Source: Porticoccaceae bacterium (GTDB lineage Bacteria > Pseudomonadota > Gammaproteobacteria > Pseudomonadales > Porticoccaceae). Taken from it: DNA of 50,930 nucleotides. The stretch's first letter is position 1, and each line of letters starts with the position of its first letter. Made by a program: the position numbers and the translations under genes. The DNA lies in assembly GCA_002689135.1 (NCBI GenBank), contig NZEU01000015.1, positions 1 through 50,930 of the forward strand, written 5' to 3'. Below the pieces are notes generated by a model. It saw only the letters and a program-made list of their open reading frames with translations, had not been told where the DNA came from and ran no database searches. Below, piece after piece: positions 1 through 50,930 of the stretch.

Positions 1-52
1 GGATAGTAATAGAAGTATAATCTATTCAAACGGTAACGGTAAAACACAATAA
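1..52 (+). CDS. C-terminal end of an upstream gene (partial)
   Basis: The frame starting at base 2 is open for 16 codons and ends in TAA at 50-52. That stop overlaps the ATG of the next gene (TAATG), the same junction seen throughout this window. The visible tail is polar (DSNRSIIYSNGNGKTQ). Nothing can be said about function because the gene body lies outside the window. Confidence 0.5.
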   Translation, partial: DSNRSIIYSNGNGKTQ

Positions 53-357
53 TGAAAAAATTACTAATAACATTTTTTATGATACTATTTGCTTCAAGTG
101 TATTTGCAGCTAAACTTTACACTGGTGGAGAAAAGTATGAAAAAGATGGCGTAATCGCCTTAACATTAACACTTAATGGTAAATTAATTGAGTGGGTATA
201 CAAAGAAAATTTAAGTCAATGCTTGAAATCTAAAAGAGTAGCAAGTAGAGAAGTTGGCGGCGAAAGAGTTGTATTCGCTTGTAAATCTGTAAAGGCATTA
301 TTACAAGAAGATAAACAAACAAAATACGGTATTAGATTACTAAAAATATTAGACTAA
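52..357 (+). CDS. Small exported protein, paralogue of the next gene
   Basis: A 101-residue protein beginning with a classic Sec signal peptide: MKK, a hydrophobic stretch to about residue 18, then a SVFA-A cleavage site. The mature part is predicted periplasmic and has two cysteines that could form a disulfide. Its segment ENLSQCLKSKR, followed about 20 residues later by FACKSVKA, matches the layout of the downstream gene (ENLVDCLKNKR ... MTCDKVNA), so the two appear to be duplicates. The start overlaps the previous stop and the end overlaps the next start. Family and function are not recognised. Confidence 0.8.
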   Translation: MKKLLITFFMILFASSVFAAKLYTGGEKYEKDGVIALTLTLNGKLIEWVYKENLSQCLKSKRVASREVGGERVVFACKSVKALLQEDKQTKYGIRLLKILD

Positions 358-881
358 TGGATACAGAAAATAACATAGATCAAATCACTGAAAAAGAACA
401 GAAAAGATTTAAGTTAATAGAAAAATATAGTCCTGTTATTATATTTGTTCTTTTCATGTTATTTGCTTTTGGTATGAATAAAGCATTAGCTGATTGCACA
501 GGTTGTGGTGATGATGGTCATCAAGTTTGTCCTATCGAAAAGAAACACAAACACGTAACCGTGATGAAAGAAGAACATAAAGCGTCTTCATCTACACCTG
601 AAGAGGGTGTGGTATTCGCAGTTTGCATATTTGAAATAGATGAAAACGGCAATAGAGTTTTAGTAGATCACGTTGCTTCAGAGAATTTAGTAGATTGTTT
701 AAAAAACAAAAGAGAAAAAGAAAAAGAATATAGAGAAACTGAAAATAAAGAGGGCGTTTACAACATGACTTGCGACAAAGTTAACGCAAAAGTAAGAGTA
801 AACGAAGACGGCTCTTGGGAAATACTTGATATTATAGGCAGACATCAACCTGCTTATGAAAAGAAAAAAATCTACGAATAA
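357..881 (+). CDS. Membrane-anchored or exported Cys-rich protein
   Basis: A 174-residue protein with a charged N-terminus of about 25 residues, one hydrophobic segment (about residues 27-46) ending in ALA-DC, then a Cys-containing patch (CTGCGDDGHQVC). The topology suggests an N-terminal anchor or a long signal peptide with the rest in the periplasm. The C-terminal half repeats the ENLxxCLKxKR ... C..V.A pattern of the preceding protein. Four cysteines lie in or beside the CTGC patch. The ATG overlaps the previous stop, so the pair is probably translationally coupled. Function unknown. Confidence 0.8.
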   Translation: MDTENNIDQITEKEQKRFKLIEKYSPVIIFVLFMLFAFGMNKALADCTGCGDDGHQVCPIEKKHKHVTVMKEEHKASSSTPEEGVVFAVCIFEIDENGNRVLVDHVASENLVDCLKNKREKEKEYRETENKEGVYNMTCDKVNAKVRVNEDGSWEILDIIGRHQPAYEKKKIYE

Positions 882-886
882 AATTT

Positions 887-894
887 TATAAATA
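887..894 (+). promoter_or_regulatory. Putative T4-type late promoter box TATAAATA
   Basis: Exact TATAAATA in the 72-nt gap after the stop at 881 and 59 nt upstream of the next ATG (954). T4 late promoters consist essentially of this -10 element. The intergenic position supports function, but the motif is AT-rich and could occur by chance. Confidence 0.5.
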
Positions 895-953
895 CTTTAG
901 AATTGATTTAAACTACATTATTTCACATTATCTAAACATTATCAAAAGGAATT

Positions 954-1679
954 ATGAAAAGATTATTAGTCTTTTTGTTATTCTATATTATGCTAGGGTT
1001 AACACCTTCGTGGGCTGATGTTACCAACTCTGGAACGACAACGAACTCTCAAACAAATGCGAGCGGTTCAAACACCACTATATCAGGTGGTTATTCGGCA
1101 GAAACAACGAATGAATATCAATCTGGATCAAGTAATAATACAACAACTACAAATACTACTAATGCCTACTCAGGCGACACTAGGGTTACCGCTCAATCAT
1201 CAGCACCTAGTATGTCAGCAATGTCGCAAGACCTTTGCGTAGTAGGGTTATCAGGTGGTGTATCTACTTTCGGTTTAGGTGTATCAGCAGGCACTTTTAG
1301 AACAGATGAGAATTGTGAAAGAATTAAATTAAGTAAAGTATTAAATGACTTAGGTATGAAAGTTGCAGCTGTATCAATACTATGCCAAGATGAGAGAGTG
1401 TTCTATGCAATGGAACAATCAGGCACACCTTGTCCTTTTGAAGGTAAGATAGGTAATGAAGCAAAAGAACAATGGAAAAAATATAACAAATTAAGACCAG
1501 ATTACAAAGTATATACAAAGAGATTAAAAGTTATAGAAAAAGGCAATAAAGATTGGGAAGAAAAGATGAAAGAAAAAGATGAAGTTATTGCCACACAAGC
1601 AAATGAAATTAGTAAGAATAGTGTTGAACAGAAAAAACTAGAACTTGAAATTGAGAAGCTAAAAAAAAAAGTAAAGTAA
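954..1679 (+). CDS. Exported Thr/Asn/Ser-rich coiled-coil protein (slippage site at 3' end)
   Basis: A 241-residue protein preceded by AAAAGGA. It has a signal peptide (residues 1-21, ending SWA-D), a low-complexity Thr/Asn/Ser region (about 25-75), a central part with four cysteines, and a C-terminal coiled coil rich in Lys and Glu. The reading frame ends TAA nine bases after a run of ten A (1661-1670). In the -1 frame the sequence continues for 24 codons and encodes a membrane segment, stopping 4 bases before the next gene's ATG. The secreted form may therefore coexist with a membrane-anchored form. No family is recognised. Confidence 0.8.
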   Translation: MKRLLVFLLFYIMLGLTPSWADVTNSGTTTNSQTNASGSNTTISGGYSAETTNEYQSGSSNNTTTTNTTNAYSGDTRVTAQSSAPSMSAMSQDLCVVGLSGGVSTFGLGVSAGTFRTDENCERIKLSKVLNDLGMKVAAVSILCQDERVFYAMEQSGTPCPFEGKIGNEAKEQWKKYNKLRPDYKVYTKRLKVIEKGNKDWEEKMKEKDEVIATQANEISKNSVEQKKLELEIEKLKKKVK

Positions 1680-1744
1680 AGACTAGTAAAGGAAAACTAT
1701 GGATTTCGGTATTATCAATTGGATTATTTGGAGTGGCATTATAA
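1661..1744 (+). other. A10 slippage site and -1-frame transmembrane extension
   Basis: Bases 1661-1670 are ten consecutive A. Re-reading from 1670 in the -1 frame gives 24 further residues including LWISVLSIGLFGVAL, a credible transmembrane helix after a basic stretch (SKVKTSKGK), with TAA at 1742-1744. The extended product would be 263 residues. Ribosomal -1 slippage (A AAA AAA) or RNA-polymerase slippage on the A tract would both make it. A homopolymer length error in the assembly is the main alternative. No strong downstream hairpin is visible, which favours transcriptional slippage or error. Confidence 0.55.
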
Positions 1745-1747
1745 TCT

Positions 1748-3529
1748 ATGCAAATTACAAAGTATATTGTTGGGCTCAGTCTCTTAATCCTTACGACTTC
1801 TCAAAGCGTAAGTAAGGCAGAGACAGCAACCTCAGGCAACTTGTTACCTAATGCAGGTGACGGTCAATCATCTTATCAAAATCAATCAGACAATCTATCA
1901 CCTGATAAAGTAGGTATGGCTTCAGGTTTTTCATATGATAGTGGTATACAACCATTTGGAAACGAACTAGAAGCAAAAGGTGAGGGTATTGTATCTGCTA
2001 ATGGTTCTTTAGTAGGTATCACAACTACAAAACAATCAGGTGGTTCATTTACAACAACAGAAAATAGTTTAGATGGTGGTGTGACCTTAAACTCTATATC
2101 TGAAGTACAGAATTGTGAATGGACTGGATCATCATATCAATGTGGTCAACATAATGTAGGCGGTGGTCAAAGAGATACTTACACAAACACAATTAAGATA
2201 CTAGACGCAAATAATAATGTACTTGCAATAACTACATTTACAAGAAACAATGACGCTGGCTACTACGGAAATACCATCACATATACAGACACGGTAAGTT
2301 ATACAGATACAGGCTCACGTAAATACGATTGGGAGTGGAAAGGTACAGATGGTGGTTATAATGGTTATGTTAATGTTGACTCTATTGGTCCTAACTTACT
2401 TGGTGCAAGTCTAACTGCCACATTATTAGATATAGCATATCAACCAGTTCAAATCAGTGAAGAGACCGAACAAGAAATAGAATTAGCAAACTTACAATTA
2501 GAAGAAGCACAATTAGAATTAGAAACTTTAGTACAAGAATTAGAAGAAATCAATTTAGCACAGGTAGAAGAAATAGAAACTTTTGAGTTTGCACCTTTAC
2601 CTATGTTAGAATTAGAAGAGATAGAAATTAAAGAAATTAAGATAGAAGAGTTTAGAGAAATTTTTGTAGAAAATTTTAAAGAGATATTAGTAGAAGAAAA
2701 TCTAGTAGAAGAATTTGAAACTGCTTTAGTTGAAGTTGAATTACAAGAAGAGCAGTTTTTTGAAGAGGCCACAAACATGGTTATGGAAGAGATGAAAGAA
2801 GAGTTTGGGTCTGCTGTATCATTTATAGAAGAAGAACCTGTACAAGAAATCAAAGAAGAACAAATAGAGGAGATGAACAATGAGCCTACACTGACGGAAG
2901 AAGTTAAAGAAGAAGAACCTACTGAAACTTTAATGAACGAACCGAAAGAGGAAATCAATGAAACTGAGTCTACGACAACAGAAACTATGGAAGAGACACC
3001 TAATGAAACAAATGAGACAGGAGAAACTAGTGAGAATGTATCTACTGAATCTAATGTGGCTGAAGATAAGGAAACAGAAAATGAGACGAAGACGGAGAGT
3101 AATGAAGAAGGTGTGGAGAGCAAAGAGACTGGCGATGTTAAATCGGATATACGGACAAAGACTAGAATTGTCGGCATAGAACAGAAAGTACAAAAGGTTA
3201 TTGAAAAGGTAATGTCTAAATTAAAGAGAGTAGATCAACAACTTGCGGCTATACAACTTATTAAAACTCAAGGTATAACGACAGGTGGTGCTGACTTGAC
3301 AGGATATATAAATAAGAAAGTATATACTAATCAAAAACAACTAGAAGAAATATCATTTTATTCTAGTGTGAATATAATAGAACAATCACAAATTTATGGT
3401 GACAAATCGTTAGTTAAATATACATCTAACGACCCAATATTACAACAACAAGTAGCACTTGTTAATGTTCAAAGTGAAATAAACACATTGAGAAGTGAAA
3501 TATACGCTTTGAAGGAAAGTCTAAAGTGA
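1748..3529 (+). CDS. Large secreted protein with Glu-rich coiled-coil region
   Basis: A 593-residue protein with an N-terminal signal peptide (about residues 1-24, ending SKA-E). A Gly/Ser/Thr-rich globular part follows (about 25-225) with one Cys pair (NCEW...YQCGQ). From about 235 to 470 the protein is extremely acidic, with repeated EE[IL]/E[IL]E units and no cysteines. The C-terminus (about 480-593) is again ordinary and ends in a short coiled coil. The gene sits among other exported and coiled-coil products. It resembles an extracellular or periplasmic adhesin/decoy in layout only. No known family is recognised and no enzymatic motif is visible. Confidence 0.8.
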   Translation: MQITKYIVGLSLLILTTSQSVSKAETATSGNLLPNAGDGQSSYQNQSDNLSPDKVGMASGFSYDSGIQPFGNELEAKGEGIVSANGSLVGITTTKQSGGSFTTTENSLDGGVTLNSISEVQNCEWTGSSYQCGQHNVGGGQRDTYTNTIKILDANNNVLAITTFTRNNDAGYYGNTITYTDTVSYTDTGSRKYDWEWKGTDGGYNGYVNVDSIGPNLLGASLTATLLDIAYQPVQISEETEQEIELANLQLEEAQLELETLVQELEEINLAQVEEIETFEFAPLPMLELEEIEIKEIKIEEFREIFVENFKEILVEENLVEEFETALVEVELQEEQFFEEATNMVMEEMKEEFGSAVSFIEEEPVQEIKEEQIEEMNNEPTLTEEVKEEEPTETLMNEPKEEINETESTTTETMEETPNETNETGETSENVSTESNVAEDKETENETKTESNEEGVESKETGDVKSDIRTKTRIVGIEQKVQKVIEKVMSKLKRVDQQLAAIQLIKTQGITTGGADLTGYINKKVYTNQKQLEEISFYSSVNIIEQSQIYGDKSLVKYTSNDPILQQQVALVNVQSEINTLRSEIYALKESLK

Positions 3530-3546
3530 AGAAAAAAGGAACAAAC

Positions 3547-3837
3547 ATGATAGATAAAATCAAAAACAATCTTACAGCTTTAATTGCAACGGTTGGTTTA
3601 ATTGGTACTATTGGTACTGGTTTTGTTAAGTATGGTGAGATAATGAATAAAATTGAGAGTGTTGAACCATCTAAAATTGAAGCAGAATTTAAGACACAAA
3701 ATAAAACAATTTTAGAACAAAACACTACAATTGAAAAACAATTAACTCTAATCAAAATAAATGAAAAAGAAATAGAGTTATTAAAAGCACAAATTAAAGA
3801 ACTAAAAATTAGAGCGTCAAATCCTCTAGCTAATTAA
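3547..3837 (+). CDS. Small membrane-anchored coiled-coil protein
   Basis: A 96-residue protein from the ATG at 3547, chosen because AAAAAAGGA lies 7 nt upstream. A GTG at 3526 in the same frame would overlap the previous stop and lacks a good ribosome site. It has one hydrophobic segment (about residues 8-26, rich in Gly and Ile) and a C-terminal coiled coil rich in Lys, Glu and Ile. It ends 1 nt before the next gene. Function unknown; the topology suggests a membrane-tethered rod. Confidence 0.65.
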   Translation: MIDKIKNNLTALIATVGLIGTIGTGFVKYGEIMNKIESVEPSKIEAEFKTQNKTILEQNTTIEKQLTLIKINEKEIELLKAQIKELKIRASNPLAN

Positions 3838-3838
3838 T

Positions 3839-4330
3839 ATGGCAAACGGCAACGGCGAAACAAGAAAGACGGTCGCTCAAATAGCAAAAGAACTAATTGA
3901 GCAAAAGACATCTATTGAAGTATTAAAGAATGATGTAAAATCTGTTAGTGTGATGAGCACTAAACTTGATGGCGCAATAGATAAACTAACAGAAATATCT
4001 GGTAGTCTAAAGTCTATGTTAGCCGTGCATGATGAGAAGTTAAATAAACAAGAGGAAGTAGATAAAGCCATATTCAACCTATTAGAGAATCGAAGAGTAG
4101 AATCAGAAAATAAGTTTGAAGACCTACATAGCAGACTAAATAAAAATGTCAAAGATTTAAGAGAAGAAGTCGAACTATCACAAAAGCGTTTAATGTGTGA
4201 GATGAAAGAACTCAAAATTAGTCTATCTGAAAGAGTAGGTGTGTTAGAAAAGTACAGATGGATTATCATAGGGGCTGCGATAGTATTAGGTCTATGGGCA
4301 CCTCAGTTATTTAATATATTACCGATATAG
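3839..4330 (+). CDS. Coiled-coil protein with C-terminal membrane segment
   Basis: A 163-residue protein. Residues about 10-135 form long amphipathic helices with heptad-like spacing, and the last 20-25 residues (WIIIGAAIVLGLWAPQLF) are a transmembrane helix, so it is probably tail-anchored. It follows the previous gene with no gap and precedes a strong promoter. Similar coil-plus-anchor proteins are common hypothetical genes in T4-like marine phages. No catalytic motif is visible. Confidence 0.75.
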   Translation: MANGNGETRKTVAQIAKELIEQKTSIEVLKNDVKSVSVMSTKLDGAIDKLTEISGSLKSMLAVHDEKLNKQEEVDKAIFNLLENRRVESENKFEDLHSRLNKNVKDLREEVELSQKRLMCEMKELKISLSERVGVLEKYRWIIIGAAIVLGLWAPQLFNILPI

Positions 4331-4333
4331 TAC

Positions 4334-4362
4334 TTGACTTTTTTTGTGGATTGATATATAAT
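4334..4362 (+). promoter_or_regulatory. Sigma70-type promoter upstream of primase
   Basis: TTGACT (4334-4339), a 17-nt spacer, and TATAAT (4357-4362). The primase ATG at 4372 begins 9 nt after the -10 box, so the transcript would start at or just before the start codon and no Shine-Dalgarno sequence is present. Confidence 0.75.
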
Positions 4363-4371
4363 GTATATTAT

Positions 4372-5385
4372 ATGAGTAGTTATGTTGATTTAGATTATAT
4401 CAGTAAAATACAGCCAAGATTACAGCAATTTAAAAGAAAGAAAGATTATCTTTTTAACTTTCGTTGTCCAGTCTGTGGTGATTCAAAGAAGTCAAAAACC
4501 AAAGCAAGAGCATATCTTTACAGAGTAAAAAATGATATGTTTTTTAAGTGTCATAATTGTAGTGCTTCACACAATTTGGCAAACTTTATAAAAGTAGTTG
4601 ATAGAAAAATATATGACCAATATATTTTAGAAAGATATAAAGGTAATAAACCTATCAGTGAAGATAATTTATTTGACAGATTTAAGAGTGATATAAAAAA
4701 GAAACTCAACATTACGCCTCTACAAGGTCTTAAATCTTTCGATAAAATAGATAATGTACATCCTGCGAAGAAGTACTTATTGAAAAGAAGAATACCTGAA
4801 GAGTATTTTTCTAAACTATATTTGAGCAACAAGTTTCAGGCATTTGTAAACAAATTAAAACCTGGAACATTTGGTGAAGAGACAGAAAAGTATGAGCATC
4901 CTAGATTAATTATTCCTTTCTATGATGTTGATGGTGAAGTTTTTGCAATTCAAGGTCGTGCTTTTGGTAAAGAACAACCAAAATATATCACGCTTAAGTT
5001 GTATGAAAACAAACAAAAAATATTTGGATTAGATAGAATAAATTTACATAAGACGATATACATAGTAGAAGGTCCTATTGATAGTTTATTCATTGACAAT
5101 TGTATTGCAGCTGCTGGTGCAGATATACAATTGCCAGGCGATCAAAAAGATGTCGTTTTTGTTTTTGATAATGAACCGAGAAATAAAGAAATAATAAAAC
5201 GAATGTATAAAGTGATAGATGATAATTACAAGTTGGTCATATGGCCAGATGATATAAAAGAAAAAGATATAAACGAACTAATAATGAACGATAAAACAAA
5301 AACGCAAGTACAAAATATTATATTCGATAATACCTATTCAGGTTTATCAGCATTAACAAAATTAAATTCATATAAGCGTTGCTAA
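4372..5385 (+). CDS. 61: DNA primase, T4 gp61-like
   Basis: DnaG-type primase that makes RNA primers with the phage helicase at the replication fork. Length 337 residues, close to T4 gp61 (342). The N-terminal zinc site is visible: CPVC at residues 32-35 and CHNC at 60-63. The TOPRIM core has IYIVEGPID followed by FVFDNEP, the expected acidic residues. The ATG at 4372 (MSSYVDLDY) is chosen. A TTG at 4351 in frame would place the start upstream of the -10 box. The gene is immediately followed by nrdA. No helicase gene (gp41) lies in this window. Confidence 0.85.
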   Translation: MSSYVDLDYISKIQPRLQQFKRKKDYLFNFRCPVCGDSKKSKTKARAYLYRVKNDMFFKCHNCSASHNLANFIKVVDRKIYDQYILERYKGNKPISEDNLFDRFKSDIKKKLNITPLQGLKSFDKIDNVHPAKKYLLKRRIPEEYFSKLYLSNKFQAFVNKLKPGTFGEETEKYEHPRLIIPFYDVDGEVFAIQGRAFGKEQPKYITLKLYENKQKIFGLDRINLHKTIYIVEGPIDSLFIDNCIAAAGADIQLPGDQKDVVFVFDNEPRNKEIIKRMYKVIDDNYKLVIWPDDIKEKDINELIMNDKTKTQVQNIIFDNTYSGLSALTKLNSYKRC

Positions 5386-5394
5386 GGAGGCAAG

Positions 5395-7698
5395 ATGGCG
5401 GACAATATAAGCGTCAAAAAACGAAACGGTCGTGGTAACGAACCACTAAACATTGATAAGATACATGACATGATGGAATATGCTTGTGAAGATATAAGTG
5501 GCGTATCAGCCTCACAGGTAGAAATGAATAGTGGTCTACAATTTTATGATGGTATAACAACAGACGAAATACAACAGATATTAATCAAATCGGCCTCCGA
5601 CTTAATATCTTTAGAAAATCCTAATTACACATATGTTGCTGCTAGACTTTTACTATACTCATTAAGAAAAAAACTATTTGGTAAATTATGGGATCACCCA
5701 CACTTTGCTGATCAAGTAAAAAGTTGTGTTGACGCTCAAGTTTATGACTCAGAAATATTTGATAACTATGAAAGAAAAGATTTTGATAGAATGGAGTTAT
5801 GGTTAAAACATGATAGAGATTACGATTTTACTTACGCAGGTTTAAGACAAGTCATAGACAAATATCTAGTACAAGATAGAAGTACAGATCAAATATTTGA
5901 AACACCACAATTTATGTACATGATGATTTCTGCTACTTTATTTGCAAAGTATCCTAAATCAACAAGAATGTCATATGTAAAAAAATACTATGACGCTATT
6001 TCAACTTTCAAAATTAACATACCTACTCCTGTTATGGCAGGTGTTAGAACACCTATGAGACAATATGCTAGTTGCGTATTAGTAGATGTTGATGACACCT
6101 TGCCATCCATTTTTTCAAGTGATATGGCAATAGGAAGTTATGTTGCTCAAAGAGCAGGTATTGGTATCAATGCAGGTCGTATTAGAGGTATCAATAGTAG
6201 AATTAGAGGTGGTGAAGTACAACACACAGGTGTTATTCCTTTTCTTAAAAAGTTTGAGTCAACCGTTAAGTGTTGCACACAAAATGGTGTAAGAGGTGGT
6301 AGTGCTACGGTACACTTCCCAATATGGCACCAAGAGATAGAAGACATTATAGTTTTAAAAAATAATAAAGGTAGTGAAGATAACAGAGTTAGAAAATTAG
6401 ATTACTCAATACAATTATCAAAACTATTTTATGAAAGATTTATTGAGAACAAAGATATTACATTATTTTCACCACATGAAGTGCCTGAATTATATGAGGC
6501 ATGGGGATCACCAGAGTTTGATGATCTTTACGAAAAGGCAGAAAGAAAAACTAGTGTGAAAAAAACAAAAGTAAATGCTCAGGAACTAATCTTTGACATA
6601 CTAAAAGAAAGAGCAGAAACAGGTCGTATCTATATTATGAATATAGATCATTGTAATACACACTCTAGTTTTAAAGACAGAGTTTATATGTCAAACTTAT
6701 GCCAAGAAATTACTTTACCTACTGACCCTATACAACACATAGACAAAGAAGGTGAAATTGCATTATGTATTTTAAGTGCAATCAATGTCGGTAAGATTAA
6801 TAGAAGATATGAATTAGAACCATTATGTGATTTAGCAGTTAGGGCATTAGATGAAATAATAGATCATCAAAAATATCCAGTAGTGGCTGCAGAAATATCT
6901 ACAAAGGCAAGAAGAAGTTTAGGTATTGGTTATATTGGCCTTGCTCACTATCTTGCAAAGAAAGGTTATAAGTATGACCAGAAACTTGCATGGCGACAGA
7001 TAGATAAATTAACAGAGGCGTTTCAATACTATCTACTAAAAACATCAAATCAATTAGCAAAAGAAAAAGGTAAGTGTAAATACTTTGATAGAACAAAATA
7101 CGCAGATGGTATTTTACCTATTGACACATACAAAAAAGAAGTTGATGAAATAGTAAAAAGAGATTTAACATTTGATTGGGAATGGTTAAGAAAAGAAATT
7201 AAGAAAGATGGTTTAAGACATAGTACACTATCGGCACAAATGCCTAGTGAATCATCATCTGTTGTTTCTAATGCAACAAATGGTGTAGAACCACCAAGAG
7301 ATTTTATTAGTGTTAAGAAAAGTAAAAAAGGTCCTTTAAAACAAGTAGTACCTGAATATGCAAAACTAAAAAACAATTATACACTTTTATGGGATATGAA
7401 ATCTAATGAAGGTTATATAAATGTTGTTTCTGTTATGCAAAAGTATTTTGATCAGGCAATATCAGGCAACTGGTCATACAATCCAGAGAACTATGAAGAG
7501 GGACAGGTACCATTATCAGTAATGGCTGAAGACTTATTGAATACATATAAGTATGGTTGGAAGACTTCTTATTATCAGAATACATATGACGCTAAGAAAG
7601 ATATTGACGAACCATCACATCCAGTTGGTTGGACAGATAATGTGCCAGAAAAAGAAGAAGTAAAAGACGAAGAGAATTGTGAAAGTTGTACTATATAA
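5395..7698 (+). CDS. nrdA: Ribonucleoside-diphosphate reductase alpha subunit, class Ia
   Basis: Catalytic subunit that reduces ribonucleoside diphosphates to deoxyribonucleotides for phage DNA synthesis. Length 767 residues. An ATP-cone-like N-terminus (KKRNGRGNEPLNIDKIHDM) is followed by the reductase barrel with the typical ASCVLVD cysteine, GVRGGSATVHFPIWH, the NLCQE active-site cysteine and the PSESSS phosphate-binding motif. The C-terminal CESCTI carries the mobile redox Cys pair. A perfect AAGGAGG lies 4 nt before the ATG. It works with the NrdB encoded at 8879 and probably with the glutaredoxin at 28277 as electron donor. Confidence 0.95.
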   Translation: MADNISVKKRNGRGNEPLNIDKIHDMMEYACEDISGVSASQVEMNSGLQFYDGITTDEIQQILIKSASDLISLENPNYTYVAARLLLYSLRKKLFGKLWDHPHFADQVKSCVDAQVYDSEIFDNYERKDFDRMELWLKHDRDYDFTYAGLRQVIDKYLVQDRSTDQIFETPQFMYMMISATLFAKYPKSTRMSYVKKYYDAISTFKINIPTPVMAGVRTPMRQYASCVLVDVDDTLPSIFSSDMAIGSYVAQRAGIGINAGRIRGINSRIRGGEVQHTGVIPFLKKFESTVKCCTQNGVRGGSATVHFPIWHQEIEDIIVLKNNKGSEDNRVRKLDYSIQLSKLFYERFIENKDITLFSPHEVPELYEAWGSPEFDDLYEKAERKTSVKKTKVNAQELIFDILKERAETGRIYIMNIDHCNTHSSFKDRVYMSNLCQEITLPTDPIQHIDKEGEIALCILSAINVGKINRRYELEPLCDLAVRALDEIIDHQKYPVVAAEISTKARRSLGIGYIGLAHYLAKKGYKYDQKLAWRQIDKLTEAFQYYLLKTSNQLAKEKGKCKYFDRTKYADGILPIDTYKKEVDEIVKRDLTFDWEWLRKEIKKDGLRHSTLSAQMPSESSSVVSNATNGVEPPRDFISVKKSKKGPLKQVVPEYAKLKNNYTLLWDMKSNEGYINVVSVMQKYFDQAISGNWSYNPENYEEGQVPLSVMAEDLLNTYKYGWKTSYYQNTYDAKKDIDEPSHPVGWTDNVPEKEEVKDEENCESCTI

Positions 7699-7713
7699 TG
7701 AAAGGGATAAATT

Positions 7714-8361
7714 ATGCAATTTGTAGCGAATATACCATACATAAAATGTTTCGTTAAGAAAGAATATCTTTACGATTTAAAAAAAGGTTACGGTGAGTTT
7801 GAAGAGTGTGTTTTACTTGCAGTTAAAAGTATGCAAGGTAGAGCGCTGATGTTTGAAGCGTATCTTCCTCAATACGGTGCTTGTTTTGACAAGTTTCCTA
7901 TATCTGCCTTTGTATGGAAAACAGATATAAAACAAGAAGAACAATTAAGACTAGGTGAACTATGTTTATGGGATGGTTTTAGTTATGACATACACATTTG
8001 GGCTAAAAGACTATTAAAAAATTGTGATGTAGAAATTTTTGTACCTGGTAAAGGCAAGAAGAAAGGTGAATATTTGTTTACAATAGATAGTAGTCACACT
8101 GATCCTAATATTATAAATGCTAGTGTTAGTGAAGTGCCAAGTGAACACAAACAACATAACTTTGGTAAGTTAGACAATGGTCAATTCTTTGCTCAACCTA
8201 ATAATAGAATGTATTGGTTTGAACAAAGTTTAACACCTAAAGAATTAAAGACGCCTGACTTTAATGTATCTACAAGATATTTCTTTAGTGAACAAGAAGA
8301 GAAATGGGCATTTGGTGATAGTGACAAATACTTTTATGATGAAAAAATAAGGGACAAATGA
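7714..8361 (+). CDS. Conserved phage protein of unknown function between nrdA and nrdB
   Basis: A 215-residue soluble protein rich in aromatic residues, with no signal peptide or membrane segment. It starts after AAAGGGAT, 16 nt downstream of nrdA, and its end overlaps the start of the next gene (ATGA). Position suggests a link to nucleotide metabolism, but no motif supports a specific role. I do not recognise a named family. Confidence 0.75.
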   Translation: MQFVANIPYIKCFVKKEYLYDLKKGYGEFEECVLLAVKSMQGRALMFEAYLPQYGACFDKFPISAFVWKTDIKQEEQLRLGELCLWDGFSYDIHIWAKRLLKNCDVEIFVPGKGKKKGEYLFTIDSSHTDPNIINASVSEVPSEHKQHNFGKLDNGQFFAQPNNRMYWFEQSLTPKELKTPDFNVSTRYFFSEQEEKWAFGDSDKYFYDEKIRDK

Positions 8362-8882
8362 TTTGGTTAGAAAAACATAATATAGACTCTGAGGATACTA
8401 TTAAAACAATTAGTTTTATAAATAAATACTTTGAGACAAATAAGTGCTGTGCAGAGCACCCTAATTGTGAACATCCCAAAAGTCAAACTGATAATATGCT
8501 TTTTAATAATGATGAGGTAAGAGCGTATAAAGATAGTTTTTATAAAGCACTTAGGTCATTTTTAAAAAAAGATTATCAATTAATTTATGAAAAAGCTTGG
8601 TCGTATTTTGCTACCGAGTTAAATAATTTTACATGGCATGACCATGTGAATATCAGAAGTAATATTGAGAAGGTTGAAGAGTACTCTGGTATTATATATT
8701 TAAATCATAGTGATAGAGGAACATTATTTGAAGATGATAACTTTTTTTGGTCTATCAAACCTAAAGTTAATCATTGGTATATATGGCCTTCACATTTACA
8801 ACACACGCCACAAGTTGGCACAACTGAAAACATGAGATATATAATTGCAACAGCAGTAGGAGTAAAAGTAGCACTAAAATGA
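8358..8882 (+). CDS. Putative 2OG-Fe(II) oxygenase
   Basis: A 174-residue protein resembling the small putative 2-oxoglutarate/Fe(II) oxygenases found in marine T4-like phages (TIGR02466-like). The candidate metal site is HDH at residues 94-96, with the distal histidine in PSHLQHTPQ (H146/H149) and a 2OG-binding arginine at R160. SGIIYLN forms the usual strand after the first histidines. It overlaps both neighbours by 4 nt and sits inside the nrdA-nrdB operon. Its substrate is unknown. Confidence 0.65.
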   Translation: MIWLEKHNIDSEDTIKTISFINKYFETNKCCAEHPNCEHPKSQTDNMLFNNDEVRAYKDSFYKALRSFLKKDYQLIYEKAWSYFATELNNFTWHDHVNIRSNIEKVEEYSGIIYLNHSDRGTLFEDDNFFWSIKPKVNHWYIWPSHLQHTPQVGTTENMRYIIATAVGVKVALK

Positions 8883-9979
8883 AAACCGTATTTAACAAAG
8901 AAAAAAATTTAGACGCAACAAAGCAATCAATGTTTTTTGGTGCTGATCTTGCAGTACAAAGATATGATACATTTAAATATCCTATCTTTGATAAACTAAC
9001 TCAACAACAATTAGGATACTTCTGGCGACCAGAAGAAGTATCTTTACAAAAAGATAGAAACGATTATGCTCAACTATCAGAAGCGCAAAAGTTTATATTT
9101 ACATCTAACTTAAAATATCAAACTATGTTAGATAGTGTACAAGGTAGAGGACCTTGTTTAGCATTTTTACCATTTGTATCTTTACCCGAATTAGAAAGTT
9201 GTATTGTGACTTGGGATTTTATGGAAACAATACATAGTAGAAGTTATACCTACATTATTAAAAACTTATACTCACAACCTAGTGATGTATTCGATAATAT
9301 AATTAAAGATGAAAAAATAGAGAAGAGAGCTAAATCTGTAACCGAAACATACGATAATTTAATTCTATTAGGTTACAAATATAAACTTGACAATAAGAGT
9401 GTTAGTGAATATGATTTAAAGAAAGCATTATGGAAAGCACTAGTCACGGTTAACATACTTGAAGGTTTAAGATTTTATGTATCATTTGCTTGTTCATTTG
9501 CATTTGGTGAACTTAAACTTATGGAAGGTTCTGCTAAGATTCTATCACTTATTGCTAGAGATGAAAGTCAGCATTTAGGTGTATCACAAAAAATTATAAA
9601 CAGCTATAGAAATTTTGAGAATGATAAAGTGATGAACAAAGTTATTAAAGATACTGAAAAAGAAGTCTATGCTCTTTATGATGAAGCACTTAACGAAGAA
9701 AAGCGTTGGGCGACTTATTTGTTTAGTCAAGGTTCTATGATCGGTTTATCAGAAAAACTATTACATCAATATGTAGAGTTTATCTGTAATCGAAGAATGA
9801 GAGCCATCGGACTTGAATCAAAGTATGAAACTAAAACTAATCCTTTACCTTGGACTGAACATTGGTTAAATAGTAAAGGTTTACAAAATGCACCACAAGA
9901 AACAGAAATAGAAAGTTATGTTATTGGTGGCATTAAACAAGATGTTAAGAAAGATCAATTTAAAAAGTTTAAACTCTAA
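8879..9979 (+). CDS. nrdB: Ribonucleoside-diphosphate reductase beta subunit
   Basis: Carries the di-iron centre and tyrosyl radical that start catalysis in NrdA. Length 366 residues, in the NrdB range. Visible ligand motifs are WDFMETIHSRSYTYI (metal-binding Glu and His plus the radical-site region) and ARDESQHLG (second Glu/His pair). The gene overlaps the preceding oxygenase by 4 nt and its stop overlaps the following small gene. With nrdA it makes a complete class Ia enzyme. Confidence 0.93.
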   Translation: MKTVFNKEKNLDATKQSMFFGADLAVQRYDTFKYPIFDKLTQQQLGYFWRPEEVSLQKDRNDYAQLSEAQKFIFTSNLKYQTMLDSVQGRGPCLAFLPFVSLPELESCIVTWDFMETIHSRSYTYIIKNLYSQPSDVFDNIIKDEKIEKRAKSVTETYDNLILLGYKYKLDNKSVSEYDLKKALWKALVTVNILEGLRFYVSFACSFAFGELKLMEGSAKILSLIARDESQHLGVSQKIINSYRNFENDKVMNKVIKDTEKEVYALYDEALNEEKRWATYLFSQGSMIGLSEKLLHQYVEFICNRRMRAIGLESKYETKTNPLPWTEHWLNSKGLQNAPQETEIESYVIGGIKQDVKKDQFKKFKL

Positions 9980-10149
9980 TGAACAGCACAAAACACAAAT
10001 GTCCTCATTGTGAGGAAGAATATAGCATTAAGTGGGAGAATGAAGATTTAGAACCTACTACTTGTCCTTTTTGTGGGGGTGAGGCTTCGATTGATGAAGA
10101 TGACGCAGAATTTTTAGATAATGAAGAAGAACAAGACGATTGGAATTGA
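9979..10149 (+). CDS. Small zinc-ribbon protein
   Basis: A 56-residue acidic protein starting at the ATG that overlaps the nrdB stop. Two CxxC knuckles (CPHC at 8-11 and CPFC at 29-32) form a zinc ribbon, followed by a strongly acidic tail. It overlaps the next gene by 29 nt in another frame. Such ribbons often bind nucleic acid or a protein partner. The specific role is unknown. Confidence 0.7.
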   Translation: MNSTKHKCPHCEEEYSIKWENEDLEPTTCPFCGGEASIDEDDAEFLDNEEEQDDWN

Positions 10150-10669
10150 TTATAGTTTAACTAGTCCTGCTATATGTGTTTGTAGAGGATCGTTTAAATT
10201 TGATAATTGTAAGATATATTATTTAACAAACGTAAAAAAATATGAAGGTGATTATTGTAATGGTAAAATAAATGGCAGACTACATCTACCCTATACCTCC
10301 GAGCAACAACGACACGATCAGATTTCCGAGTGGGCGCTTTCTGTTATTGGTACTACTATTGGTAATATTTTTATAGAAGGTTACTCATTTGGTAGTAAAG
10401 GGTTAGTGTTCAATCTTGCAGAGAATATGGGAACATTAAAACATAAACTATATAAATTAAATAAGAGGTTTGATAGCATTGTGCCTGGTCAAGTAAAGAA
10501 GCATGCTACAGGTAAAGGCAATGCAGATAAATTAAAAATGTATGAACAATTTGTACAAGATACAAAGATAGATTTAATGAAAGAGTTTGATCAATCTAAA
10601 CTTAATAATCCAGTGACAGATGTTGTTGACGCTTATTATGTAGCAAAGGCTGGTTATGCAAGACTTTAA
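10121..10669 (+). CDS. RuvC-like RNase H-fold nuclease, putative junction resolvase
   Basis: A 182-residue protein with the RuvC acidic pattern: IGID at the first strand (D10), IEG (E86), and DVVDAYYVA near the C-terminus (D167/D170). A basic KKHATGKGNADK loop lies in between, as in RuvC substrate-binding regions. It would resolve branched DNA during recombination and before packaging. T4 itself uses endonuclease VII (gp49) for this, so this may be an analogue. Its start overlaps the zinc-ribbon gene by 29 nt and its end overlaps the next gene by 14 nt. Confidence 0.7.
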   Translation: MKKNKTIGIDYSLTSPAICVCRGSFKFDNCKIYYLTNVKKYEGDYCNGKINGRLHLPYTSEQQRHDQISEWALSVIGTTIGNIFIEGYSFGSKGLVFNLAENMGTLKHKLYKLNKRFDSIVPGQVKKHATGKGNADKLKMYEQFVQDTKIDLMKEFDQSKLNNPVTDVVDAYYVAKAGYARL

Positions 10670-10973
10670 AATATTAATATTAGCATATCTTATAGGTCAT
10701 AGTCCTATTGAAACTCAAACAACTTTTCAATTAGAAGGTTGGTATAGAAGTATGGACGAGTGCAGAGCAGAATTAGAACTAAAACTACCAGATGGCAGAT
10801 ACGAAGTAATAAATGACTTTGTTGTACAAGGGGAGTTTCAATGGGATTGGTTAGTTGCAGGTTGCAAATCAGATACTACAAAAGAAGAATACAGAATATA
10901 TCCTGATTATCCAAAAGGTAAACCTGACGAACTTGAAGGTATTGAATTAGATTTAAATGAAATTAGAATATGA
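10656..10973 (+). CDS. Hypothetical protein
   Basis: A 105-residue acidic protein with a weakly hydrophobic N-terminus (ILILAYLIGH) that might be a signal segment, two cysteines and several Trp. It overlaps both neighbours (14 nt and 4 nt). No family recognised. Confidence 0.65.
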   Translation: MQDFKILILAYLIGHSPIETQTTFQLEGWYRSMDECRAELELKLPDGRYEVINDFVVQGEFQWDWLVAGCKSDTTKEEYRIYPDYPKGKPDELEGIELDLNEIRI

Positions 10974-11377
10974 AGATATTAATTGCAAATGAATATCCTG
11001 ATTTACTAAAAAAATATAAAGTAGAACAATTTGCCTTAGATGATTTAATATGTATTCCACCAGATGAATGGTTAGAGAAAAGAATGAAAGAGTTTGGTTA
11101 TGAAGATAGTTTTAAAAAACATGGTATGAAATATCCTATATCAGTATCAACAGGTGAACATGATTGGGTGTTAGAGAGATTTAAAAGAAAAAACTTACCT
11201 CATGTAGTAGATGGTAAAGTTAAACCAGGTCTATATGTACACTCTGGTAATAAAAGAGTATATTGGGCAAGACAAAATGGTTACACACATATAGAAGGTT
11301 ATATGATAAATGAAAGAGAAGACAAGGCAATGACAAGAGCTCATACTCATATTTCACATGATAGGATACCTAAATGA
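10970..11377 (+). CDS. ParB-like fold hypothetical protein
   Basis: A 135-residue protein. The segment VHSGNKRVYWARQNGY followed by IEGYMI resembles the ParB/Srx pattern of a Gly-x-x-Arg loop, helix and beta strand, but the usual N-terminal ParB motifs are not clear. The gene is coupled by 4-nt overlaps to its neighbours at the start of the glycan island. The gene at 23070 has a similar segment. Function unknown; ParB-like is a weak call. Confidence 0.55.
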   Translation: MKILIANEYPDLLKKYKVEQFALDDLICIPPDEWLEKRMKEFGYEDSFKKHGMKYPISVSTGEHDWVLERFKRKNLPHVVDGKVKPGLYVHSGNKRVYWARQNGYTHIEGYMINEREDKAMTRAHTHISHDRIPK

Positions 11378-12384
11378 AACTTACTATAATAGGAACTCAA
11401 AGTGTGTGTCAAAGTGTACATTATGCTCTTACAAGTCAAAAAAATAAAAAAATAGAATTTCATCAAATACCTATAAAACACGAAGAAGATTATTTTGATA
11501 ATACAATGATGACTTATAATGATCTTTGGAATATACAAATTTCAGACGCTATCTGTTTGTTTGGTACTTGGGGTAGTGATGACAAAAACAGACAATGGCA
11601 TCCTATAACTAATAAAAGAAGACAAGCTTATATAAATCAAATAAACAAATTTTTTGTAGATATTGCTAAGTCATATGACACAAAAGTTATAGTATTCGAA
11701 ACAGCAACAATGAGTAGGTGCAGACAAGCAATATCAGGTAACAAACATTGGAAAGATGAGAACCCAAAGTATTATCGTATGGGTCTTAATCACTGGACAT
11801 ATGGACCTGCTAAATTTTGTAGACCTAGAAGTATGAACAGATTAGAAAAATTTATATTAGATAATGCTAAATACGAACCTCAATTAACTGAACAATTTTA
11901 TCATCATAAATGGAAAAATAATAAAAATGGTAAGATAGTAATTATGACAGGATTAGAAAATGATCCTACTAGTACAATGCCAGGTCCTGAATTTGTTGAG
12001 AAGAGTGTTGCAGAAATAAGAAAACACACTGATAAAGAAATTCTAATTAAACCTCACCCTATGAGTGACTATGAATCTAAACATCACACTATGCTTAATA
12101 AACATATGTCTCTAAAAGATTTAGCACCACTTTTATATTGTGCAGTATTAGATAACAGCACATCTATATTTGAATTGACAATGTTGGGTATACCTTGCTT
12201 TACTACAAGTGCAAACTTTGGTTATAAGTTAGGTAATACAGACCTATCTAAAATTAATGATATATATTATAGCGATGAAGATACTATGCAAAAATGGTGG
12301 AATGAAATGTGCCATACAGAATTTAGAGAAAATGAATTTAAAGATTCAATGATATTCGATTACATACAGGAGTTAGTAGAATGA
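11374..12384 (+). CDS. Putative GT-B-type glycosyltransferase / capsule-synthesis-like protein
   Basis: A 336-residue protein. The C-terminal half carries KPHPMSDYE followed by a region with D-NSTSIFELTMLGIP, the pattern seen in capsule-polysaccharide and CDP-glycerol-type transferases, where a KPHP loop and a conserved Ser/Glu pair bind the nucleotide donor. The N-terminal half has an IIGTQSVCQSV strand-loop but no clear Gly-rich site. It overlaps both neighbours by 4 nt and opens the sugar gene island. Donor and acceptor are unknown. Confidence 0.6.
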   Translation: MKLTIIGTQSVCQSVHYALTSQKNKKIEFHQIPIKHEEDYFDNTMMTYNDLWNIQISDAICLFGTWGSDDKNRQWHPITNKRRQAYINQINKFFVDIAKSYDTKVIVFETATMSRCRQAISGNKHWKDENPKYYRMGLNHWTYGPAKFCRPRSMNRLEKFILDNAKYEPQLTEQFYHHKWKNNKNGKIVIMTGLENDPTSTMPGPEFVEKSVAEIRKHTDKEILIKPHPMSDYESKHHTMLNKHMSLKDLAPLLYCAVLDNSTSIFELTMLGIPCFTTSANFGYKLGNTDLSKINDIYYSDEDTMQKWWNEMCHTEFRENEFKDSMIFDYIQELVE

Positions 12385-12947
12385 ACGAACCATTACCACA
12401 CCACTTAGGTGGACATAAAAATAGAACACACACAGATGAAGGTGTAATAAGATTTGCTAGAGATGAACTAGGTGTCAAGTCTATGTTAGATATAGGTTGT
12501 GGCCCAGGTGGTCAAGTCTATAAGGCAATTGAAATGGGTATTGACGCAAGAGGTATAGATGGTGATCATACACTTGTTAGAGATAAACCAGAACTATTTG
12601 AATTACACGATTTTACAAAAGGTAAGTTTGAAAATTACAAAACTAAATTTGATATGATTTGGTGTTGTGAGTTTGTTGAGCACGTAGAAAAACAATATGA
12701 AGATAACTGGATGTCACTAATGCAAAGTGCAAAATATGTTTTTGTAACCTATTCAGAACCAGGTAAACCAGGACATCATCATGTTAATTGTGAAGATAAA
12801 CATTACTGGTTAGAATTATTTAAGAAGTATGGTTTTACATATAGAGATGATTATACTTTCTCATCAAAAGCAAGATCAACTATGGAAAGAGAGTTTTGGC
12901 GAAGCAGAGGACTAGTATTTGAAAATGTTAAATCTGACCAATCATAA
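12381..12947 (+). CDS. SAM-dependent methyltransferase, class I
   Basis: A 188-residue protein with motif I MLDIGCGPGG (residues 35-44), an acidic residue at the end of strand 2 (GIDGD) and a motif IV-like MIWCCEFVEHV. These are features of class I methyltransferases of the UbiE/Methyltransf_11 type. Placement suggests methylation of a sugar or sugar intermediate, but small molecules or proteins are possible. It overlaps the previous gene by 4 nt and the next by 29 nt. Confidence 0.8.
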   Translation: MNEPLPHHLGGHKNRTHTDEGVIRFARDELGVKSMLDIGCGPGGQVYKAIEMGIDARGIDGDHTLVRDKPELFELHDFTKGKFENYKTKFDMIWCCEFVEHVEKQYEDNWMSLMQSAKYVFVTYSEPGKPGHHHVNCEDKHYWLELFKKYGFTYRDDYTFSSKARSTMEREFWRSRGLVFENVKSDQS

Positions 12948-13599
12948 GTTAAACGAATACGAAGGATATAATCCACATCTTCATATAAAAGAGTTTATCA
13001 ACAATGAAGATTACGAGACTCTATTAGAGCAATATCCAGACGATAGTTTATTTAAAGACGAGATACCTGATAGTAGAAAACATGGTCAAAGACCTCATTG
13101 TAGAAGATTGATGGTTGTTAAAACAGGTAAAGAAAGTCCTTACTTTGATCCATATATTAAAAGTATAAATGATTTACCTTTTGTTTGGCAGACATTATTA
13201 GCAGAATTAAAAGGTAAAGAGTATAAAGAATTTATGTGTGATCTATTGAAGATAAAAGATTTTAGAATTAGATTTGATTTTCATAGAACACAAAGTGGGT
13301 TAGATGTATCACCTCACGTAGATAGTATTGGTAAATATGCGTCTCATCTTTTATACTTTATGCCAAAAGGTTGGAAAGAAGAGTATGGTGGTTCTACTAT
13401 TTTTTATAAAGGTAGAAAAGTAAAAAATATGAATCCTGAACCTAAAGACTTTGAAGAAAATAAATCATACCCTACCTCAGGCAATACATCATTAATATTT
13501 AAAAACGTATCAGAGGGTTGGCATGGTATAACCGAAGTTAAAACAGATAACATAGATAGACAAATATGTAATGTTCTAATATTAAAGAAAGATTTGTAA
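12919..13599 (+). CDS. 2OG-Fe(II) oxygenase (prolyl-hydroxylase-like)
   Basis: A 226-residue protein with a textbook facial triad: H133-x-D135 (SPHVDS), H202 (GWHG) and the 2-oxoglutarate-binding R214. GGSTIFY between them is the usual core strand. The enzyme is expected to hydroxylate a substrate using O2, Fe(II) and 2-oxoglutarate. It lies between a methyltransferase and the radical SAM gene, so a sugar or glycan-linked substrate is possible. It overlaps the methyltransferase by 29 nt. Confidence 0.8.
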   Translation: MKMLNLTNHKLNEYEGYNPHLHIKEFINNEDYETLLEQYPDDSLFKDEIPDSRKHGQRPHCRRLMVVKTGKESPYFDPYIKSINDLPFVWQTLLAELKGKEYKEFMCDLLKIKDFRIRFDFHRTQSGLDVSPHVDSIGKYASHLLYFMPKGWKEEYGGSTIFYKGRKVKNMNPEPKDFEENKSYPTSGNTSLIFKNVSEGWHGITEVKTDNIDRQICNVLILKKDL

Positions 13600-13814
13600 T
13601 GGCGCAAATGAATGATATAGAACAATTGTCTTACGAAGAAAGTAAAAGACAAACTAAAGAGAGAAAAGACAAAGGTAAAAATATGATTAGACCATTTACT
13701 TTTGATGAAGAAAAAATATTAAGAGATGGTTTATATAATAATAATATAGAGGAAAAAAATGAAAAGACACCATCTGAATTATTACAAGAAGAATTGGAAC
13801 CAATAGATGGCTAA
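13599..13814 (+). CDS. Small charged hypothetical protein
   Basis: A 71-residue highly charged protein (Lys/Glu-rich, no cysteine), probably helical or disordered. Its ATG overlaps the previous stop and its end overlaps the next gene by 8 nt. No family recognised. Confidence 0.6.
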   Translation: MAQMNDIEQLSYEESKRQTKERKDKGKNMIRPFTFDEEKILRDGLYNNNIEEKNEKTPSELLQEELEPIDG

Positions 13815-14040
13815 CACATTAAATAGAATACTAAACAAAGTTAGTAAGTTAGGTCCTGATTATCATTGTATGCACCAAGAGATACATCCAACAGGTGCTG
13901 GCACTAGAAGATATATTTTATATAAGATTATAGAACCTATTAATAACCCAAAAACAGACTTTGGTAAACAAGAGTTTTTAAATAGACCCTTACCTGCTTT
14001 AGAGTTTGAGAATTTTATAGATAAATTATTAAATGACTAA
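13807..14040 (+). CDS. Small hypothetical protein
   Basis: A 77-residue soluble protein with a basic N-terminal half. It overlaps its neighbours by 8 nt at each end and lies directly before the radical SAM gene. No family or motif recognised. Confidence 0.6.
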   Translation: MANTLNRILNKVSKLGPDYHCMHQEIHPTGAGTRRYILYKIIEPINNPKTDFGKQEFLNRPLPALEFENFIDKLLND

Positions 14041-14911
14041 TGATGAAGCTAAGGCTCTCTTTAAAAAAAATATTCAATCAGTTGAGATAGGTACTCACAA
14101 CTATTGTAATAGGACTTGTACATTTTGTCCTTTATCAGTAGAGGGTGTGAATAGAAGAAACTTTAAAAATACCATCTTTATGAAAGATGAAATGTACGAA
14201 AATATTATGAAACAATTAAGTGAAATTAACTTTGCAGGTCGTTTAGATTTCAGTAGATACCACGAACCCACATCTCATAAAAAATATATTTTAGAAAAGA
14301 TTAAAATTGCTAAAAGATATTTACCATCTGTAAAGATAAGTCTTAACACTAATTCAGATTACATAAACAAAGAATATCATCAACAACTTGTTGAAGCAGG
14401 TGTAGATAGTTTTGCTTTTCAAGCATATATGAAAAATGGTGCTAACAAGTTTGATGAAGACGAGGTGTTTAAAAGAATTAATTATATAACTGATAGATTA
14501 AGCGCACCTAGAATAGATAAAGAACAACACAGAAACAAAGAGTGGATTATCTACAAACTACCTGAAAGATTTAAAGGTAAAATACACGCAAGAAACTATT
14601 GGGTAAATGGTGTGAACAGAGCAGGTACGGTATTAGATACTAACTATACAAGAACTAAACCATGTACAAGTATGAACAAAGGTGTTTACATAGACTACAA
14701 TGGTAGTATGACAGCGTGTTGTGATATGTTGACACCAGAACTACATAGTAAATGGGAAGTAGGCAATTTAGAAAAACAACCAAATATATTTTTAAACTAT
14801 ACAAGTAAATTCTATACAAAATTTAGAGAAAGAATTACAAAGGCAGAATGGTATCCTAATTCACCTTGTATAAAATGTAAACGAGATGTGAGAGGAAGTC
14901 AGGCAAGATAA
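14033..14911 (+). CDS. Radical SAM protein with SPASM-like C-terminal cysteines
   Basis: A 292-residue protein. CNRTCTFC (C25, C29, C32) is the CX3CX2C site that holds the radical 4Fe-4S cluster. The C-terminus carries PCTSMNKGVYIDYNG, TACCDM and PCIKCKRD, a SPASM/twitch-like set that would bind an auxiliary cluster. Family members modify peptides or sugars by radical chemistry (for example dehydrogenation, epimerisation or deoxygenation). The stop overlaps the asparagine-synthetase-like gene, so the two are likely co-translated. The substrate cannot be read from the sequence. Confidence 0.8.
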   Translation: MTNDEAKALFKKNIQSVEIGTHNYCNRTCTFCPLSVEGVNRRNFKNTIFMKDEMYENIMKQLSEINFAGRLDFSRYHEPTSHKKYILEKIKIAKRYLPSVKISLNTNSDYINKEYHQQLVEAGVDSFAFQAYMKNGANKFDEDEVFKRINYITDRLSAPRIDKEQHRNKEWIIYKLPERFKGKIHARNYWVNGVNRAGTVLDTNYTRTKPCTSMNKGVYIDYNGSMTACCDMLTPELHSKWEVGNLEKQPNIFLNYTSKFYTKFRERITKAEWYPNSPCIKCKRDVRGSQAR

Positions 14912-16710
14912 TGTGTGCAATACATGGTATATTAGATAAGAGAGGACACTTTATTGATAAAATGATAGAGGCTGCTCATCATAGAGGACCTGATGGTAAT
15001 GGTAAGTTTGTTAGTGATGATATTACATTAGGCCACAACTTATTATCTATTGTAGATAAAGAAACAAACTCAAAACAACCTTGGATATTTGAAGACACAA
15101 TATTAGTTTATAATGGAGAGATATACAATTACAAAGAATTAAGAGATAACTTAAATTATAACTTTAAAACAGATACCGATACTGAAGTTTTATCAATAGG
15201 TTTAAAACTTGAAGGTAAAGACTTTATAAAAAAACTAGATGGTATGTTTGCCTTTGCATGGTACAATAAAAATTCAAAAGAACTTGTAATGGCTAGAGAT
15301 AGTAATGGTACTAAACCTTTATACTATGGTTTGTTAAGCAACAGACTATGTTTTTCTAGTGAGGTAAAAAGTTTATTAGCAATAGGATTTGAAAGAAAGA
15401 TTTGTAAAGAAGCACTTAAACATTATTATAAACAAGGATACAACTCAGGTTATTTAACTTTATTTGAAGGTATAAAAAAGTTTGTACCAGGTCAAGTATT
15501 AAGTTATGATGTTCATACAGGTAGAAGATTTACATATAATTTAAATGATAAAAAGATAGAACTTAATACAACATTTAAAAATGTAGAAGAAGAAATCGCA
15601 GAAAGAATAAACAAGGCAGTTAAAATGACACTTATGGGTCGTAGAAAGATTGGTTTGTTTTTAAGTGGTGGTATGGATTCTACATCTATATTATATGAAA
15701 TGAAAAGACTAGGTGTTAATCCTAACACATACACCTCAAACTTTGAAACAACTTTACCAGGTAGTGCATTGAACGAAGACTCTGAGGTTGCAAAAAAGTA
15801 TTGTGACGAATTACAGATAGAAAACAATAGACTTCATCAAAATGAAAAAGACTTTGTTGACGCAATGGATAAAACATTTTATGCTTTAGAAGAACCAAGA
15901 CAAGGTAAAAGTTTTCCTACTTATTACAATACAAATAAATTTATGTCAGATAATGGTGTCATAGTCACATTAAGTGGTGATGGTGGTGATGAGATATTCA
16001 CAGGATACAAACATCATGTTAAAGGTGATTGGCGAAACAAATTAAATTCTTTAGGCATGAGTCATAGAGGTTTAAATAATCCTGAATTACAAATTACACT
16101 AGATCAACAAATGGATTATTTACATGAGTGGTTACCTACAGCACCTATTCAAGGTGACGCTATCAATGATATGATGTATATAGAATGTATGAATACATTA
16201 GCTGAAGATTTTTTAATTAGAAACGATAAGTTAGGTATGAACTTTAGTATGGAGGCTAGATTCCCTCTTATGTGTAATGTAATAAGAGATTATATAAGAA
16301 CTATACCATCATCATATAAAGCAGTACTTAAACACAAAGCAAATAACAAAAAGACATTTAAAGCAAAAACATTATTTAAGAAAGCATATGAACGAAGATT
16401 ACCTGAGTATATTGTTAGAAAGAAAAAAACAGGTTGGCGTTTCCCAACAGACGAAATACTAATAGGTAACGCTTCTACACCTGGCAGAGATGATAGTATA
16501 TTAAGACAATATATTTTTGAAACATTAAAAGATAAAGAAGTAAGAGATATATTTGAATTAGATGACGACACTATTTGGAACTTTATGGATAATAAAAACT
16601 TTACACCTAATCAAGGTTCTAAATTTGCGCCAGCGATGTTAAGACAAAAAGAACTATTTACAATACTCAATTTCGCAGTATGGAAAAAAGTATTTAAAAT
16701 GAGCATATAA
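14911..16710 (+). CDS. asnB: Asparagine synthetase B-like glutamine amidotransferase
   Basis: A 599-residue two-domain enzyme. The N-terminal Ntn glutaminase has Cys2 (MCAIHGILD), HHRGPDG and VYNGEIYN. The synthetase domain has the pyrophosphatase loop LSGGMDS (residues 251-257) and a later SGDGGDE. It would use glutamine ammonia to amidate an adenylated carboxylate. In O-antigen and capsule clusters such proteins often amidate uronic acids rather than make asparagine, and its neighbours here favour that. The length is slightly above E. coli AsnB (554). Confidence 0.85.
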   Translation: MCAIHGILDKRGHFIDKMIEAAHHRGPDGNGKFVSDDITLGHNLLSIVDKETNSKQPWIFEDTILVYNGEIYNYKELRDNLNYNFKTDTDTEVLSIGLKLEGKDFIKKLDGMFAFAWYNKNSKELVMARDSNGTKPLYYGLLSNRLCFSSEVKSLLAIGFERKICKEALKHYYKQGYNSGYLTLFEGIKKFVPGQVLSYDVHTGRRFTYNLNDKKIELNTTFKNVEEEIAERINKAVKMTLMGRRKIGLFLSGGMDSTSILYEMKRLGVNPNTYTSNFETTLPGSALNEDSEVAKKYCDELQIENNRLHQNEKDFVDAMDKTFYALEEPRQGKSFPTYYNTNKFMSDNGVIVTLSGDGGDEIFTGYKHHVKGDWRNKLNSLGMSHRGLNNPELQITLDQQMDYLHEWLPTAPIQGDAINDMMYIECMNTLAEDFLIRNDKLGMNFSMEARFPLMCNVIRDYIRTIPSSYKAVLKHKANNKKTFKAKTLFKKAYERRLPEYIVRKKKTGWRFPTDEILIGNASTPGRDDSILRQYIFETLKDKEVRDIFELDDDTIWNFMDNKNFTPNQGSKFAPAMLRQKELFTILNFAVWKKVFKMSI

Positions 16711-16713
16711 ATA
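16706..16713 (+). promoter_or_regulatory. Putative T4-type late promoter box TATAAATA
   Basis: Exact TATAAATA spanning the asnB-like stop codon, 15 nt before the ATG at 16729. An ATG at 16715 opens a five-codon mini-ORF (MKGRL) whose stop overlaps the real start. A GAAAGGAAG ribosome site precedes 16729. This would drive the dehydrase/Gmd part of the island late. Confidence 0.45.
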
Positions 16714-16728
16714 TATGAAAGGAAGATT

Positions 16729-17889
16729 ATGAAATATCCATTGGCTTGTGATACTTGGGATCAAAGAGAAATAAAAGCAATACATGAGGTCATAGAGGGT
16801 GGTAGATATACCATGGGACCTAAAGTTAAGCAATTTGAAAAAGAGTTTTGCGATTACTTTAAATGTGAGGACGCAGTAATGGTCAATAGTGGATCAACAG
16901 CGAACTTACTCATGTTAGCAATATTAAGAGAGAAATACAAACTAGGGGGTAATATCATTGTTCCCGCAGTTTCATGGTCTACTACTTACTTCCCAGCATA
17001 TCAATATGGGTTTCATCTTAATTTCGTAGATATAGACAAAGATACTCTAAACATAGATACCACTAAAATAGAGGCGGCTATAGACGCAGAAACGTGTGCT
17101 ATATTCGCAGTTAATCTTTTAGGTAACTCATGTGATTATAAGAAGATTAAAGAGATTGCAGATAAACATGGTCTAGTATTGATAGAGGACAATTGTGAAA
17201 GTCTAGGTGCAATCAATAACGATTTGGATAAGTACACAGGTACAATAGGTAAAATGGGCAGTTTTAGTTTCTTCTTTAGTCATCATTTACAAACTATGGA
17301 AGGTGGCATGATTGCTTGTCAAAGTAAAGAAGACGCAGATTATATAAGATCATTAAGGGCGCATGGTTGGTGTAGAGACTTACCCGACAATAATAACATC
17401 TACACAAAAACAGGTGACCCATTTAAAGATAGTTTTACATTTGTCACGCCAGGTTATAGTGTCAGACCTTTAGAGATGAGTGGTGCAATAGGAAGTGTAC
17501 AACTAAAGAAATGGCCTGAGATGAGAAGACAAAGAGTATTAAATGCAGAATACTTTACAGAAAAATTTAAAGATTTGTTTGGTATTAGAATACAAACAGA
17601 AATAGGTTCATCAAGTTGGTTTGGTTTTTCAATCATATTAGAAAATCATTTAAAAGGCAAACGAGATGAACTAGTTAAAAAATTAAGAGATAGTGGTGTT
17701 GAGTGTAGACCTATTGTTGCAGGTAACTTTATGAAAAATCCTGTTATAGATTACATAACATACCTAGACCATAACAATTATGATAGTGCAAATTATATAC
17801 ACGATCATGGTTTGTTTATTGGTAATGATGTAAGAGACTTAAAAGAAAACATAGATATGGTCTATGATATAATAAAAGGATTAGTATGA
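16729..17889 (+). CDS. PLP-dependent sugar 3-dehydrase (ColD/RfbH-like, His in place of Lys)
   Basis: A 386-residue member of the DegT/DnrJ/EryC1/StrS fold. NSGSTANLLML binds the cofactor phosphate and IEDNCESLG (D154) contacts the PLP ring. At the usual Schiff-base lysine the motif is SFFFSHH, which aligns with SFHAIKN of aminotransferases and puts His185 at the Lys position. That substitution, together with EDNC, marks the 3-dehydrases ColD and E1/RfbH, which remove the C3 hydroxyl rather than aminate. The next gene is Gmd, whose product GDP-4-keto-6-deoxymannose is the ColD substrate. The predicted product is GDP-4-keto-3,6-dideoxymannose. Confidence 0.8.
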   Translation: MKYPLACDTWDQREIKAIHEVIEGGRYTMGPKVKQFEKEFCDYFKCEDAVMVNSGSTANLLMLAILREKYKLGGNIIVPAVSWSTTYFPAYQYGFHLNFVDIDKDTLNIDTTKIEAAIDAETCAIFAVNLLGNSCDYKKIKEIADKHGLVLIEDNCESLGAINNDLDKYTGTIGKMGSFSFFFSHHLQTMEGGMIACQSKEDADYIRSLRAHGWCRDLPDNNNIYTKTGDPFKDSFTFVTPGYSVRPLEMSGAIGSVQLKKWPEMRRQRVLNAEYFTEKFKDLFGIRIQTEIGSSSWFGFSIILENHLKGKRDELVKKLRDSGVECRPIVAGNFMKNPVIDYITYLDHNNYDSANYIHDHGLFIGNDVRDLKENIDMVYDIIKGLV

Positions 17890-18884
17890 AGAAGGCTTTA
17901 ATAACAGGTATCACAGGACAAGATGGTGCTTATCTAGCAAAAAATTTATTAGAAAAAGGATACAAAGTATATGGTGGTGAAAGAAGAACTACTACTAATA
18001 AGTATTGGCGATTAGATGAATTAGGTATTACAAAAGATGTAGAGTTTGTAGAACTAGATGTAATAGATCAAGCAAACATTAGAAGAGCAATAGAAAAATC
18101 AGAACCTGAAGTAGTATATAATCTAGCAGCACAATCATTTGTTGCCTTATCATTTGAGCAACCTGAACTTGCTACACTTATAGATGGTATGGGTGTGTTA
18201 AGAATATTAGAAAGTATAAGACAAGTAAATCACAGAATTAAATTTTATCAGGCATCCACAAGTGAGATGTTTGGTAAAGTAGCACAGATACCTCAAAACG
18301 AAAAGACACCTTTTCATCCTAGATCACCATATGGTTGTGCAAAACTATTTGGTCATGCTATAACCGTAAATTACAGAGAGGCATACGGTATCTTTGGTTG
18401 TTCAGGTATATTATTTAACCATGAAAGTCCTTTAAGAGGCACGGATTTTATAACAAGAAAAGTCACAAAAGGTCTTGCAAAATGGAAAAAAACAGGTGAA
18501 CATACATTAGTAGGTAATTTAGACGCAGTAAGAGATTGGGGTCACGCTGAAGACTTTGTTGAAGGTATGGTCACTATGATGAATATGAAAAGACCAGACG
18601 ACTATGTTCTTGCAACAGGTCAAACACATACCGTTAGACAATGGATTGATAAGTGTTTAGAATATGCAGGAATTAAACCATCCTGGGTTGGTAATTCTGT
18701 ATCTGATTATGCTACAGGTAGATTAATATTTAAATCAGATACTAGTAATTATAGACCTGCTGAAGTAGATATATTAAAAGGGGATGCTAAAAAAGCAAGA
18801 ACCGTACTTAACTGGAAACCTAAACATACATTTGATAGTCTAGTTAAAGATATGGTTGACGCTGATATGAGAAGATATGGATAA
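17886..18884 (+). CDS. gmd: GDP-mannose 4,6-dehydratase
   Basis: A 332-residue extended-SDR enzyme converting GDP-D-mannose to GDP-4-keto-6-deoxymannose. The NAD(P) site TGITGQDG (residues 7-14) is the typical Gmd form. The catalytic T-S-E triplet (T125-S126-E127 in ASTSEMFG) and Y149-x3-K153 (YGCAK) are present, along with NLAAQSFV. It is somewhat shorter than E. coli Gmd (373). A 4-nt overlap links it to the upstream 3-dehydrase, which acts on its product. No GDP-mannose-forming enzymes are visible here, so host GDP-mannose is probably used. Confidence 0.88.
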   Translation: MKKALITGITGQDGAYLAKNLLEKGYKVYGGERRTTTNKYWRLDELGITKDVEFVELDVIDQANIRRAIEKSEPEVVYNLAAQSFVALSFEQPELATLIDGMGVLRILESIRQVNHRIKFYQASTSEMFGKVAQIPQNEKTPFHPRSPYGCAKLFGHAITVNYREAYGIFGCSGILFNHESPLRGTDFITRKVTKGLAKWKKTGEHTLVGNLDAVRDWGHAEDFVEGMVTMMNMKRPDDYVLATGQTHTVRQWIDKCLEYAGIKPSWVGNSVSDYATGRLIFKSDTSNYRPAEVDILKGDAKKARTVLNWKPKHTFDSLVKDMVDADMRRYG

Positions 18885-19605
18885 AATATTTGTAAGTACA
18901 TTTAACATGAGTTTATATAAGTCTTATGCTCATAGGTTAATCTCAACATATACTGCTACACATCAAACAACTCCTATGATTGTTTATGTAGAGGATGATG
19001 TAAAGAAATATCCTAAACATCATTTAATAGAATTTAGAAATCTGTTTGAGAAAGAACCTTTAGTAAAACAATTTGTTGAAAGAAATAATCAAAGACCATT
19101 TGACGCTTACTACAAAGACGCTTGTAGATTCTCATACAAAGTATTTGCTCAAAAGGCAGCTAGTATAGACGAAAAAGGTAAAAGATTATTTTATGTTGAC
19201 GCAGATTGCGTATTTCAAAAGAGAATGCCAGATCAATGGTTTGACGCAGTATTAGGAGATAAGTTTGTTGCATTTTACGACAGACCTAATCAATATACAG
19301 AGACAGGTTTTATAGCATTTGATACAAGAAAAGAATGTACACAACAATTTTTTGACAAGTATGTTGAATGGTATATCAAAGATACGGTCTATGATTTACC
19401 TGCCTATACAGATTGTCATACATTTGACGCTACTAGAACATATATGGGAACATTTAAAAACGATTATTCTGAACAAAAATTAGGCGATGGTAAGAATGCT
19501 CATATTATGGCAAGACACGCTTTAATGAATGAATATATAGACCATAGAAAAGGTAATAGAAAAGAACAAAATAATAGTCCAGAATGGATTTCACAAAGGA
19601 TGTAA
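18877..19605 (+). CDS. Putative GT-A glycosyltransferase
   Basis: A 242-residue protein with FYVDADCVF (D108-x-D110), the metal- and donor-binding DxD of GT-A glycosyltransferases, preceded by a region rich in aromatic and basic residues and followed by TGFIAFDT, as in GT8-like enzymes. It overlaps gmd by 8 nt. Candidate to transfer the dideoxy sugar or another hexose. Family assignment below fold level is uncertain. Confidence 0.6.
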   Translation: MDKIFVSTFNMSLYKSYAHRLISTYTATHQTTPMIVYVEDDVKKYPKHHLIEFRNLFEKEPLVKQFVERNNQRPFDAYYKDACRFSYKVFAQKAASIDEKGKRLFYVDADCVFQKRMPDQWFDAVLGDKFVAFYDRPNQYTETGFIAFDTRKECTQQFFDKYVEWYIKDTVYDLPAYTDCHTFDATRTYMGTFKNDYSEQKLGDGKNAHIMARHALMNEYIDHRKGNRKEQNNSPEWISQRM

Positions 19606-19606
19606 T

Positions 19607-20005
19607 ATGGGAATAAAAGCAGGAAAGATATGGGGCAAAACTGAACTGATACACGCAAACGGTGTATTAGAATTTCATAGAATAGAATACAAAAAAAATG
19701 TTGCGTGTTCTAAACATAAACATGACTATAAATGGAATGGGTTTTTTATTGAGTCAGGTGAGATGATGGTTAGAGTATGGCAACAAGGAAGTCAACAAGG
19801 TCTGATAGACGAAACAATATTAAAAGCAGGTGATTTCACTAGAGTTAAACCAGGTTTATACCATGAGTTTATAGGTTTAGAAGATGGTGTAGCATTTGAA
19901 TTATATTGGGCAGAGTTTAGCCATGATGATATAACAAGAGAGTCTCAAGGTCATGCTGTAAACGAAGATGTATCGGCAATAGACAAAACATATGAGAATG
20001 AATAA
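19607..20005 (+). CDS. Cupin-domain protein
   Basis: A 132-residue single-domain cupin. Motif 1 is SKHKHDYKWNGFFIESGE and motif 2 is KAGDFTRVKPGLYHEF, giving His and Glu/His metal ligands. Small cupins in polysaccharide clusters include sugar-nucleotide epimerases/isomerases and regulators, so a role in nucleotide-sugar conversion is reasonable but not shown. It sits between two glycosyltransferase genes with 1-nt spacing. Confidence 0.75.
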   Translation: MGIKAGKIWGKTELIHANGVLEFHRIEYKKNVACSKHKHDYKWNGFFIESGEMMVRVWQQGSQQGLIDETILKAGDFTRVKPGLYHEFIGLEDGVAFELYWAEFSHDDITRESQGHAVNEDVSAIDKTYENE

Positions 20006-20667
20006 TGATTAAAGTTTTTATAGGATACGATACAAAAGAAAAGGCAGCGTTTACTACCTTATCACATAGCATAATACAGAATAGTACAAAACCTGTATCT
20101 ATTACACCCATTGCATTAAGTAATTTAAAAGATGACTTTGTAAGAGAAAGAAATAAATTATCTTCAACAGAGTTTTCATTTAGTAGATTTCTAACACCAT
20201 ACTTAATGAACTATCAAGGTTGGGCATTGTTTATGGATTGTGATATGTTGATGGAGGCAGACATTGCTGAACTATGGCGATTAAGAGATGACAAATACGC
20301 AGTGCAAGTTTGTAAACATGATTACACACCAAAAAGTAGTGTTAAGTTTTTAAATCAAGTGCAGACGGTTTATCCTAAAAAGAACTGGTCTAGTTTTATG
20401 TTGATGAATTGTAAGAAGTGTACAGCACTAACACCTGACTATGTAAATAGAGCAAGTGGTTTAGAATTACATCAATTTAAATGGTTAGAAGGTGATCACT
20501 TAATAGGAGATTTACCTTTAGAGTGGAACTGGTTAGCAGGTGAATATGAACACAAAGATGATATTAAGAATGTTCATTTTACAGAGGGTGGTCCTTGGTT
20601 TAAAGAATATAAAGAGTGTGATTATTCGCAGAATTGGTTTAAATATTATAATGATACAAGGGTTTGA
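20005..20667 (+). CDS. Putative GT8-like glycosyltransferase
   Basis: A 220-residue protein with the GT-A motif LFMDCDMLMEADI (D78-x-D80), matching the GT8-style hydrophobic-DxD-hydrophobic pattern, preceded by SFSRFLTPYL. The end overlaps the next gene, which starts at 20651. Probably acts on a nucleotide sugar in the cytoplasm. Confidence 0.65.
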   Translation: MIKVFIGYDTKEKAAFTTLSHSIIQNSTKPVSITPIALSNLKDDFVRERNKLSSTEFSFSRFLTPYLMNYQGWALFMDCDMLMEADIAELWRLRDDKYAVQVCKHDYTPKSSVKFLNQVQTVYPKKNWSSFMLMNCKKCTALTPDYVNRASGLELHQFKWLEGDHLIGDLPLEWNWLAGEYEHKDDIKNVHFTEGGPWFKEYKECDYSQNWFKYYNDTRV

Positions 20668-21469
20668 AACTAGAGAAATAACAGATATACCTATTAGAGC
20701 ATTTGTCAAAAGTGCAGATGGCACTATTCATAAAAAAGTAAAGACGGTAGATCAATACGAAAATACAGAGTGGCCTTCATTTAAAGATTTTAGTTTACCT
20801 ATTGCAGTATTTGGTGTATTAAGAGGTACTGGTGATCTTATAAAACATTGTATGGCAAAACCACAAGTATTTTTTTATTTTGACCATGCTTATAGATTTG
20901 GTAAAAGACATGGGTCTGGATTACTAAATGAAAAGATTTACAGAATAACTAGAAACGATTTCTCATTAACTTACATTGATAAATTAGAAAAAGACGATTA
21001 CGATAGAATAGAAAAGTACAAGAAACATATAGATATAAAACCTTGGAAAAAAGAAGGTAAATATATTTTAGTATTACCACCATCAGAACACGCAAAGAAA
21101 TTTTATGGTTGTCCTGATTGGGAAGAAGATACAATAATGCAGATTAAAAGTGTAACTAAAAGAGAGATTGTGGTAAGACAAAAGAACTCAACAGACTCAT
21201 TAGAAAAACAATTAGAAGAGGCATTTGCCTGTGTATCATTTAACACAACAGCTTGTATAGACGCATTATTAAATGGTGTGCCTAGTTTCGTAGATGGTAT
21301 TTCATGTGGGTTACCTGTTTCAAAAACAAATTTATTAGAGATAGAACAACCACATTATGCAGAGGATAGACAAAAGTGGATAGATAGTTTACTTGCTAAT
21401 CAATTTACAATGTCAGAGATAGAAAATGGAGTTGCATATAAAAAAGTAAGTGCATGGAGATTTGCGTGA
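20651..21469 (+). CDS. GT-B-like protein, first of a tandem paralogous pair
   Basis: A 272-residue protein from the ATG at 20651 (MIQGFETRE), chosen because an upstream ATG at 20540 would overlap the previous gene by 128 nt. The C-terminal half has YILVLPPSEHAKKFY, a strand-helix with FNTTACIDALLNGVPSF, and ends FTMSEIENGVAYK. The gene at 21582 shares this architecture (FTIEEMSNGVAYE), so they are tandem duplicates. The GVP-like turn after a Thr-rich loop resembles capsule-transferase-like GT-B folds. Enzymatic activity is not proven. Confidence 0.65.
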   Translation: MIQGFETREITDIPIRAFVKSADGTIHKKVKTVDQYENTEWPSFKDFSLPIAVFGVLRGTGDLIKHCMAKPQVFFYFDHAYRFGKRHGSGLLNEKIYRITRNDFSLTYIDKLEKDDYDRIEKYKKHIDIKPWKKEGKYILVLPPSEHAKKFYGCPDWEEDTIMQIKSVTKREIVVRQKNSTDSLEKQLEEAFACVSFNTTACIDALLNGVPSFVDGISCGLPVSKTNLLEIEQPHYAEDRQKWIDSLLANQFTMSEIENGVAYKKVSAWRFA

Positions 21470-21585
21470 TCTGGCTTTGTTTAGGAATTGTAATAGTGTT
21501 AATTTTAAGAAGTGAAGCACCACAACATAAAAGTGAAGAAGACAAGTTTAAAGACCCTTGGAACTGGACAGGATTTGGCGGATGA
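21466..21585 (+). CDS. Small membrane peptide, GTG start
   Basis: A 39-residue ORF beginning with GTG that overlaps the previous stop (GTGA) and ending TGA inside the ATGA start of the next gene. The first 14 residues after Met are hydrophobic (IWLCLGIVIVLIL) and the rest is polar, typical of a single-span micropeptide. Perfect overlap at both ends supports it. Function unknown. Confidence 0.5.
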   Translation: MIWLCLGIVIVLILRSEAPQHKSEEDKFKDPWNWTGFGG

Positions 21586-22400
21586 TTATAACTCACAAAA
21601 TGAAATGGGATAAATGTTTATCGCATGAGATATGGCCACATATAGAAAAGGGTTGGCAAGATGAAGATAAAGAGATACATTTTTTTTGGGGATTAGGTGG
21701 TGCAAATAGAGAACTAATTAAAGATTGTATAGTGAATAAAAAAGAATGGTGGTATGTTGATGTAGGTTATTTTACTCAACAGATAACAAGATACCCAGCA
21801 CCTAAAATACATGATTACGATAAGACATATTTTAGAATAGTCAAAGGTGATATTCATAGTAATAAAGGTAAAGTAGGACCTGGTAGAAGAATAGTTGATT
21901 TAGAAAGTAAAGGTATTGATGTCACATTTAAAGGTTGGAATATGGGCGAAACAAAACATATACTTTTATGTCCATCTTCAGATACGGTGACAAGAGAATG
22001 TAATGGTATGTCGCAAGAAGAATATATACAACAAGTCACAAAAGATTTAAAACAACATACTAATAGAGAGATTAGAGTAAGAAATAAACCACGACCAGGT
22101 AATGAGTGGTGGGAAACAGATATAAAAGATGATTTAAAAGATTGTCATTGTTTGGTTACAAATATGAGTTTGGCAGCCATAGACGCAGTAATGAATAAAG
22201 TGCCTGCTATATGTGAAGGTCAAAATGTTGCATGGCCAATAACTTCAAGGCACCCTAAATATGTAGAAAAACCTTTTAGACCAGGCCGAAAGACAATGAA
22301 TGAGTGGATTAAATTCGTAGTAGAGAATCAATTTACAATAGAAGAAATGTCTAATGGCGTGGCATACGAAACTTTAAAACATCAATATGGGCCAGAATAA
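21582..22400 (+). CDS. GT-B-like protein, second of the tandem pair
   Basis: A 272-residue protein from the ATG at 21582, preceded by GGCGG. An in-frame ATG at 21558 is less likely because 21582 gives the ATGA overlap. The C-terminal part HCLVTNMSLAAIDAVMNKVP and FTIEEMSNGVAYE mirrors the gene at 20651 (FNTTACIDALLNGVP, FTMSEIENGVAYK), and the lengths are equal. HILLCPSSDTVTREC corresponds to the YILVLPPSEH strand of the first copy. Probably a glycan-related transferase of the capsule-export/GT-B type. Confidence 0.65.
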   Translation: MIITHKMKWDKCLSHEIWPHIEKGWQDEDKEIHFFWGLGGANRELIKDCIVNKKEWWYVDVGYFTQQITRYPAPKIHDYDKTYFRIVKGDIHSNKGKVGPGRRIVDLESKGIDVTFKGWNMGETKHILLCPSSDTVTRECNGMSQEEYIQQVTKDLKQHTNREIRVRNKPRPGNEWWETDIKDDLKDCHCLVTNMSLAAIDAVMNKVPAICEGQNVAWPITSRHPKYVEKPFRPGRKTMNEWIKFVVENQFTIEEMSNGVAYETLKHQYGPE

Positions 22401-23079
22401 TTTTATATGTGTACTTTGGGGTGCAAAATATTCAGAGAAGTATGTAGAAACTCTTTACAATATGGTAAAGAGAAATACAACTTTACCTTTTAACTTCTAT
22501 TGTTTATCAGACCGAGATCATAACGCATTTTCAGAAAACATTAAACCAATAAGAATACCAGACCCACAATTACAACACTGGTGGAATAAAATGCACCTGT
22601 ATAATCCTGAATTAGGTTTAGAGGGTAATTGTTTATATATTGATTTAGATGTAGTTATTGTAGGCAACCTAGATGAGTTTTTTACATATGGTAAAGATGA
22701 AGATTTTTGCGTGATTAGAGACTTTGGTCAACCTACTACAACAATAAATTCTAGTGTGTTAAGATTTAATCAGAAACATCATAATCATATATGGAAAACA
22801 TATATTGAAAGAAAAGATACATTTGATAAATTACATGGTGATCAAAATGTAATTACAGATTTGATGTGGGAACATAAACAGAAAGTTTACTTTCCTGATG
22901 AGTGGACATATTCATACAAATGGCCTGAAAGAGGCAAACCTAAAAAGTACGACAAATATAAACCTGATCAACATCCATTAAAGACAGATAGTAAGATATG
23001 TGTATTTCATGGTCACCCTAATCCAGACTATGCCATGAAGTATCAGAGTGGTGAATGGATTAAAGATTTATGGCGATAG
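22387..23079 (+). CDS. Putative GT-A glycosyltransferase
   Basis: A 230-residue protein with CLYIDLDVVIVGNLDEFF (D86-x-D88), the GT8-like DxD signature, and a distal HGHPNPD that may supply a further metal or donor ligand. It overlaps the previous gene by 14 nt and the next by 10 nt. It is the third DxD-type transferase of the island. Confidence 0.7.
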   Translation: MGQNNFICVLWGAKYSEKYVETLYNMVKRNTTLPFNFYCLSDRDHNAFSENIKPIRIPDPQLQHWWNKMHLYNPELGLEGNCLYIDLDVVIVGNLDEFFTYGKDEDFCVIRDFGQPTTTINSSVLRFNQKHHNHIWKTYIERKDTFDKLHGDQNVITDLMWEHKQKVYFPDEWTYSYKWPERGKPKKYDKYKPDQHPLKTDSKICVFHGHPNPDYAMKYQSGEWIKDLWR

Positions 23080-23504
23080 TAGAAAACTTTGATCCTGGTA
23101 AATACTTACAAGCAAAGAAACGATATTGTCCTAGATACTTCTATGGTCACAGAGGTTTTAACATACCTGTACAAGTAGTTGATATAACTAAACTTACATA
23201 TATTCCTAGAGAGATAGGTAAGACCTATATTAAACATCATTTAATCAATCCATTAGTAGTGTGTAAAATAACACCTGAAAGATGGCAAGGCGAAAAGATA
23301 GGTAATATACCTTATAGAAATCCTAGTACAATTATCAAAATTAACGAAGATGGTTTTATATATGTGGCAAGTAGAGGTTGCAAAAGGATTATGAGCATGC
23401 TAGAGAATGGTTATAGGTTTGTTGATGCCTATGTGTTAGATGATATGCAGACCTGCTTTGAACTAGGCACACAATTAGTTAATGAATACAACGAATCTTT
23501 ATAG
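23070..23504 (+). CDS. Hypothetical protein with ParB-like segment
   Basis: A 144-residue basic protein. The stretch INEDGFIYVASRGCKRI followed by LENGYRFVDAYVLDD resembles the Gly/Arg loop and following helix-strand of ParB-like domains and the protein at 10970. It closes the glycan island. The next 120 nt are non-coding and carry a promoter. Function unknown. Confidence 0.6.
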   Translation: MAIVENFDPGKYLQAKKRYCPRYFYGHRGFNIPVQVVDITKLTYIPREIGKTYIKHHLINPLVVCKITPERWQGEKIGNIPYRNPSTIIKINEDGFIYVASRGCKRIMSMLENGYRFVDAYVLDDMQTCFELGTQLVNEYNESL

Positions 23505-23587
23505 ATGTTCACGCTTTGTTCTTCTATGTGCGTCAAAATGCGCCCTCTAAAATATTAAAAACCTAGTAAAATCAACAGGAATAGTGC

Positions 23588-23616
23588 TTGTTTAATATCC
23601 TAATATAGTGTATATT
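23588..23616 (+). promoter_or_regulatory. Sigma70-type promoter
   Basis: TTGTTT (23588-23593), 17-nt spacer, TATATT (23611-23616). The ATG at 23625 begins 8 nt after the -10 box and no Shine-Dalgarno sequence lies between them, so the mRNA would be leaderless or nearly so. The promoter sits in the gap 23505-23624 and separates the glycan island from the accessory genes. Confidence 0.65.
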
Positions 23617-23624
23617 ATACGTAT

Positions 23625-24080
23625 ATGACACAAAAACTTACAAAAAATAATACTTTTAATTTAGTGTACAAAAGAGAATACCAAGATAGTGAAGATTATG
23701 ATTTCTTTCCTATCTATTATACAATATTCAGAAATGTACCTATTAAACATTTAAAGACTTTAAATACTAAATCAAATTTTAAAAAAGTAAAAACTTTCTG
23801 TGATAAAAATTTTATTGAAACTGCTACGAATGCTACAAATCATAGTGAGGTAGAAATACTTACTGGTGATGAATATTACAGAACCTATGAAGATGAGTTT
23901 GGTGGTGATATTACTGAATATGATAAATCATTTTTTAATGATTATGGTCAGTTATGGAATACTAGACAATTCTTTAAATACGATTTTGCGCCTGACTTAA
24001 CAAAAAGTTTAGACGCTAGAACTTACAAAAATGAACTAAAAAGAGAAGGAGGAAATACATATGGCAAAAGTAGAAACTAA
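23625..24080 (+). CDS. Hypothetical soluble protein
   Basis: A 151-residue protein rich in Asp, Lys and aromatic residues, with no membrane segment and one cysteine. It is the first gene behind the promoter at 23588 and overlaps the next gene by 20 nt. A strong GAAGGAGG ribosome site for the next gene is within its 3' end. No family recognised. Confidence 0.7.
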   Translation: MTQKLTKNNTFNLVYKREYQDSEDYDFFPIYYTIFRNVPIKHLKTLNTKSNFKKVKTFCDKNFIETATNATNHSEVEILTGDEYYRTYEDEFGGDITEYDKSFFNDYGQLWNTRQFFKYDFAPDLTKSLDARTYKNELKREGGNTYGKSRN

Positions 24081-24522
24081 TGTATATACATTTAAAGATG
24101 ATGTAGGTAAAAACCTATACAGATCAAAAAAATACTATACACTTGTTGTTGAACAAGATGTATTGGCAAAAGATAAAGACGAGGCAGATCAAAAGTTTTT
24201 AGACTTTGGTGGACTAGATCATAGTAAAATCAGAGACGACTTAACACAAACAAGTGATGGTGTTGAAACTTATGTTGTTGACGCTAACTATACTGATACT
24301 GATAATACAAAATATATTGGTAAAGTAAAATATGATACTGACTCATACAATCAAACTTTAGAAGAGGCGATTGAAAATGAAGATATCCATATTGACAATT
24401 ATGCTGATGAAGACGAACCTCATCAATTAACTAAAATTAAATTAGTTGATCATGGTACTAAAGAAGAATCAGATATTGATGTTGCTATTAATTTAGAAAA
24501 TGAAAGTAAACTAGGAAAATAA
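24061..24522 (+). CDS. Acidic hypothetical protein
   Basis: A 153-residue acidic protein without cysteine or hydrophobic segments, starting 7 nt after AGAAGGAGG. The composition (many Asp, Glu, Thr) suggests a soluble beta-rich protein. The stop overlaps the next ATG. No family recognised. Confidence 0.7.
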   Translation: MAKVETNVYTFKDDVGKNLYRSKKYYTLVVEQDVLAKDKDEADQKFLDFGGLDHSKIRDDLTQTSDGVETYVVDANYTDTDNTKYIGKVKYDTDSYNQTLEEAIENEDIHIDNYADEDEPHQLTKIKLVDHGTKEESDIDVAINLENESKLGK

Positions 24523-24923
24523 TGAACGGATACTTTGCTATACAATTAGATAAACAGAGTTGTAATGCAGTTAAGAAAAGTGCTACAATGCCTGTTATAG
24601 TTTCAGATCATATAACACTTGCATATAAACCTGTTAAAGAAGTTTATGACAAATACTCTAAACTTATAGGTAAAAAAGTAGGTGCTATGATTAAAGGTTA
24701 TAGATCAAATGCTAATATTGAAGCATTTTGGGTTGGCGATATGTTCTTATTAGAAGATGACAAAAAGATTAAGAGAAACGACAATGGTGCTGCTCACATA
24801 ACACTTTCACATAAGAAAGGTTATAAACAAGGTGACGCAAATTCTATGTTTACAAAACCAGATTTAAAGATTAAAAGATATGGTTACGTAGAGGGAAAGG
24901 TGAAGTACTTTAAATATGGGTGA
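24522..24923 (+). CDS. 2H phosphoesterase-like protein (LigT/Acb1-type fold)
   Basis: A 133-residue protein with two H-x-T motifs, DHITLAY (H30, T32) and AHITLSH (H92, T94), each on a predicted strand and 62 residues apart. This is the defining signature of 2H phosphoesterases, which act on 2',3'- or 3',5'-type phosphodiesters in RNA ends or cyclic nucleotides. T4 Acb1 (57B) is a phage 2H enzyme that degrades CBASS cyclic-nucleotide signals, so an anti-defence role is possible. RNA repair is the main alternative. It is co-transcribed with unknown small genes. Confidence 0.65.
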   Translation: MNGYFAIQLDKQSCNAVKKSATMPVIVSDHITLAYKPVKEVYDKYSKLIGKKVGAMIKGYRSNANIEAFWVGDMFLLEDDKKIKRNDNGAAHITLSHKKGYKQGDANSMFTKPDLKIKRYGYVEGKVKYFKYG

Positions 24924-25089
24924 TACATTACAATTGATTCTATTACTTTTTATAATGTTAGGGTTAGCATATTGTATTTCCCTAACAATTAGTGCTGAAA
25001 TAACGCTTGACAAAATTAGTAAAGAGTGCGATAATATAAAGAAACATTTAAATGAAATCATTAAAAAGATCACAAAAAGAGATATATAA
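24916..25089 (+). CDS. Small single-span membrane protein
   Basis: A 57-residue protein overlapping the previous gene by 8 nt. Residues about 5-24 are hydrophobic (LQLILLLFIMLGLAYCISL) and the rest is a Lys/Ile-rich helix, so it is probably a small inner-membrane protein with a cytoplasmic coil. The promoter at 25007 lies inside its coding sequence. It overlaps the next gene by 38 nt. Confidence 0.6.
   Translation: MGDTLQLILLLFIMLGLAYCISLTISAEITLDKISKECDNIKKHLNEIIKKITKRDI
25007..25035 (+). promoter_or_regulatory. Sigma70-type promoter within a coding region
   Basis: TTGACA (25007-25012), 17-nt spacer, GATAAT (25030-25035), lying inside the small membrane protein gene and 16 nt upstream of the ATG at 25052. 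The predicted leader is only about 10 nt. Confidence 0.6.
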
Positions 25090-25336
25090 AAGTATAAACA
25101 GACCGTCTTTCAAAAAGACACTTATGGGTTTTTCATTACCCGATTTAACACTAGACATTAATGGTCTTAAAAGAAATTCTATACCTACGAGTGATAGGAT
25201 CCCAGGCGCTTGTGTAAAGAGAACTTTACCTAAAGCAAAAATGCCTGCTGGTAAAACAATCGGTATCGCTTACAACAAAGGTAATTATCAAGTTGTTGAC
25301 GCTGCTGATTTTAAAACAATGGGAAGGAAAGTATGA
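25052..25336 (+). CDS. Hypothetical basic protein
   Basis: A 94-residue basic protein with Pro/Lys-rich central part and no membrane segment. It starts just downstream of the embedded promoter at 25007 and overlaps the next gene by 4 nt. No family recognised. Confidence 0.65.
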   Translation: MKSLKRSQKEIYKSINRPSFKKTLMGFSLPDLTLDINGLKRNSIPTSDRIPGACVKRTLPKAKMPAGKTIGIAYNKGNYQVVDAADFKTMGRKV

Positions 25337-25596
25337 TAAGAGCATACATGATAATAATCACTATGGTGATTTGTTTCTTAACACTAGGCGGAAGTTTAAT
25401 GGCAGATGAGAAGAATACAAAGACTTTAAGTGAGATAGGTAATGATGTAAAACAAATACCTACAAAAGTATCTACTCATTTACAAAACGAGTGGATTAAG
25501 ACTAAAGAGTATCAAAAAGAAGGTTGGGCTGAAAGTAAGGCACAATTTATTAGAACAAAAGAAAAGTTAGTTTCATTGTTCAAAGGTAACAAATAA
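25333..25596 (+). CDS. Small exported protein
   Basis: An 87-residue protein with a signal peptide or anchor at residues 1-24 (hydrophobic core IIITMVICFLTLGGSLMA) and a charged, helical remainder. Cleavage after LMA-D is plausible. It is translationally coupled to both neighbours by overlaps. Function unknown. Confidence 0.65.
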   Translation: MIRAYMIIITMVICFLTLGGSLMADEKNTKTLSEIGNDVKQIPTKVSTHLQNEWIKTKEYQKEGWAESKAQFIRTKEKLVSLFKGNK

Positions 25597-25802
25597 TGAA
25601 CGGCGACTTTGTATATACTAGTGCCAATGATGGCACTAGTTTAATTAGACCTGTCACTGCTAGAGCAGAGACTTGGTTTAAGAAAAACAATATAATCTCA
25701 AAGGTAATTGACAATACTGAAGATTATTATGTGATAAAATCTGTTGACGGACCTGATTTATGTCAAAAAATAAGAGAATCAGGCATGGATTTTACAAGTT
25801 AA
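25596..25802 (+). CDS. Small hypothetical protein
   Basis: A 68-residue soluble protein whose ATG overlaps the previous stop. A perfect 10-bp inverted repeat with a 4-base loop lies in codons 8-15. No family recognised. Confidence 0.55.
   Translation: MNGDFVYTSANDGTSLIRPVTARAETWFKKNNIISKVIDNTEDYYVIKSVDGPDLCQKIRESGMDFTS
25617..25640 (+). repeat. Perfect 10-bp hairpin near a gene start
   Basis: ACTAGTGCCA (25617-25626), loop ATGA, TGGCACTAGT (25631-25640). The stem is perfect and starts 21 nt inside the coding sequence at 25596. In mRNA it could act as a translational or processing element, or it could be a protein-binding operator. No U-tract follows, so it is not a standard terminator. Confidence 0.6.
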
Positions 25803-25839
25803 ATGCCAGAAGTGTTGATTTTATTGACTATTTTGGGGG

Positions 25840-25868
25840 TTGACAACAATGTTAAAAACTGATATACT
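25840..25868 (+). promoter_or_regulatory. Sigma70-type promoter
   Basis: Consensus TTGACA (25840-25845), 17-nt spacer, TATACT (25863-25868) in the 104-nt gap before 25907. An ATG at 25879, 10 nt after the -10 box, opens a 12-codon mini-ORF that overlaps the start of the downstream gene. Confidence 0.75.
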
Positions 25869-25878
25869 AATAACAAAT

Positions 25879-25917
25879 ATGACAAAACTATGGGAGGTCT
25901 TATATTATGATAACTAA
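25879..25917 (+). CDS. Possible leader peptide
   Basis: A 12-residue mini-ORF (MTKLWEVLYYDN) beginning at the predicted transcript start and ending 11 nt inside the next gene. It contains the downstream gene's GGGAGG ribosome site, so its translation could control access to that site. It may be coincidental. Confidence 0.3.
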   Translation: MTKLWEVLYYDN

Positions 25918-26236
25918 ACAAAGTATATTTAAAGAGTTTGATATTGCAAAACAAAAAGATATTGCAAAATCAAAGAATCCAGAACCGAGAGAAGAAGTAT
26001 TTACAAATAGACTCGCTGTTCTAAAATCACATAGAGACGCTAAGAAGTCTAATAGAAACCAATATTCTAATTTAGATATTGATTTTGATAAATTAATTCT
26101 TGCGTATTCTAGTCCAAGTCCACTAGATCACTTTTACAAAGTTGTCTTTGGGATGACATATGATGAGTATGTTGCTAAAAAACACGCAGAAGATCAGAAA
26201 GAGAAAGACCTTGATAAAAAATCTACTATTAATTAG
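25907..26236 (+). CDS. Hypothetical charged protein
   Basis: A 109-residue Lys/Asp-rich soluble protein with a good GGGAGG upstream. The C-terminal part (PLDHFYKVVFGMTYDEYVAK) looks helical. Its end overlaps the following lipoprotein gene. No family recognised. Confidence 0.7.
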   Translation: MITKQSIFKEFDIAKQKDIAKSKNPEPREEVFTNRLAVLKSHRDAKKSNRNQYSNLDIDFDKLILAYSSPSPLDHFYKVVFGMTYDEYVAKKHAEDQKEKDLDKKSTIN

Positions 26237-26693
26237 TTGTTGTTTGTTGTTAGTTAATTGTGCTGCTAGGGATGCTCTTGTATCATCTAGTGGCGCAACC
26301 ACTGGCGCTGTCACTGCTGGGGCGACTTGTTCAACGGTTGTTAATGACCCTTATGCGATTGCGGCTTGTGCTATGGCAGGTGCTGCTCACGGTGCAGATC
26401 AAATCTGGAATGATGACTTCAACAATCATAAGAAATATTTTGTAGATCACTTAATCGGTGCTCCTAACAAACCTAATATTACAAACTGGTATAATCCTAA
26501 AACTAAAAATTCAGGTATTATTAAAACAACAAGAACGTGGTATAAAGGTCCTTTCAAATGTAGAGATTATGAATCGACTATTGATATTGCACCATCGTGG
26601 CCAATGCAATGGGCAAGTAGTGGTCCTGTAAGAAGAACTAATTTTGGTGTTGCGTGTATGTTACCTGATGGTAGAATTGAGATACAAAAATAA
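26160..26693 (+). CDS. Lipoprotein with 17-kDa-antigen-like C-terminus
   Basis: A putative outer-membrane or periplasmic lipoprotein of up to 177 residues. The lipobox LLVNC places the lipidated Cys at residue 34 from the ATG at 26160. A TTG at 26211 would give a more standard 17-residue signal peptide and a smaller overlap, so the true start is uncertain. A Gly/Ala-rich stretch resembles a glycine zipper, and the C-terminus (FKCRDYES ... GVACMLPDGRIEI) matches the CR-x-Y ... G-x-AC-x-x-DG pattern of rickettsial 17-kDa-type surface antigens. The gene at 26968 has a related C-terminus. Confidence 0.7.
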   Translation: MMSMLLKNTQKIRKRKTLIKNLLLISCCLLLVNCAARDALVSSSGATTGAVTAGATCSTVVNDPYAIAACAMAGAAHGADQIWNDDFNNHKKYFVDHLIGAPNKPNITNWYNPKTKNSGIIKTTRTWYKGPFKCRDYESTIDIAPSWPMQWASSGPVRRTNFGVACMLPDGRIEIQK

Positions 26694-26968
26694 TGAAATA
26701 TAAAGAAGATAAAATATTAGAAGAAATAAAAAACTATATCAAGTCAACATATGGTGAACATTATAGTACTACAAAGGATGGGTTTCAAGTACAAGATATG
26801 CTCAGACAATTAGGTATTGATAAAGATTTCTGTCAGGCAAATGCAATTAAGTATTTGTGCAGATACGGGAAAAAAGATGGCAAAAATAGAAAAGATTTAT
26901 TAAAGGCAATACATTATGTTATTTTATTATTGTCAAGTGAAGACGCAGATAAGGAGAAACTAAACTAA
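26693..26968 (+). CDS. DUF3310-like protein
   Basis: A 91-residue protein with DKDFCQANAIKYLCRYGKKDG and KDLLKAIHYVILLL, the core of the DUF3310 family common in tailed phages. Some members are annotated as nucleotide kinase-related, but no kinase motif is visible. Its stop overlaps the next ATG. Confidence 0.75.
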   Translation: MKYKEDKILEEIKNYIKSTYGEHYSTTKDGFQVQDMLRQLGIDKDFCQANAIKYLCRYGKKDGKNRKDLLKAIHYVILLLSSEDADKEKLN

Positions 26969-27519
26969 TGAAATATCCTATATTTGCAATATTACAATTG
27001 ATGTTTTATACATTAATATTAATTACATTATCAAAGATTGCTTTTGCTGATGTTGATGGATTAAGAGACGACCTAAATGAAAAAGAATTAAAGAAAGCAA
27101 AAATTATAAAAGTAGATACAGGTTTAGAAACATATACAGCAGAAAAAATTAGTTTAAGTGATAATAACACTTTGTATAGTAAAGAGAAAGATAGATTTTT
27201 AACACCTGACGGACAATGGTGTTTTGTGACTATCAATATTAAACAACAAGGTGATGAGATTGTTAAAAAAGAAGAATTACATTGTGCAGATACAAAATTT
27301 GGGATTACAAAGAGTCAAAAGATTGAAGAATTACAAAAAGAAATAGAACTAGAAAAGGCAAGAAAACCTGGTTATTGGGAATTATTTGCTGAGTTTTATT
27401 ATAGAGATTCAAATGCACCGTTATATTGTAGAAAATATGCAAGACCACAATCATGGTTTAAGAGACCTGGCACGGTTTGTTTGAATCCAACTGGTAAATG
27501 GGAGGTGATGAAAAGATGA
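26968..27519 (+). CDS. Exported protein with antigen-like C-terminal motif
   Basis: A 183-residue protein with a Sec signal peptide (hydrophobic about 5-25, cleavage near AFA-D). The middle is helical and charged. The C-terminus (PLYCRKYARPQ ... GTVCLNPTGKWEV) has the same two-cysteine CR-x-Y/G-x-x-C-x-x-x-G pattern as the lipoprotein at 26160. Probably periplasmic or outer-membrane associated. Function unknown. Confidence 0.7.
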   Translation: MKYPIFAILQLMFYTLILITLSKIAFADVDGLRDDLNEKELKKAKIIKVDTGLETYTAEKISLSDNNTLYSKEKDRFLTPDGQWCFVTINIKQQGDEIVKKEELHCADTKFGITKSQKIEELQKEIELEKARKPGYWELFAEFYYRDSNAPLYCRKYARPQSWFKRPGTVCLNPTGKWEVMKR

Positions 27520-27668
27520 TAAAATTGTCATTTACTATAATTGTTCTTTGGGTCTTACTGGCTCTCAACTGGGAACAATTTAATACAACGGTTGATAAGT
27601 ATCAGCTTGTTGACAAGACTAGAGAGTTAGTGTATAATATGAAGGAGAAGGTAATAAATGATGAATAA
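27516..27668 (+). CDS. Small membrane protein
   Basis: A 50-residue protein overlapping the previous stop (ATGA). A hydrophobic N-terminus (LSFTIIVLWVLLALNW) is followed by a charged tail. A consensus promoter lies in its 3' half, and it overlaps the LPP20-like gene by 11 nt. Confidence 0.55.
   Translation: MIKLSFTIIVLWVLLALNWEQFNTTVDKYQLVDKTRELVYNMKEKVINDE
27610..27638 (+). promoter_or_regulatory. Consensus sigma70 promoter within a coding region
   Basis: TTGACA (27610-27615), 17-nt spacer, TATAAT (27633-27638). It lies inside the small membrane gene and drives the lipoprotein at 27658. AAGGAGAAGG precedes that ATG with a short leader. Confidence 0.75.
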
Positions 27669-28284
27669 GTATGTGAAAATATTGTTTGTAGGCGTGTTAA
27701 GTTTGCTTGTTGCAAATTGTACAGCAAATAAAACATACACTATCAAACAAGAAAAAGGTAAGGCTGTTGCAAAAGTTCCTGCCTGGTACATGAATGACTA
27801 CAACAAGAAAAAAGAATGTGGCACTACTAAATTCGGTAAGAATAAAAATAAAGAGTGTATATTCGGTGTTGGTACTTCAGTGTCTCCAGACCTTGAACTT
27901 GCAATAGAAAAGGCATCCCTAATTGCTAAGGCAGAAATGGCCGATATGATTAAGGGTGAGATGAACAAGAAGGCGAAAATCTTTACAACTGAATTAGGTA
28001 AAACTAATACAAAAACGGTTGTATCAGATGTAGAAACGACTCTTGTTAACATAATTAAAAATACACCTGTTAGAGGATACGAAGTATTCAAAACAGAGGT
28101 AACTATGACGAAGAATGGTTACTATCGTGCTTGGGTTGGTTTAAGATTGCCACTAGGTGACGCTAACAAGATGTATGATTATGCAATCGAAACGGTTGTT
28201 GACGCTTACGAGTTGAAGAAACTTGCTGAGAAGAAATATAACGAAGTAGAAATGATTGCTAAAGAGGACAAAGTAAATGAGTAA
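27658..28284 (+). CDS. LPP20-like lipoprotein
   Basis: A 208-residue predicted lipoprotein: the signal peptide ends in the lipobox LVANC (Cys21). The mature part has VPAWY, a Cys-bounded segment and FGVGTSVSPDLELAIEKA followed by AEMADMI and VRGYEVFKTEV ... YRAWVGLRLPL, the pattern of LPP20 family outer-membrane lipoproteins. Unusual cargo for a phage; it may alter the host envelope. It is served by the promoter at 27610. Confidence 0.75.
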   Translation: MMNKYVKILFVGVLSLLVANCTANKTYTIKQEKGKAVAKVPAWYMNDYNKKKECGTTKFGKNKNKECIFGVGTSVSPDLELAIEKASLIAKAEMADMIKGEMNKKAKIFTTELGKTNTKTVVSDVETTLVNIIKNTPVRGYEVFKTEVTMTKNGYYRAWVGLRLPLGDANKMYDYAIETVVDAYELKKLAEKKYNEVEMIAKEDKVNE

Positions 28285-28540
28285 AGTAGTTGTTTATTCA
28301 AAAAACAATTGTACTTTTTGTACCAAGGCCAAAAACTTATTAAAGAGTGTTGGCCTTGAATACACAGAGAAGAAGATGGAAGATTTTAAAGATGTTGGTG
28401 ATATGTTTGAGAACATAGGCAAACCTGTAAGAAGTATGCCACAAATTAAAGTAGATGATAAATTAGTAGGCGGATATAATCAGTTAGTAGAATATCTTGC
28501 TGACAAAGGTCTAGTTAATTTTAAAGGTGAAAAGATATAA
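28277..28540 (+). CDS. nrdC: Glutaredoxin
   Basis: An 87-residue thioredoxin-fold protein with active site CTFC (C12-C15), the cis-proline region RSMPQIK and the glutathione-binding GGYNQL. It can supply electrons to the phage ribonucleotide reductase, as NrdC does in T4. It overlaps the LPP20-like gene by 8 nt. Confidence 0.9.
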   Translation: MSKVVVYSKNNCTFCTKAKNLLKSVGLEYTEKKMEDFKDVGDMFENIGKPVRSMPQIKVDDKLVGGYNQLVEYLADKGLVNFKGEKI

Positions 28541-29046
28541 TGATGACAGATAAGAAGGACGATAAAGATAATATAATTATCTTTCCTAAAGTAAAACAGG
28601 AACCTAAAAAACAGATTTCAGCTAAACATCAAAAAGAATTAAAAGATTTACAGGCAAGATTATTTGTAACCACATTGATGGAAAAAGTACAAGATGAATT
28701 GTTTATATTGTTTGGGCAGAACTCTATTCAAACAGATGACGCTCAGTTTCAAAAAGACTTTGCTTTTATAATGGAGAGTGTAAAGTCATGTCTATATAGA
28801 GATTTTAGTTTGAAACATAATTTACATAACATTGTAGACCGTGTTGCTCAAAGTGTAGCTGCAAATGGCAAGATACTAAAAGAGGGCGAAGAAGACAAAT
28901 TAAGTTATGTACAAATGGATTATTCTGATATTTTATTTAGAAGTAAAATAAAGAAAAAAGATTTACCACCAGAGACTCTTAAAAAGTTAGAAGAGTTAAT
29001 TAGTAAACATCAAAAAAAAGATGATGATGGTGACAAAATTACCTAA
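28540..29046 (+). CDS. Conserved T4-like phage protein of unknown function
   Basis: A 168-residue helical protein with an N-terminal IIIFPKVKQEP segment, followed by long helices. Similar proteins occur in marine T4-like phages without assigned function. The ATG overlaps the glutaredoxin stop. Confidence 0.7.
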   Translation: MMTDKKDDKDNIIIFPKVKQEPKKQISAKHQKELKDLQARLFVTTLMEKVQDELFILFGQNSIQTDDAQFQKDFAFIMESVKSCLYRDFSLKHNLHNIVDRVAQSVAANGKILKEGEEDKLSYVQMDYSDILFRSKIKKKDLPPETLKKLEELISKHQKKDDDGDKIT

Positions 29047-29131
29047 AGCACTTGGTAATACTTTGTGTAGTAAAGTGCCACTACACAATTTACAAATTGA
29101 GGCACGTTATATAAGGAGTAATAATGTTTAA
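29021..29131 (+). CDS. Possible small ORF
   Basis: A 36-codon ORF starting in the end of the previous gene and ending 8 nt inside the next one. It fills the 77-nt gap between them, in the style of this genome, but has no clear ribosome site or recognisable motif. Confidence 0.25.
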   Translation: MMMVTKLPKALGNTLCSKVPLHNLQIEARYIRSNNV

Positions 29132-29453
29132 ATCATTATTCGGTGACTCGGCAAGAGTTATATCAAAATCAAAAAAAGTATCAAAAAGAGGCAGAAAAAC
29201 TATGTCTAAAAGACAAAAAGTTTTAAACCTTTTAAACAAAGGTGAGTCAGTTTCTTGGAAAGCATTAAGAAGCAGATTCGACTTAACATCGCCTAGAGCG
29301 TTAGTTGATACATTAAGAGCAGAAGGTAACATGATCTATGTTAACAAATCTGCTAAAGGTACATCATACAGAATGGGTGTTCCAACAAAAGCGATAATCG
29401 CTGCTGGTATCAAAAAGTTATACGGAACTCCGTATGCTTACAGAAATGCGTAA
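29124..29453 (+). CDS. Small winged-helix-like DNA-binding protein
   Basis: A 109-residue basic protein, preceded by AAGGAGT. After a Lys/Arg-rich N-terminus, residues about 35-80 (KVLNLLNKGESVSWKALRSR ... ALVDTLRAEGN) form a helix-turn-helix/winged-helix pattern, ending in a wing-like YRMG strand. Probably a phage DNA-binding or regulatory protein. A strong hairpin and a late promoter box follow directly. Confidence 0.65.
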   Translation: MFKSLFGDSARVISKSKKVSKRGRKTMSKRQKVLNLLNKGESVSWKALRSRFDLTSPRALVDTLRAEGNMIYVNKSAKGTSYRMGVPTKAIIAAGIKKLYGTPYAYRNA

Positions 29454-29470
29454 TTCAGATTACACATTTA

Positions 29471-29496
29471 AGGTGTGGGGTGAAAACCCCACATCT
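29471..29496 (+). terminator. Strong GAAA-loop hairpin after 29453
   Basis: Perfect 8-bp stem TGTGGGGT/ACCCCACA (29474-29481 and 29486-29493) closed by a GAAA tetraloop, extendable by three more pairs. Only a short T-poor tail follows, so it may be a terminator of low efficiency or a 3'-end stabiliser. Confidence 0.65.
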
Positions 29497-29504
29497 AATT
29501 CTTA

Positions 29505-29512
29505 TATAAATA
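29505..29512 (+). promoter_or_regulatory. Putative T4-type late promoter box TATAAATA
   Basis: Exact TATAAATA between the 29471-29496 hairpin and the gene at 29533, which has its own AAGGAGAA ribosome site. Placement directly behind a terminator-like hairpin supports function. Confidence 0.6.
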
Positions 29513-29532
29513 AGAATAAGGAGAATTAAATT

Positions 29533-30021
29533 ATGCCTACAACAACGACAAGTGCATTGAACAACATGGCGATGACAGGTTCATCAGCACCTTTATTTTT
29601 TGAGATTTTTAGAGAACTAGATAAAGCAGAAACAGAAGCTGCTAAACTAGACATTTTAAGAAAAAATGACAGCACACCAATGAGACAAGTACTCAAAGGT
29701 GCGTTTGATCCTAAAATCGTATGGGAGTTACCTGAGGGTACACCACCTTACAAAGAAAATGAAGCACCTGCTGGTACTGAACACACTACCTTACATAGTG
29801 AAGCAAGAAGACTACACTATTTCATAAAAGGTGCTAATGTTCTCAATAAAGCAAAACGAGAAATTTTGTTTATTCAAATGCTAGAGGGTTTACAGGCCGA
29901 AGAAGCAAAACTATTATTGAATATTAGAAATAAAAATTTATCTAATGTTTATAGTGGTTTAACGGCAGAACTAGTTAAAAAAGCGTTTGGTTGGACCGAA
30001 AATTTCGTACAAAATAAATAA
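29533..30021 (+). CDS. Conserved DUF6433-like phage protein
   Basis: A 162-residue protein resembling a family widespread in T4-like cyanophages: MRQVLKGAFDPKI, a Pro-rich LPEGTPPYKENEAP, EARRLHYFIKG and FIQMLEGLQAEEAKLL. It has no signal peptide or known catalytic motif. It lies behind a late-type promoter, so it is probably a late or structural-phase gene. Function unknown. Confidence 0.75.
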   Translation: MPTTTTSALNNMAMTGSSAPLFFEIFRELDKAETEAAKLDILRKNDSTPMRQVLKGAFDPKIVWELPEGTPPYKENEAPAGTEHTTLHSEARRLHYFIKGANVLNKAKREILFIQMLEGLQAEEAKLLLNIRNKNLSNVYSGLTAELVKKAFGWTENFVQNK

Positions 30022-30152
30022 TTGTATCTGATTCGATACAAATACAACTTTAGGGTGTAGAACAAAGGTAGAACATCTACTTGACACAATGTCGCACCCT
30101 AATTTCCCTATATAATTCAATATAAAAAACGGACTATTATTCCATTATTTGC
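30022..30152 (+). other. Structured non-coding gap
   Basis: Contains TGTATC/GATACA (about 30023-30040), a long-range 8-bp inverted repeat TTAGGGTG (30050-30057)/CACCCTAA (30095-30102) and an inner GTAGA-ACA-TCTAC hairpin. A TTGACA at 30081 is not well spaced from any -10 box. The nested stems could be a terminator or small RNA, or a regulatory leader. There are no ORFs of credible length. Confidence 0.4.
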
Positions 30153-30181
30153 TTGTTTACTATACCCATTTCTGATATATT
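30153..30181 (+). promoter_or_regulatory. Sigma70-type promoter
   Basis: TTGTTT (30153-30158), 17-nt spacer, TATATT (30176-30181). ATGs at 30182 and 30188 lie at the predicted start and open a short leader ORF ending 2 nt before the gene at 30232. Confidence 0.65.
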
Positions 30182-30187
30182 ATGAGT

Positions 30188-30229
30188 ATGAAAACAATTA
30201 ATACTTACATTATGAAAGGAAATAAATAG
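30188..30229 (+). CDS. Possible leader peptide
   Basis: A 13-residue ORF (MKTINTYIMKGNK) starting 6 nt after the -10 box and ending in TAG 2 nt before the ATG at 30232. It contains the AAAGGAAA ribosome site of the downstream gene, which suggests translational coupling. Confidence 0.3.
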   Translation: MKTINTYIMKGNK

Positions 30230-30231
30230 TT

Positions 30232-30438
30232 ATGAGTAAAGTTAAACAATACTATACAGATATTGCAGAGACCAAAGTTGATAAGATTGTCAAAAGTTAT
30301 ACTGATAATTTAATCACTGAACAAACTGCTATCAAAGACATCATGGATGTTGAGAACGTAAACTTACTTAATATTGATGATGAAAATGTTGGCGAAGTTT
30401 TATACTATGCCAAAGAAGACCTAAAGGTAATGCAGTAA
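30232..30438 (+). CDS. Small hypothetical protein
   Basis: A 68-residue acidic, helical protein without cysteine or membrane segments, first real gene behind the promoter at 30153. Its stop overlaps the next ATG. No family recognised. Confidence 0.6.
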   Translation: MSKVKQYYTDIAETKVDKIVKSYTDNLITEQTAIKDIMDVENVNLLNIDDENVGEVLYYAKEDLKVMQ

Positions 30439-30764
30439 TGAAAAAAGTTATTGTAATATTCTTTATATTTTATTTTTGGGTATATGCTCTTGCAAATGCT
30501 TTTTCAAAAGCAAATGCTGATGAATATACAAACGCAGTAGTAGGTCATGTTATAGTTGAGACAATCAATGGTAACATGAATCATAATGCGTTATTAGAGA
30601 GTGAGTTAAATAGACTTGCTCACAATTTTGCGATTGAGTCTATGGTTATATTACAGAAATATCTTCCGTCAATATTAGAAGGTATCGCTGCTGATATGAG
30701 ACTTGAAGCAGACAAAAGGTATAAGTGCAAATTACTAGAAGGATCACCTAATGGATGTAATTAG
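30438..30764 (+). CDS. Small exported protein
   Basis: A 108-residue protein with a Sec signal peptide (residues 1-27, hydrophobic IVIFFIFYFWVYALANAF, cleavage near ANA-D). The mature part is helical, with a C-terminal Cys pair (YKCKLLEGSPNGC). It overlaps the next gene by 14 nt. Function unknown. Confidence 0.65.
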   Translation: MKKVIVIFFIFYFWVYALANAFSKANADEYTNAVVGHVIVETINGNMNHNALLESELNRLAHNFAIESMVILQKYLPSILEGIAADMRLEADKRYKCKLLEGSPNGCN

Positions 30765-30903
30765 TGCTATAGTCTATTATTTGAATATACTTTATACATA
30801 TGTGCCAAAAGATTTAGTTATAATCATTTTGTCCATATTGACTTTGTTATTAATACAAACTATTAATGATAAGAGGAAAAAGAAGAATGAGGAAGAAAAA
30901 TAA
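30751..30903 (+). CDS. Small membrane protein
   Basis: A 50-residue protein with one hydrophobic helix (LVIIILSILTLLLIQTI, about residues 22-38) and a very basic, Glu-ended tail. It overlaps the previous gene by 14 nt and the next by 17 nt. Typical phage micro-membrane protein, function unknown. Confidence 0.55.
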   Translation: MDVISAIVYYLNILYTYVPKDLVIIILSILTLLLIQTINDKRKKKNEEEK

Positions 30904-31306
30904 AACAATGTCAAGTGCTGCTAAACTTAAAAGAACTATAACTAGACAATGCTCTATTAAGAAAAAATATGCTACTACTTACAAAGATATTAAAAAGTAT
31001 TTCAAAGAGTTTAACAGAGTTGTATTTAGAAATAAACTATCTGCCTTTGGTGATGTATTAATCAAAGACCTAACTAGAGAGAAGTGTATGGGTCAAGTGG
31101 TTACTATGGAGTGGAAAAGAAAAGGTACTAGATTTTACAAATTAGAAATGGAACCATCATATAAAAGTAAAAGAGACTTTTTGGATACACTGATCCATGA
31201 AATGGTACATTTATATCAAATGCAAAACTTAGGAGATAATGGTACTCACAATGACCTATTCTGGTCGTTTGAACCTAAAGTGCAAAAGATCGGTTTAAGA
31301 TTATAA
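30887..31306 (+). CDS. SprT-like zinc metalloprotein
   Basis: A 139-residue basic protein from the ATG at 30887, preceded by AAGAGG. An ATG at 30866 in frame is also possible. It carries HEMVH (residues 104-108) followed by H121 in GTHNDLFW, the SprT-type zinc site with a catalytic glutamate. SprT/Spartan proteins act on DNA-protein crosslinks or as uncharacterised proteases. It is shorter than typical SprT and lacks an obvious C-terminal zinc ribbon. Confidence 0.75.
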   Translation: MRKKNKTMSSAAKLKRTITRQCSIKKKYATTYKDIKKYFKEFNRVVFRNKLSAFGDVLIKDLTREKCMGQVVTMEWKRKGTRFYKLEMEPSYKSKRDFLDTLIHEMVHLYQMQNLGDNGTHNDLFWSFEPKVQKIGLRL

Positions 31307-31321
31307 AAAATTTATTATATT

Positions 31322-31606
31322 ATGTTTAATAGTGAGAAGAATTATATTGATGAGTGGTTAAAGAAACAAATTAAAAATGGTGTTTCTATAATCAATGATG
31401 TGTTAGAAGGCAAAAAAGATAAAGTCGTTTATTACACAGGTCATTTACACAAAGATATCCTAGACAATTTTCCAGGCAAGACTAGTAAGAAAATATTTAA
31501 AAGTTATAGAGTGCTTTTAGATAACAAGACTCTTGCATTTACACAAAAGAGATTTAGCGAACATGGTTATGAATATATGGTGAGGAGGGTGCATGAAGTT
31601 AAATAA
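31322..31606 (+). CDS. Hypothetical protein
   Basis: A 94-residue basic soluble protein following a short AT-rich gap (TTTATTATATT immediately before the ATG). It overlaps the next gene by 14 nt, and no family is recognised. Confidence 0.6.
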   Translation: MFNSEKNYIDEWLKKQIKNGVSIINDVLEGKKDKVVYYTGHLHKDILDNFPGKTSKKIFKSYRVLLDNKTLAFTQKRFSEHGYEYMVRRVHEVK

Positions 31607-31874
31607 AAAACACAAAGAACTAATTAAAGGTTTAATAAAAGGCAAAGGTTATTTTAAAACACCTAGAGTGCCAAAAGACACAAATGATAAAATGCTTGAC
31701 GTTTTATTACCTTTGTACTTAAAAGGCATTTTAATATTTCAAAGAGAATACAATGTGCCTTTTATAGGTCCAGCAAATGAACATAAGGTAACACATAAAC
31801 ATTATGTACTTACCACACAAAGAGATACAAAGAATCTACGTAAAATGCTAAAACATGGAGAAGTGAATGATTAG
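31593..31874 (+). CDS. Hypothetical basic protein
   Basis: A 93-residue Lys-rich protein with no cysteine or membrane segment, preceded by GGAGGG. It overlaps both neighbours and may be DNA- or RNA-binding by charge only. No family recognised. Confidence 0.6.
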   Translation: MKLNKKHKELIKGLIKGKGYFKTPRVPKDTNDKMLDVLLPLYLKGILIFQREYNVPFIGPANEHKVTHKHYVLTTQRDTKNLRKMLKHGEVND

Positions 31875-32643
31875 AAAAGTCAAAGAAGATAAACCAACAA
31901 AACCAATACCAATGTGGAAGAAAGTTGCATATTCAGTACTAATATTAGTATTAGTTTTTGTAAGTGGTTCGTTTTATCCTAATCCTTATACATTACATAA
32001 AACAAAAAAATCAGTAGAAGCATATTATACTGATTGGGCAAATAAATTAGGTCTACAAGAACCTAGTATGGAATATGAAAATGATGTGCAGTTTGTAAAG
32101 GCATTAAGTAAATGTATTGATTACATAAACTTTACAACACCTAGAATGGAAAGAGTGCCTTACGAAATGATTATGGGTCAGGCAGCATTAGAGTCTGCTT
32201 GGGGTACAAGTAGATTTGCAATAGAGGGTAATAACTTATTTGGTATTAGAACATGGGGCGATCACCCTGGTATGTTGCCCAAAGGTTTTCCTAAAAACAA
32301 TCCATGGCAAGTTAGAGTTTTTCCTAGTAAATGTGCTAGCGTAAAAGAGTATGTAAGAATATTAAACAATCATCCTGCTTATGAGGACTTTAGAAGTTTA
32401 AGAACTAAACAATTAGTTATGAATAATAACATGGACGCAATTGCTTTAATTAAAACATTAACAAAATTTTCAACTACACCTGATTATGCCGATAGGGTAA
32501 TTAGAATAATTGAAAGAGTTAGAAAACTAGAGAATACGGTTGCAACTGATAAGGCAGTAAATGAACCTAAGAAAAAAGTGCCACCTAAAGAGAAGGTTTC
32601 TAACATTGTTTTACCAAAAGATAAACCAGAGGAGATTAAATGA
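31867..32643 (+). CDS. Membrane-anchored glucosaminidase (Bax/FlgJ-like, GH73 type)
   Basis: A 258-residue protein with a charged N-terminus, one transmembrane helix (about residues 19-34) and a periplasmic domain with MGQAALESAWGTSRFA (catalytic Glu109) and NNLFGIRTW, typical of Bax-like N-acetylglucosaminidases that cleave peptidoglycan. The membrane anchor resembles a signal-anchor arrangement, as in SAR endolysins. It may serve lysis or local wall opening. A second wall hydrolase is encoded at 37448. Confidence 0.75.
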   Translation: MIRKVKEDKPTKPIPMWKKVAYSVLILVLVFVSGSFYPNPYTLHKTKKSVEAYYTDWANKLGLQEPSMEYENDVQFVKALSKCIDYINFTTPRMERVPYEMIMGQAALESAWGTSRFAIEGNNLFGIRTWGDHPGMLPKGFPKNNPWQVRVFPSKCASVKEYVRILNNHPAYEDFRSLRTKQLVMNNNMDAIALIKTLTKFSTTPDYADRVIRIIERVRKLENTVATDKAVNEPKKKVPPKEKVSNIVLPKDKPEEIK

Positions 32644-32807
32644 CATTAGGGTTTGCATTAGGAATGCTAATATATTCATCTAGTATCTGTATTATAGGTG
32701 CTGTTGCTATATTATACTTCTATAATAAAAGTAAAAAAGAAGAAGAAAGAAAAAAAGAAGAATTAAAGAATAGACCACACTCATACTATGGCGATGACAC
32801 CGTTTGA
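32640..32807 (+). CDS. Small membrane protein with charged tail
   Basis: A 55-residue protein overlapping the glucosaminidase stop (ATGA). The N-terminal 28 residues are hydrophobic (MTLGFALGMLIYSSSICII and onward) and the rest is a Lys/Glu-rich helix. Its position next to a wall hydrolase makes an accessory lysis role conceivable, without direct evidence. It overlaps the next gene by 20 nt. Confidence 0.55.
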   Translation: MTLGFALGMLIYSSSICIIGAVAILYFYNKSKKEEERKKEELKNRPHSYYGDDTV

Positions 32808-32997
32808 AAAAGAAAAACGTAGGAGATTTTTAATGACATTATCAAAAGTCAAATTGAAAAAGAAATATAAAGTAGATATAACAGACTACCAAGATATAGC
32901 AGATTGTATAAGAAGTGATCAAGTTCCTGCTAGCGCAATTGCAGAATATTTTAATGATAAAGTATTCTATAAATGGTACAAAAAGAAATACCTATGA
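32788..32997 (+). CDS. Small basic hypothetical protein
   Basis: A 69-residue very basic protein (Lys/Arg-rich N-terminal half), no membrane segment. It overlaps neighbours on both sides. No family recognised. Confidence 0.55.
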   Translation: MAMTPFEKEKRRRFLMTLSKVKLKKKYKVDITDYQDIADCIRSDQVPASAIAEYFNDKVFYKWYKKKYL

Positions 32998-33239
32998 AGA
33001 TAAGATATTACAAAGAGATTGATGGTTGGCGTTGGGTAGGTTTTCTATTAGCAATGATAGGTGCTTTTGTGTTGTCAAATGCAGATATTCACACACAATG
33101 GATAGGTTGGGCAATTGCAACAATATCTTGCAGTATATGGATTTACATGGGTATTAAAGATAAAGACACACCTAGAGCATTGATGGAAACAATGTATTTA
33201 CTCTTAGCATTAAGAGCAATCTATAACTGGTTAACATAA
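32994..33239 (+). CDS. Small polytopic membrane protein (weakly PnuC-like)
   Basis: An 81-residue protein from the ATG at 32994, which overlaps the preceding stop. An in-frame ATG at 32973 is less likely. Three hydrophobic segments are visible, the last two as WIGWAIATISCSIWIYMG and LLLALRAIYNW, reminiscent of the C-terminal part of PnuC-type transporters. The resemblance is weak and the protein is too short to be a complete transporter. Confidence 0.55.
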   Translation: MKIRYYKEIDGWRWVGFLLAMIGAFVLSNADIHTQWIGWAIATISCSIWIYMGIKDKDTPRALMETMYLLLALRAIYNWLT

Positions 33240-33242
33240 ATA
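33235..33242 (+). promoter_or_regulatory. Late promoter box CATAAATA, 5 nt from ATG
   Basis: CATAAATA overlaps the previous stop and lies exactly 5 nt before the ATG at 33248, the same spacing as at 35796, 42927 and 47274. Cyanophage late promoters are described as NATAAATA. Confidence 0.5.
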
Positions 33243-33247
33243 TTATA

Positions 33248-34186
33248 ATGTTTTTAACACTACTAACATTTATATCAGCAATTGCTATCTCAATGATAGC
33301 AGCGGGATATTCTATACTAGGACTAGCAACTTTATTTGCTGGTGCAGCCGTACCTATTATTGCAATGGGTTCAGCATTAGAAGTAGGTAAGTTAGTAGCG
33401 GCATCTTGGCTCTATCATAACTGGCGCTCAGACATACCAAAGTCCTTAAAGGCATATCTATTTACAGCAATCATAGTTTTAATTTTTATAACATCAATGG
33501 GTATCTTTGGGTTTCTATCAAAGGCACACCTTGATCAAGTTAAACCTACAGCAGGTAATCAGGAACAGATATTACTTATAGACAAAAAGATTATTCAACA
33601 ACAATCTATTATAGAGAGATCAGAGAGAACACTTGATCAATTAGATAAGGCACTTGATGTTTATATTGACAAGGAATATGTTAGTAGGGGATTAAAAGAG
33701 CGAAAGAAACAAAAAGAAGAACGAGACCTGTTGAATAAATCAATAGACGAAGCAATGGGAAAAATAGCGGAGTTGAACAATGCCAAATCGTCAATAACCA
33801 TAGAACAATTAAAATTAGAAGCGGATGTGGGTCCATTAAAATATGTCGCTGAGTTGATTTATGGTGATGAGGCTAAAGATCATTTTGATTCCGCAGTAAG
33901 AATTATCATATTAATACTTATATTCGTATTTGACCCACTTGCAGTATTATTATTGATTGCTGCTAATATATCATTGAGACAATGGAAAATGAAGAGAAAT
34001 TTAACTAAACAAAACTCTGAAAAAAAACAAGCAGATAGATTAAAAAGATTAGAAAAGAAAACTAAAAATCTCAAAAGAAAAGATAGAGACTTTAGAAAAT
34101 TATTGTCAACAGACATTAACGAATTAAATCCTGACGAGATAAAATTAAAACTTAATCAAATATATGATTGGAATGATAAGAAGTGA
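33248..34186 (+). CDS. Multi-span membrane protein with cytoplasmic coiled coil
   Basis: A 312-residue protein. Three hydrophobic N-terminal segments (within about 1-95), a coiled coil (about 105-195), another membrane segment (about 215-240, IIILILIFVFDPLAVLLLIAA) and a basic C-terminal tail. Proteins of this layout recur as hypothetical genes in marine T4-like phages. It might act in membrane remodelling or superinfection control, but there is no direct evidence. Confidence 0.7.
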   Translation: MFLTLLTFISAIAISMIAAGYSILGLATLFAGAAVPIIAMGSALEVGKLVAASWLYHNWRSDIPKSLKAYLFTAIIVLIFITSMGIFGFLSKAHLDQVKPTAGNQEQILLIDKKIIQQQSIIERSERTLDQLDKALDVYIDKEYVSRGLKERKKQKEERDLLNKSIDEAMGKIAELNNAKSSITIEQLKLEADVGPLKYVAELIYGDEAKDHFDSAVRIIILILIFVFDPLAVLLLIAANISLRQWKMKRNLTKQNSEKKQADRLKRLEKKTKNLKRKDRDFRKLLSTDINELNPDEIKLKLNQIYDWNDKK

Positions 34187-34192
34187 TAACAA

Positions 34193-34858
34193 ATGATTAT
34201 ACAACCTGCCAAAGATAAACTATTACCACATTTAGTTGTAGATGATTTTTATGACAAATACTTATTAGAAGGTGTTTGGAAAGAATTAGATTTTTATTCT
34301 CATACACAAATGCAATCTGTACATGAGAACACAACAGCGATAATAGATGGTAAATTTGTAGGCGATAAGATGGCAATACCTATGATTGATGTTTACACTC
34401 AATCAGGTGCTACAAGGTCATTAATATTTAAAGCAACAGATTTATTTAAACATGAAGATATACATAATGGTTTAAAAGAAGCATTTAGTGAGTCGCCTTA
34501 TGACCTATATAGATATTTTAGTATTACAAATTATAGCGATACATTAATATCCTACTATGAAGATAAACATTATTACAAACCACATATTGATTCGTGTCAT
34601 TTTACAATTCTGATATGGTTGTATAAAACACCTAAGAACTTTATTGGTGGTAATTTAAATCTATATACTAAACAAAATAAAAGAGAACCATATTCTTCTA
34701 TTGAAATAAAAAATAATAGAATGGTTATAATACCTAGTTTTTATTTACATGGTGTTGATGAACTTAAAGTCATAGATGATTCTCGTAAAGACAAATGGGG
34801 TAGATATGCTATTACACATTTTCTAGGATATGACGAAAAAAGACGACAAAATCAATGA
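34193..34858 (+). CDS. 2OG-Fe(II) oxygenase
   Basis: A 221-residue protein with a complete facial triad and co-substrate arginine: H131-x-D133 (YKPHIDS), H186 (YLHGV) and R204 (GRYAITHF). GGNLNLY forms the usual strand between them. It is the third predicted enzyme of this class in the window. The substrate is unknown. A short gap (6 nt) separates it from the previous gene. Confidence 0.8.
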   Translation: MIIQPAKDKLLPHLVVDDFYDKYLLEGVWKELDFYSHTQMQSVHENTTAIIDGKFVGDKMAIPMIDVYTQSGATRSLIFKATDLFKHEDIHNGLKEAFSESPYDLYRYFSITNYSDTLISYYEDKHYYKPHIDSCHFTILIWLYKTPKNFIGGNLNLYTKQNKREPYSSIEIKNNRMVIIPSFYLHGVDELKVIDDSRKDKWGRYAITHFLGYDEKRRQNQ

Positions 34859-34867
34859 AAAAGACGC

Positions 34868-34896
34868 TTGACAAGATAAAGGATTTGTTATACAAT
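34868..34896 (+). promoter_or_regulatory. Sigma70-type promoter
   Basis: TTGACA (34868-34873), 17-nt spacer, TACAAT (34891-34896). The ATG at 34906 is 9 nt downstream, giving a predicted leaderless transcript. Confidence 0.7.
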
Positions 34897-34905
34897 AATA
34901 GATAT

Positions 34906-35088
34906 ATGAGAACAACTGAAGATATAAAGGTTTATATTCCAATTGAAGTTAGACGCTTAGACGCATTAGCAAGTGCTTGTAAGAAAGCACAAAGTGATGA
35001 CTTCAAGGCATTGTGGTATCATAAAATGATGGACCTTGCAAAAAAATATAAACTTGTAAAATACGTAACCGACAAATTAATACACTAA
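34906..35088 (+). CDS. Small hypothetical protein
   Basis: A 60-residue Lys-rich protein from the ATG at 34906, chosen because a promoter ends 9 nt upstream. An in-frame ATG at 34855 would give 77 residues, overlap the oxygenase stop and translate through the promoter, so both forms may exist. Helical, no family recognised. Confidence 0.5.
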   Translation: MRTTEDIKVYIPIEVRRLDALASACKKAQSDDFKALWYHKMMDLAKKYKLVKYVTDKLIH

Positions 35089-35216
35089 TGAAAAATTTTA
35101 TAGACCCTAAAAATCCACATACGGTAGGTAAAAGTATTGCAAATTTAGGCAATCATGTACTAGTAGTTTGTTTTATAATGGCTATAGTATTTGTAATATA
35201 TGCGAGTTATAAATGA
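35088..35216 (+). CDS. Small single-span membrane protein
   Basis: A 42-residue protein starting in the TAATG that overlaps the previous stop and ending in the ATGA shared with the next gene. A single C-terminal transmembrane helix (VLVVCFIMAIVFVIYAS) follows a polar half. Function unknown. Confidence 0.55.
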   Translation: MKNFIDPKNPHTVGKSIANLGNHVLVVCFIMAIVFVIYASYK

Positions 35217-35800
35217 ATATATTTTATTTAGATAAAGACCCAATAAAAGCAGCAGAGATGTCGTGTGATAAGCATGTAATCAAAATGATATTAGAATCTG
35301 CTCAAATGCTTTGTACTGCTAAAAGAGTATTAGACGGTACGCCATATGAAGATAAAACTAAAAATGGTCGTAAGATAAAAAGATGGCGATTAGATAATTC
35401 AAACGAAGAAGCAATCATATACAAAGCAGGTTGGTTAAGACACCCTAGTACACAATGGGTTATGAAGTCTGCTTATAATTACAGATGGTTATACAACCAC
35501 ATGATGGCACTAAATGAAGAGTATAAAAAAAGATACAACAAAAATGTTGACCATGTATCAGTATCAAAACTAAAAGAATTACTAAAAGAACCACCTAAGA
35601 ATGCTAATATTAATGCAATAGGTACAGACGCTACACCAGCAATGCCTGATGAATGTATCGTACCAGGTGATAGTGTTGCTAGTTATCGTAAATATTACAT
35701 AATGAAAAAGAATAGATTTGCAACATGGAAATCGCCTGCTGAGATACCTCAATGGTATGCAGATGGATTAGAGAAATTTAAAGAAGAAGAAAACATATAA
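35213..35800 (+). CDS. Conserved phage protein of unknown function
   Basis: A 195-residue protein beginning MNIFYLDKDP, with CDKHVIKMILESAQML and later HPSTQWVMKSAYNYRWL. This arrangement is widespread in tailed phages and has sometimes been compared with pyrimidine-dimer glycosylases, but the similarity to T4 DenV is not convincing. Conserved His, Lys and Cys near the N-terminus could be catalytic. No function assigned. Confidence 0.65.
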   Translation: MNIFYLDKDPIKAAEMSCDKHVIKMILESAQMLCTAKRVLDGTPYEDKTKNGRKIKRWRLDNSNEEAIIYKAGWLRHPSTQWVMKSAYNYRWLYNHMMALNEEYKKRYNKNVDHVSVSKLKELLKEPPKNANINAIGTDATPAMPDECIVPGDSVASYRKYYIMKKNRFATWKSPAEIPQWYADGLEKFKEEENI

Positions 35801-35803
35801 ATA
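35796..35803 (+). promoter_or_regulatory. Late promoter box TATAAATA, 5 nt from ATG
   Basis: TATAAATA overlaps the previous stop and ends 5 nt before the ATG at 35809. If it initiates as T4 late promoters do, +1 would be the A of the start codon. Confidence 0.55.
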
Positions 35804-35808
35804 AAGTT

Positions 35809-36186
35809 ATGCACGAAACAATATCAAAATTTGTAAATGCAAATATTCATTGGCTAAATTTCGTACAGGCCTCTCATTGGCAAACTACAAGTTATGCTGA
35901 ACATGAGGCACTTGGCGAACACTATACAAAATTTAATGAATTAAACGATAGGTTTGTAGAAACTTATCAAGGTGATAATGCCAGAATATCTTTTAATAGC
36001 GAAATGGTTCCCAATGTGGCGAACTATATTGATCCTGACACTGATGAATTTGCAAGACGGATCACAAAAACAAAAGATCGTATCGTAGAACTATCCAAAG
36101 AATTAGATTCAATTGATCTTTTGAGCATACTAGAGGATATGCTAGAAGCTATTAATCAATTAAAGTATCATTTAACTTTAAAATAA
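35809..36186 (+). CDS. Ferritin/Dps-like helical protein
   Basis: A 125-residue helical protein with ANIHWLNFVQASHWQTTSYA and EHEALGEHYTKFNELNDRFVE, a pattern typical of the Dps/ferritin-like proteins (DUF5856-type) of T4-like marine phages, with His and Glu residues that could bind metal. Whether it stores iron or protects DNA is unknown. Confidence 0.65.
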   Translation: MHETISKFVNANIHWLNFVQASHWQTTSYAEHEALGEHYTKFNELNDRFVETYQGDNARISFNSEMVPNVANYIDPDTDEFARRITKTKDRIVELSKELDSIDLLSILEDMLEAINQLKYHLTLK

Positions 36187-36513
36187 ATGCCATCATACAC
36201 ATTTGAGAATAAAAAAACTGGTAAAGTTTGGACAGATATTATGACCATTGCTGAAATGGAAAAGTATCTAAAGAAAAACAAAAGTGTTAGACAAATTATT
36301 ACAAGTGTTAATATTGTAGCAGGTGTTAGTGGTATGTCATATAGAAGTGATAAAGGGTGGAACGAAACATTAAGTAAGATTGCAGAAAAACACCCACAAA
36401 GTAAACTAGCAAATGATATGGGTACTAAAAGTACAAAACAAATTAAAACAGAACAAGTGATGGCAAAACATAGAAAGAAATGGGCAAGTAAAAGAAATGC
36501 AAAATCTAAATAA
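36187..36513 (+). CDS. FmdB-derived small protein without zinc ligands
   Basis: A 108-residue protein beginning MPSYTFENKKTGKVW, like the first strands of FmdB-type zinc ribbons, but it has no cysteines. A basic C-terminal tail follows. Similar proteins occur in T4-like cyanophages without known function. It overlaps the next gene by 17 nt. Confidence 0.6.
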   Translation: MPSYTFENKKTGKVWTDIMTIAEMEKYLKKNKSVRQIITSVNIVAGVSGMSYRSDKGWNETLSKIAEKHPQSKLANDMGTKSTKQIKTEQVMAKHRKKWASKRNAKSK

Positions 36514-36913
36514 TAAAGTACAGAGCGAGCAACTGAAACGCAACGGTCGTATACCAGAGTTTAATAGGTCAATCCGCTCATTGTATAATCAAAAGGGCAG
36601 GAATGTCCTTAATAAGATAGTCCTGCCCGTTGTACTAGGACTATTTTTAACAGGATGTTCAGAGTTTGCTTTATTATCATCTGGTGCTGGCGTTGCTGTT
36701 AATAACAATACTATTGTAAAAGCATATAACGGAATTGATTTAGCAACTACAATTACGACAAAGAAGTCTATTAAAACACACGCCTATGACAACGTAAAAA
36801 AATCAATTGAAACAGCAAAAGAAATAAAAAAAATCACACAGCAACAATTAGAATTACAAAACGAACTTAAACATTTAAAAATGAAAAAGGAGGTAGAAAA
36901 CTATGAGCAATGA
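36497..36913 (+). CDS. Putative lipoprotein
   Basis: A 138-residue ORF. After an unusual 38-residue basic stretch there is a signal-like hydrophobic segment and a lipobox LTGC (Cys54), then a Ser/Gly-rich part and a C-terminal coiled coil. The basic stretch is longer than a normal signal n-region, and a promoter-like element and hairpin lie within it, so translation could start internally (for example TTG at 36581). It overlaps both neighbours. Confidence 0.55.
   Translation: MQNLNNKVQSEQLKRNGRIPEFNRSIRSLYNQKGRNVLNKIVLPVVLGLFLTGCSEFALLSSGAGVAVNNNTIVKAYNGIDLATTITTKKSIKTHAYDNVKKSIETAKEIKKITQQQLELQNELKHLKMKKEVENYEQ
36595..36628 (+). repeat. 8-bp inverted repeat inside lipoprotein leader
   Basis: GGGCAGGA (36595-36602) and TCCTGCCC (36621-36628), perfect stem with an 18-nt loop. 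A possible -10 TATAAT (36584-36589) with TTAATA 17 nt upstream precedes it. The structure sits between the upstream basic stretch and the lipobox region, a position suited to attenuation or translational control. Confidence 0.45.
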
Positions 36914-37301
36914 TATACCTGATTTTATGAGAGAATTTGATACAAGTGTTGACTTTGGTTTTACTCCTGTGTCAAGTAAACCCTCTGAAAGCAAATCAAC
37001 ACCAGCTGTTGATACAAAAGCTTTAGAAGGAACAAACATTGAATTAGCAAAAGTTAAATCGGATGTTTCATCAATTAAATCTATGATGAACGAAGTTATG
37101 CAGATTGTGTCCGAAAAAGAAACCGTGACTAAAGAAATACAAGACGCAGACGTAAATAAACGATTTAAAGAAATTGAGAAAGTTGTATTGCCGTTTTTAT
37201 ATAACTTATCAAAGTCAAACGAGCCGTATATTCATTGGCCTAATAGGGGTCCTATTATCAAGGCACAAATGGATAAACTGCTAAAACTTACAAGGGGATA
37301 A
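36903..37301 (+). CDS. Conserved T4-like phage protein
   Basis: A 132-residue protein opening with DIPDFMREFD and FGFT, a helical middle with heptads, and a C-terminus PYIHWPNRGP followed by LLKLTRG. This layout is conserved in T4-like cyanophages, where the function is not known. A strong GGAGG precedes the ATG inside the upstream gene. Confidence 0.7.
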   Translation: MSNDIPDFMREFDTSVDFGFTPVSSKPSESKSTPAVDTKALEGTNIELAKVKSDVSSIKSMMNEVMQIVSEKETVTKEIQDADVNKRFKEIEKVVLPFLYNLSKSNEPYIHWPNRGPIIKAQMDKLLKLTRG

Positions 37302-37302
37302 T

Positions 37303-37476
37303 ATGTTAGAGATCAAAGCACACCATAAAGAATTAAAACGAGAAGTGAATAGTGTAGAGACAAAAAGAAGTATTGACAGATCAACTAAATCATGGTACGA
37401 TTTAAAAACCTTGAAGAAAATTAAACTAAAAGCAAAGGATAAACTATATGCGATTAAGCAAAAACTTCACTCTTAA
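37303..37476 (+). CDS. DUF465-like (YdcH-type) small protein
   Basis: A 57-residue basic helical protein: KAHHKELKREV then LKKIKLKAKDKLYAIKQ, which fits the DUF465/YdcH coil pattern (polar heptads with a KLKLKDE-like end). The ATG follows GGGGATA. It overlaps the endolysin-like gene by 29 nt. Confidence 0.55.
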   Translation: MLEIKAHHKELKREVNSVETKRSIDRSTKSWYDLKTLKKIKLKAKDKLYAIKQKLHS

Positions 37477-37966
37477 AGAGCTAATTAAGAGCGACACGGC
37501 TGTTCGTAAAGGGATTAATAATAATCCTAACGAAGATCACATAGAGTCTTTAGAGCGCTTATGTACTAATATTTTACAACCAGTACGGGATCACTTCGGT
37601 AAAGTGGTTTCTGTATCATCAGGCTTTAGGTCTGGTGAGTTGTGTATTGCCATAGGCTCATCTTTAAACTCACAGCACGCAGATGGCCAGGCCGCCGACT
37701 TCGAAATATTCGGTGTGTCTAATAGAGAGGTTGCCGACTGGATAGTTGACAATCTAAACTTTGACCAGTGTATATTGGAGTATCACAAACCAGAAGAACC
37801 TAATTCTGGTTGGGTTCATTGTTCCTATAAGAATGATGAAGAGAATAGACGAGAATATTTAAGAGCGTTTAGAGACGCAAATGGTAGAACCGTTTATCAA
37901 AAAGAATACTCTAAAACAACAGGCCCAAGTAAAGAAGACATCAATAATTCATTGATGGAAGGATAA
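37448..37966 (+). CDS. M15-family peptidase, probable endolysin
   Basis: A 172-residue cytoplasmic-type protein with SSGFRSGELC, SQHADGQAADFEI (zinc ligands H77 and D84) and WVHCSY (H124), the Peptidase_M15 zinc triad of L-Ala-D-Glu or D-Ala-D-Ala cleaving enzymes. No signal peptide is present, so it would need a holin. The small membrane protein at 45473 is a candidate. Cleaves peptidoglycan cross-links at lysis. Confidence 0.8.
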   Translation: MRLSKNFTLKELIKSDTAVRKGINNNPNEDHIESLERLCTNILQPVRDHFGKVVSVSSGFRSGELCIAIGSSLNSQHADGQAADFEIFGVSNREVADWIVDNLNFDQCILEYHKPEEPNSGWVHCSYKNDEENRREYLRAFRDANGRTVYQKEYSKTTGPSKEDINNSLMEG

Positions 37967-37969
37967 GGC

Positions 37970-37998
37970 TTGACAATATAACAAAATTGTTATATAAT
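37970..37998 (+). promoter_or_regulatory. Consensus sigma70 promoter
   Basis: Perfect TTGACA (37970-37975) and TATAAT (37993-37998), 17-nt spacer. It precedes the exonuclease gene and a short leader ORF whose ATG (38005) is 6 nt after the -10 box. Confidence 0.85.
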
Positions 37999-38004
37999 AA
38001 TAGT

Positions 38005-38025
38005 ATGAAATATTATGAAGGATAA
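38005..38025 (+). CDS. Possible leader peptide
   Basis: A six-residue ORF (MKYYEG) beginning at the predicted transcript start, ending 2 nt before the ATG at 38028 and containing the GAAGGA ribosome site. May couple translation of the exonuclease; otherwise incidental. Confidence 0.3.
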   Translation: MKYYEG

Positions 38026-38027
38026 TT

Positions 38028-38747
38028 ATGGCATTTAATCATGTAAAACTTGACGAGAGTCATCTTCCTAAATCATTAGGAGTAAAAGGCAAAAATTTAG
38101 AGGGCATAAGATATTACACCATTGATGGTGTTAATATGCCCTCTGTGACATCAATTCTAGGTTCTATACCAGAACGAAAACAAAAAATAGAAGCATGGCG
38201 AAATGCAGTTGGCGAAAAAATGGCTAACTATATTTCTGTATCTGCTACTAACAGAGGTAAATCTACTCACAAACTTATTGAAAATCATTTAAATAATGAA
38301 GACGACAAGAATGTAGGTGTGACAGCTGTGACAGCATTAGGTCTGTTTAGAATTATAAAACCCTATCTTGCAAGAGTAGATAATATTCATTGCTTAGAAG
38401 AGTACCTATATTCAAAAGAATTAGGAGTTGCAGGTCAAGTAGATTGTATCGCAGAATACAAAGGTAAGTTATCTGTGGTTGATTTTAAGACCTCTACTAA
38501 AAGAAGAGACGCAGATTATAATTATGGTAACTTCTTACAATGTTCAGCATATGCTAAAATGTTTGAAGAAATGTATCCAGAAAAGAAAATAGAACAAACG
38601 GTTATATTGGCCGCTTGTGAAGACGGATTTGTACAAGAGTGGGTGCATGGTCCTGAAAAGATTAAAGAACACCAAGACCTATTCTATAAACACACAGCAG
38701 ATTTTCTTATTAGAAACAAAGAAAAGTTAACACAAATTACTAAATAG
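38028..38747 (+). CDS. PD-(D/E)XK exonuclease (MGME1/RecB-like)
   Basis: A 239-residue nuclease with the core GVAGQVD (D139) ... VVDFKTS (D152, K154) followed by QCSAYA (Q171), and an upstream RGKSTHKLIE (H81) as in RecB-type single-strand exonucleases. Expected to process DNA ends in replication or recombination, or degrade host DNA. It lies behind a perfect promoter, so it is probably early. Confidence 0.8.
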   Translation: MAFNHVKLDESHLPKSLGVKGKNLEGIRYYTIDGVNMPSVTSILGSIPERKQKIEAWRNAVGEKMANYISVSATNRGKSTHKLIENHLNNEDDKNVGVTAVTALGLFRIIKPYLARVDNIHCLEEYLYSKELGVAGQVDCIAEYKGKLSVVDFKTSTKRRDADYNYGNFLQCSAYAKMFEEMYPEKKIEQTVILAACEDGFVQEWVHGPEKIKEHQDLFYKHTADFLIRNKEKLTQITK

Positions 38748-38753
38748 TTATGA

Positions 38754-39110
38754 ATGAAAAAACTAATTCTACTATTTACCCTACTTCTAACAAGTTATGT
38801 ATTTGCAGATCATAACAGCAAATACGACCTAGGTCAATATAATTTTTACTTCTTGGATTTACCAGGCGTGTGTGGCACTCCTGCTGAAGTAGAAAAATAT
38901 ACAACGGCGCATGAGTTTGAACCAACAGAGGTTTCTTTAGGTCGAACTGACTCATCACCAGATGGTCAACCAGTGTATATGATAACTATGTGGGCAAACG
39001 ATAAAGGTGAAAGATTGGCAACAATTGATATACCTCAAGGCAGTGAGAGATGTATGGTATTTCACTCATTTAACACGACAAAAATAGAAAACGGAGAACT
39101 AACAAAGTGA
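38754..39110 (+). CDS. Small exported protein
   Basis: A 118-residue protein with a signal peptide (MKKLILLFTLLLTSYVFA-D). The mature part has two cysteines far apart and a beta-rich composition. It ends overlapping the lipoprotein at 39107 by 4 nt. Function unknown. Confidence 0.65.
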   Translation: MKKLILLFTLLLTSYVFADHNSKYDLGQYNFYFLDLPGVCGTPAEVEKYTTAHEFEPTEVSLGRTDSSPDGQPVYMITMWANDKGERLATIDIPQGSERCMVFHSFNTTKIENGELTK

Positions 39111-39298
39111 AGACAATAATGACTATATTATTTGCAGGTGTATTGCTAAGTGCTTGTTCTATAAAAGAACCAAGACTATCATTTGGTAAAAAATGTGCAG
39201 TAAAAGAAGACAAGGTAGTTTATTCATATATTTGGTTATATGATAAAGAACCAGGTCTACCAGCAAATAAAAAGAATTGCGATCAAATCGCTGATTAA
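39107..39298 (+). CDS. Small lipoprotein
   Basis: A 63-residue protein with a standard lipobox LLSAC (Cys17) after a short signal peptide. The mature part is 47 residues, basic, with two further cysteines. Probably inserted in the host envelope. A hairpin follows directly. Confidence 0.65.
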   Translation: MKTIMTILFAGVLLSACSIKEPRLSFGKKCAVKEDKVVYSYIWLYDKEPGLPANKKNCDQIAD

Positions 39299-39304
39299 AT
39301 ATAT

Positions 39305-39323
39305 GGGAGGGTTGATCTCTCCC
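39305..39323 (+). terminator. Weak terminator-like hairpin
   Basis: GGGAG (39305-39309) and CTCCC (39319-39323) with a 9-nt loop, followed by a short T-rich, AT-rich run. It separates the lipoprotein from gp33. The -35 box of the next promoter overlaps its loop. Confidence 0.5.
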
Positions 39324-39340
39324 TTATAATATGTTATAAT
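39312..39340 (+). promoter_or_regulatory. Sigma70-type promoter for gp33
   Basis: TTGATC (39312-39317), 17-nt spacer, TATAAT (39335-39340). The gp33 ATG (39346) is only 5 nt further, so the transcript would begin at the start codon. Confidence 0.65.
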
Positions 39341-39345
39341 AAATT

Positions 39346-39567
39346 ATGTTATTGAATAGTAAAAAGTTTGGTTTAATTATTGAAAAGATAGTTAAAGAAA
39401 AAAGAATAACATACATGGATGCTGTGCTTAATTATTGTGAAGATAATAATTTAGATTCAGGTTCAATAAAAACAATAATAAATAAATCACTAAAAGAAAA
39501 AATACAAATAGAGGCAGAGAAGTTGAATCTGATTGAAAAAACAAATTCAGCTAAACTACCATTATGA
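39346..39567 (+). CDS. 33: Late transcription co-activator gp33-like
   Basis: A 73-residue helical protein. In T4-like phages gp33 links the late sigma factor and sliding clamp to RNA polymerase, allowing transcription from TATAAATA. Recognition rests on size, composition (KFGLIIEKIVKEKRITYMDA ... EKIQIEAEKLNL), the C-terminal LP, and the conserved order 33-59-32 seen in T4. No single catalytic motif is expected. It shares 4 nt with gp59. Confidence 0.7.
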   Translation: MLLNSKKFGLIIEKIVKEKRITYMDAVLNYCEDNNLDSGSIKTIINKSLKEKIQIEAEKLNLIEKTNSAKLPL

Positions 39568-40181
39568 ATAGTTATGAAGCATACAAACTTTATCTTGCAG
39601 TTAAATTACATTTTTCAACTGATAATTACGACTTCTTTAAACACAACGCAAAAGTTAATTCATCATTTAATACTTTTCTCAAAAGAAACGATAGGTTCTT
39701 TTTTCACAAACTGGTTACTAAATATAAACCTGACGAATTACTTGATTACTTTGTTTCTAACTTTGCAACTAATTCTAAAACATGGATAGGAGATTTAGTT
39801 AGAGCAGATGGTGAAACTACCTACAATAAATGGCGAAAGTATAATGAGTCATTTACGTACAATTTTCGAAGCGATATTGTACGTATTAGTAATGACGCTA
39901 GTGACGCTGCTGTTCGGTTTGATGATGCTCTTCGGGTACATAATGGGCAACATCCTAGATTGCTACGACTATTTCTTTCGAAACAAATCTCAATTCAAAC
40001 AATCATCATCATGGATAAAATACTTACGTTTGTTAAGAATTGGGATAAAGAAATTGCCGAAAGTGTTATCTGGCCTGAAATCTCACATAAGATTGCCAGA
40101 TTAAGTCCTTTTATAAAATTTAATAGGACTAAATGTAAATTTATTATGAAAGAAATATTTTTAAGTGAGAAAACTAATTAA
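39564..40181 (+). CDS. 59: gp59 helicase-loader-like protein
   Basis: A 205-residue protein that in T4 loads the gp41 helicase on gp32-coated DNA. The N-terminus YEAYKLYLAVKLHF ... DFFKHN and the helical core resemble T4-like gp59 (YKLYLMIKQH ... DVIKYN in T4). Length is close to T4 gp59 (217). Its position between gp33 and gp32 fits the T4 order. Confidence 0.75.
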   Translation: MNSYEAYKLYLAVKLHFSTDNYDFFKHNAKVNSSFNTFLKRNDRFFFHKLVTKYKPDELLDYFVSNFATNSKTWIGDLVRADGETTYNKWRKYNESFTYNFRSDIVRISNDASDAAVRFDDALRVHNGQHPRLLRLFLSKQISIQTIIIMDKILTFVKNWDKEIAESVIWPEISHKIARLSPFIKFNRTKCKFIMKEIFLSEKTN

Positions 40182-40191
40182 CAATAAAAAA

Positions 40192-40335
40192 GTGCCTGAA
40201 TTAAAAAAACCTGTTAACTTAACAATATTAACAAAATGTCCTTTAAAATGGCAGATAAGAGATTTAGAAACAGGTAAAGTATATCAAGCAACAGGATCGC
40301 TTGAGTTATATAAACAATGGAAACCAATTAAATGA
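40192..40335 (+). CDS. Small conserved phage protein, GTG start
   Basis: A 47-residue protein starting GTG at 40192 and ending in TGA inside the ATGA of the next gene. In-frame stops upstream rule out a longer form. KPVNLTILTKCPLKWQIRD and DLETGKVYQATGS look like a compact beta fold seen in T4-like cyanophages near gp32. Function unknown. Confidence 0.5.
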   Translation: MPELKKPVNLTILTKCPLKWQIRDLETGKVYQATGSLELYKQWKPIK

Positions 40336-41279
40336 TGAGTGACGAAGATATAAAAGAATATCATAACATAGGTGTTAATAGGGTATTCTGTATTGGTAAT
40401 GCTGAAAGCAGAGTAGGTTTTGATTTAGAAAAATTAAGACCACATGGTATGATATACGGGTGCAATGCTATATACAGAGATTTTATGCCAGATGTTTTAA
40501 CTGCTGTTGACAATGGTATTATACACGAAATATATCATAGTGGTATTGCGTCAAAAATACCTTGTTATTTTAGAAACTGGACTAAACTACCTAAGATGAC
40601 ATACGATGGTGTTGTAAGAGGTATGATAAGTGAAGAAGAATTTAAAGAGTTATCTGAATATGATATTATAAAAGAAAATAAAGACAAGAAAGAACAAGCT
40701 GAAGAATTTGTTATACATGGTACTAACATGAAAGGTATGGTTAGTATTTTAAGAAACGCTCAAAAGACACATAGTGGCAAACCAAAAGACATAATACAGA
40801 AACAAATAAACTCTTCACACATTTACGTATCATGGATTACACCAGACGATAAGTCAAATGATATTAGAGATGTGTGGAAAGAATACAAAGACCATGGTTG
40901 GGCTTGTGGCGCAAGTGCTGGTTTTGTAGCAGTTAAGAGAGAACAACCAAAAGAGATTTATATGATAGGGCACGATTTAGTAAGTAATACTAGATTGGTA
41001 AATAATATATATGCAGGCACTAAACATTATGTAGCAAAAGAGAATACTGCTACACCACATGATAATTGGGTCAACCAGTGGTATACACTAATGGACTGGA
41101 ACCCTAATATCAAGTTTTACAAAGTTAATAAGGCATTAGATGATAGACCTACTAATAGCCCTATTGATGTGTGGGACCCATGGCACAAAAGAGGTCAATT
41201 AGAATATATCACATATGAGCAGATGATGAACAAGCTAAATGGGGGCTTGACAAGAATGACAATAAGTGATATAATGTAG
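40332..41279 (+). CDS. Conserved phage protein, Rossmann-like N-terminus
   Basis: A 315-residue protein with VFCIGNAESRVGFDLEKL, then YGCNAIYRDFMPDVLTAVDN and IHEIYHSGI, a pattern that recalls DUF115/sialyltransferase-like Rossmann folds. Similar proteins in T4-like phages are annotated as hypothetical. Lies just upstream of gp32 and carries the 41247 promoter in its 3' end. Function unknown. Confidence 0.6.
   Translation: MMSDEDIKEYHNIGVNRVFCIGNAESRVGFDLEKLRPHGMIYGCNAIYRDFMPDVLTAVDNGIIHEIYHSGIASKIPCYFRNWTKLPKMTYDGVVRGMISEEEFKELSEYDIIKENKDKKEQAEEFVIHGTNMKGMVSILRNAQKTHSGKPKDIIQKQINSSHIYVSWITPDDKSNDIRDVWKEYKDHGWACGASAGFVAVKREQPKEIYMIGHDLVSNTRLVNNIYAGTKHYVAKENTATPHDNWVNQWYTLMDWNPNIKFYKVNKALDDRPTNSPIDVWDPWHKRGQLEYITYEQMMNKLNGGLTRMTISDIM
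41247..41275 (+). promoter_or_regulatory. Consensus sigma70 promoter
   Basis: TTGACA (41247-41252), 17-nt spacer, TATAAT (41270-41275), at the 3' end of the preceding gene. The next ATG (41282) is 6 nt downstream and gp32 follows at 41505. Confidence 0.8.
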
Positions 41280-41281
41280 TT

Positions 41282-41419
41282 ATGTTTGATCAATTAATAT
41301 ATAAAGTATTAGATAAAATTGTCAATACCTGTGAGCGCTTGAAGAAGTGCATTAAAGATAATCCTTTACCTAAGGCGTGTTATGATGAAGACGCTAGAAG
41401 TGAAGAGGTAAAAAAATGA
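41282..41419 (+). CDS. Small hypothetical protein upstream of gp32
   Basis: A 45-residue charged protein with three cysteines starting 6 nt after the -10 box of a consensus promoter. No ribosome site precedes it, so it may be read from a leaderless mRNA. Function unknown. Confidence 0.5.
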   Translation: MFDQLIYKVLDKIVNTCERLKKCIKDNPLPKACYDEDARSEEVKK

Positions 41420-41504
41420 GCAAAGAACAAAAAACAATTATAAATAATACTAATACAATTAATACAAATAATACGTACATTAATATATACAAGGAGAAAA
41501 TACA

Positions 41505-42401
41505 ATGTCAAACGCATTAGAAGAACTAAAAAAGTCAAAGTCAAATTTTGACGCTCTAACAAAACAATTAGAGAAATCACAAGACAAACCAAAAACAGAA
41601 AACAAATACCAAGACGACAGATTCTGGAAACCAGAACTTGATAAATCAGGTAACGGTTTTGCTGTGTTAAGATTTTTACCTGCTGTAGAGGGTGAAGATA
41701 TGCCATGGCAAAGAGTTTGGAATCACGCATTTCAAGGACCAGGTGGTCAATGGTATATTGAAAATAGTTTAACAACATTAAACAAAAAAGATCCAGTTAG
41801 TGAAGAGAACACTAGACTATGGAATACAGGCATAGAAGCCGATAAAGAAATTGCTAGAAAGAGAAAAAGAAAATTATCTTATTACTCAAATATTCTAGTA
41901 GTATCTGATCCTAAACATCCTGAAAATGAAGGTAAAACTTTCTTATTCAAATTCGGTAAAAAGATATTTGATAAGATTACAGAAGCAATGAATCCTGCAT
42001 TTGAAGATGAAAAGGCAGTTAACCCATTTGATTTTTGGGAAGGTGCAAACTTCAAATTAAAAATCAGAAAAGTTGACGGCTACTGGAATTATGATAAATC
42101 TGAATTTGAGCAAGTTAGTAAATTAAAACCTACTGACGAAGAGATTGACGCAGTGTGGAAGTCTCAATATGCTCTAAAGGCCTTCATTGATCCAAGTAAT
42201 TTTAAATCCTATGATGAACTCAAAGAGAAACTGAATAGGGTTCTTACTGGAACAAGAAGCACGGAATCGGTTGCAGATATAGACCTCCCACCCGCTAGTA
42301 ATAGCGTACCTAAATCTGTTGGTTCTGTGGAGAAAGCCTCGTCTACCGATAGTGATGACGAATCATTATCGTACTTTAGTAAACTAGCTGAAGACGAGTA
42401 A
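41505..42401 (+). CDS. 32: Single-stranded DNA-binding protein gp32, cysteine-free
   Basis: A 298-residue gp32-type SSB that coats single-stranded DNA during replication and recombination. Recognised from LEELKKSKSNFDALTKQLEK, the core RKLSYYSNILVVSDP ... EGKTFLFKFGKKIFDKI, and an acidic C-terminal tail ending LAEDE. T4 gp32 binds zinc through one His and three Cys in this region. This protein has no cysteine at all, so that site is absent. AAGGAGAAAA precedes the ATG. Confidence 0.9.
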   Translation: MSNALEELKKSKSNFDALTKQLEKSQDKPKTENKYQDDRFWKPELDKSGNGFAVLRFLPAVEGEDMPWQRVWNHAFQGPGGQWYIENSLTTLNKKDPVSEENTRLWNTGIEADKEIARKRKRKLSYYSNILVVSDPKHPENEGKTFLFKFGKKIFDKITEAMNPAFEDEKAVNPFDFWEGANFKLKIRKVDGYWNYDKSEFEQVSKLKPTDEEIDAVWKSQYALKAFIDPSNFKSYDELKEKLNRVLTGTRSTESVADIDLPPASNSVPKSVGSVEKASSTDSDDESLSYFSKLAEDE

Positions 42402-42425
42402 TCTATCTCTCAAAACTTTCTCAAA

Positions 42426-42445
42426 GGGTGGCGGTGACGCCACCC
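42426..42445 (+). terminator. Strong GC hairpin after gp32
   Basis: Perfect 8-bp stem GGGTGGCG/CGCCACCC closed by a GTGA tetraloop, in the 51-nt gap after gp32. No clear U-tract, so it could terminate, punctuate or stabilise the gp32 transcript. Confidence 0.7.
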
Positions 42446-42452
42446 CACCACA

Positions 42453-42920
42453 ATGAAGATTAAAAAGTTTCCTAACATAGATAGAAGAGCATACAAAGGT
42501 TTATATAAACCTATGAACCCTCAAAAGTATAAGGGCAATGTAAAGAACATTGTTTACAGATCAAGTTGGGAAAAAAGGTTTATGATTTATTGTGACAAGA
42601 CAAGACAGATAGTAGAATGGGGAAGTGAAGAATTATCAATTGCATATAGAGGTGTGGATAATAAACCTCACAGATATTATCCTGACTTCTTTATGAAAGT
42701 CAGACAACCTAATGGCACACATAAAAAGTTTCTAATAGAAATCAAACCTAAATATCAGACACGAAAACCACAACCTGGTAAAATCAAATCAGCATATTTT
42801 AAGAGAGCATTAATGACTTATGAAACTAACAGACGCAAGTGGAATACAGCGTTTGCTTGGTGTAAAAAGCGCAATATGTCTTTCAAAATACTCACCGAAG
42901 AACACTTAAAAGCATTTTAA
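42453..42920 (+). CDS. 4: Head completion protein gp4-like (TnsA-like nuclease fold)
   Basis: A 155-residue basic protein. T4 gp4 finishes heads before tail joining. Motifs RSSWEKRFMIYCDKT, HRYYPDFFM and KKFLIEIKPK are the strands of a PD-(D/E)XK TnsA-like fold, with D and E/K residues in the right order. The size is near T4 gp4 (about 150). Next are baseplate genes. Confidence 0.8.
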   Translation: MKIKKFPNIDRRAYKGLYKPMNPQKYKGNVKNIVYRSSWEKRFMIYCDKTRQIVEWGSEELSIAYRGVDNKPHRYYPDFFMKVRQPNGTHKKFLIEIKPKYQTRKPQPGKIKSAYFKRALMTYETNRRKWNTAFAWCKKRNMSFKILTEEHLKAF

Positions 42921-42926
42921 ATAGCA

Positions 42927-42934
42927 CATAAATA
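42927..42934 (+). promoter_or_regulatory. Late promoter box CATAAATA, 5 nt from ATG
   Basis: CATAAATA ends 5 nt before the ATG at 42940. The 20 bases from 42928 to 42947 (ATAAATAGTAGTATGGCAAG) are identical at 47275-47294 before gp48. A T4-type late promoter with +1 at the ATG is predicted. Confidence 0.65.
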
Positions 42935-42939
42935 GTAGT

Positions 42940-43494
42940 ATGGCAAGTGTTTTTGACACAATTAAACTTAATAAAGGCAATACAGATAGGTCTAATTCTT
43001 GGTATAGAAGTCAAGTACAAAGAATAGCAGGCAACGCTACTGCCACAAAACTTATGAGAGATGGTAAGTTGAATGGTAGACCTAGTGTAGGGCGACTTAA
43101 CTTATTTGGGTATGATCCTAAACTTAAAAAGACATTACCTTATTATGACATATTCCCATTAGTATTACCACTAGAACCTACAAAGGGTGGTTTTATGGGT
43201 ATGAACTTTCATTATCTACCACCTTTATTAAGATTTAGATTGTTAGAGCGTATGCAAGCGACAGCAACAGATAAAAGATTTGACAAGAATACAAAGTTTG
43301 ATGTATCCTATGATGATGTAAAAAGAATTAGAATTGTAAAACCTACAATTAAAAAATATTTGTATAGTCATTTAAAAACAGGTTTTTTAAGAATAAATGC
43401 AGATGAGGCAGCTATTGCCATACATCTACCAGTGCAAAGATTTCAAAAGGCAAGTGACGCTAGAGTTTATGCAGATAGTAGGAAGTTTATATAA
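42940..43494 (+). CDS. Conserved T4-like structural protein, possibly gp2 DNA end protector
   Basis: A 184-residue basic protein. YDPKLKKTLPYYDIFPLV followed by GGFMGMNFHYLPPLLRFRLL is a signature conserved next to gp4 in T4-like marine phages and sometimes annotated as DNA end protector gp2. It lies between gp4 and gp54 under a late box. Assignment to gp2 is uncertain. Confidence 0.6.
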   Translation: MASVFDTIKLNKGNTDRSNSWYRSQVQRIAGNATATKLMRDGKLNGRPSVGRLNLFGYDPKLKKTLPYYDIFPLVLPLEPTKGGFMGMNFHYLPPLLRFRLLERMQATATDKRFDKNTKFDVSYDDVKRIRIVKPTIKKYLYSHLKTGFLRINADEAAIAIHLPVQRFQKASDARVYADSRKFI

Positions 43495-43583
43495 TGAACG
43501 ATAAATATACGATAGAAGAGATAATAGAGGCAATGAAAAAAATATGTCCTGAGGCGTGGGACAATGACGAGGATTACTCTTAA
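43494..43583 (+). CDS. Very small acidic ORF between tail genes
   Basis: A 29-codon ORF that begins in the TAATG overlap with the previous stop and ends in TAA overlapping the next ATG (TAATGG). It fills the gap exactly, which supports it, but a product of this size has no recognisable motif. Confidence 0.35.
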   Translation: MNDKYTIEEIIEAMKKICPEAWDNDEDYS

Positions 43584-44575
43584 TGGCAATAATTAGACAA
43601 CGATTACCTATACCAGGACCATTTGATATAAGAATAGGTCTACCTAGAGATAAAGGTTTTGACGCTGGTAAGGCAAGAAAAAGATTACAAAATACAAAAC
43701 CTAATGTTAACACAACCGTTAACAGATTTAGGTCTATGGTTGCAGGTGCAGAGGGATTTTATAGACCTGCTAAGTTTTTAGTTGTATTAGAATTTCCTAG
43801 AACATTTACAAACGAAACTCTACAAGGTATGGAGTTTTTAGAATACGAAACAGATTTTCAATTCTTAAATCAAACTAAAAATAATTTAAGAGAGAGATTG
43901 TTTTTCTTTTGTGACGCTGCTAAGTTACCAGAGAGAACAATAACTGATACATCTGCTACAGGATTTTATGGGCCAGAACGAAACATGGCAAGAGGTTTAG
44001 AATTTAGTACAATGGATTTAACATTTATGTTAGATTCAGAATTATCAGAAAGAGTTGTATTTGAATCATGGCAAAACTTAATTGTCAATAATAGAACATA
44101 CAATTTAAATTTCTATGATGAATACACAGGCAGAGTATTAATATATCCATTACACGAAAATAGAAACGAAACATCAAATAGTAAAGTTGATGGTGTAAGT
44201 AATTATGGTTCACTTGCTAACCTAACATTAAGTGGATATTATTGTGAATTAATAGAGGCATATCCTAAAACTATTGCACCTATTGATTTAAACTATGCAA
44301 CAAAAGATCAAATAGCAAGACAGACAATAACCTTTAATTACAGATATTGGAGATCAAACGCAAATTTAAGAACAAATGAAGATACACAATTTGAAGGTGA
44401 TATTGATGGTGTAGGTGAGATAAAGGATGCAAGATTTAAAGGACCGTTCGGTGGTATAATTAGTAAACTACCACCAGAGATTAGAAGAGCGGGACGTGAT
44501 GTATTGAATCAGATTAAAACGAGATTCCCAATTGGGAGAGTGTTTGGTGGCAGAGTATTCCCACCATTCTTTTAA
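43583..44575 (+). CDS. 54: Baseplate tail-tube initiator gp54-like protein
   Basis: A 330-residue protein close to T4 gp54 (320). The core FFFCDAAKLPERTITDTSA, ERVVFESWQNLI, YCELIEAYPKTIAPIDLNYA and TITFNYRYW is the tube-fold pattern shared by tail tube gp19 and the initiator gp54. It would form the ring on which the tube polymerises. It could also be read as a gp19-like tube protein, but size and context favour gp54. Confidence 0.65.
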   Translation: MAIIRQRLPIPGPFDIRIGLPRDKGFDAGKARKRLQNTKPNVNTTVNRFRSMVAGAEGFYRPAKFLVVLEFPRTFTNETLQGMEFLEYETDFQFLNQTKNNLRERLFFFCDAAKLPERTITDTSATGFYGPERNMARGLEFSTMDLTFMLDSELSERVVFESWQNLIVNNRTYNLNFYDEYTGRVLIYPLHENRNETSNSKVDGVSNYGSLANLTLSGYYCELIEAYPKTIAPIDLNYATKDQIARQTITFNYRYWRSNANLRTNEDTQFEGDIDGVGEIKDARFKGPFGGIISKLPPEIRRAGRDVLNQIKTRFPIGRVFGGRVFPPFF

Positions 44576-44595
44576 ATAATAAGGAGTGAAACATA

Positions 44596-45291
44596 ATGGC
44601 GTTACCAATAAATGAGGTGCCGAAATATTCGACAAAACTTCCTTCTAACGACCTATTAGTAAATTACAGACCTTTTTTAGTAAAAGAGGAAAAAGTTATG
44701 CTAATGGCATTAGAGAGTGATAATGATGAAGAGATTAGACAAGCAGTTATAGATACGGTTCAATCGTGTACCTATGGCAATGTTGATGTCTCTAAACTAC
44801 CTATCTTTGATTTTGAACATTTATATTTAAAGATCAGAGGTAAGTCAGTAGGTGAGGTAATTAAATTAAAGTTAAAATGTCCTGATGATGACAAACAAGT
44901 GGTTGATTATGAACTTAATTTAGAAGATGTTAAGATTGACACAACAAAGAAACCTAATAACAAAATAGAGTTTGAAAAAGGTTACGGTGTCATACTTGAT
45001 TATCCTACAATTAAATCATATACAGGTACAAAGTCAGAGACAGAGAATAACTTTAGTTTGTTAAAAGACTCTATCAAAACTATCTACAAAGGCGATGATG
45101 TTTATGATAGAAATAATATTACCGAAGAAGAGTTAGACGAATATGTTAATAGTTTGACGCAGAAACAATATCAAAAACTGATAGAGTTTTTTACTACTAT
45201 GCCTAAAATAAGACATAGAATAGAGTATGAAAACCCTAAATCAGGTAAGAAATTTGCGTTAACTTTCAACGGTGCTTCTGATTTTTTTTAA
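44596..45291 (+). CDS. 26: Baseplate hub assembly protein gp26-like (tail assembly chaperone N-part)
   Basis: A 231-residue protein resembling gp26 of T4-like phages: a beta-rich start (VNYRPFLVKEEKVMLMALES), FEHLYLKIRGKSVGE and a helical end. It terminates on TAA immediately after a run of eight T. The -1 frame is open from there into the gp51-like ORF, so the gene probably encodes both a short form and a longer fusion, as phage tail-assembly chaperones do in lambda (G and GT). Confidence 0.75.
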   Translation: MALPINEVPKYSTKLPSNDLLVNYRPFLVKEEKVMLMALESDNDEEIRQAVIDTVQSCTYGNVDVSKLPIFDFEHLYLKIRGKSVGEVIKLKLKCPDDDKQVVDYELNLEDVKIDTTKKPNNKIEFEKGYGVILDYPTIKSYTGTKSETENNFSLLKDSIKTIYKGDDVYDRNNITEEELDEYVNSLTQKQYQKLIEFFTTMPKIRHRIEYENPKSGKKFALTFNGASDFF

Positions 45292-45334
45292 TTACCCTTT
45301 CACATGAAAACCTAGAAAATTTTTATCGTGTGAA
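45282..45334 (+). promoter_or_regulatory. Programmed -1 frameshift site (slippery run and hairpin)
   Basis: Bases 45282-45288 are the slippery heptamer T TTT TTT in the gp26 frame, followed directly by the gp26 stop TAA (45289-45291). Ten nt downstream TTCACATGA (45299-45307) pairs with TCGTGTGAA (45326-45334) to give a 9-bp stem including one G-U. The arrangement of slippery run, stop, spacer and hairpin matches known -1 frameshift signals. Confidence 0.75.
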
Positions 45335-45476
45335 CTTTTTGTTAATGCAACATCATAAATATTCATTAACAGAATTAGAGAATATGTTACCATGGGAAAG
45401 GGAAATATATATTGATATGTTGATTCAGCATATCAAAGATGAGAATCAAAAACTAAAAGAGAGACAAAGAAAATGA
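45288..45476 (+). CDS. 51: gp51-like C-terminal extension of gp26 (-1 frame)
   Basis: 62 codons in the -1 frame beginning inside the T run. The zero-frame stop lies just upstream and no ATG precedes residue 20 of the extension, so it has no own start. LENMLPWEREIYIDML resembles the conserved C-terminal part of tail-assembly chaperones. The fusion with gp26 is 293 residues. Its stop overlaps the ATG of the holin-like gene (ATGA), as expected for a translated gene. An internal ATG at 45345 could make a shorter protein. Confidence 0.7.
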   Translation, partial: LITLSHENLENFYRVNFLLMQHHKYSLTELENMLPWEREIYIDMLIQHIKDENQKLKERQRK

Positions 45477-45748
45477 ACTTACAAATAAAAGAAAAGGTCT
45501 TAGGAACGATCAAGTGGTGTTGGTGGTTTTTAAAAGAAGAATTACCACAATTTTTATCTAACTGGCGAACCGTGCCTAGACTTATGATGATTGCATATGC
45601 GTATGCCTTCATTGAAGTGATACAATGGTTTATGGCACTAGAAGCGCCAAACAATGCACAAGCAGGTCTAGTATCAGTAGTAGTTGGTGCTGGGGCAGCC
45701 TGGTTTGGTTTATATGTTAATGGTAAAAAAACAAACATACAAAAATAA
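45473..45748 (+). CDS. Small membrane protein, putative holin
   Basis: A 91-residue protein overlapping the -1-frame stop by 4 nt. Two hydrophobic segments (LMMIAYAYAFIEVIQWFMAL and GLVSVVVGAGAAWFGLYV) flank a short polar loop, with charged ends. This topology is common in phage holins, and NWRTVPRLMM fits a widespread holin-like family. It could release the M15 endolysin, but a tail-related role is possible from its location. Confidence 0.55.
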   Translation: MNLQIKEKVLGTIKWCWWFLKEELPQFLSNWRTVPRLMMIAYAYAFIEVIQWFMALEAPNNAQAGLVSVVVGAGAAWFGLYVNGKKTNIQK

Positions 45749-45751
45749 TAA

Positions 45752-47269
45752 ATGGCAAACTTTAGCGAACTATTAAAAGATCAGAAACTTAAACAAGATA
45801 AAGAGACGGTTGCGATTGCAGAGGCCGCTCAAACTTATTCTTTAAATATACAAAAAGAAAAGGGTTTTGGTCAAGCGTTTATCAAAGGTGATAAAGACAA
45901 TGACCCAATATCAAATGCTGCTGTATCTGTTATACAAAACTTTCAAGGCGAACTAGATACAATTGCTGATAATGATTTTACATATTTAAAAGATTTAATT
46001 GCTAAGTACAATACATTTTTTGATGAGTTGCCTAAAAGTATTGACAAAGAAAGATTTACTGCTAAAGAAGGAAGATACTTTGCAGAGGTTATACGACCTA
46101 CCATAGAACAACTAAATGAGATTGCAGGTCCTGTTTTACAAACTAAACTTGCATTTAGAGATTTAGTTAAACAATTCAAACCTTTAAAACTTGCTGCTAG
46201 AACACTAGGTGGTATACCTATTCTTGGTACAGCTATAACTAGAAAAGTAGAACGTATAGAAGCAGGTGAACAAGAGTTAAGAAGAGCAGAGAGAAAAAAA
46301 GGGCAAGAAGAAACAAGACAAGCAAGACAAAGTATAGAGGATGATTTGACAGGTTTTGGTGCAGATCAACCATCAGCTGCATTAGAAGAACAGATAGAAG
46401 AAAATCAATCAACAAGACGAGATGTATTCGCTGATGTACCTAGAGCTGCTTCTGTGCAAAAGTCTGCTGCTAAAGAAGAAAATTTAGAAGAACAAAAAGC
46501 AGTACAAGAAGACAGATATAATGAACAAAAAAATCTGTTTGAAATGATTGCTGAAAACACATACGAATCAAAAGAATTACTAGAAAAATTATTAGAAGAA
46601 GAAGAAGGTTTTTTAAATAACTTTGGTGGTCTTGCTGCCGCTGGTGGTGGGGTAGCCGCAGGTACTGGTGGTACACTGGCTGCAAGTAAGTTGCTTAAAA
46701 AGAAAACTACTACAGCAGCAACAAAAACTGCTACTAAACAAGCAACTAAAAAAGCAACATCTAAAGTATTAGGTAAAACATTACTAAAATCTGCTGTTAA
46801 GAAAATACCTATAATCGGTTTAATTGCAGGTTTAGGTTTTGGTATAGGTCGATTGATGTCAGGTGATATGCAAGGTGCTGCTATGGAAGTTGCCTCTGGC
46901 GCTGCTAGTACAATACCAGGTTTTGGTACAGCCACAAGTGTGGGTATAGACGCTGCTCTGGCTGCAAAAGATATTAAGAACGCAGAAAAAGATATAGAAG
47001 GTGTAGTACAAACTGCTGAAGATGTTAAAACAGATAATATGAAAGATTTGGTTAATATCGACTCAAAAAGAACCGTTGTTAGAACTACATTAGAAACAGA
47101 CACTTTAGAAAATCTATTACAGAAATTAGTACCTGAAAATGGTAGTCAAAATAACACGGTTGTTGCACCCAATAATACAATACAAACCGCTAATACGACA
47201 AATGTATTAGGTAAAATGACTTCAAAAAACAATGACAACACCGTTGTTCAATTGAAAAACGTCTATTAA
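45752..47269 (+). CDS. 29: Tail tape-measure protein, gp29-like
   Basis: A 505-residue protein. The N-terminal third is helical and charged, then an Ala/Gly-rich hydrophobic region (about 290-390, with stretches such as FGGLAAAGGGVAAGTGGTLA) and a Thr/Asn-rich end. Long helices with a hydrophobic insertion, plus location between gp51 and gp48, fit the T4 gp29 baseplate/tape measure (590 residues). No enzymatic domain is visible. Confidence 0.65.
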   Translation: MANFSELLKDQKLKQDKETVAIAEAAQTYSLNIQKEKGFGQAFIKGDKDNDPISNAAVSVIQNFQGELDTIADNDFTYLKDLIAKYNTFFDELPKSIDKERFTAKEGRYFAEVIRPTIEQLNEIAGPVLQTKLAFRDLVKQFKPLKLAARTLGGIPILGTAITRKVERIEAGEQELRRAERKKGQEETRQARQSIEDDLTGFGADQPSAALEEQIEENQSTRRDVFADVPRAASVQKSAAKEENLEEQKAVQEDRYNEQKNLFEMIAENTYESKELLEKLLEEEEGFLNNFGGLAAAGGGVAAGTGGTLAASKLLKKKTTTAATKTATKQATKKATSKVLGKTLLKSAVKKIPIIGLIAGLGFGIGRLMSGDMQGAAMEVASGAASTIPGFGTATSVGIDAALAAKDIKNAEKDIEGVVQTAEDVKTDNMKDLVNIDSKRTVVRTTLETDTLENLLQKLVPENGSQNNTVVAPNNTIQTANTTNVLGKMTSKNNDNTVVQLKNVY

Positions 47270-47273
47270 TATA

Positions 47274-47281
47274 GATAAATA
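47274..47281 (+). promoter_or_regulatory. Late promoter box GATAAATA, 5 nt from ATG
   Basis: GATAAATA ends 5 nt before the gp48 ATG (47287). Followed by GTAGT then ATGGCAAG, identical to 42935-42947. Confidence 0.65.
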
Positions 47282-47286
47282 GTAGT

Positions 47287-48336
47287 ATGGCAAGAGTAGC
47301 AGGAAATAGCGAAGGCGATTTTAAAGTAAATCAAAGTGATATAAACACTGGTGGTGCAAGAGGTAATAAGAACACACCACTAGGTAAAAATTTACATAGC
47401 AGTGTATTAAAATATCCATTAGATTTATTAGACGCAAGTGGGCATTACATGATATTCAATGTATATGCTAGAACTAATAACGAAAAAGAATTACCAGCAA
47501 CAGATTTAAACGTATCAAACAAAGCATTAGGCGCTTACAATAACTCATTTACAAGTGAGAGATTTTTTGACGCAACAACTAACTTTTCACCTGCTGAAGG
47601 TGAAACAGGAACAAGTGTTAAATTAATTAAAGACACCGTTGTATTGTATATGCCAGATGATGTTTCAGTAAATTACAAATCAAATTATGCACCTGCTGAG
47701 ATAGGTGCAGTAGTCGGTGGGGCAGCTGCCCTTGCTGATTTGATGAAAGGTAATGCTGGTTTTGCTGATGTAGCAAAAGGTACAGGTATGCAACTTGCTA
47801 AATTAATTGAACCATTAGTATCATTTGGTACATTAGGTGCTGCTTCAGGCACATTGGCTGCATTACAAAGAAAGACAGGTATTGCACCTGCTCCTATGCA
47901 AGAAATGATATTTGAAGGCATAGATTATAGAACATTTACTTATAGTTTTAAAATGAATCCTAGAAATAGAAAAGAGGCGCAAGAAGTTAAAAAGATTATT
48001 GATACATTTACGTATCATATGTTACCTGAAAAATTAGGTACAGGCGCTGCTCTTGCATTTAGAGTACCATCAGAATTTACAATTAGATATATGTACAGAG
48101 GTCATGCTAACGCATATCTACACACACAAACATTTTGTGCTTTAACAGATATGAAAGTTAACTATGGCGGTGGTGAAAAATATGTCACATACAGACCTGA
48201 CGAGATAGGCGCACCACCTGTAACCACAACGGTTGATTTAACATTCCAAGAACTAGAATTTATTGACAGACGAAGAGCAATAAAAGGCACCCATAATCAA
48301 AGAAGACGAGGTGACATAATGCAGGATTACACATAA
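47287..48336 (+). CDS. 48: Baseplate tail-tube cap gp48-like protein
   Basis: A 349-residue protein close to T4 gp48 (364). YPLDLLDASGHYMIFNVYA, VVLYMPDDVSVNY and FTYSFKMNPRNRKEAQEVKK are the signature strands and helix of gp48 in T4-like phages, and VDLTFQELEFIDRR closes it. It caps the tail-tube base with gp54. The stop overlaps the gp53 start. Confidence 0.75.
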   Translation: MARVAGNSEGDFKVNQSDINTGGARGNKNTPLGKNLHSSVLKYPLDLLDASGHYMIFNVYARTNNEKELPATDLNVSNKALGAYNNSFTSERFFDATTNFSPAEGETGTSVKLIKDTVVLYMPDDVSVNYKSNYAPAEIGAVVGGAAALADLMKGNAGFADVAKGTGMQLAKLIEPLVSFGTLGAASGTLAALQRKTGIAPAPMQEMIFEGIDYRTFTYSFKMNPRNRKEAQEVKKIIDTFTYHMLPEKLGTGAALAFRVPSEFTIRYMYRGHANAYLHTQTFCALTDMKVNYGGGEKYVTYRPDEIGAPPVTTTVDLTFQELEFIDRRRAIKGTHNQRRRGDIMQDYT

Positions 48337-48872
48337 TGGGTAAATATTTTTCACACTTTCCTACAATGTTTTATGACGCAGTGCAAGACGGCACTTCATC
48401 ACCTAAAGTAGTCACTGATATATTAAGACGTGTCAAAGTTAGAAATGAGATTAGAAATAATGTTGCTGCCTTTTCATCTTACAGAGTACCAGCAGGTGAA
48501 AGACCTGAAGATGTATCATATAAGTTTTATGGTACGGTTGACTATTACTGGATTGTTTTATTAATGAACAATATTAAAGATAGATTTTACGACTGGCCAT
48601 TATCAGAGCAACAATTTAATGATTATGTTAATGGCAAATACACAAACCCAAACGCTGCTCATCACTATGAAGTATCACAAACAAGTGGTCCTACTTCTTC
48701 ATTAGATAATTCACACTTGATAGAAGTAAACAGCACAGAATCAGGTGCAAGTACCGTAACCAATTACGAGTACGAGAGAAGAGAGCAAGATAAGAAAAGT
48801 TTAATTAAGATATTAAAACCAGAATATATTTCAGAATTTGTAGAAGAGTTTAAAAACTTGATAGGAGATTAA
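48336..48872 (+). CDS. 53: Baseplate wedge protein gp53
   Basis: A 178-residue protein with the gp53 signature: FSHFPTMFYD near the N-terminus, then RPEDVSYKFYGTVDYYWIVL and LMNN (a LysM-like fold), and YDWPLSEQQFNDYVNGKY. gp53 joins baseplate wedges around the hub. Length near T4 gp53 (196). It ends 1 nt before gp27. Confidence 0.85.
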   Translation: MGKYFSHFPTMFYDAVQDGTSSPKVVTDILRRVKVRNEIRNNVAAFSSYRVPAGERPEDVSYKFYGTVDYYWIVLLMNNIKDRFYDWPLSEQQFNDYVNGKYTNPNAAHHYEVSQTSGPTSSLDNSHLIEVNSTESGASTVTNYEYERREQDKKSLIKILKPEYISEFVEEFKNLIGD

Positions 48873-48873
48873 A

Positions 48874-50376
48874 GTGAGTCAGTTAACTTATGATGAAAAC
48901 AATCTACAATACGCAGGCGAATTTAGAATTTCAGAAATCGCCATATTCAATGTATATGGCAATGTAGCGGGTATTGCTACAGCCAGTGCTGAGTTATCAA
49001 TCTACGAAGATATAGAACAAAATTTTATTACAGGTAATTTAACCTTTGTTGATACAGAGGATTTAGTTAACAAATTACCTATATTAGGACAAGAGTACCT
49101 AGAGTTTAAAGTTAGAACACCATTAAAATCAACATACGGCGAAGGTGAATATGATTTTACAAATACACGAATGGCAGTTTACAAGTGTACAAAAGAAAGA
49201 CTAAACTCTAACACACAACAAGTTTCACTAGACTTCATATCAACAGAGGCAATCAAAGATTCAAATACAAAGATTAGTAGAGCATTTGATGGTCCTTATG
49301 ATGACGCTGTTGCAAAGACATTTAAAAATACATGGGGATTAAATAGTAAGAAAAAGTTTTATGTACAACCAACGCAAGGTAATTTTAAGTTTGTTGCACC
49401 TAATACAAGACCTACTGATTTAATGAACATGATTGCTAGTCGTGCTGTGCCTAAAACAAGTATTGCACCTGGTTATTTCTTTTATGAAAATGGTCAAGGT
49501 TTTCACTTTAGAAGTATTGATAGTTTCTTCTTTATGGCAAAGTCAGAGGGTCTTGCACCTCATCCTGAGATGTTTGAATATTTTGCAGATAGTGAGACGG
49601 CAAGAGGTCTAAACAATCCAAGAGACAATCCTATGTCACAGATGAGAACGGTAAAGAGTTTTAAAGTATTACCTCAAAACGATTTAATTACAGGTCAACG
49701 AACAGGTACATATGCGTCAAAACTAATTACACATGATCAATACAACAAGACATTTAAGGAACATGAATATAATTACATTGATGATTATATAAGAACACCG
49801 CATTTAGAAAAAGATGACGCAATGACAGATCAAGCAGAGTATCGTGGTTTCATACCTCAGGCACACTATGACTTTAATGATACAGAAACAACAAATACAA
49901 GAAGTCAAGGATCAGCATACAAATACCTATCAGACTATTCAGACGCAAGAATTATGGTACAATCAAATACAGCCAATATACACAATTCAAACATGAAAGA
50001 GGGTTACAAAGTAAGTGAATATGTACAGAGAAGAAAGAACATATTAGGTACAATGAATGCCTTACAATGTGAACTAGAAACACATGGTAATACGCATTTA
50101 AATATAGGACATATTATACGAATAAACGTACCTAGAGCAGGTAGAAACAAATTCGGCATAAAGAGTGCAGACCACGACAAATACCTTACAGGACGGTGGC
50201 TAATCACCGCTATTAGACATAGTTTTAACATTGCTGATCAGATACACACAATGGCTCTTACTTGTATTAAAGAGACTTATAAGACACCTCTATACGAGAA
50301 AGCGTCACCTCTTCAAATATCAGTAAAAGATGAAGGTAAACCAGTAAATCTCTATGACGATTCGCAGTACGATTAA
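48874..50376 (+). CDS. 27: Baseplate hub protein gp27-like
   Basis: A 500-residue hub protein beginning at GTG (48874), preceded by TAGGAGATT. Beta-rich domains with the hub pattern: FRISEIAIFNVYG, AELSIYEDIEQNFITGNLTF, LPILGQEYLEFKVRTPL, then a longer C-terminal part. T4 gp27 (391) forms the cup that holds gp5. This protein is longer, as in other marine T4-like phages. Confidence 0.8.
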   Translation: MSQLTYDENNLQYAGEFRISEIAIFNVYGNVAGIATASAELSIYEDIEQNFITGNLTFVDTEDLVNKLPILGQEYLEFKVRTPLKSTYGEGEYDFTNTRMAVYKCTKERLNSNTQQVSLDFISTEAIKDSNTKISRAFDGPYDDAVAKTFKNTWGLNSKKKFYVQPTQGNFKFVAPNTRPTDLMNMIASRAVPKTSIAPGYFFYENGQGFHFRSIDSFFFMAKSEGLAPHPEMFEYFADSETARGLNNPRDNPMSQMRTVKSFKVLPQNDLITGQRTGTYASKLITHDQYNKTFKEHEYNYIDDYIRTPHLEKDDAMTDQAEYRGFIPQAHYDFNDTETTNTRSQGSAYKYLSDYSDARIMVQSNTANIHNSNMKEGYKVSEYVQRRKNILGTMNALQCELETHGNTHLNIGHIIRINVPRAGRNKFGIKSADHDKYLTGRWLITAIRHSFNIADQIHTMALTCIKETYKTPLYEKASPLQISVKDEGKPVNLYDDSQYD

Positions 50377-50563
50377 AAACATCAAGGCAGCTCTTAATAG
50401 GCTGGGAGACTCATTGCGAGTTGCGCCAAAAAAATTTTTGACTAAAGACTATGATAGCGGCCTAATGATAGACAATGATAGTAAGACATTACAGCAGAAA
50501 CGTGAGAAAACCACAATAGATAGTAGTACTTACATAAGGCAACATACAACACAGAGAGATTAA
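50354..50563 (+). CDS. Small hypothetical protein between gp27 and gp5
   Basis: A 69-residue basic protein overlapping the end of gp27 by 23 nt. Lys/Arg-rich N-terminal half, polar C-terminus, no cysteine. No family recognised. Probably accessory to the hub by location. Confidence 0.55.
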   Translation: MTIRSTIKNIKAALNRLGDSLRVAPKKFLTKDYDSGLMIDNDSKTLQQKREKTTIDSSTYIRQHTTQRD

Positions 50564-50575
50564 CCTCAGAGACAT

Positions 50576-50785
50576 ATGAAAGAATATATCAACAAACACA
50601 TGAACGAGATAGGTCCCAGAGTAGATATGAAAGATAGAGCAACCTCAAAGACCCTCGAATCTTTGCCTGGTCTAGTGCTTCGCACCGCGGCTCGCTTTCT
50701 AGTAATAAATACTTACATTAAAAATACGGAAAAAAACAATAGCTTGACTGGATCAAATACGGTCATTTATGGGAATTTTTTATGA
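50576..50785 (+). CDS. Small hypothetical protein with locally unusual composition
   Basis: A 69-residue ORF ending 4 nt inside gp5. Codons around 50655-50705 (CCT GGT CTA ... CGC ACC GCG GCT CGC) are richer in GC than elsewhere in the window. A CAAAGA/TCTTTG hairpin precedes them. Not recognised. It could be real or a spurious ORF over an RNA element. Confidence 0.4.
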   Translation: MKEYINKHMNEIGPRVDMKDRATSKTLESLPGLVLRTAARFLVINTYIKNTEKNNSLTGSNTVIYGNFL

Positions 50786-50930
50786 GTACTAATAGTTTTT
50801 TAGGCAGAGACGGTTTTACATGGTTTGTTGGTGTTGTAGAAGATCGCCATGATCCAGAGAAACTAGGCAGAGTAAGAGTAAGATGTCTAGGCTATCACAC
50901 AAAAAATAAGACAGACCTACCCACAGCAGA
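50782..50930 (+). CDS. 5: Start of baseplate hub lysozyme gp5-like protein (partial)
   Basis: The ORF begins at ATG 50782 and runs off the window. The visible 49 residues (MSTNSFLGRDGFTWFVGVVE and DRHDPEKLGRVRVRCLGYHT) are the OB-fold N-terminal domain shared by gp5 and VgrG proteins. It follows the gp27-linked genes, as expected. Whether the lysozyme domain is present cannot be seen. Confidence 0.85.
   Translation, partial: MSTNSFLGRDGFTWFVGVVEDRHDPEKLGRVRVRCLGYHTKNKTDLPTA

Follow-up and report, generated by a model that had tools for sequence, protein, structure and literature searches.

gp26 and gp51 of a T4-like phage as the probable short and −1 frameshifted long forms of one tail assembly chaperone gene

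In the 50,930-nucleotide stretch of DNA analyzed here (the window), gp26 and the open reading frame (ORF) that continues across its stop codon in the −1 frame very probably constitute a single gene that encodes two tail assembly chaperones, the longer of which would arise by a −1 slip. According to this mechanism, most ribosomes would stop at the TAA and release gp26, the short form. A minority would move back by one nucleotide on T TTT TTT and go on to make a 293-residue long form that ends in the "gp51" domain, perhaps aided, in the clade of the window phage, by a hairpin that lies 10 nt after the heptamer. If the pair works as lambda G/GT does, the short form would coat the tape measure protein, and the long form, the less abundant of the two, would bring tube subunits to it. 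Slippage itself, its efficiency, the role of the hairpin and the binding partners are what we infer here. The initial annotation had already proposed gp26 and gp51 as one frameshifted gene, and this proposal is supported by conservation of the heptamer and the frame, selection on the −1 frame, the lack of a ribosome site for gp51 and gene copy number.

The gp26–gp51 junction and its surroundings

The match of gp26 to PF12322 reaches 196 bits, above the curated cut-off of 24.5, and its match to phrog_150 spans profile positions 5–232 of 282 (Table 1). The −1 frame also matches the C-terminus of phrog_150 (positions 231–281 of 282, 8.3e-8), such that gp26 and the −1 frame match successive parts of phrog_150 and one family profile thus covers both frames. 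Its stronger match is to positions 56–118 of 121 of phrog_634 ("baseplate hub assembly catalyst"). The zero frame of gp26 ends GAT TTT TTT TAA; the T8 run, with zero-frame T TTT TTT followed by TAA, was read at 45282–45291 as first described, as was the ATGA at 45473–45476, where the −1 frame ends in overlap with the next gene (45473–45748). The −1 frame likewise proved to be open as far as 45476 and to lack an early ATG, the first one being codon 22 (45345) counted from 45282, although an earlier GTG at codon 17 (45330) had gone unmentioned. The 9-bp hairpin reported 10 nt after the heptamer was found as well, with 45299–45307 pairing with 45326–45334 through one G-U. Only one PF12322 match occurs in the whole bin of the window (G000), where no second in-frame long copy was found, and the phage contig may be incomplete.

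Relatives have T6-C, T6-A, T6-G or T7 where the window has T8. An indel or assembly artefact at the T8 run was considered and ruled out; T8 is also present in five other contigs with 99–100% gp26 identity (L002–L006), and the site is retained in near relatives.

Table 1. Features of the gp26–gp51 locus, with positions in the window.
Feature	Position	Strand	Description
Tail tube / tube-initiator family protein	43583..44575	+	phrog_45 7.9e-33; PF23849 6.6e-7
AAGGAG, likely gp26 ribosome-binding site	44581..44586	+	9 nt upstream of ATG; sequence
gp26	44596..45291	+	231 aa, zero frame; putative G-like short chaperone; PF12322 7.4e-58, phrog_150 9e-61
Slippery heptamer T TTT TTT, zero frame	45282..45288	+	within T8 run 45282–45289; sequence
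−1 frame extension, gp51-like (T-like domain)	45282..45476	+	64 codons; phrog_634 2.2e-27
Zero-frame stop TAA, directly 3' of heptamer	45289..45291	+	sequence
Predicted stimulatory hairpin	45299..45334	+	45299–45307 pairs with 45326–45334; 9 pairs (one G-U), 18-nt loop, spacer 10 nt
Small 91-aa protein	45473..45748	+	ATGA overlap with gp51 stop; phrog_10198 (unknown function) 7.7e-17
505-aa protein, candidate tape measure	45752..47269	+	position only

The protein encoded directly upstream of gp26 shares 34% identity with the Mosig tail tube initiator. The ATGA-coupled 91-aa ORF separates gp51 from the large gene that follows, and small ORFs are likewise placed in Mosig and HTVC008M. For the 505-aa protein, family profile searches returned no tape-measure family match, and pairwise comparison showed no similarity to the HTVC008M and Mosig proteins at the equivalent place. 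An antisense ORF of 232 aa (46405–47103, minus strand) inside the 505-aa gene is probably a by-product of composition. Elsewhere in the window, in regions 14911–17889 and 5395–9979, the phage encodes both subunits of ribonucleotide reductase and a 599-aa protein with weak aminotransferase/amidotransferase-like matches, the latter adjoining a protein of the aminotransferase family. Rfam gave no match to the window at gathering thresholds.

Conservation of the heptamer and of the −1 reading frame

All 79 viral or own loci (78 viral_contigs loci plus the window) and 15 of 17 phage records have T TTT TTN in frame and gp51 in −1, the misses being CBA120 and phiA8-29, both Ackermannviridae; the combined figure is 94 of 96 loci. 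The gp26 search had kept 80 viral_contigs loci, of which two truncated ones (L026, L055) were dropped before the 96-locus count. L001 is the window itself and L002–L006 are near-identical to it; the loci are partly related, with 72 distinct 100-nt junctions among the 94. A later set of 47 loci from bacterial and archaeal assemblies (genome_contigs), which played no part in forming the idea, has the heptamer and a −1 gp51 in 45 of 45 readable junctions, the count leaving out L145 (masked) and L149 (truncated). When single distant gp26 proteins served as queries, they yielded 1, 0, 15 and 2 loci. The heptamer is also present in L150, L166 and L167, which stand outside every count, L150 being the same 156,281-base phage as L092. 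A second in-frame T TTT TTN elsewhere in gp26 occurs in only 13 of 94 genes, the window's included, which gives the background rate; the heptamer at the junction is therefore more than chance. The gp26 proteins diverge to 18–31% identity with heptamer, stop and −1 frame still kept, a favorable outcome of the comparison of relatives that the initial annotation had proposed. Locus L145 (CP070695.1), from a bin titled Heimdallarchaeota archaeon chromosome, has a partial gp26-like match beside an N stretch, perhaps a binning or assembly matter.

Among the 94 loci, the last base of the heptamer is C in 56, T in 30, A in 6 and G in 2, and the zero-frame stop comes immediately after the heptamer in 27, one codon later in 66 and eight codons later in 1 (Mosig). 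In L085, L103 and L106 the stop lies eight codons after the heptamer, giving a short form with eight further residues. The run of T measures T6 in 64 loci, T7 in 6 and T8 in 24, that is, in the window and 23 others. Eight is a length at which slippage by RNA polymerase becomes plausible, so a polymerase that added or dropped a U on T8, with ordinary ribosomes reading the fused mRNA, would give nearly the same protein. The prevalence of T6 argues against transcriptional slippage, since it indicates that the conserved thing is the phased heptamer rather than a long homopolymer. A stable RNA stem under selection downstream, as described below, also counts against it, such stems being typical of ribosomal shifting, and transcriptional slippage is consequently judged very unlikely.

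Two observations bear on how translation enters the −1 frame. The first concerns the codons ahead of any possible start. Across the 22 loci of the near clade, 10 of them distinct, the stretch from the heptamer to the first possible start has 3, 4 and 10 variable columns at −1-frame positions 1, 2 and 3, and codon differences in this frame are 119 synonymous versus 68 non-synonymous, compared with 14/170 and 25/154 in the other frames. The −1 frame is thus under protein-level selection from the heptamer on, before any start codon. The second concerns the starts themselves. As a class, gp26 starts have a mean anti-Shine-Dalgarno (anti-SD) energy of −4.51 kcal/mol, with 51 of 115 at or below −5, whereas the first starts of the −1 ORF average −1.16 kcal/mol versus −1.56 at random sites and reach −5 in only 3 of 114 loci; this test leaves out L123, L148 and repeated junctions.

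These observations weigh on the alternative that gp51 is a separate gene, translated from an internal start (GTG at 45330 or ATG at 45345 in the window) or by reinitiation after the TAA. A separate short ORF is indeed listed in 9 of 16 annotated records (e.g., P-SSM2, HTVC008M and Mosig), and when the strongest of all internal starts is scored instead of the first, 26 of 114 loci come to −5 kcal/mol or below, for which reason an internal gp51 start may operate in some phages. Against a separate gene stand the first starts that lack a ribosome site, their position, which varies from 3 to 21 codons after the heptamer, the −1 ORF of Desulfovibrio phage 7757, in which ATG, GTG and TTG are all absent, and the conservation as protein of the codons ahead of the first start. 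As a general explanation it is extremely improbable. The initial annotation had named a gp51 with its own start and ribosome site as the observation that would speak against frameshifting; among the homologs checked, there is no conserved start position. Instead, the −1 ORF overlaps the short ORF and has no start of its own at its front, the arrangement by which frameshifted chaperones are recognized.

The Ackermannviridae are the exception. In CBA120 (L095, 3235–3456), phiA8-29 (L098) and five further loci (L151, L157, L161, L162, L164), the −1 frame runs open through the gp26 stop and its product is weakly gp51-like, and the canonical slippery heptamer is absent from all of them, including the five, which were inspected among the 15 from one distant-protein search and enter no count. 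The junction ATTTTCATT-TAA-TTTTTGAAATTGATT is identical in CBA120 and those five. Matches of the CBA120 and phiA8-29 −1 frames to gp51 families are weak (0.0028 to phrog_634 and 0.0034 to phrog_9633). This family may shift at a non-canonical site or initiate the −1 product in some other way.

RNA structure downstream of the heptamer

The RNA that follows the heptamer is more stable than expected from the protein it encodes. Against synonymous recodings of 66 distinct junctions, the mean z was −1.89, with z < −1.5 in 45 and p ≤ 0.05 in 40, as compared with z < −1.5 in 12% of 330 control segments inside gp26 (mean −0.24) and a mean z of −0.55 in a later gp51 stretch (n = 61). Dinucleotide shuffles of 65 sequences gave a mean z of −1.53. 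These tests left out L056, repeated 56/57-nt stretches, the two Ackermannviridae records and the genome_contigs loci. The structures differ between clades, and p was ≥ 0.5 against synonymous recoding in 8 of the 66 junctions; lineages with a heptamer and no stable downstream structure include HTVC008M, Rhizobium and Agrobacterium phages and Desulfovibrio 7757.

The hairpin of the window itself departs only moderately from expectation. Its z was −2.3 versus dinucleotide shuffles and −1.5 versus synonymous recoding, the latter not significant (p 0.10). In 10 near relatives the stem of the window clade is paired in 95.6% of cells, with some pairs broken in 2 of the 10 sequences and no compensatory changes found among them.

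Short and long chaperones, T4 genes 26 and 51, and related systems

A predicted model of gp26 (pLDDT 86.6, pTM 0.81) was compared with 350,542 PDB chains by Foldseek, which ranked the HK97 tail assembly chaperone 2ob9 first, at an E value of 0.92 and probability of 0.54 (not significant). A second structural aligner likewise placed 2ob9 first (Z 7.4, below the tool's caution level of Z 8; rmsd 3.7 over 83 residues), matching gp26 residues 1–85 at 8% identity. Next came YqbN 3klu (7.2), rbstp2171 3fgx (6.8) and 5ir0 (5.1), which we take to belong to the same chaperone family as 2ob9, and the first match outside the chaperone kind had a Z of 4.0. The first four matches are confined to residues 1–94, and the C-terminal half of gp26 has no comparable structural match. 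A gp26 sequence profile found nothing convincing among PDB sequences (best E 0.16).

gp26 lies downstream of a tube-family gene, and the putative tape measure gene that follows is without homology support. Given the tail tube gene directly upstream, a lambda-like role is the most likely, in which many short and few long chaperones would sit on the tape measure and the long form would recruit tube subunits. A review of T4 refers to earlier claims of gp26 in the baseplate hub (Leiman et al., 2010; PMC3004832), and hub membership would count against a pure chaperone role.

Among the records opened, gene copy number follows the form that gp51 takes. Of those chosen, the 17 in which a −1 gp51 frame is open have one PF12322 gene each, and the nine with a long in-frame gp51, T4 included, have two gp26-family genes each. 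These records were picked from the listed matches for diversity rather than at random, and for two of the 17, CBA120 and phiA8-29, the −1 frame gives only weak matches to gp51 families. Homologs with an intact, separate gp51 gene had been named at the outset as possible counter-evidence; the nine phages opened that have one all encode a long gp26-family protein with the gp51 tail in frame, plus a second gp26-family gene, and this speaks for a fused product, not against one.

T4 itself illustrates the two-gene form. PF12322 matches both T4 gp26 (8.8e-64) and gp51 (3.9e-52), which on sequence grounds are paralogs. T4 gp51 spans phrog_150 positions 13–280 of 282 and also matches phrog_634, and so comprises a gp26-like domain and a gp51 tail. 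T4 gp26 matches the short form, and T4 gp51 matches, nearly end to end, gp26 together with the −1 extension; the two genes of T4 point in opposite directions, whereas the window phage would make both forms from one gene. In T4, RB43 and Va1, the gp51 domain extends upstream into the gp26-like domain, a further point against gp51 as a gene with a start of its own. RB43 has tandem gp26-family genes, long then short. In Vibrio phage Va1 (L102, 1311–2653) the in-frame pair is in tandem on one strand, short then long, the reverse of RB43 and unlike the divergent pair of T4.

A tree of 46 sequences, with an assumed root, groups the two-gene forms in one clade (support 97; 74 with Va1), within which gp51 forms are a clade (support 100). 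T4-type gp26 is not monophyletic, as RB43 gp26 falls among gp51 forms (90), and support at the deep nodes is weak. The frameshift form is found in Aeromonas phage Aeh1 and Vibrio phage ValKK3, which are also Straboviridae. From these relationships we infer a direction from frameshift to duplication. Taken together, the data suggest that gp26 is the short and gp26-gp51 the long tail assembly chaperone.

The slippery heptamer of lambda is another sequence, and the lambda gene order is V-G-T-H. The likeness to lambda G/GT lies in a short form, a −1 extended long form and a slippery site at the end of the gene (for the role in lambda, see PMC5009743). The chaperone locus of Pseudomonas phage Adele and the Vandenendeviridae, a different phage family from that of the window phage, resembles it in frameshift layout; there, according to the part of PMC12846349 consulted, a −1 frameshift was deduced because the −1 frame is open and the short gene carries an invariant GTTTTT close to its end. 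T4-like tail assembly chaperones were identified by Vladimirov, Gautam and Davidson (2022; Virology 566:9–15), as cited in PMC12846349 and PMC10885494, and these citing papers indicate that poly-T frameshift signals and two-gene forms of T4-like chaperones were already in print there. Judged by subject, the −1 frameshift chaperones of that study are the same protein family as gp26/gp51. No paper devoted to the gp26/gp51 pair was among the literature matches listed, a search outside which Vladimirov et al. (2022) lay, and the portions consulted of PMC3711429, PMC9024508 and PMC12859696 contain nothing on gp26/gp51 frameshifting.

Several earlier remarks can be read anew. In the portions consulted, Sullivan et al. 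(2010; PMC3037559) describe cyanophage gp51 as lacking its first ~200 residues and Aeh1 as lacking gp51, and the words frameshift and gp26 are absent from that main text. The missing ~200 residues are gp26, and Aeh1 does have gp51, in the −1 frame. Leiman et al. (2010), in the sections consulted, list gp26 and gp51 together as hub assembly chaperones and describe gp51 as essential and of unknown function. The two frames are annotated as joined in none of the 16 annotated phage records opened that have gp51 in the −1 frame, and the seven that do not give a separate short ORF list nothing there; mis-annotation of these frames is often met and is a common annotation fault.

The finding is ordinary for its kind, a further example of a mechanism described in related phages and not a new kind of system, and much of its wider meaning may already be contained in Vladimirov et al. 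(2022). What is added here is breadth, the copy-number complementarity in the opened records, the protein-preserving structure test, the annotation gap and the Ackermannviridae exception. It bears on the statement, in the relevant part of a review, that long-tailed phages other than T4 widely conserve G-T frameshifting (Atkins et al., 2016; PMC5009743). It is perhaps slightly more likely than not that T4-like phages must make both a short and a long chaperone and do so interchangeably, by a phased T6 heptamer with separately evolved hairpins in most lineages, by duplication in T4, RB43 and Va1, and by a shift at a non-canonical site in the Ackermannviridae. Duplication would then have freed T4 from recoding, and T4 gp51, named an assembly catalyst, would be the long form; a protein whose function was unknown in 2010 thereby gains a testable role.
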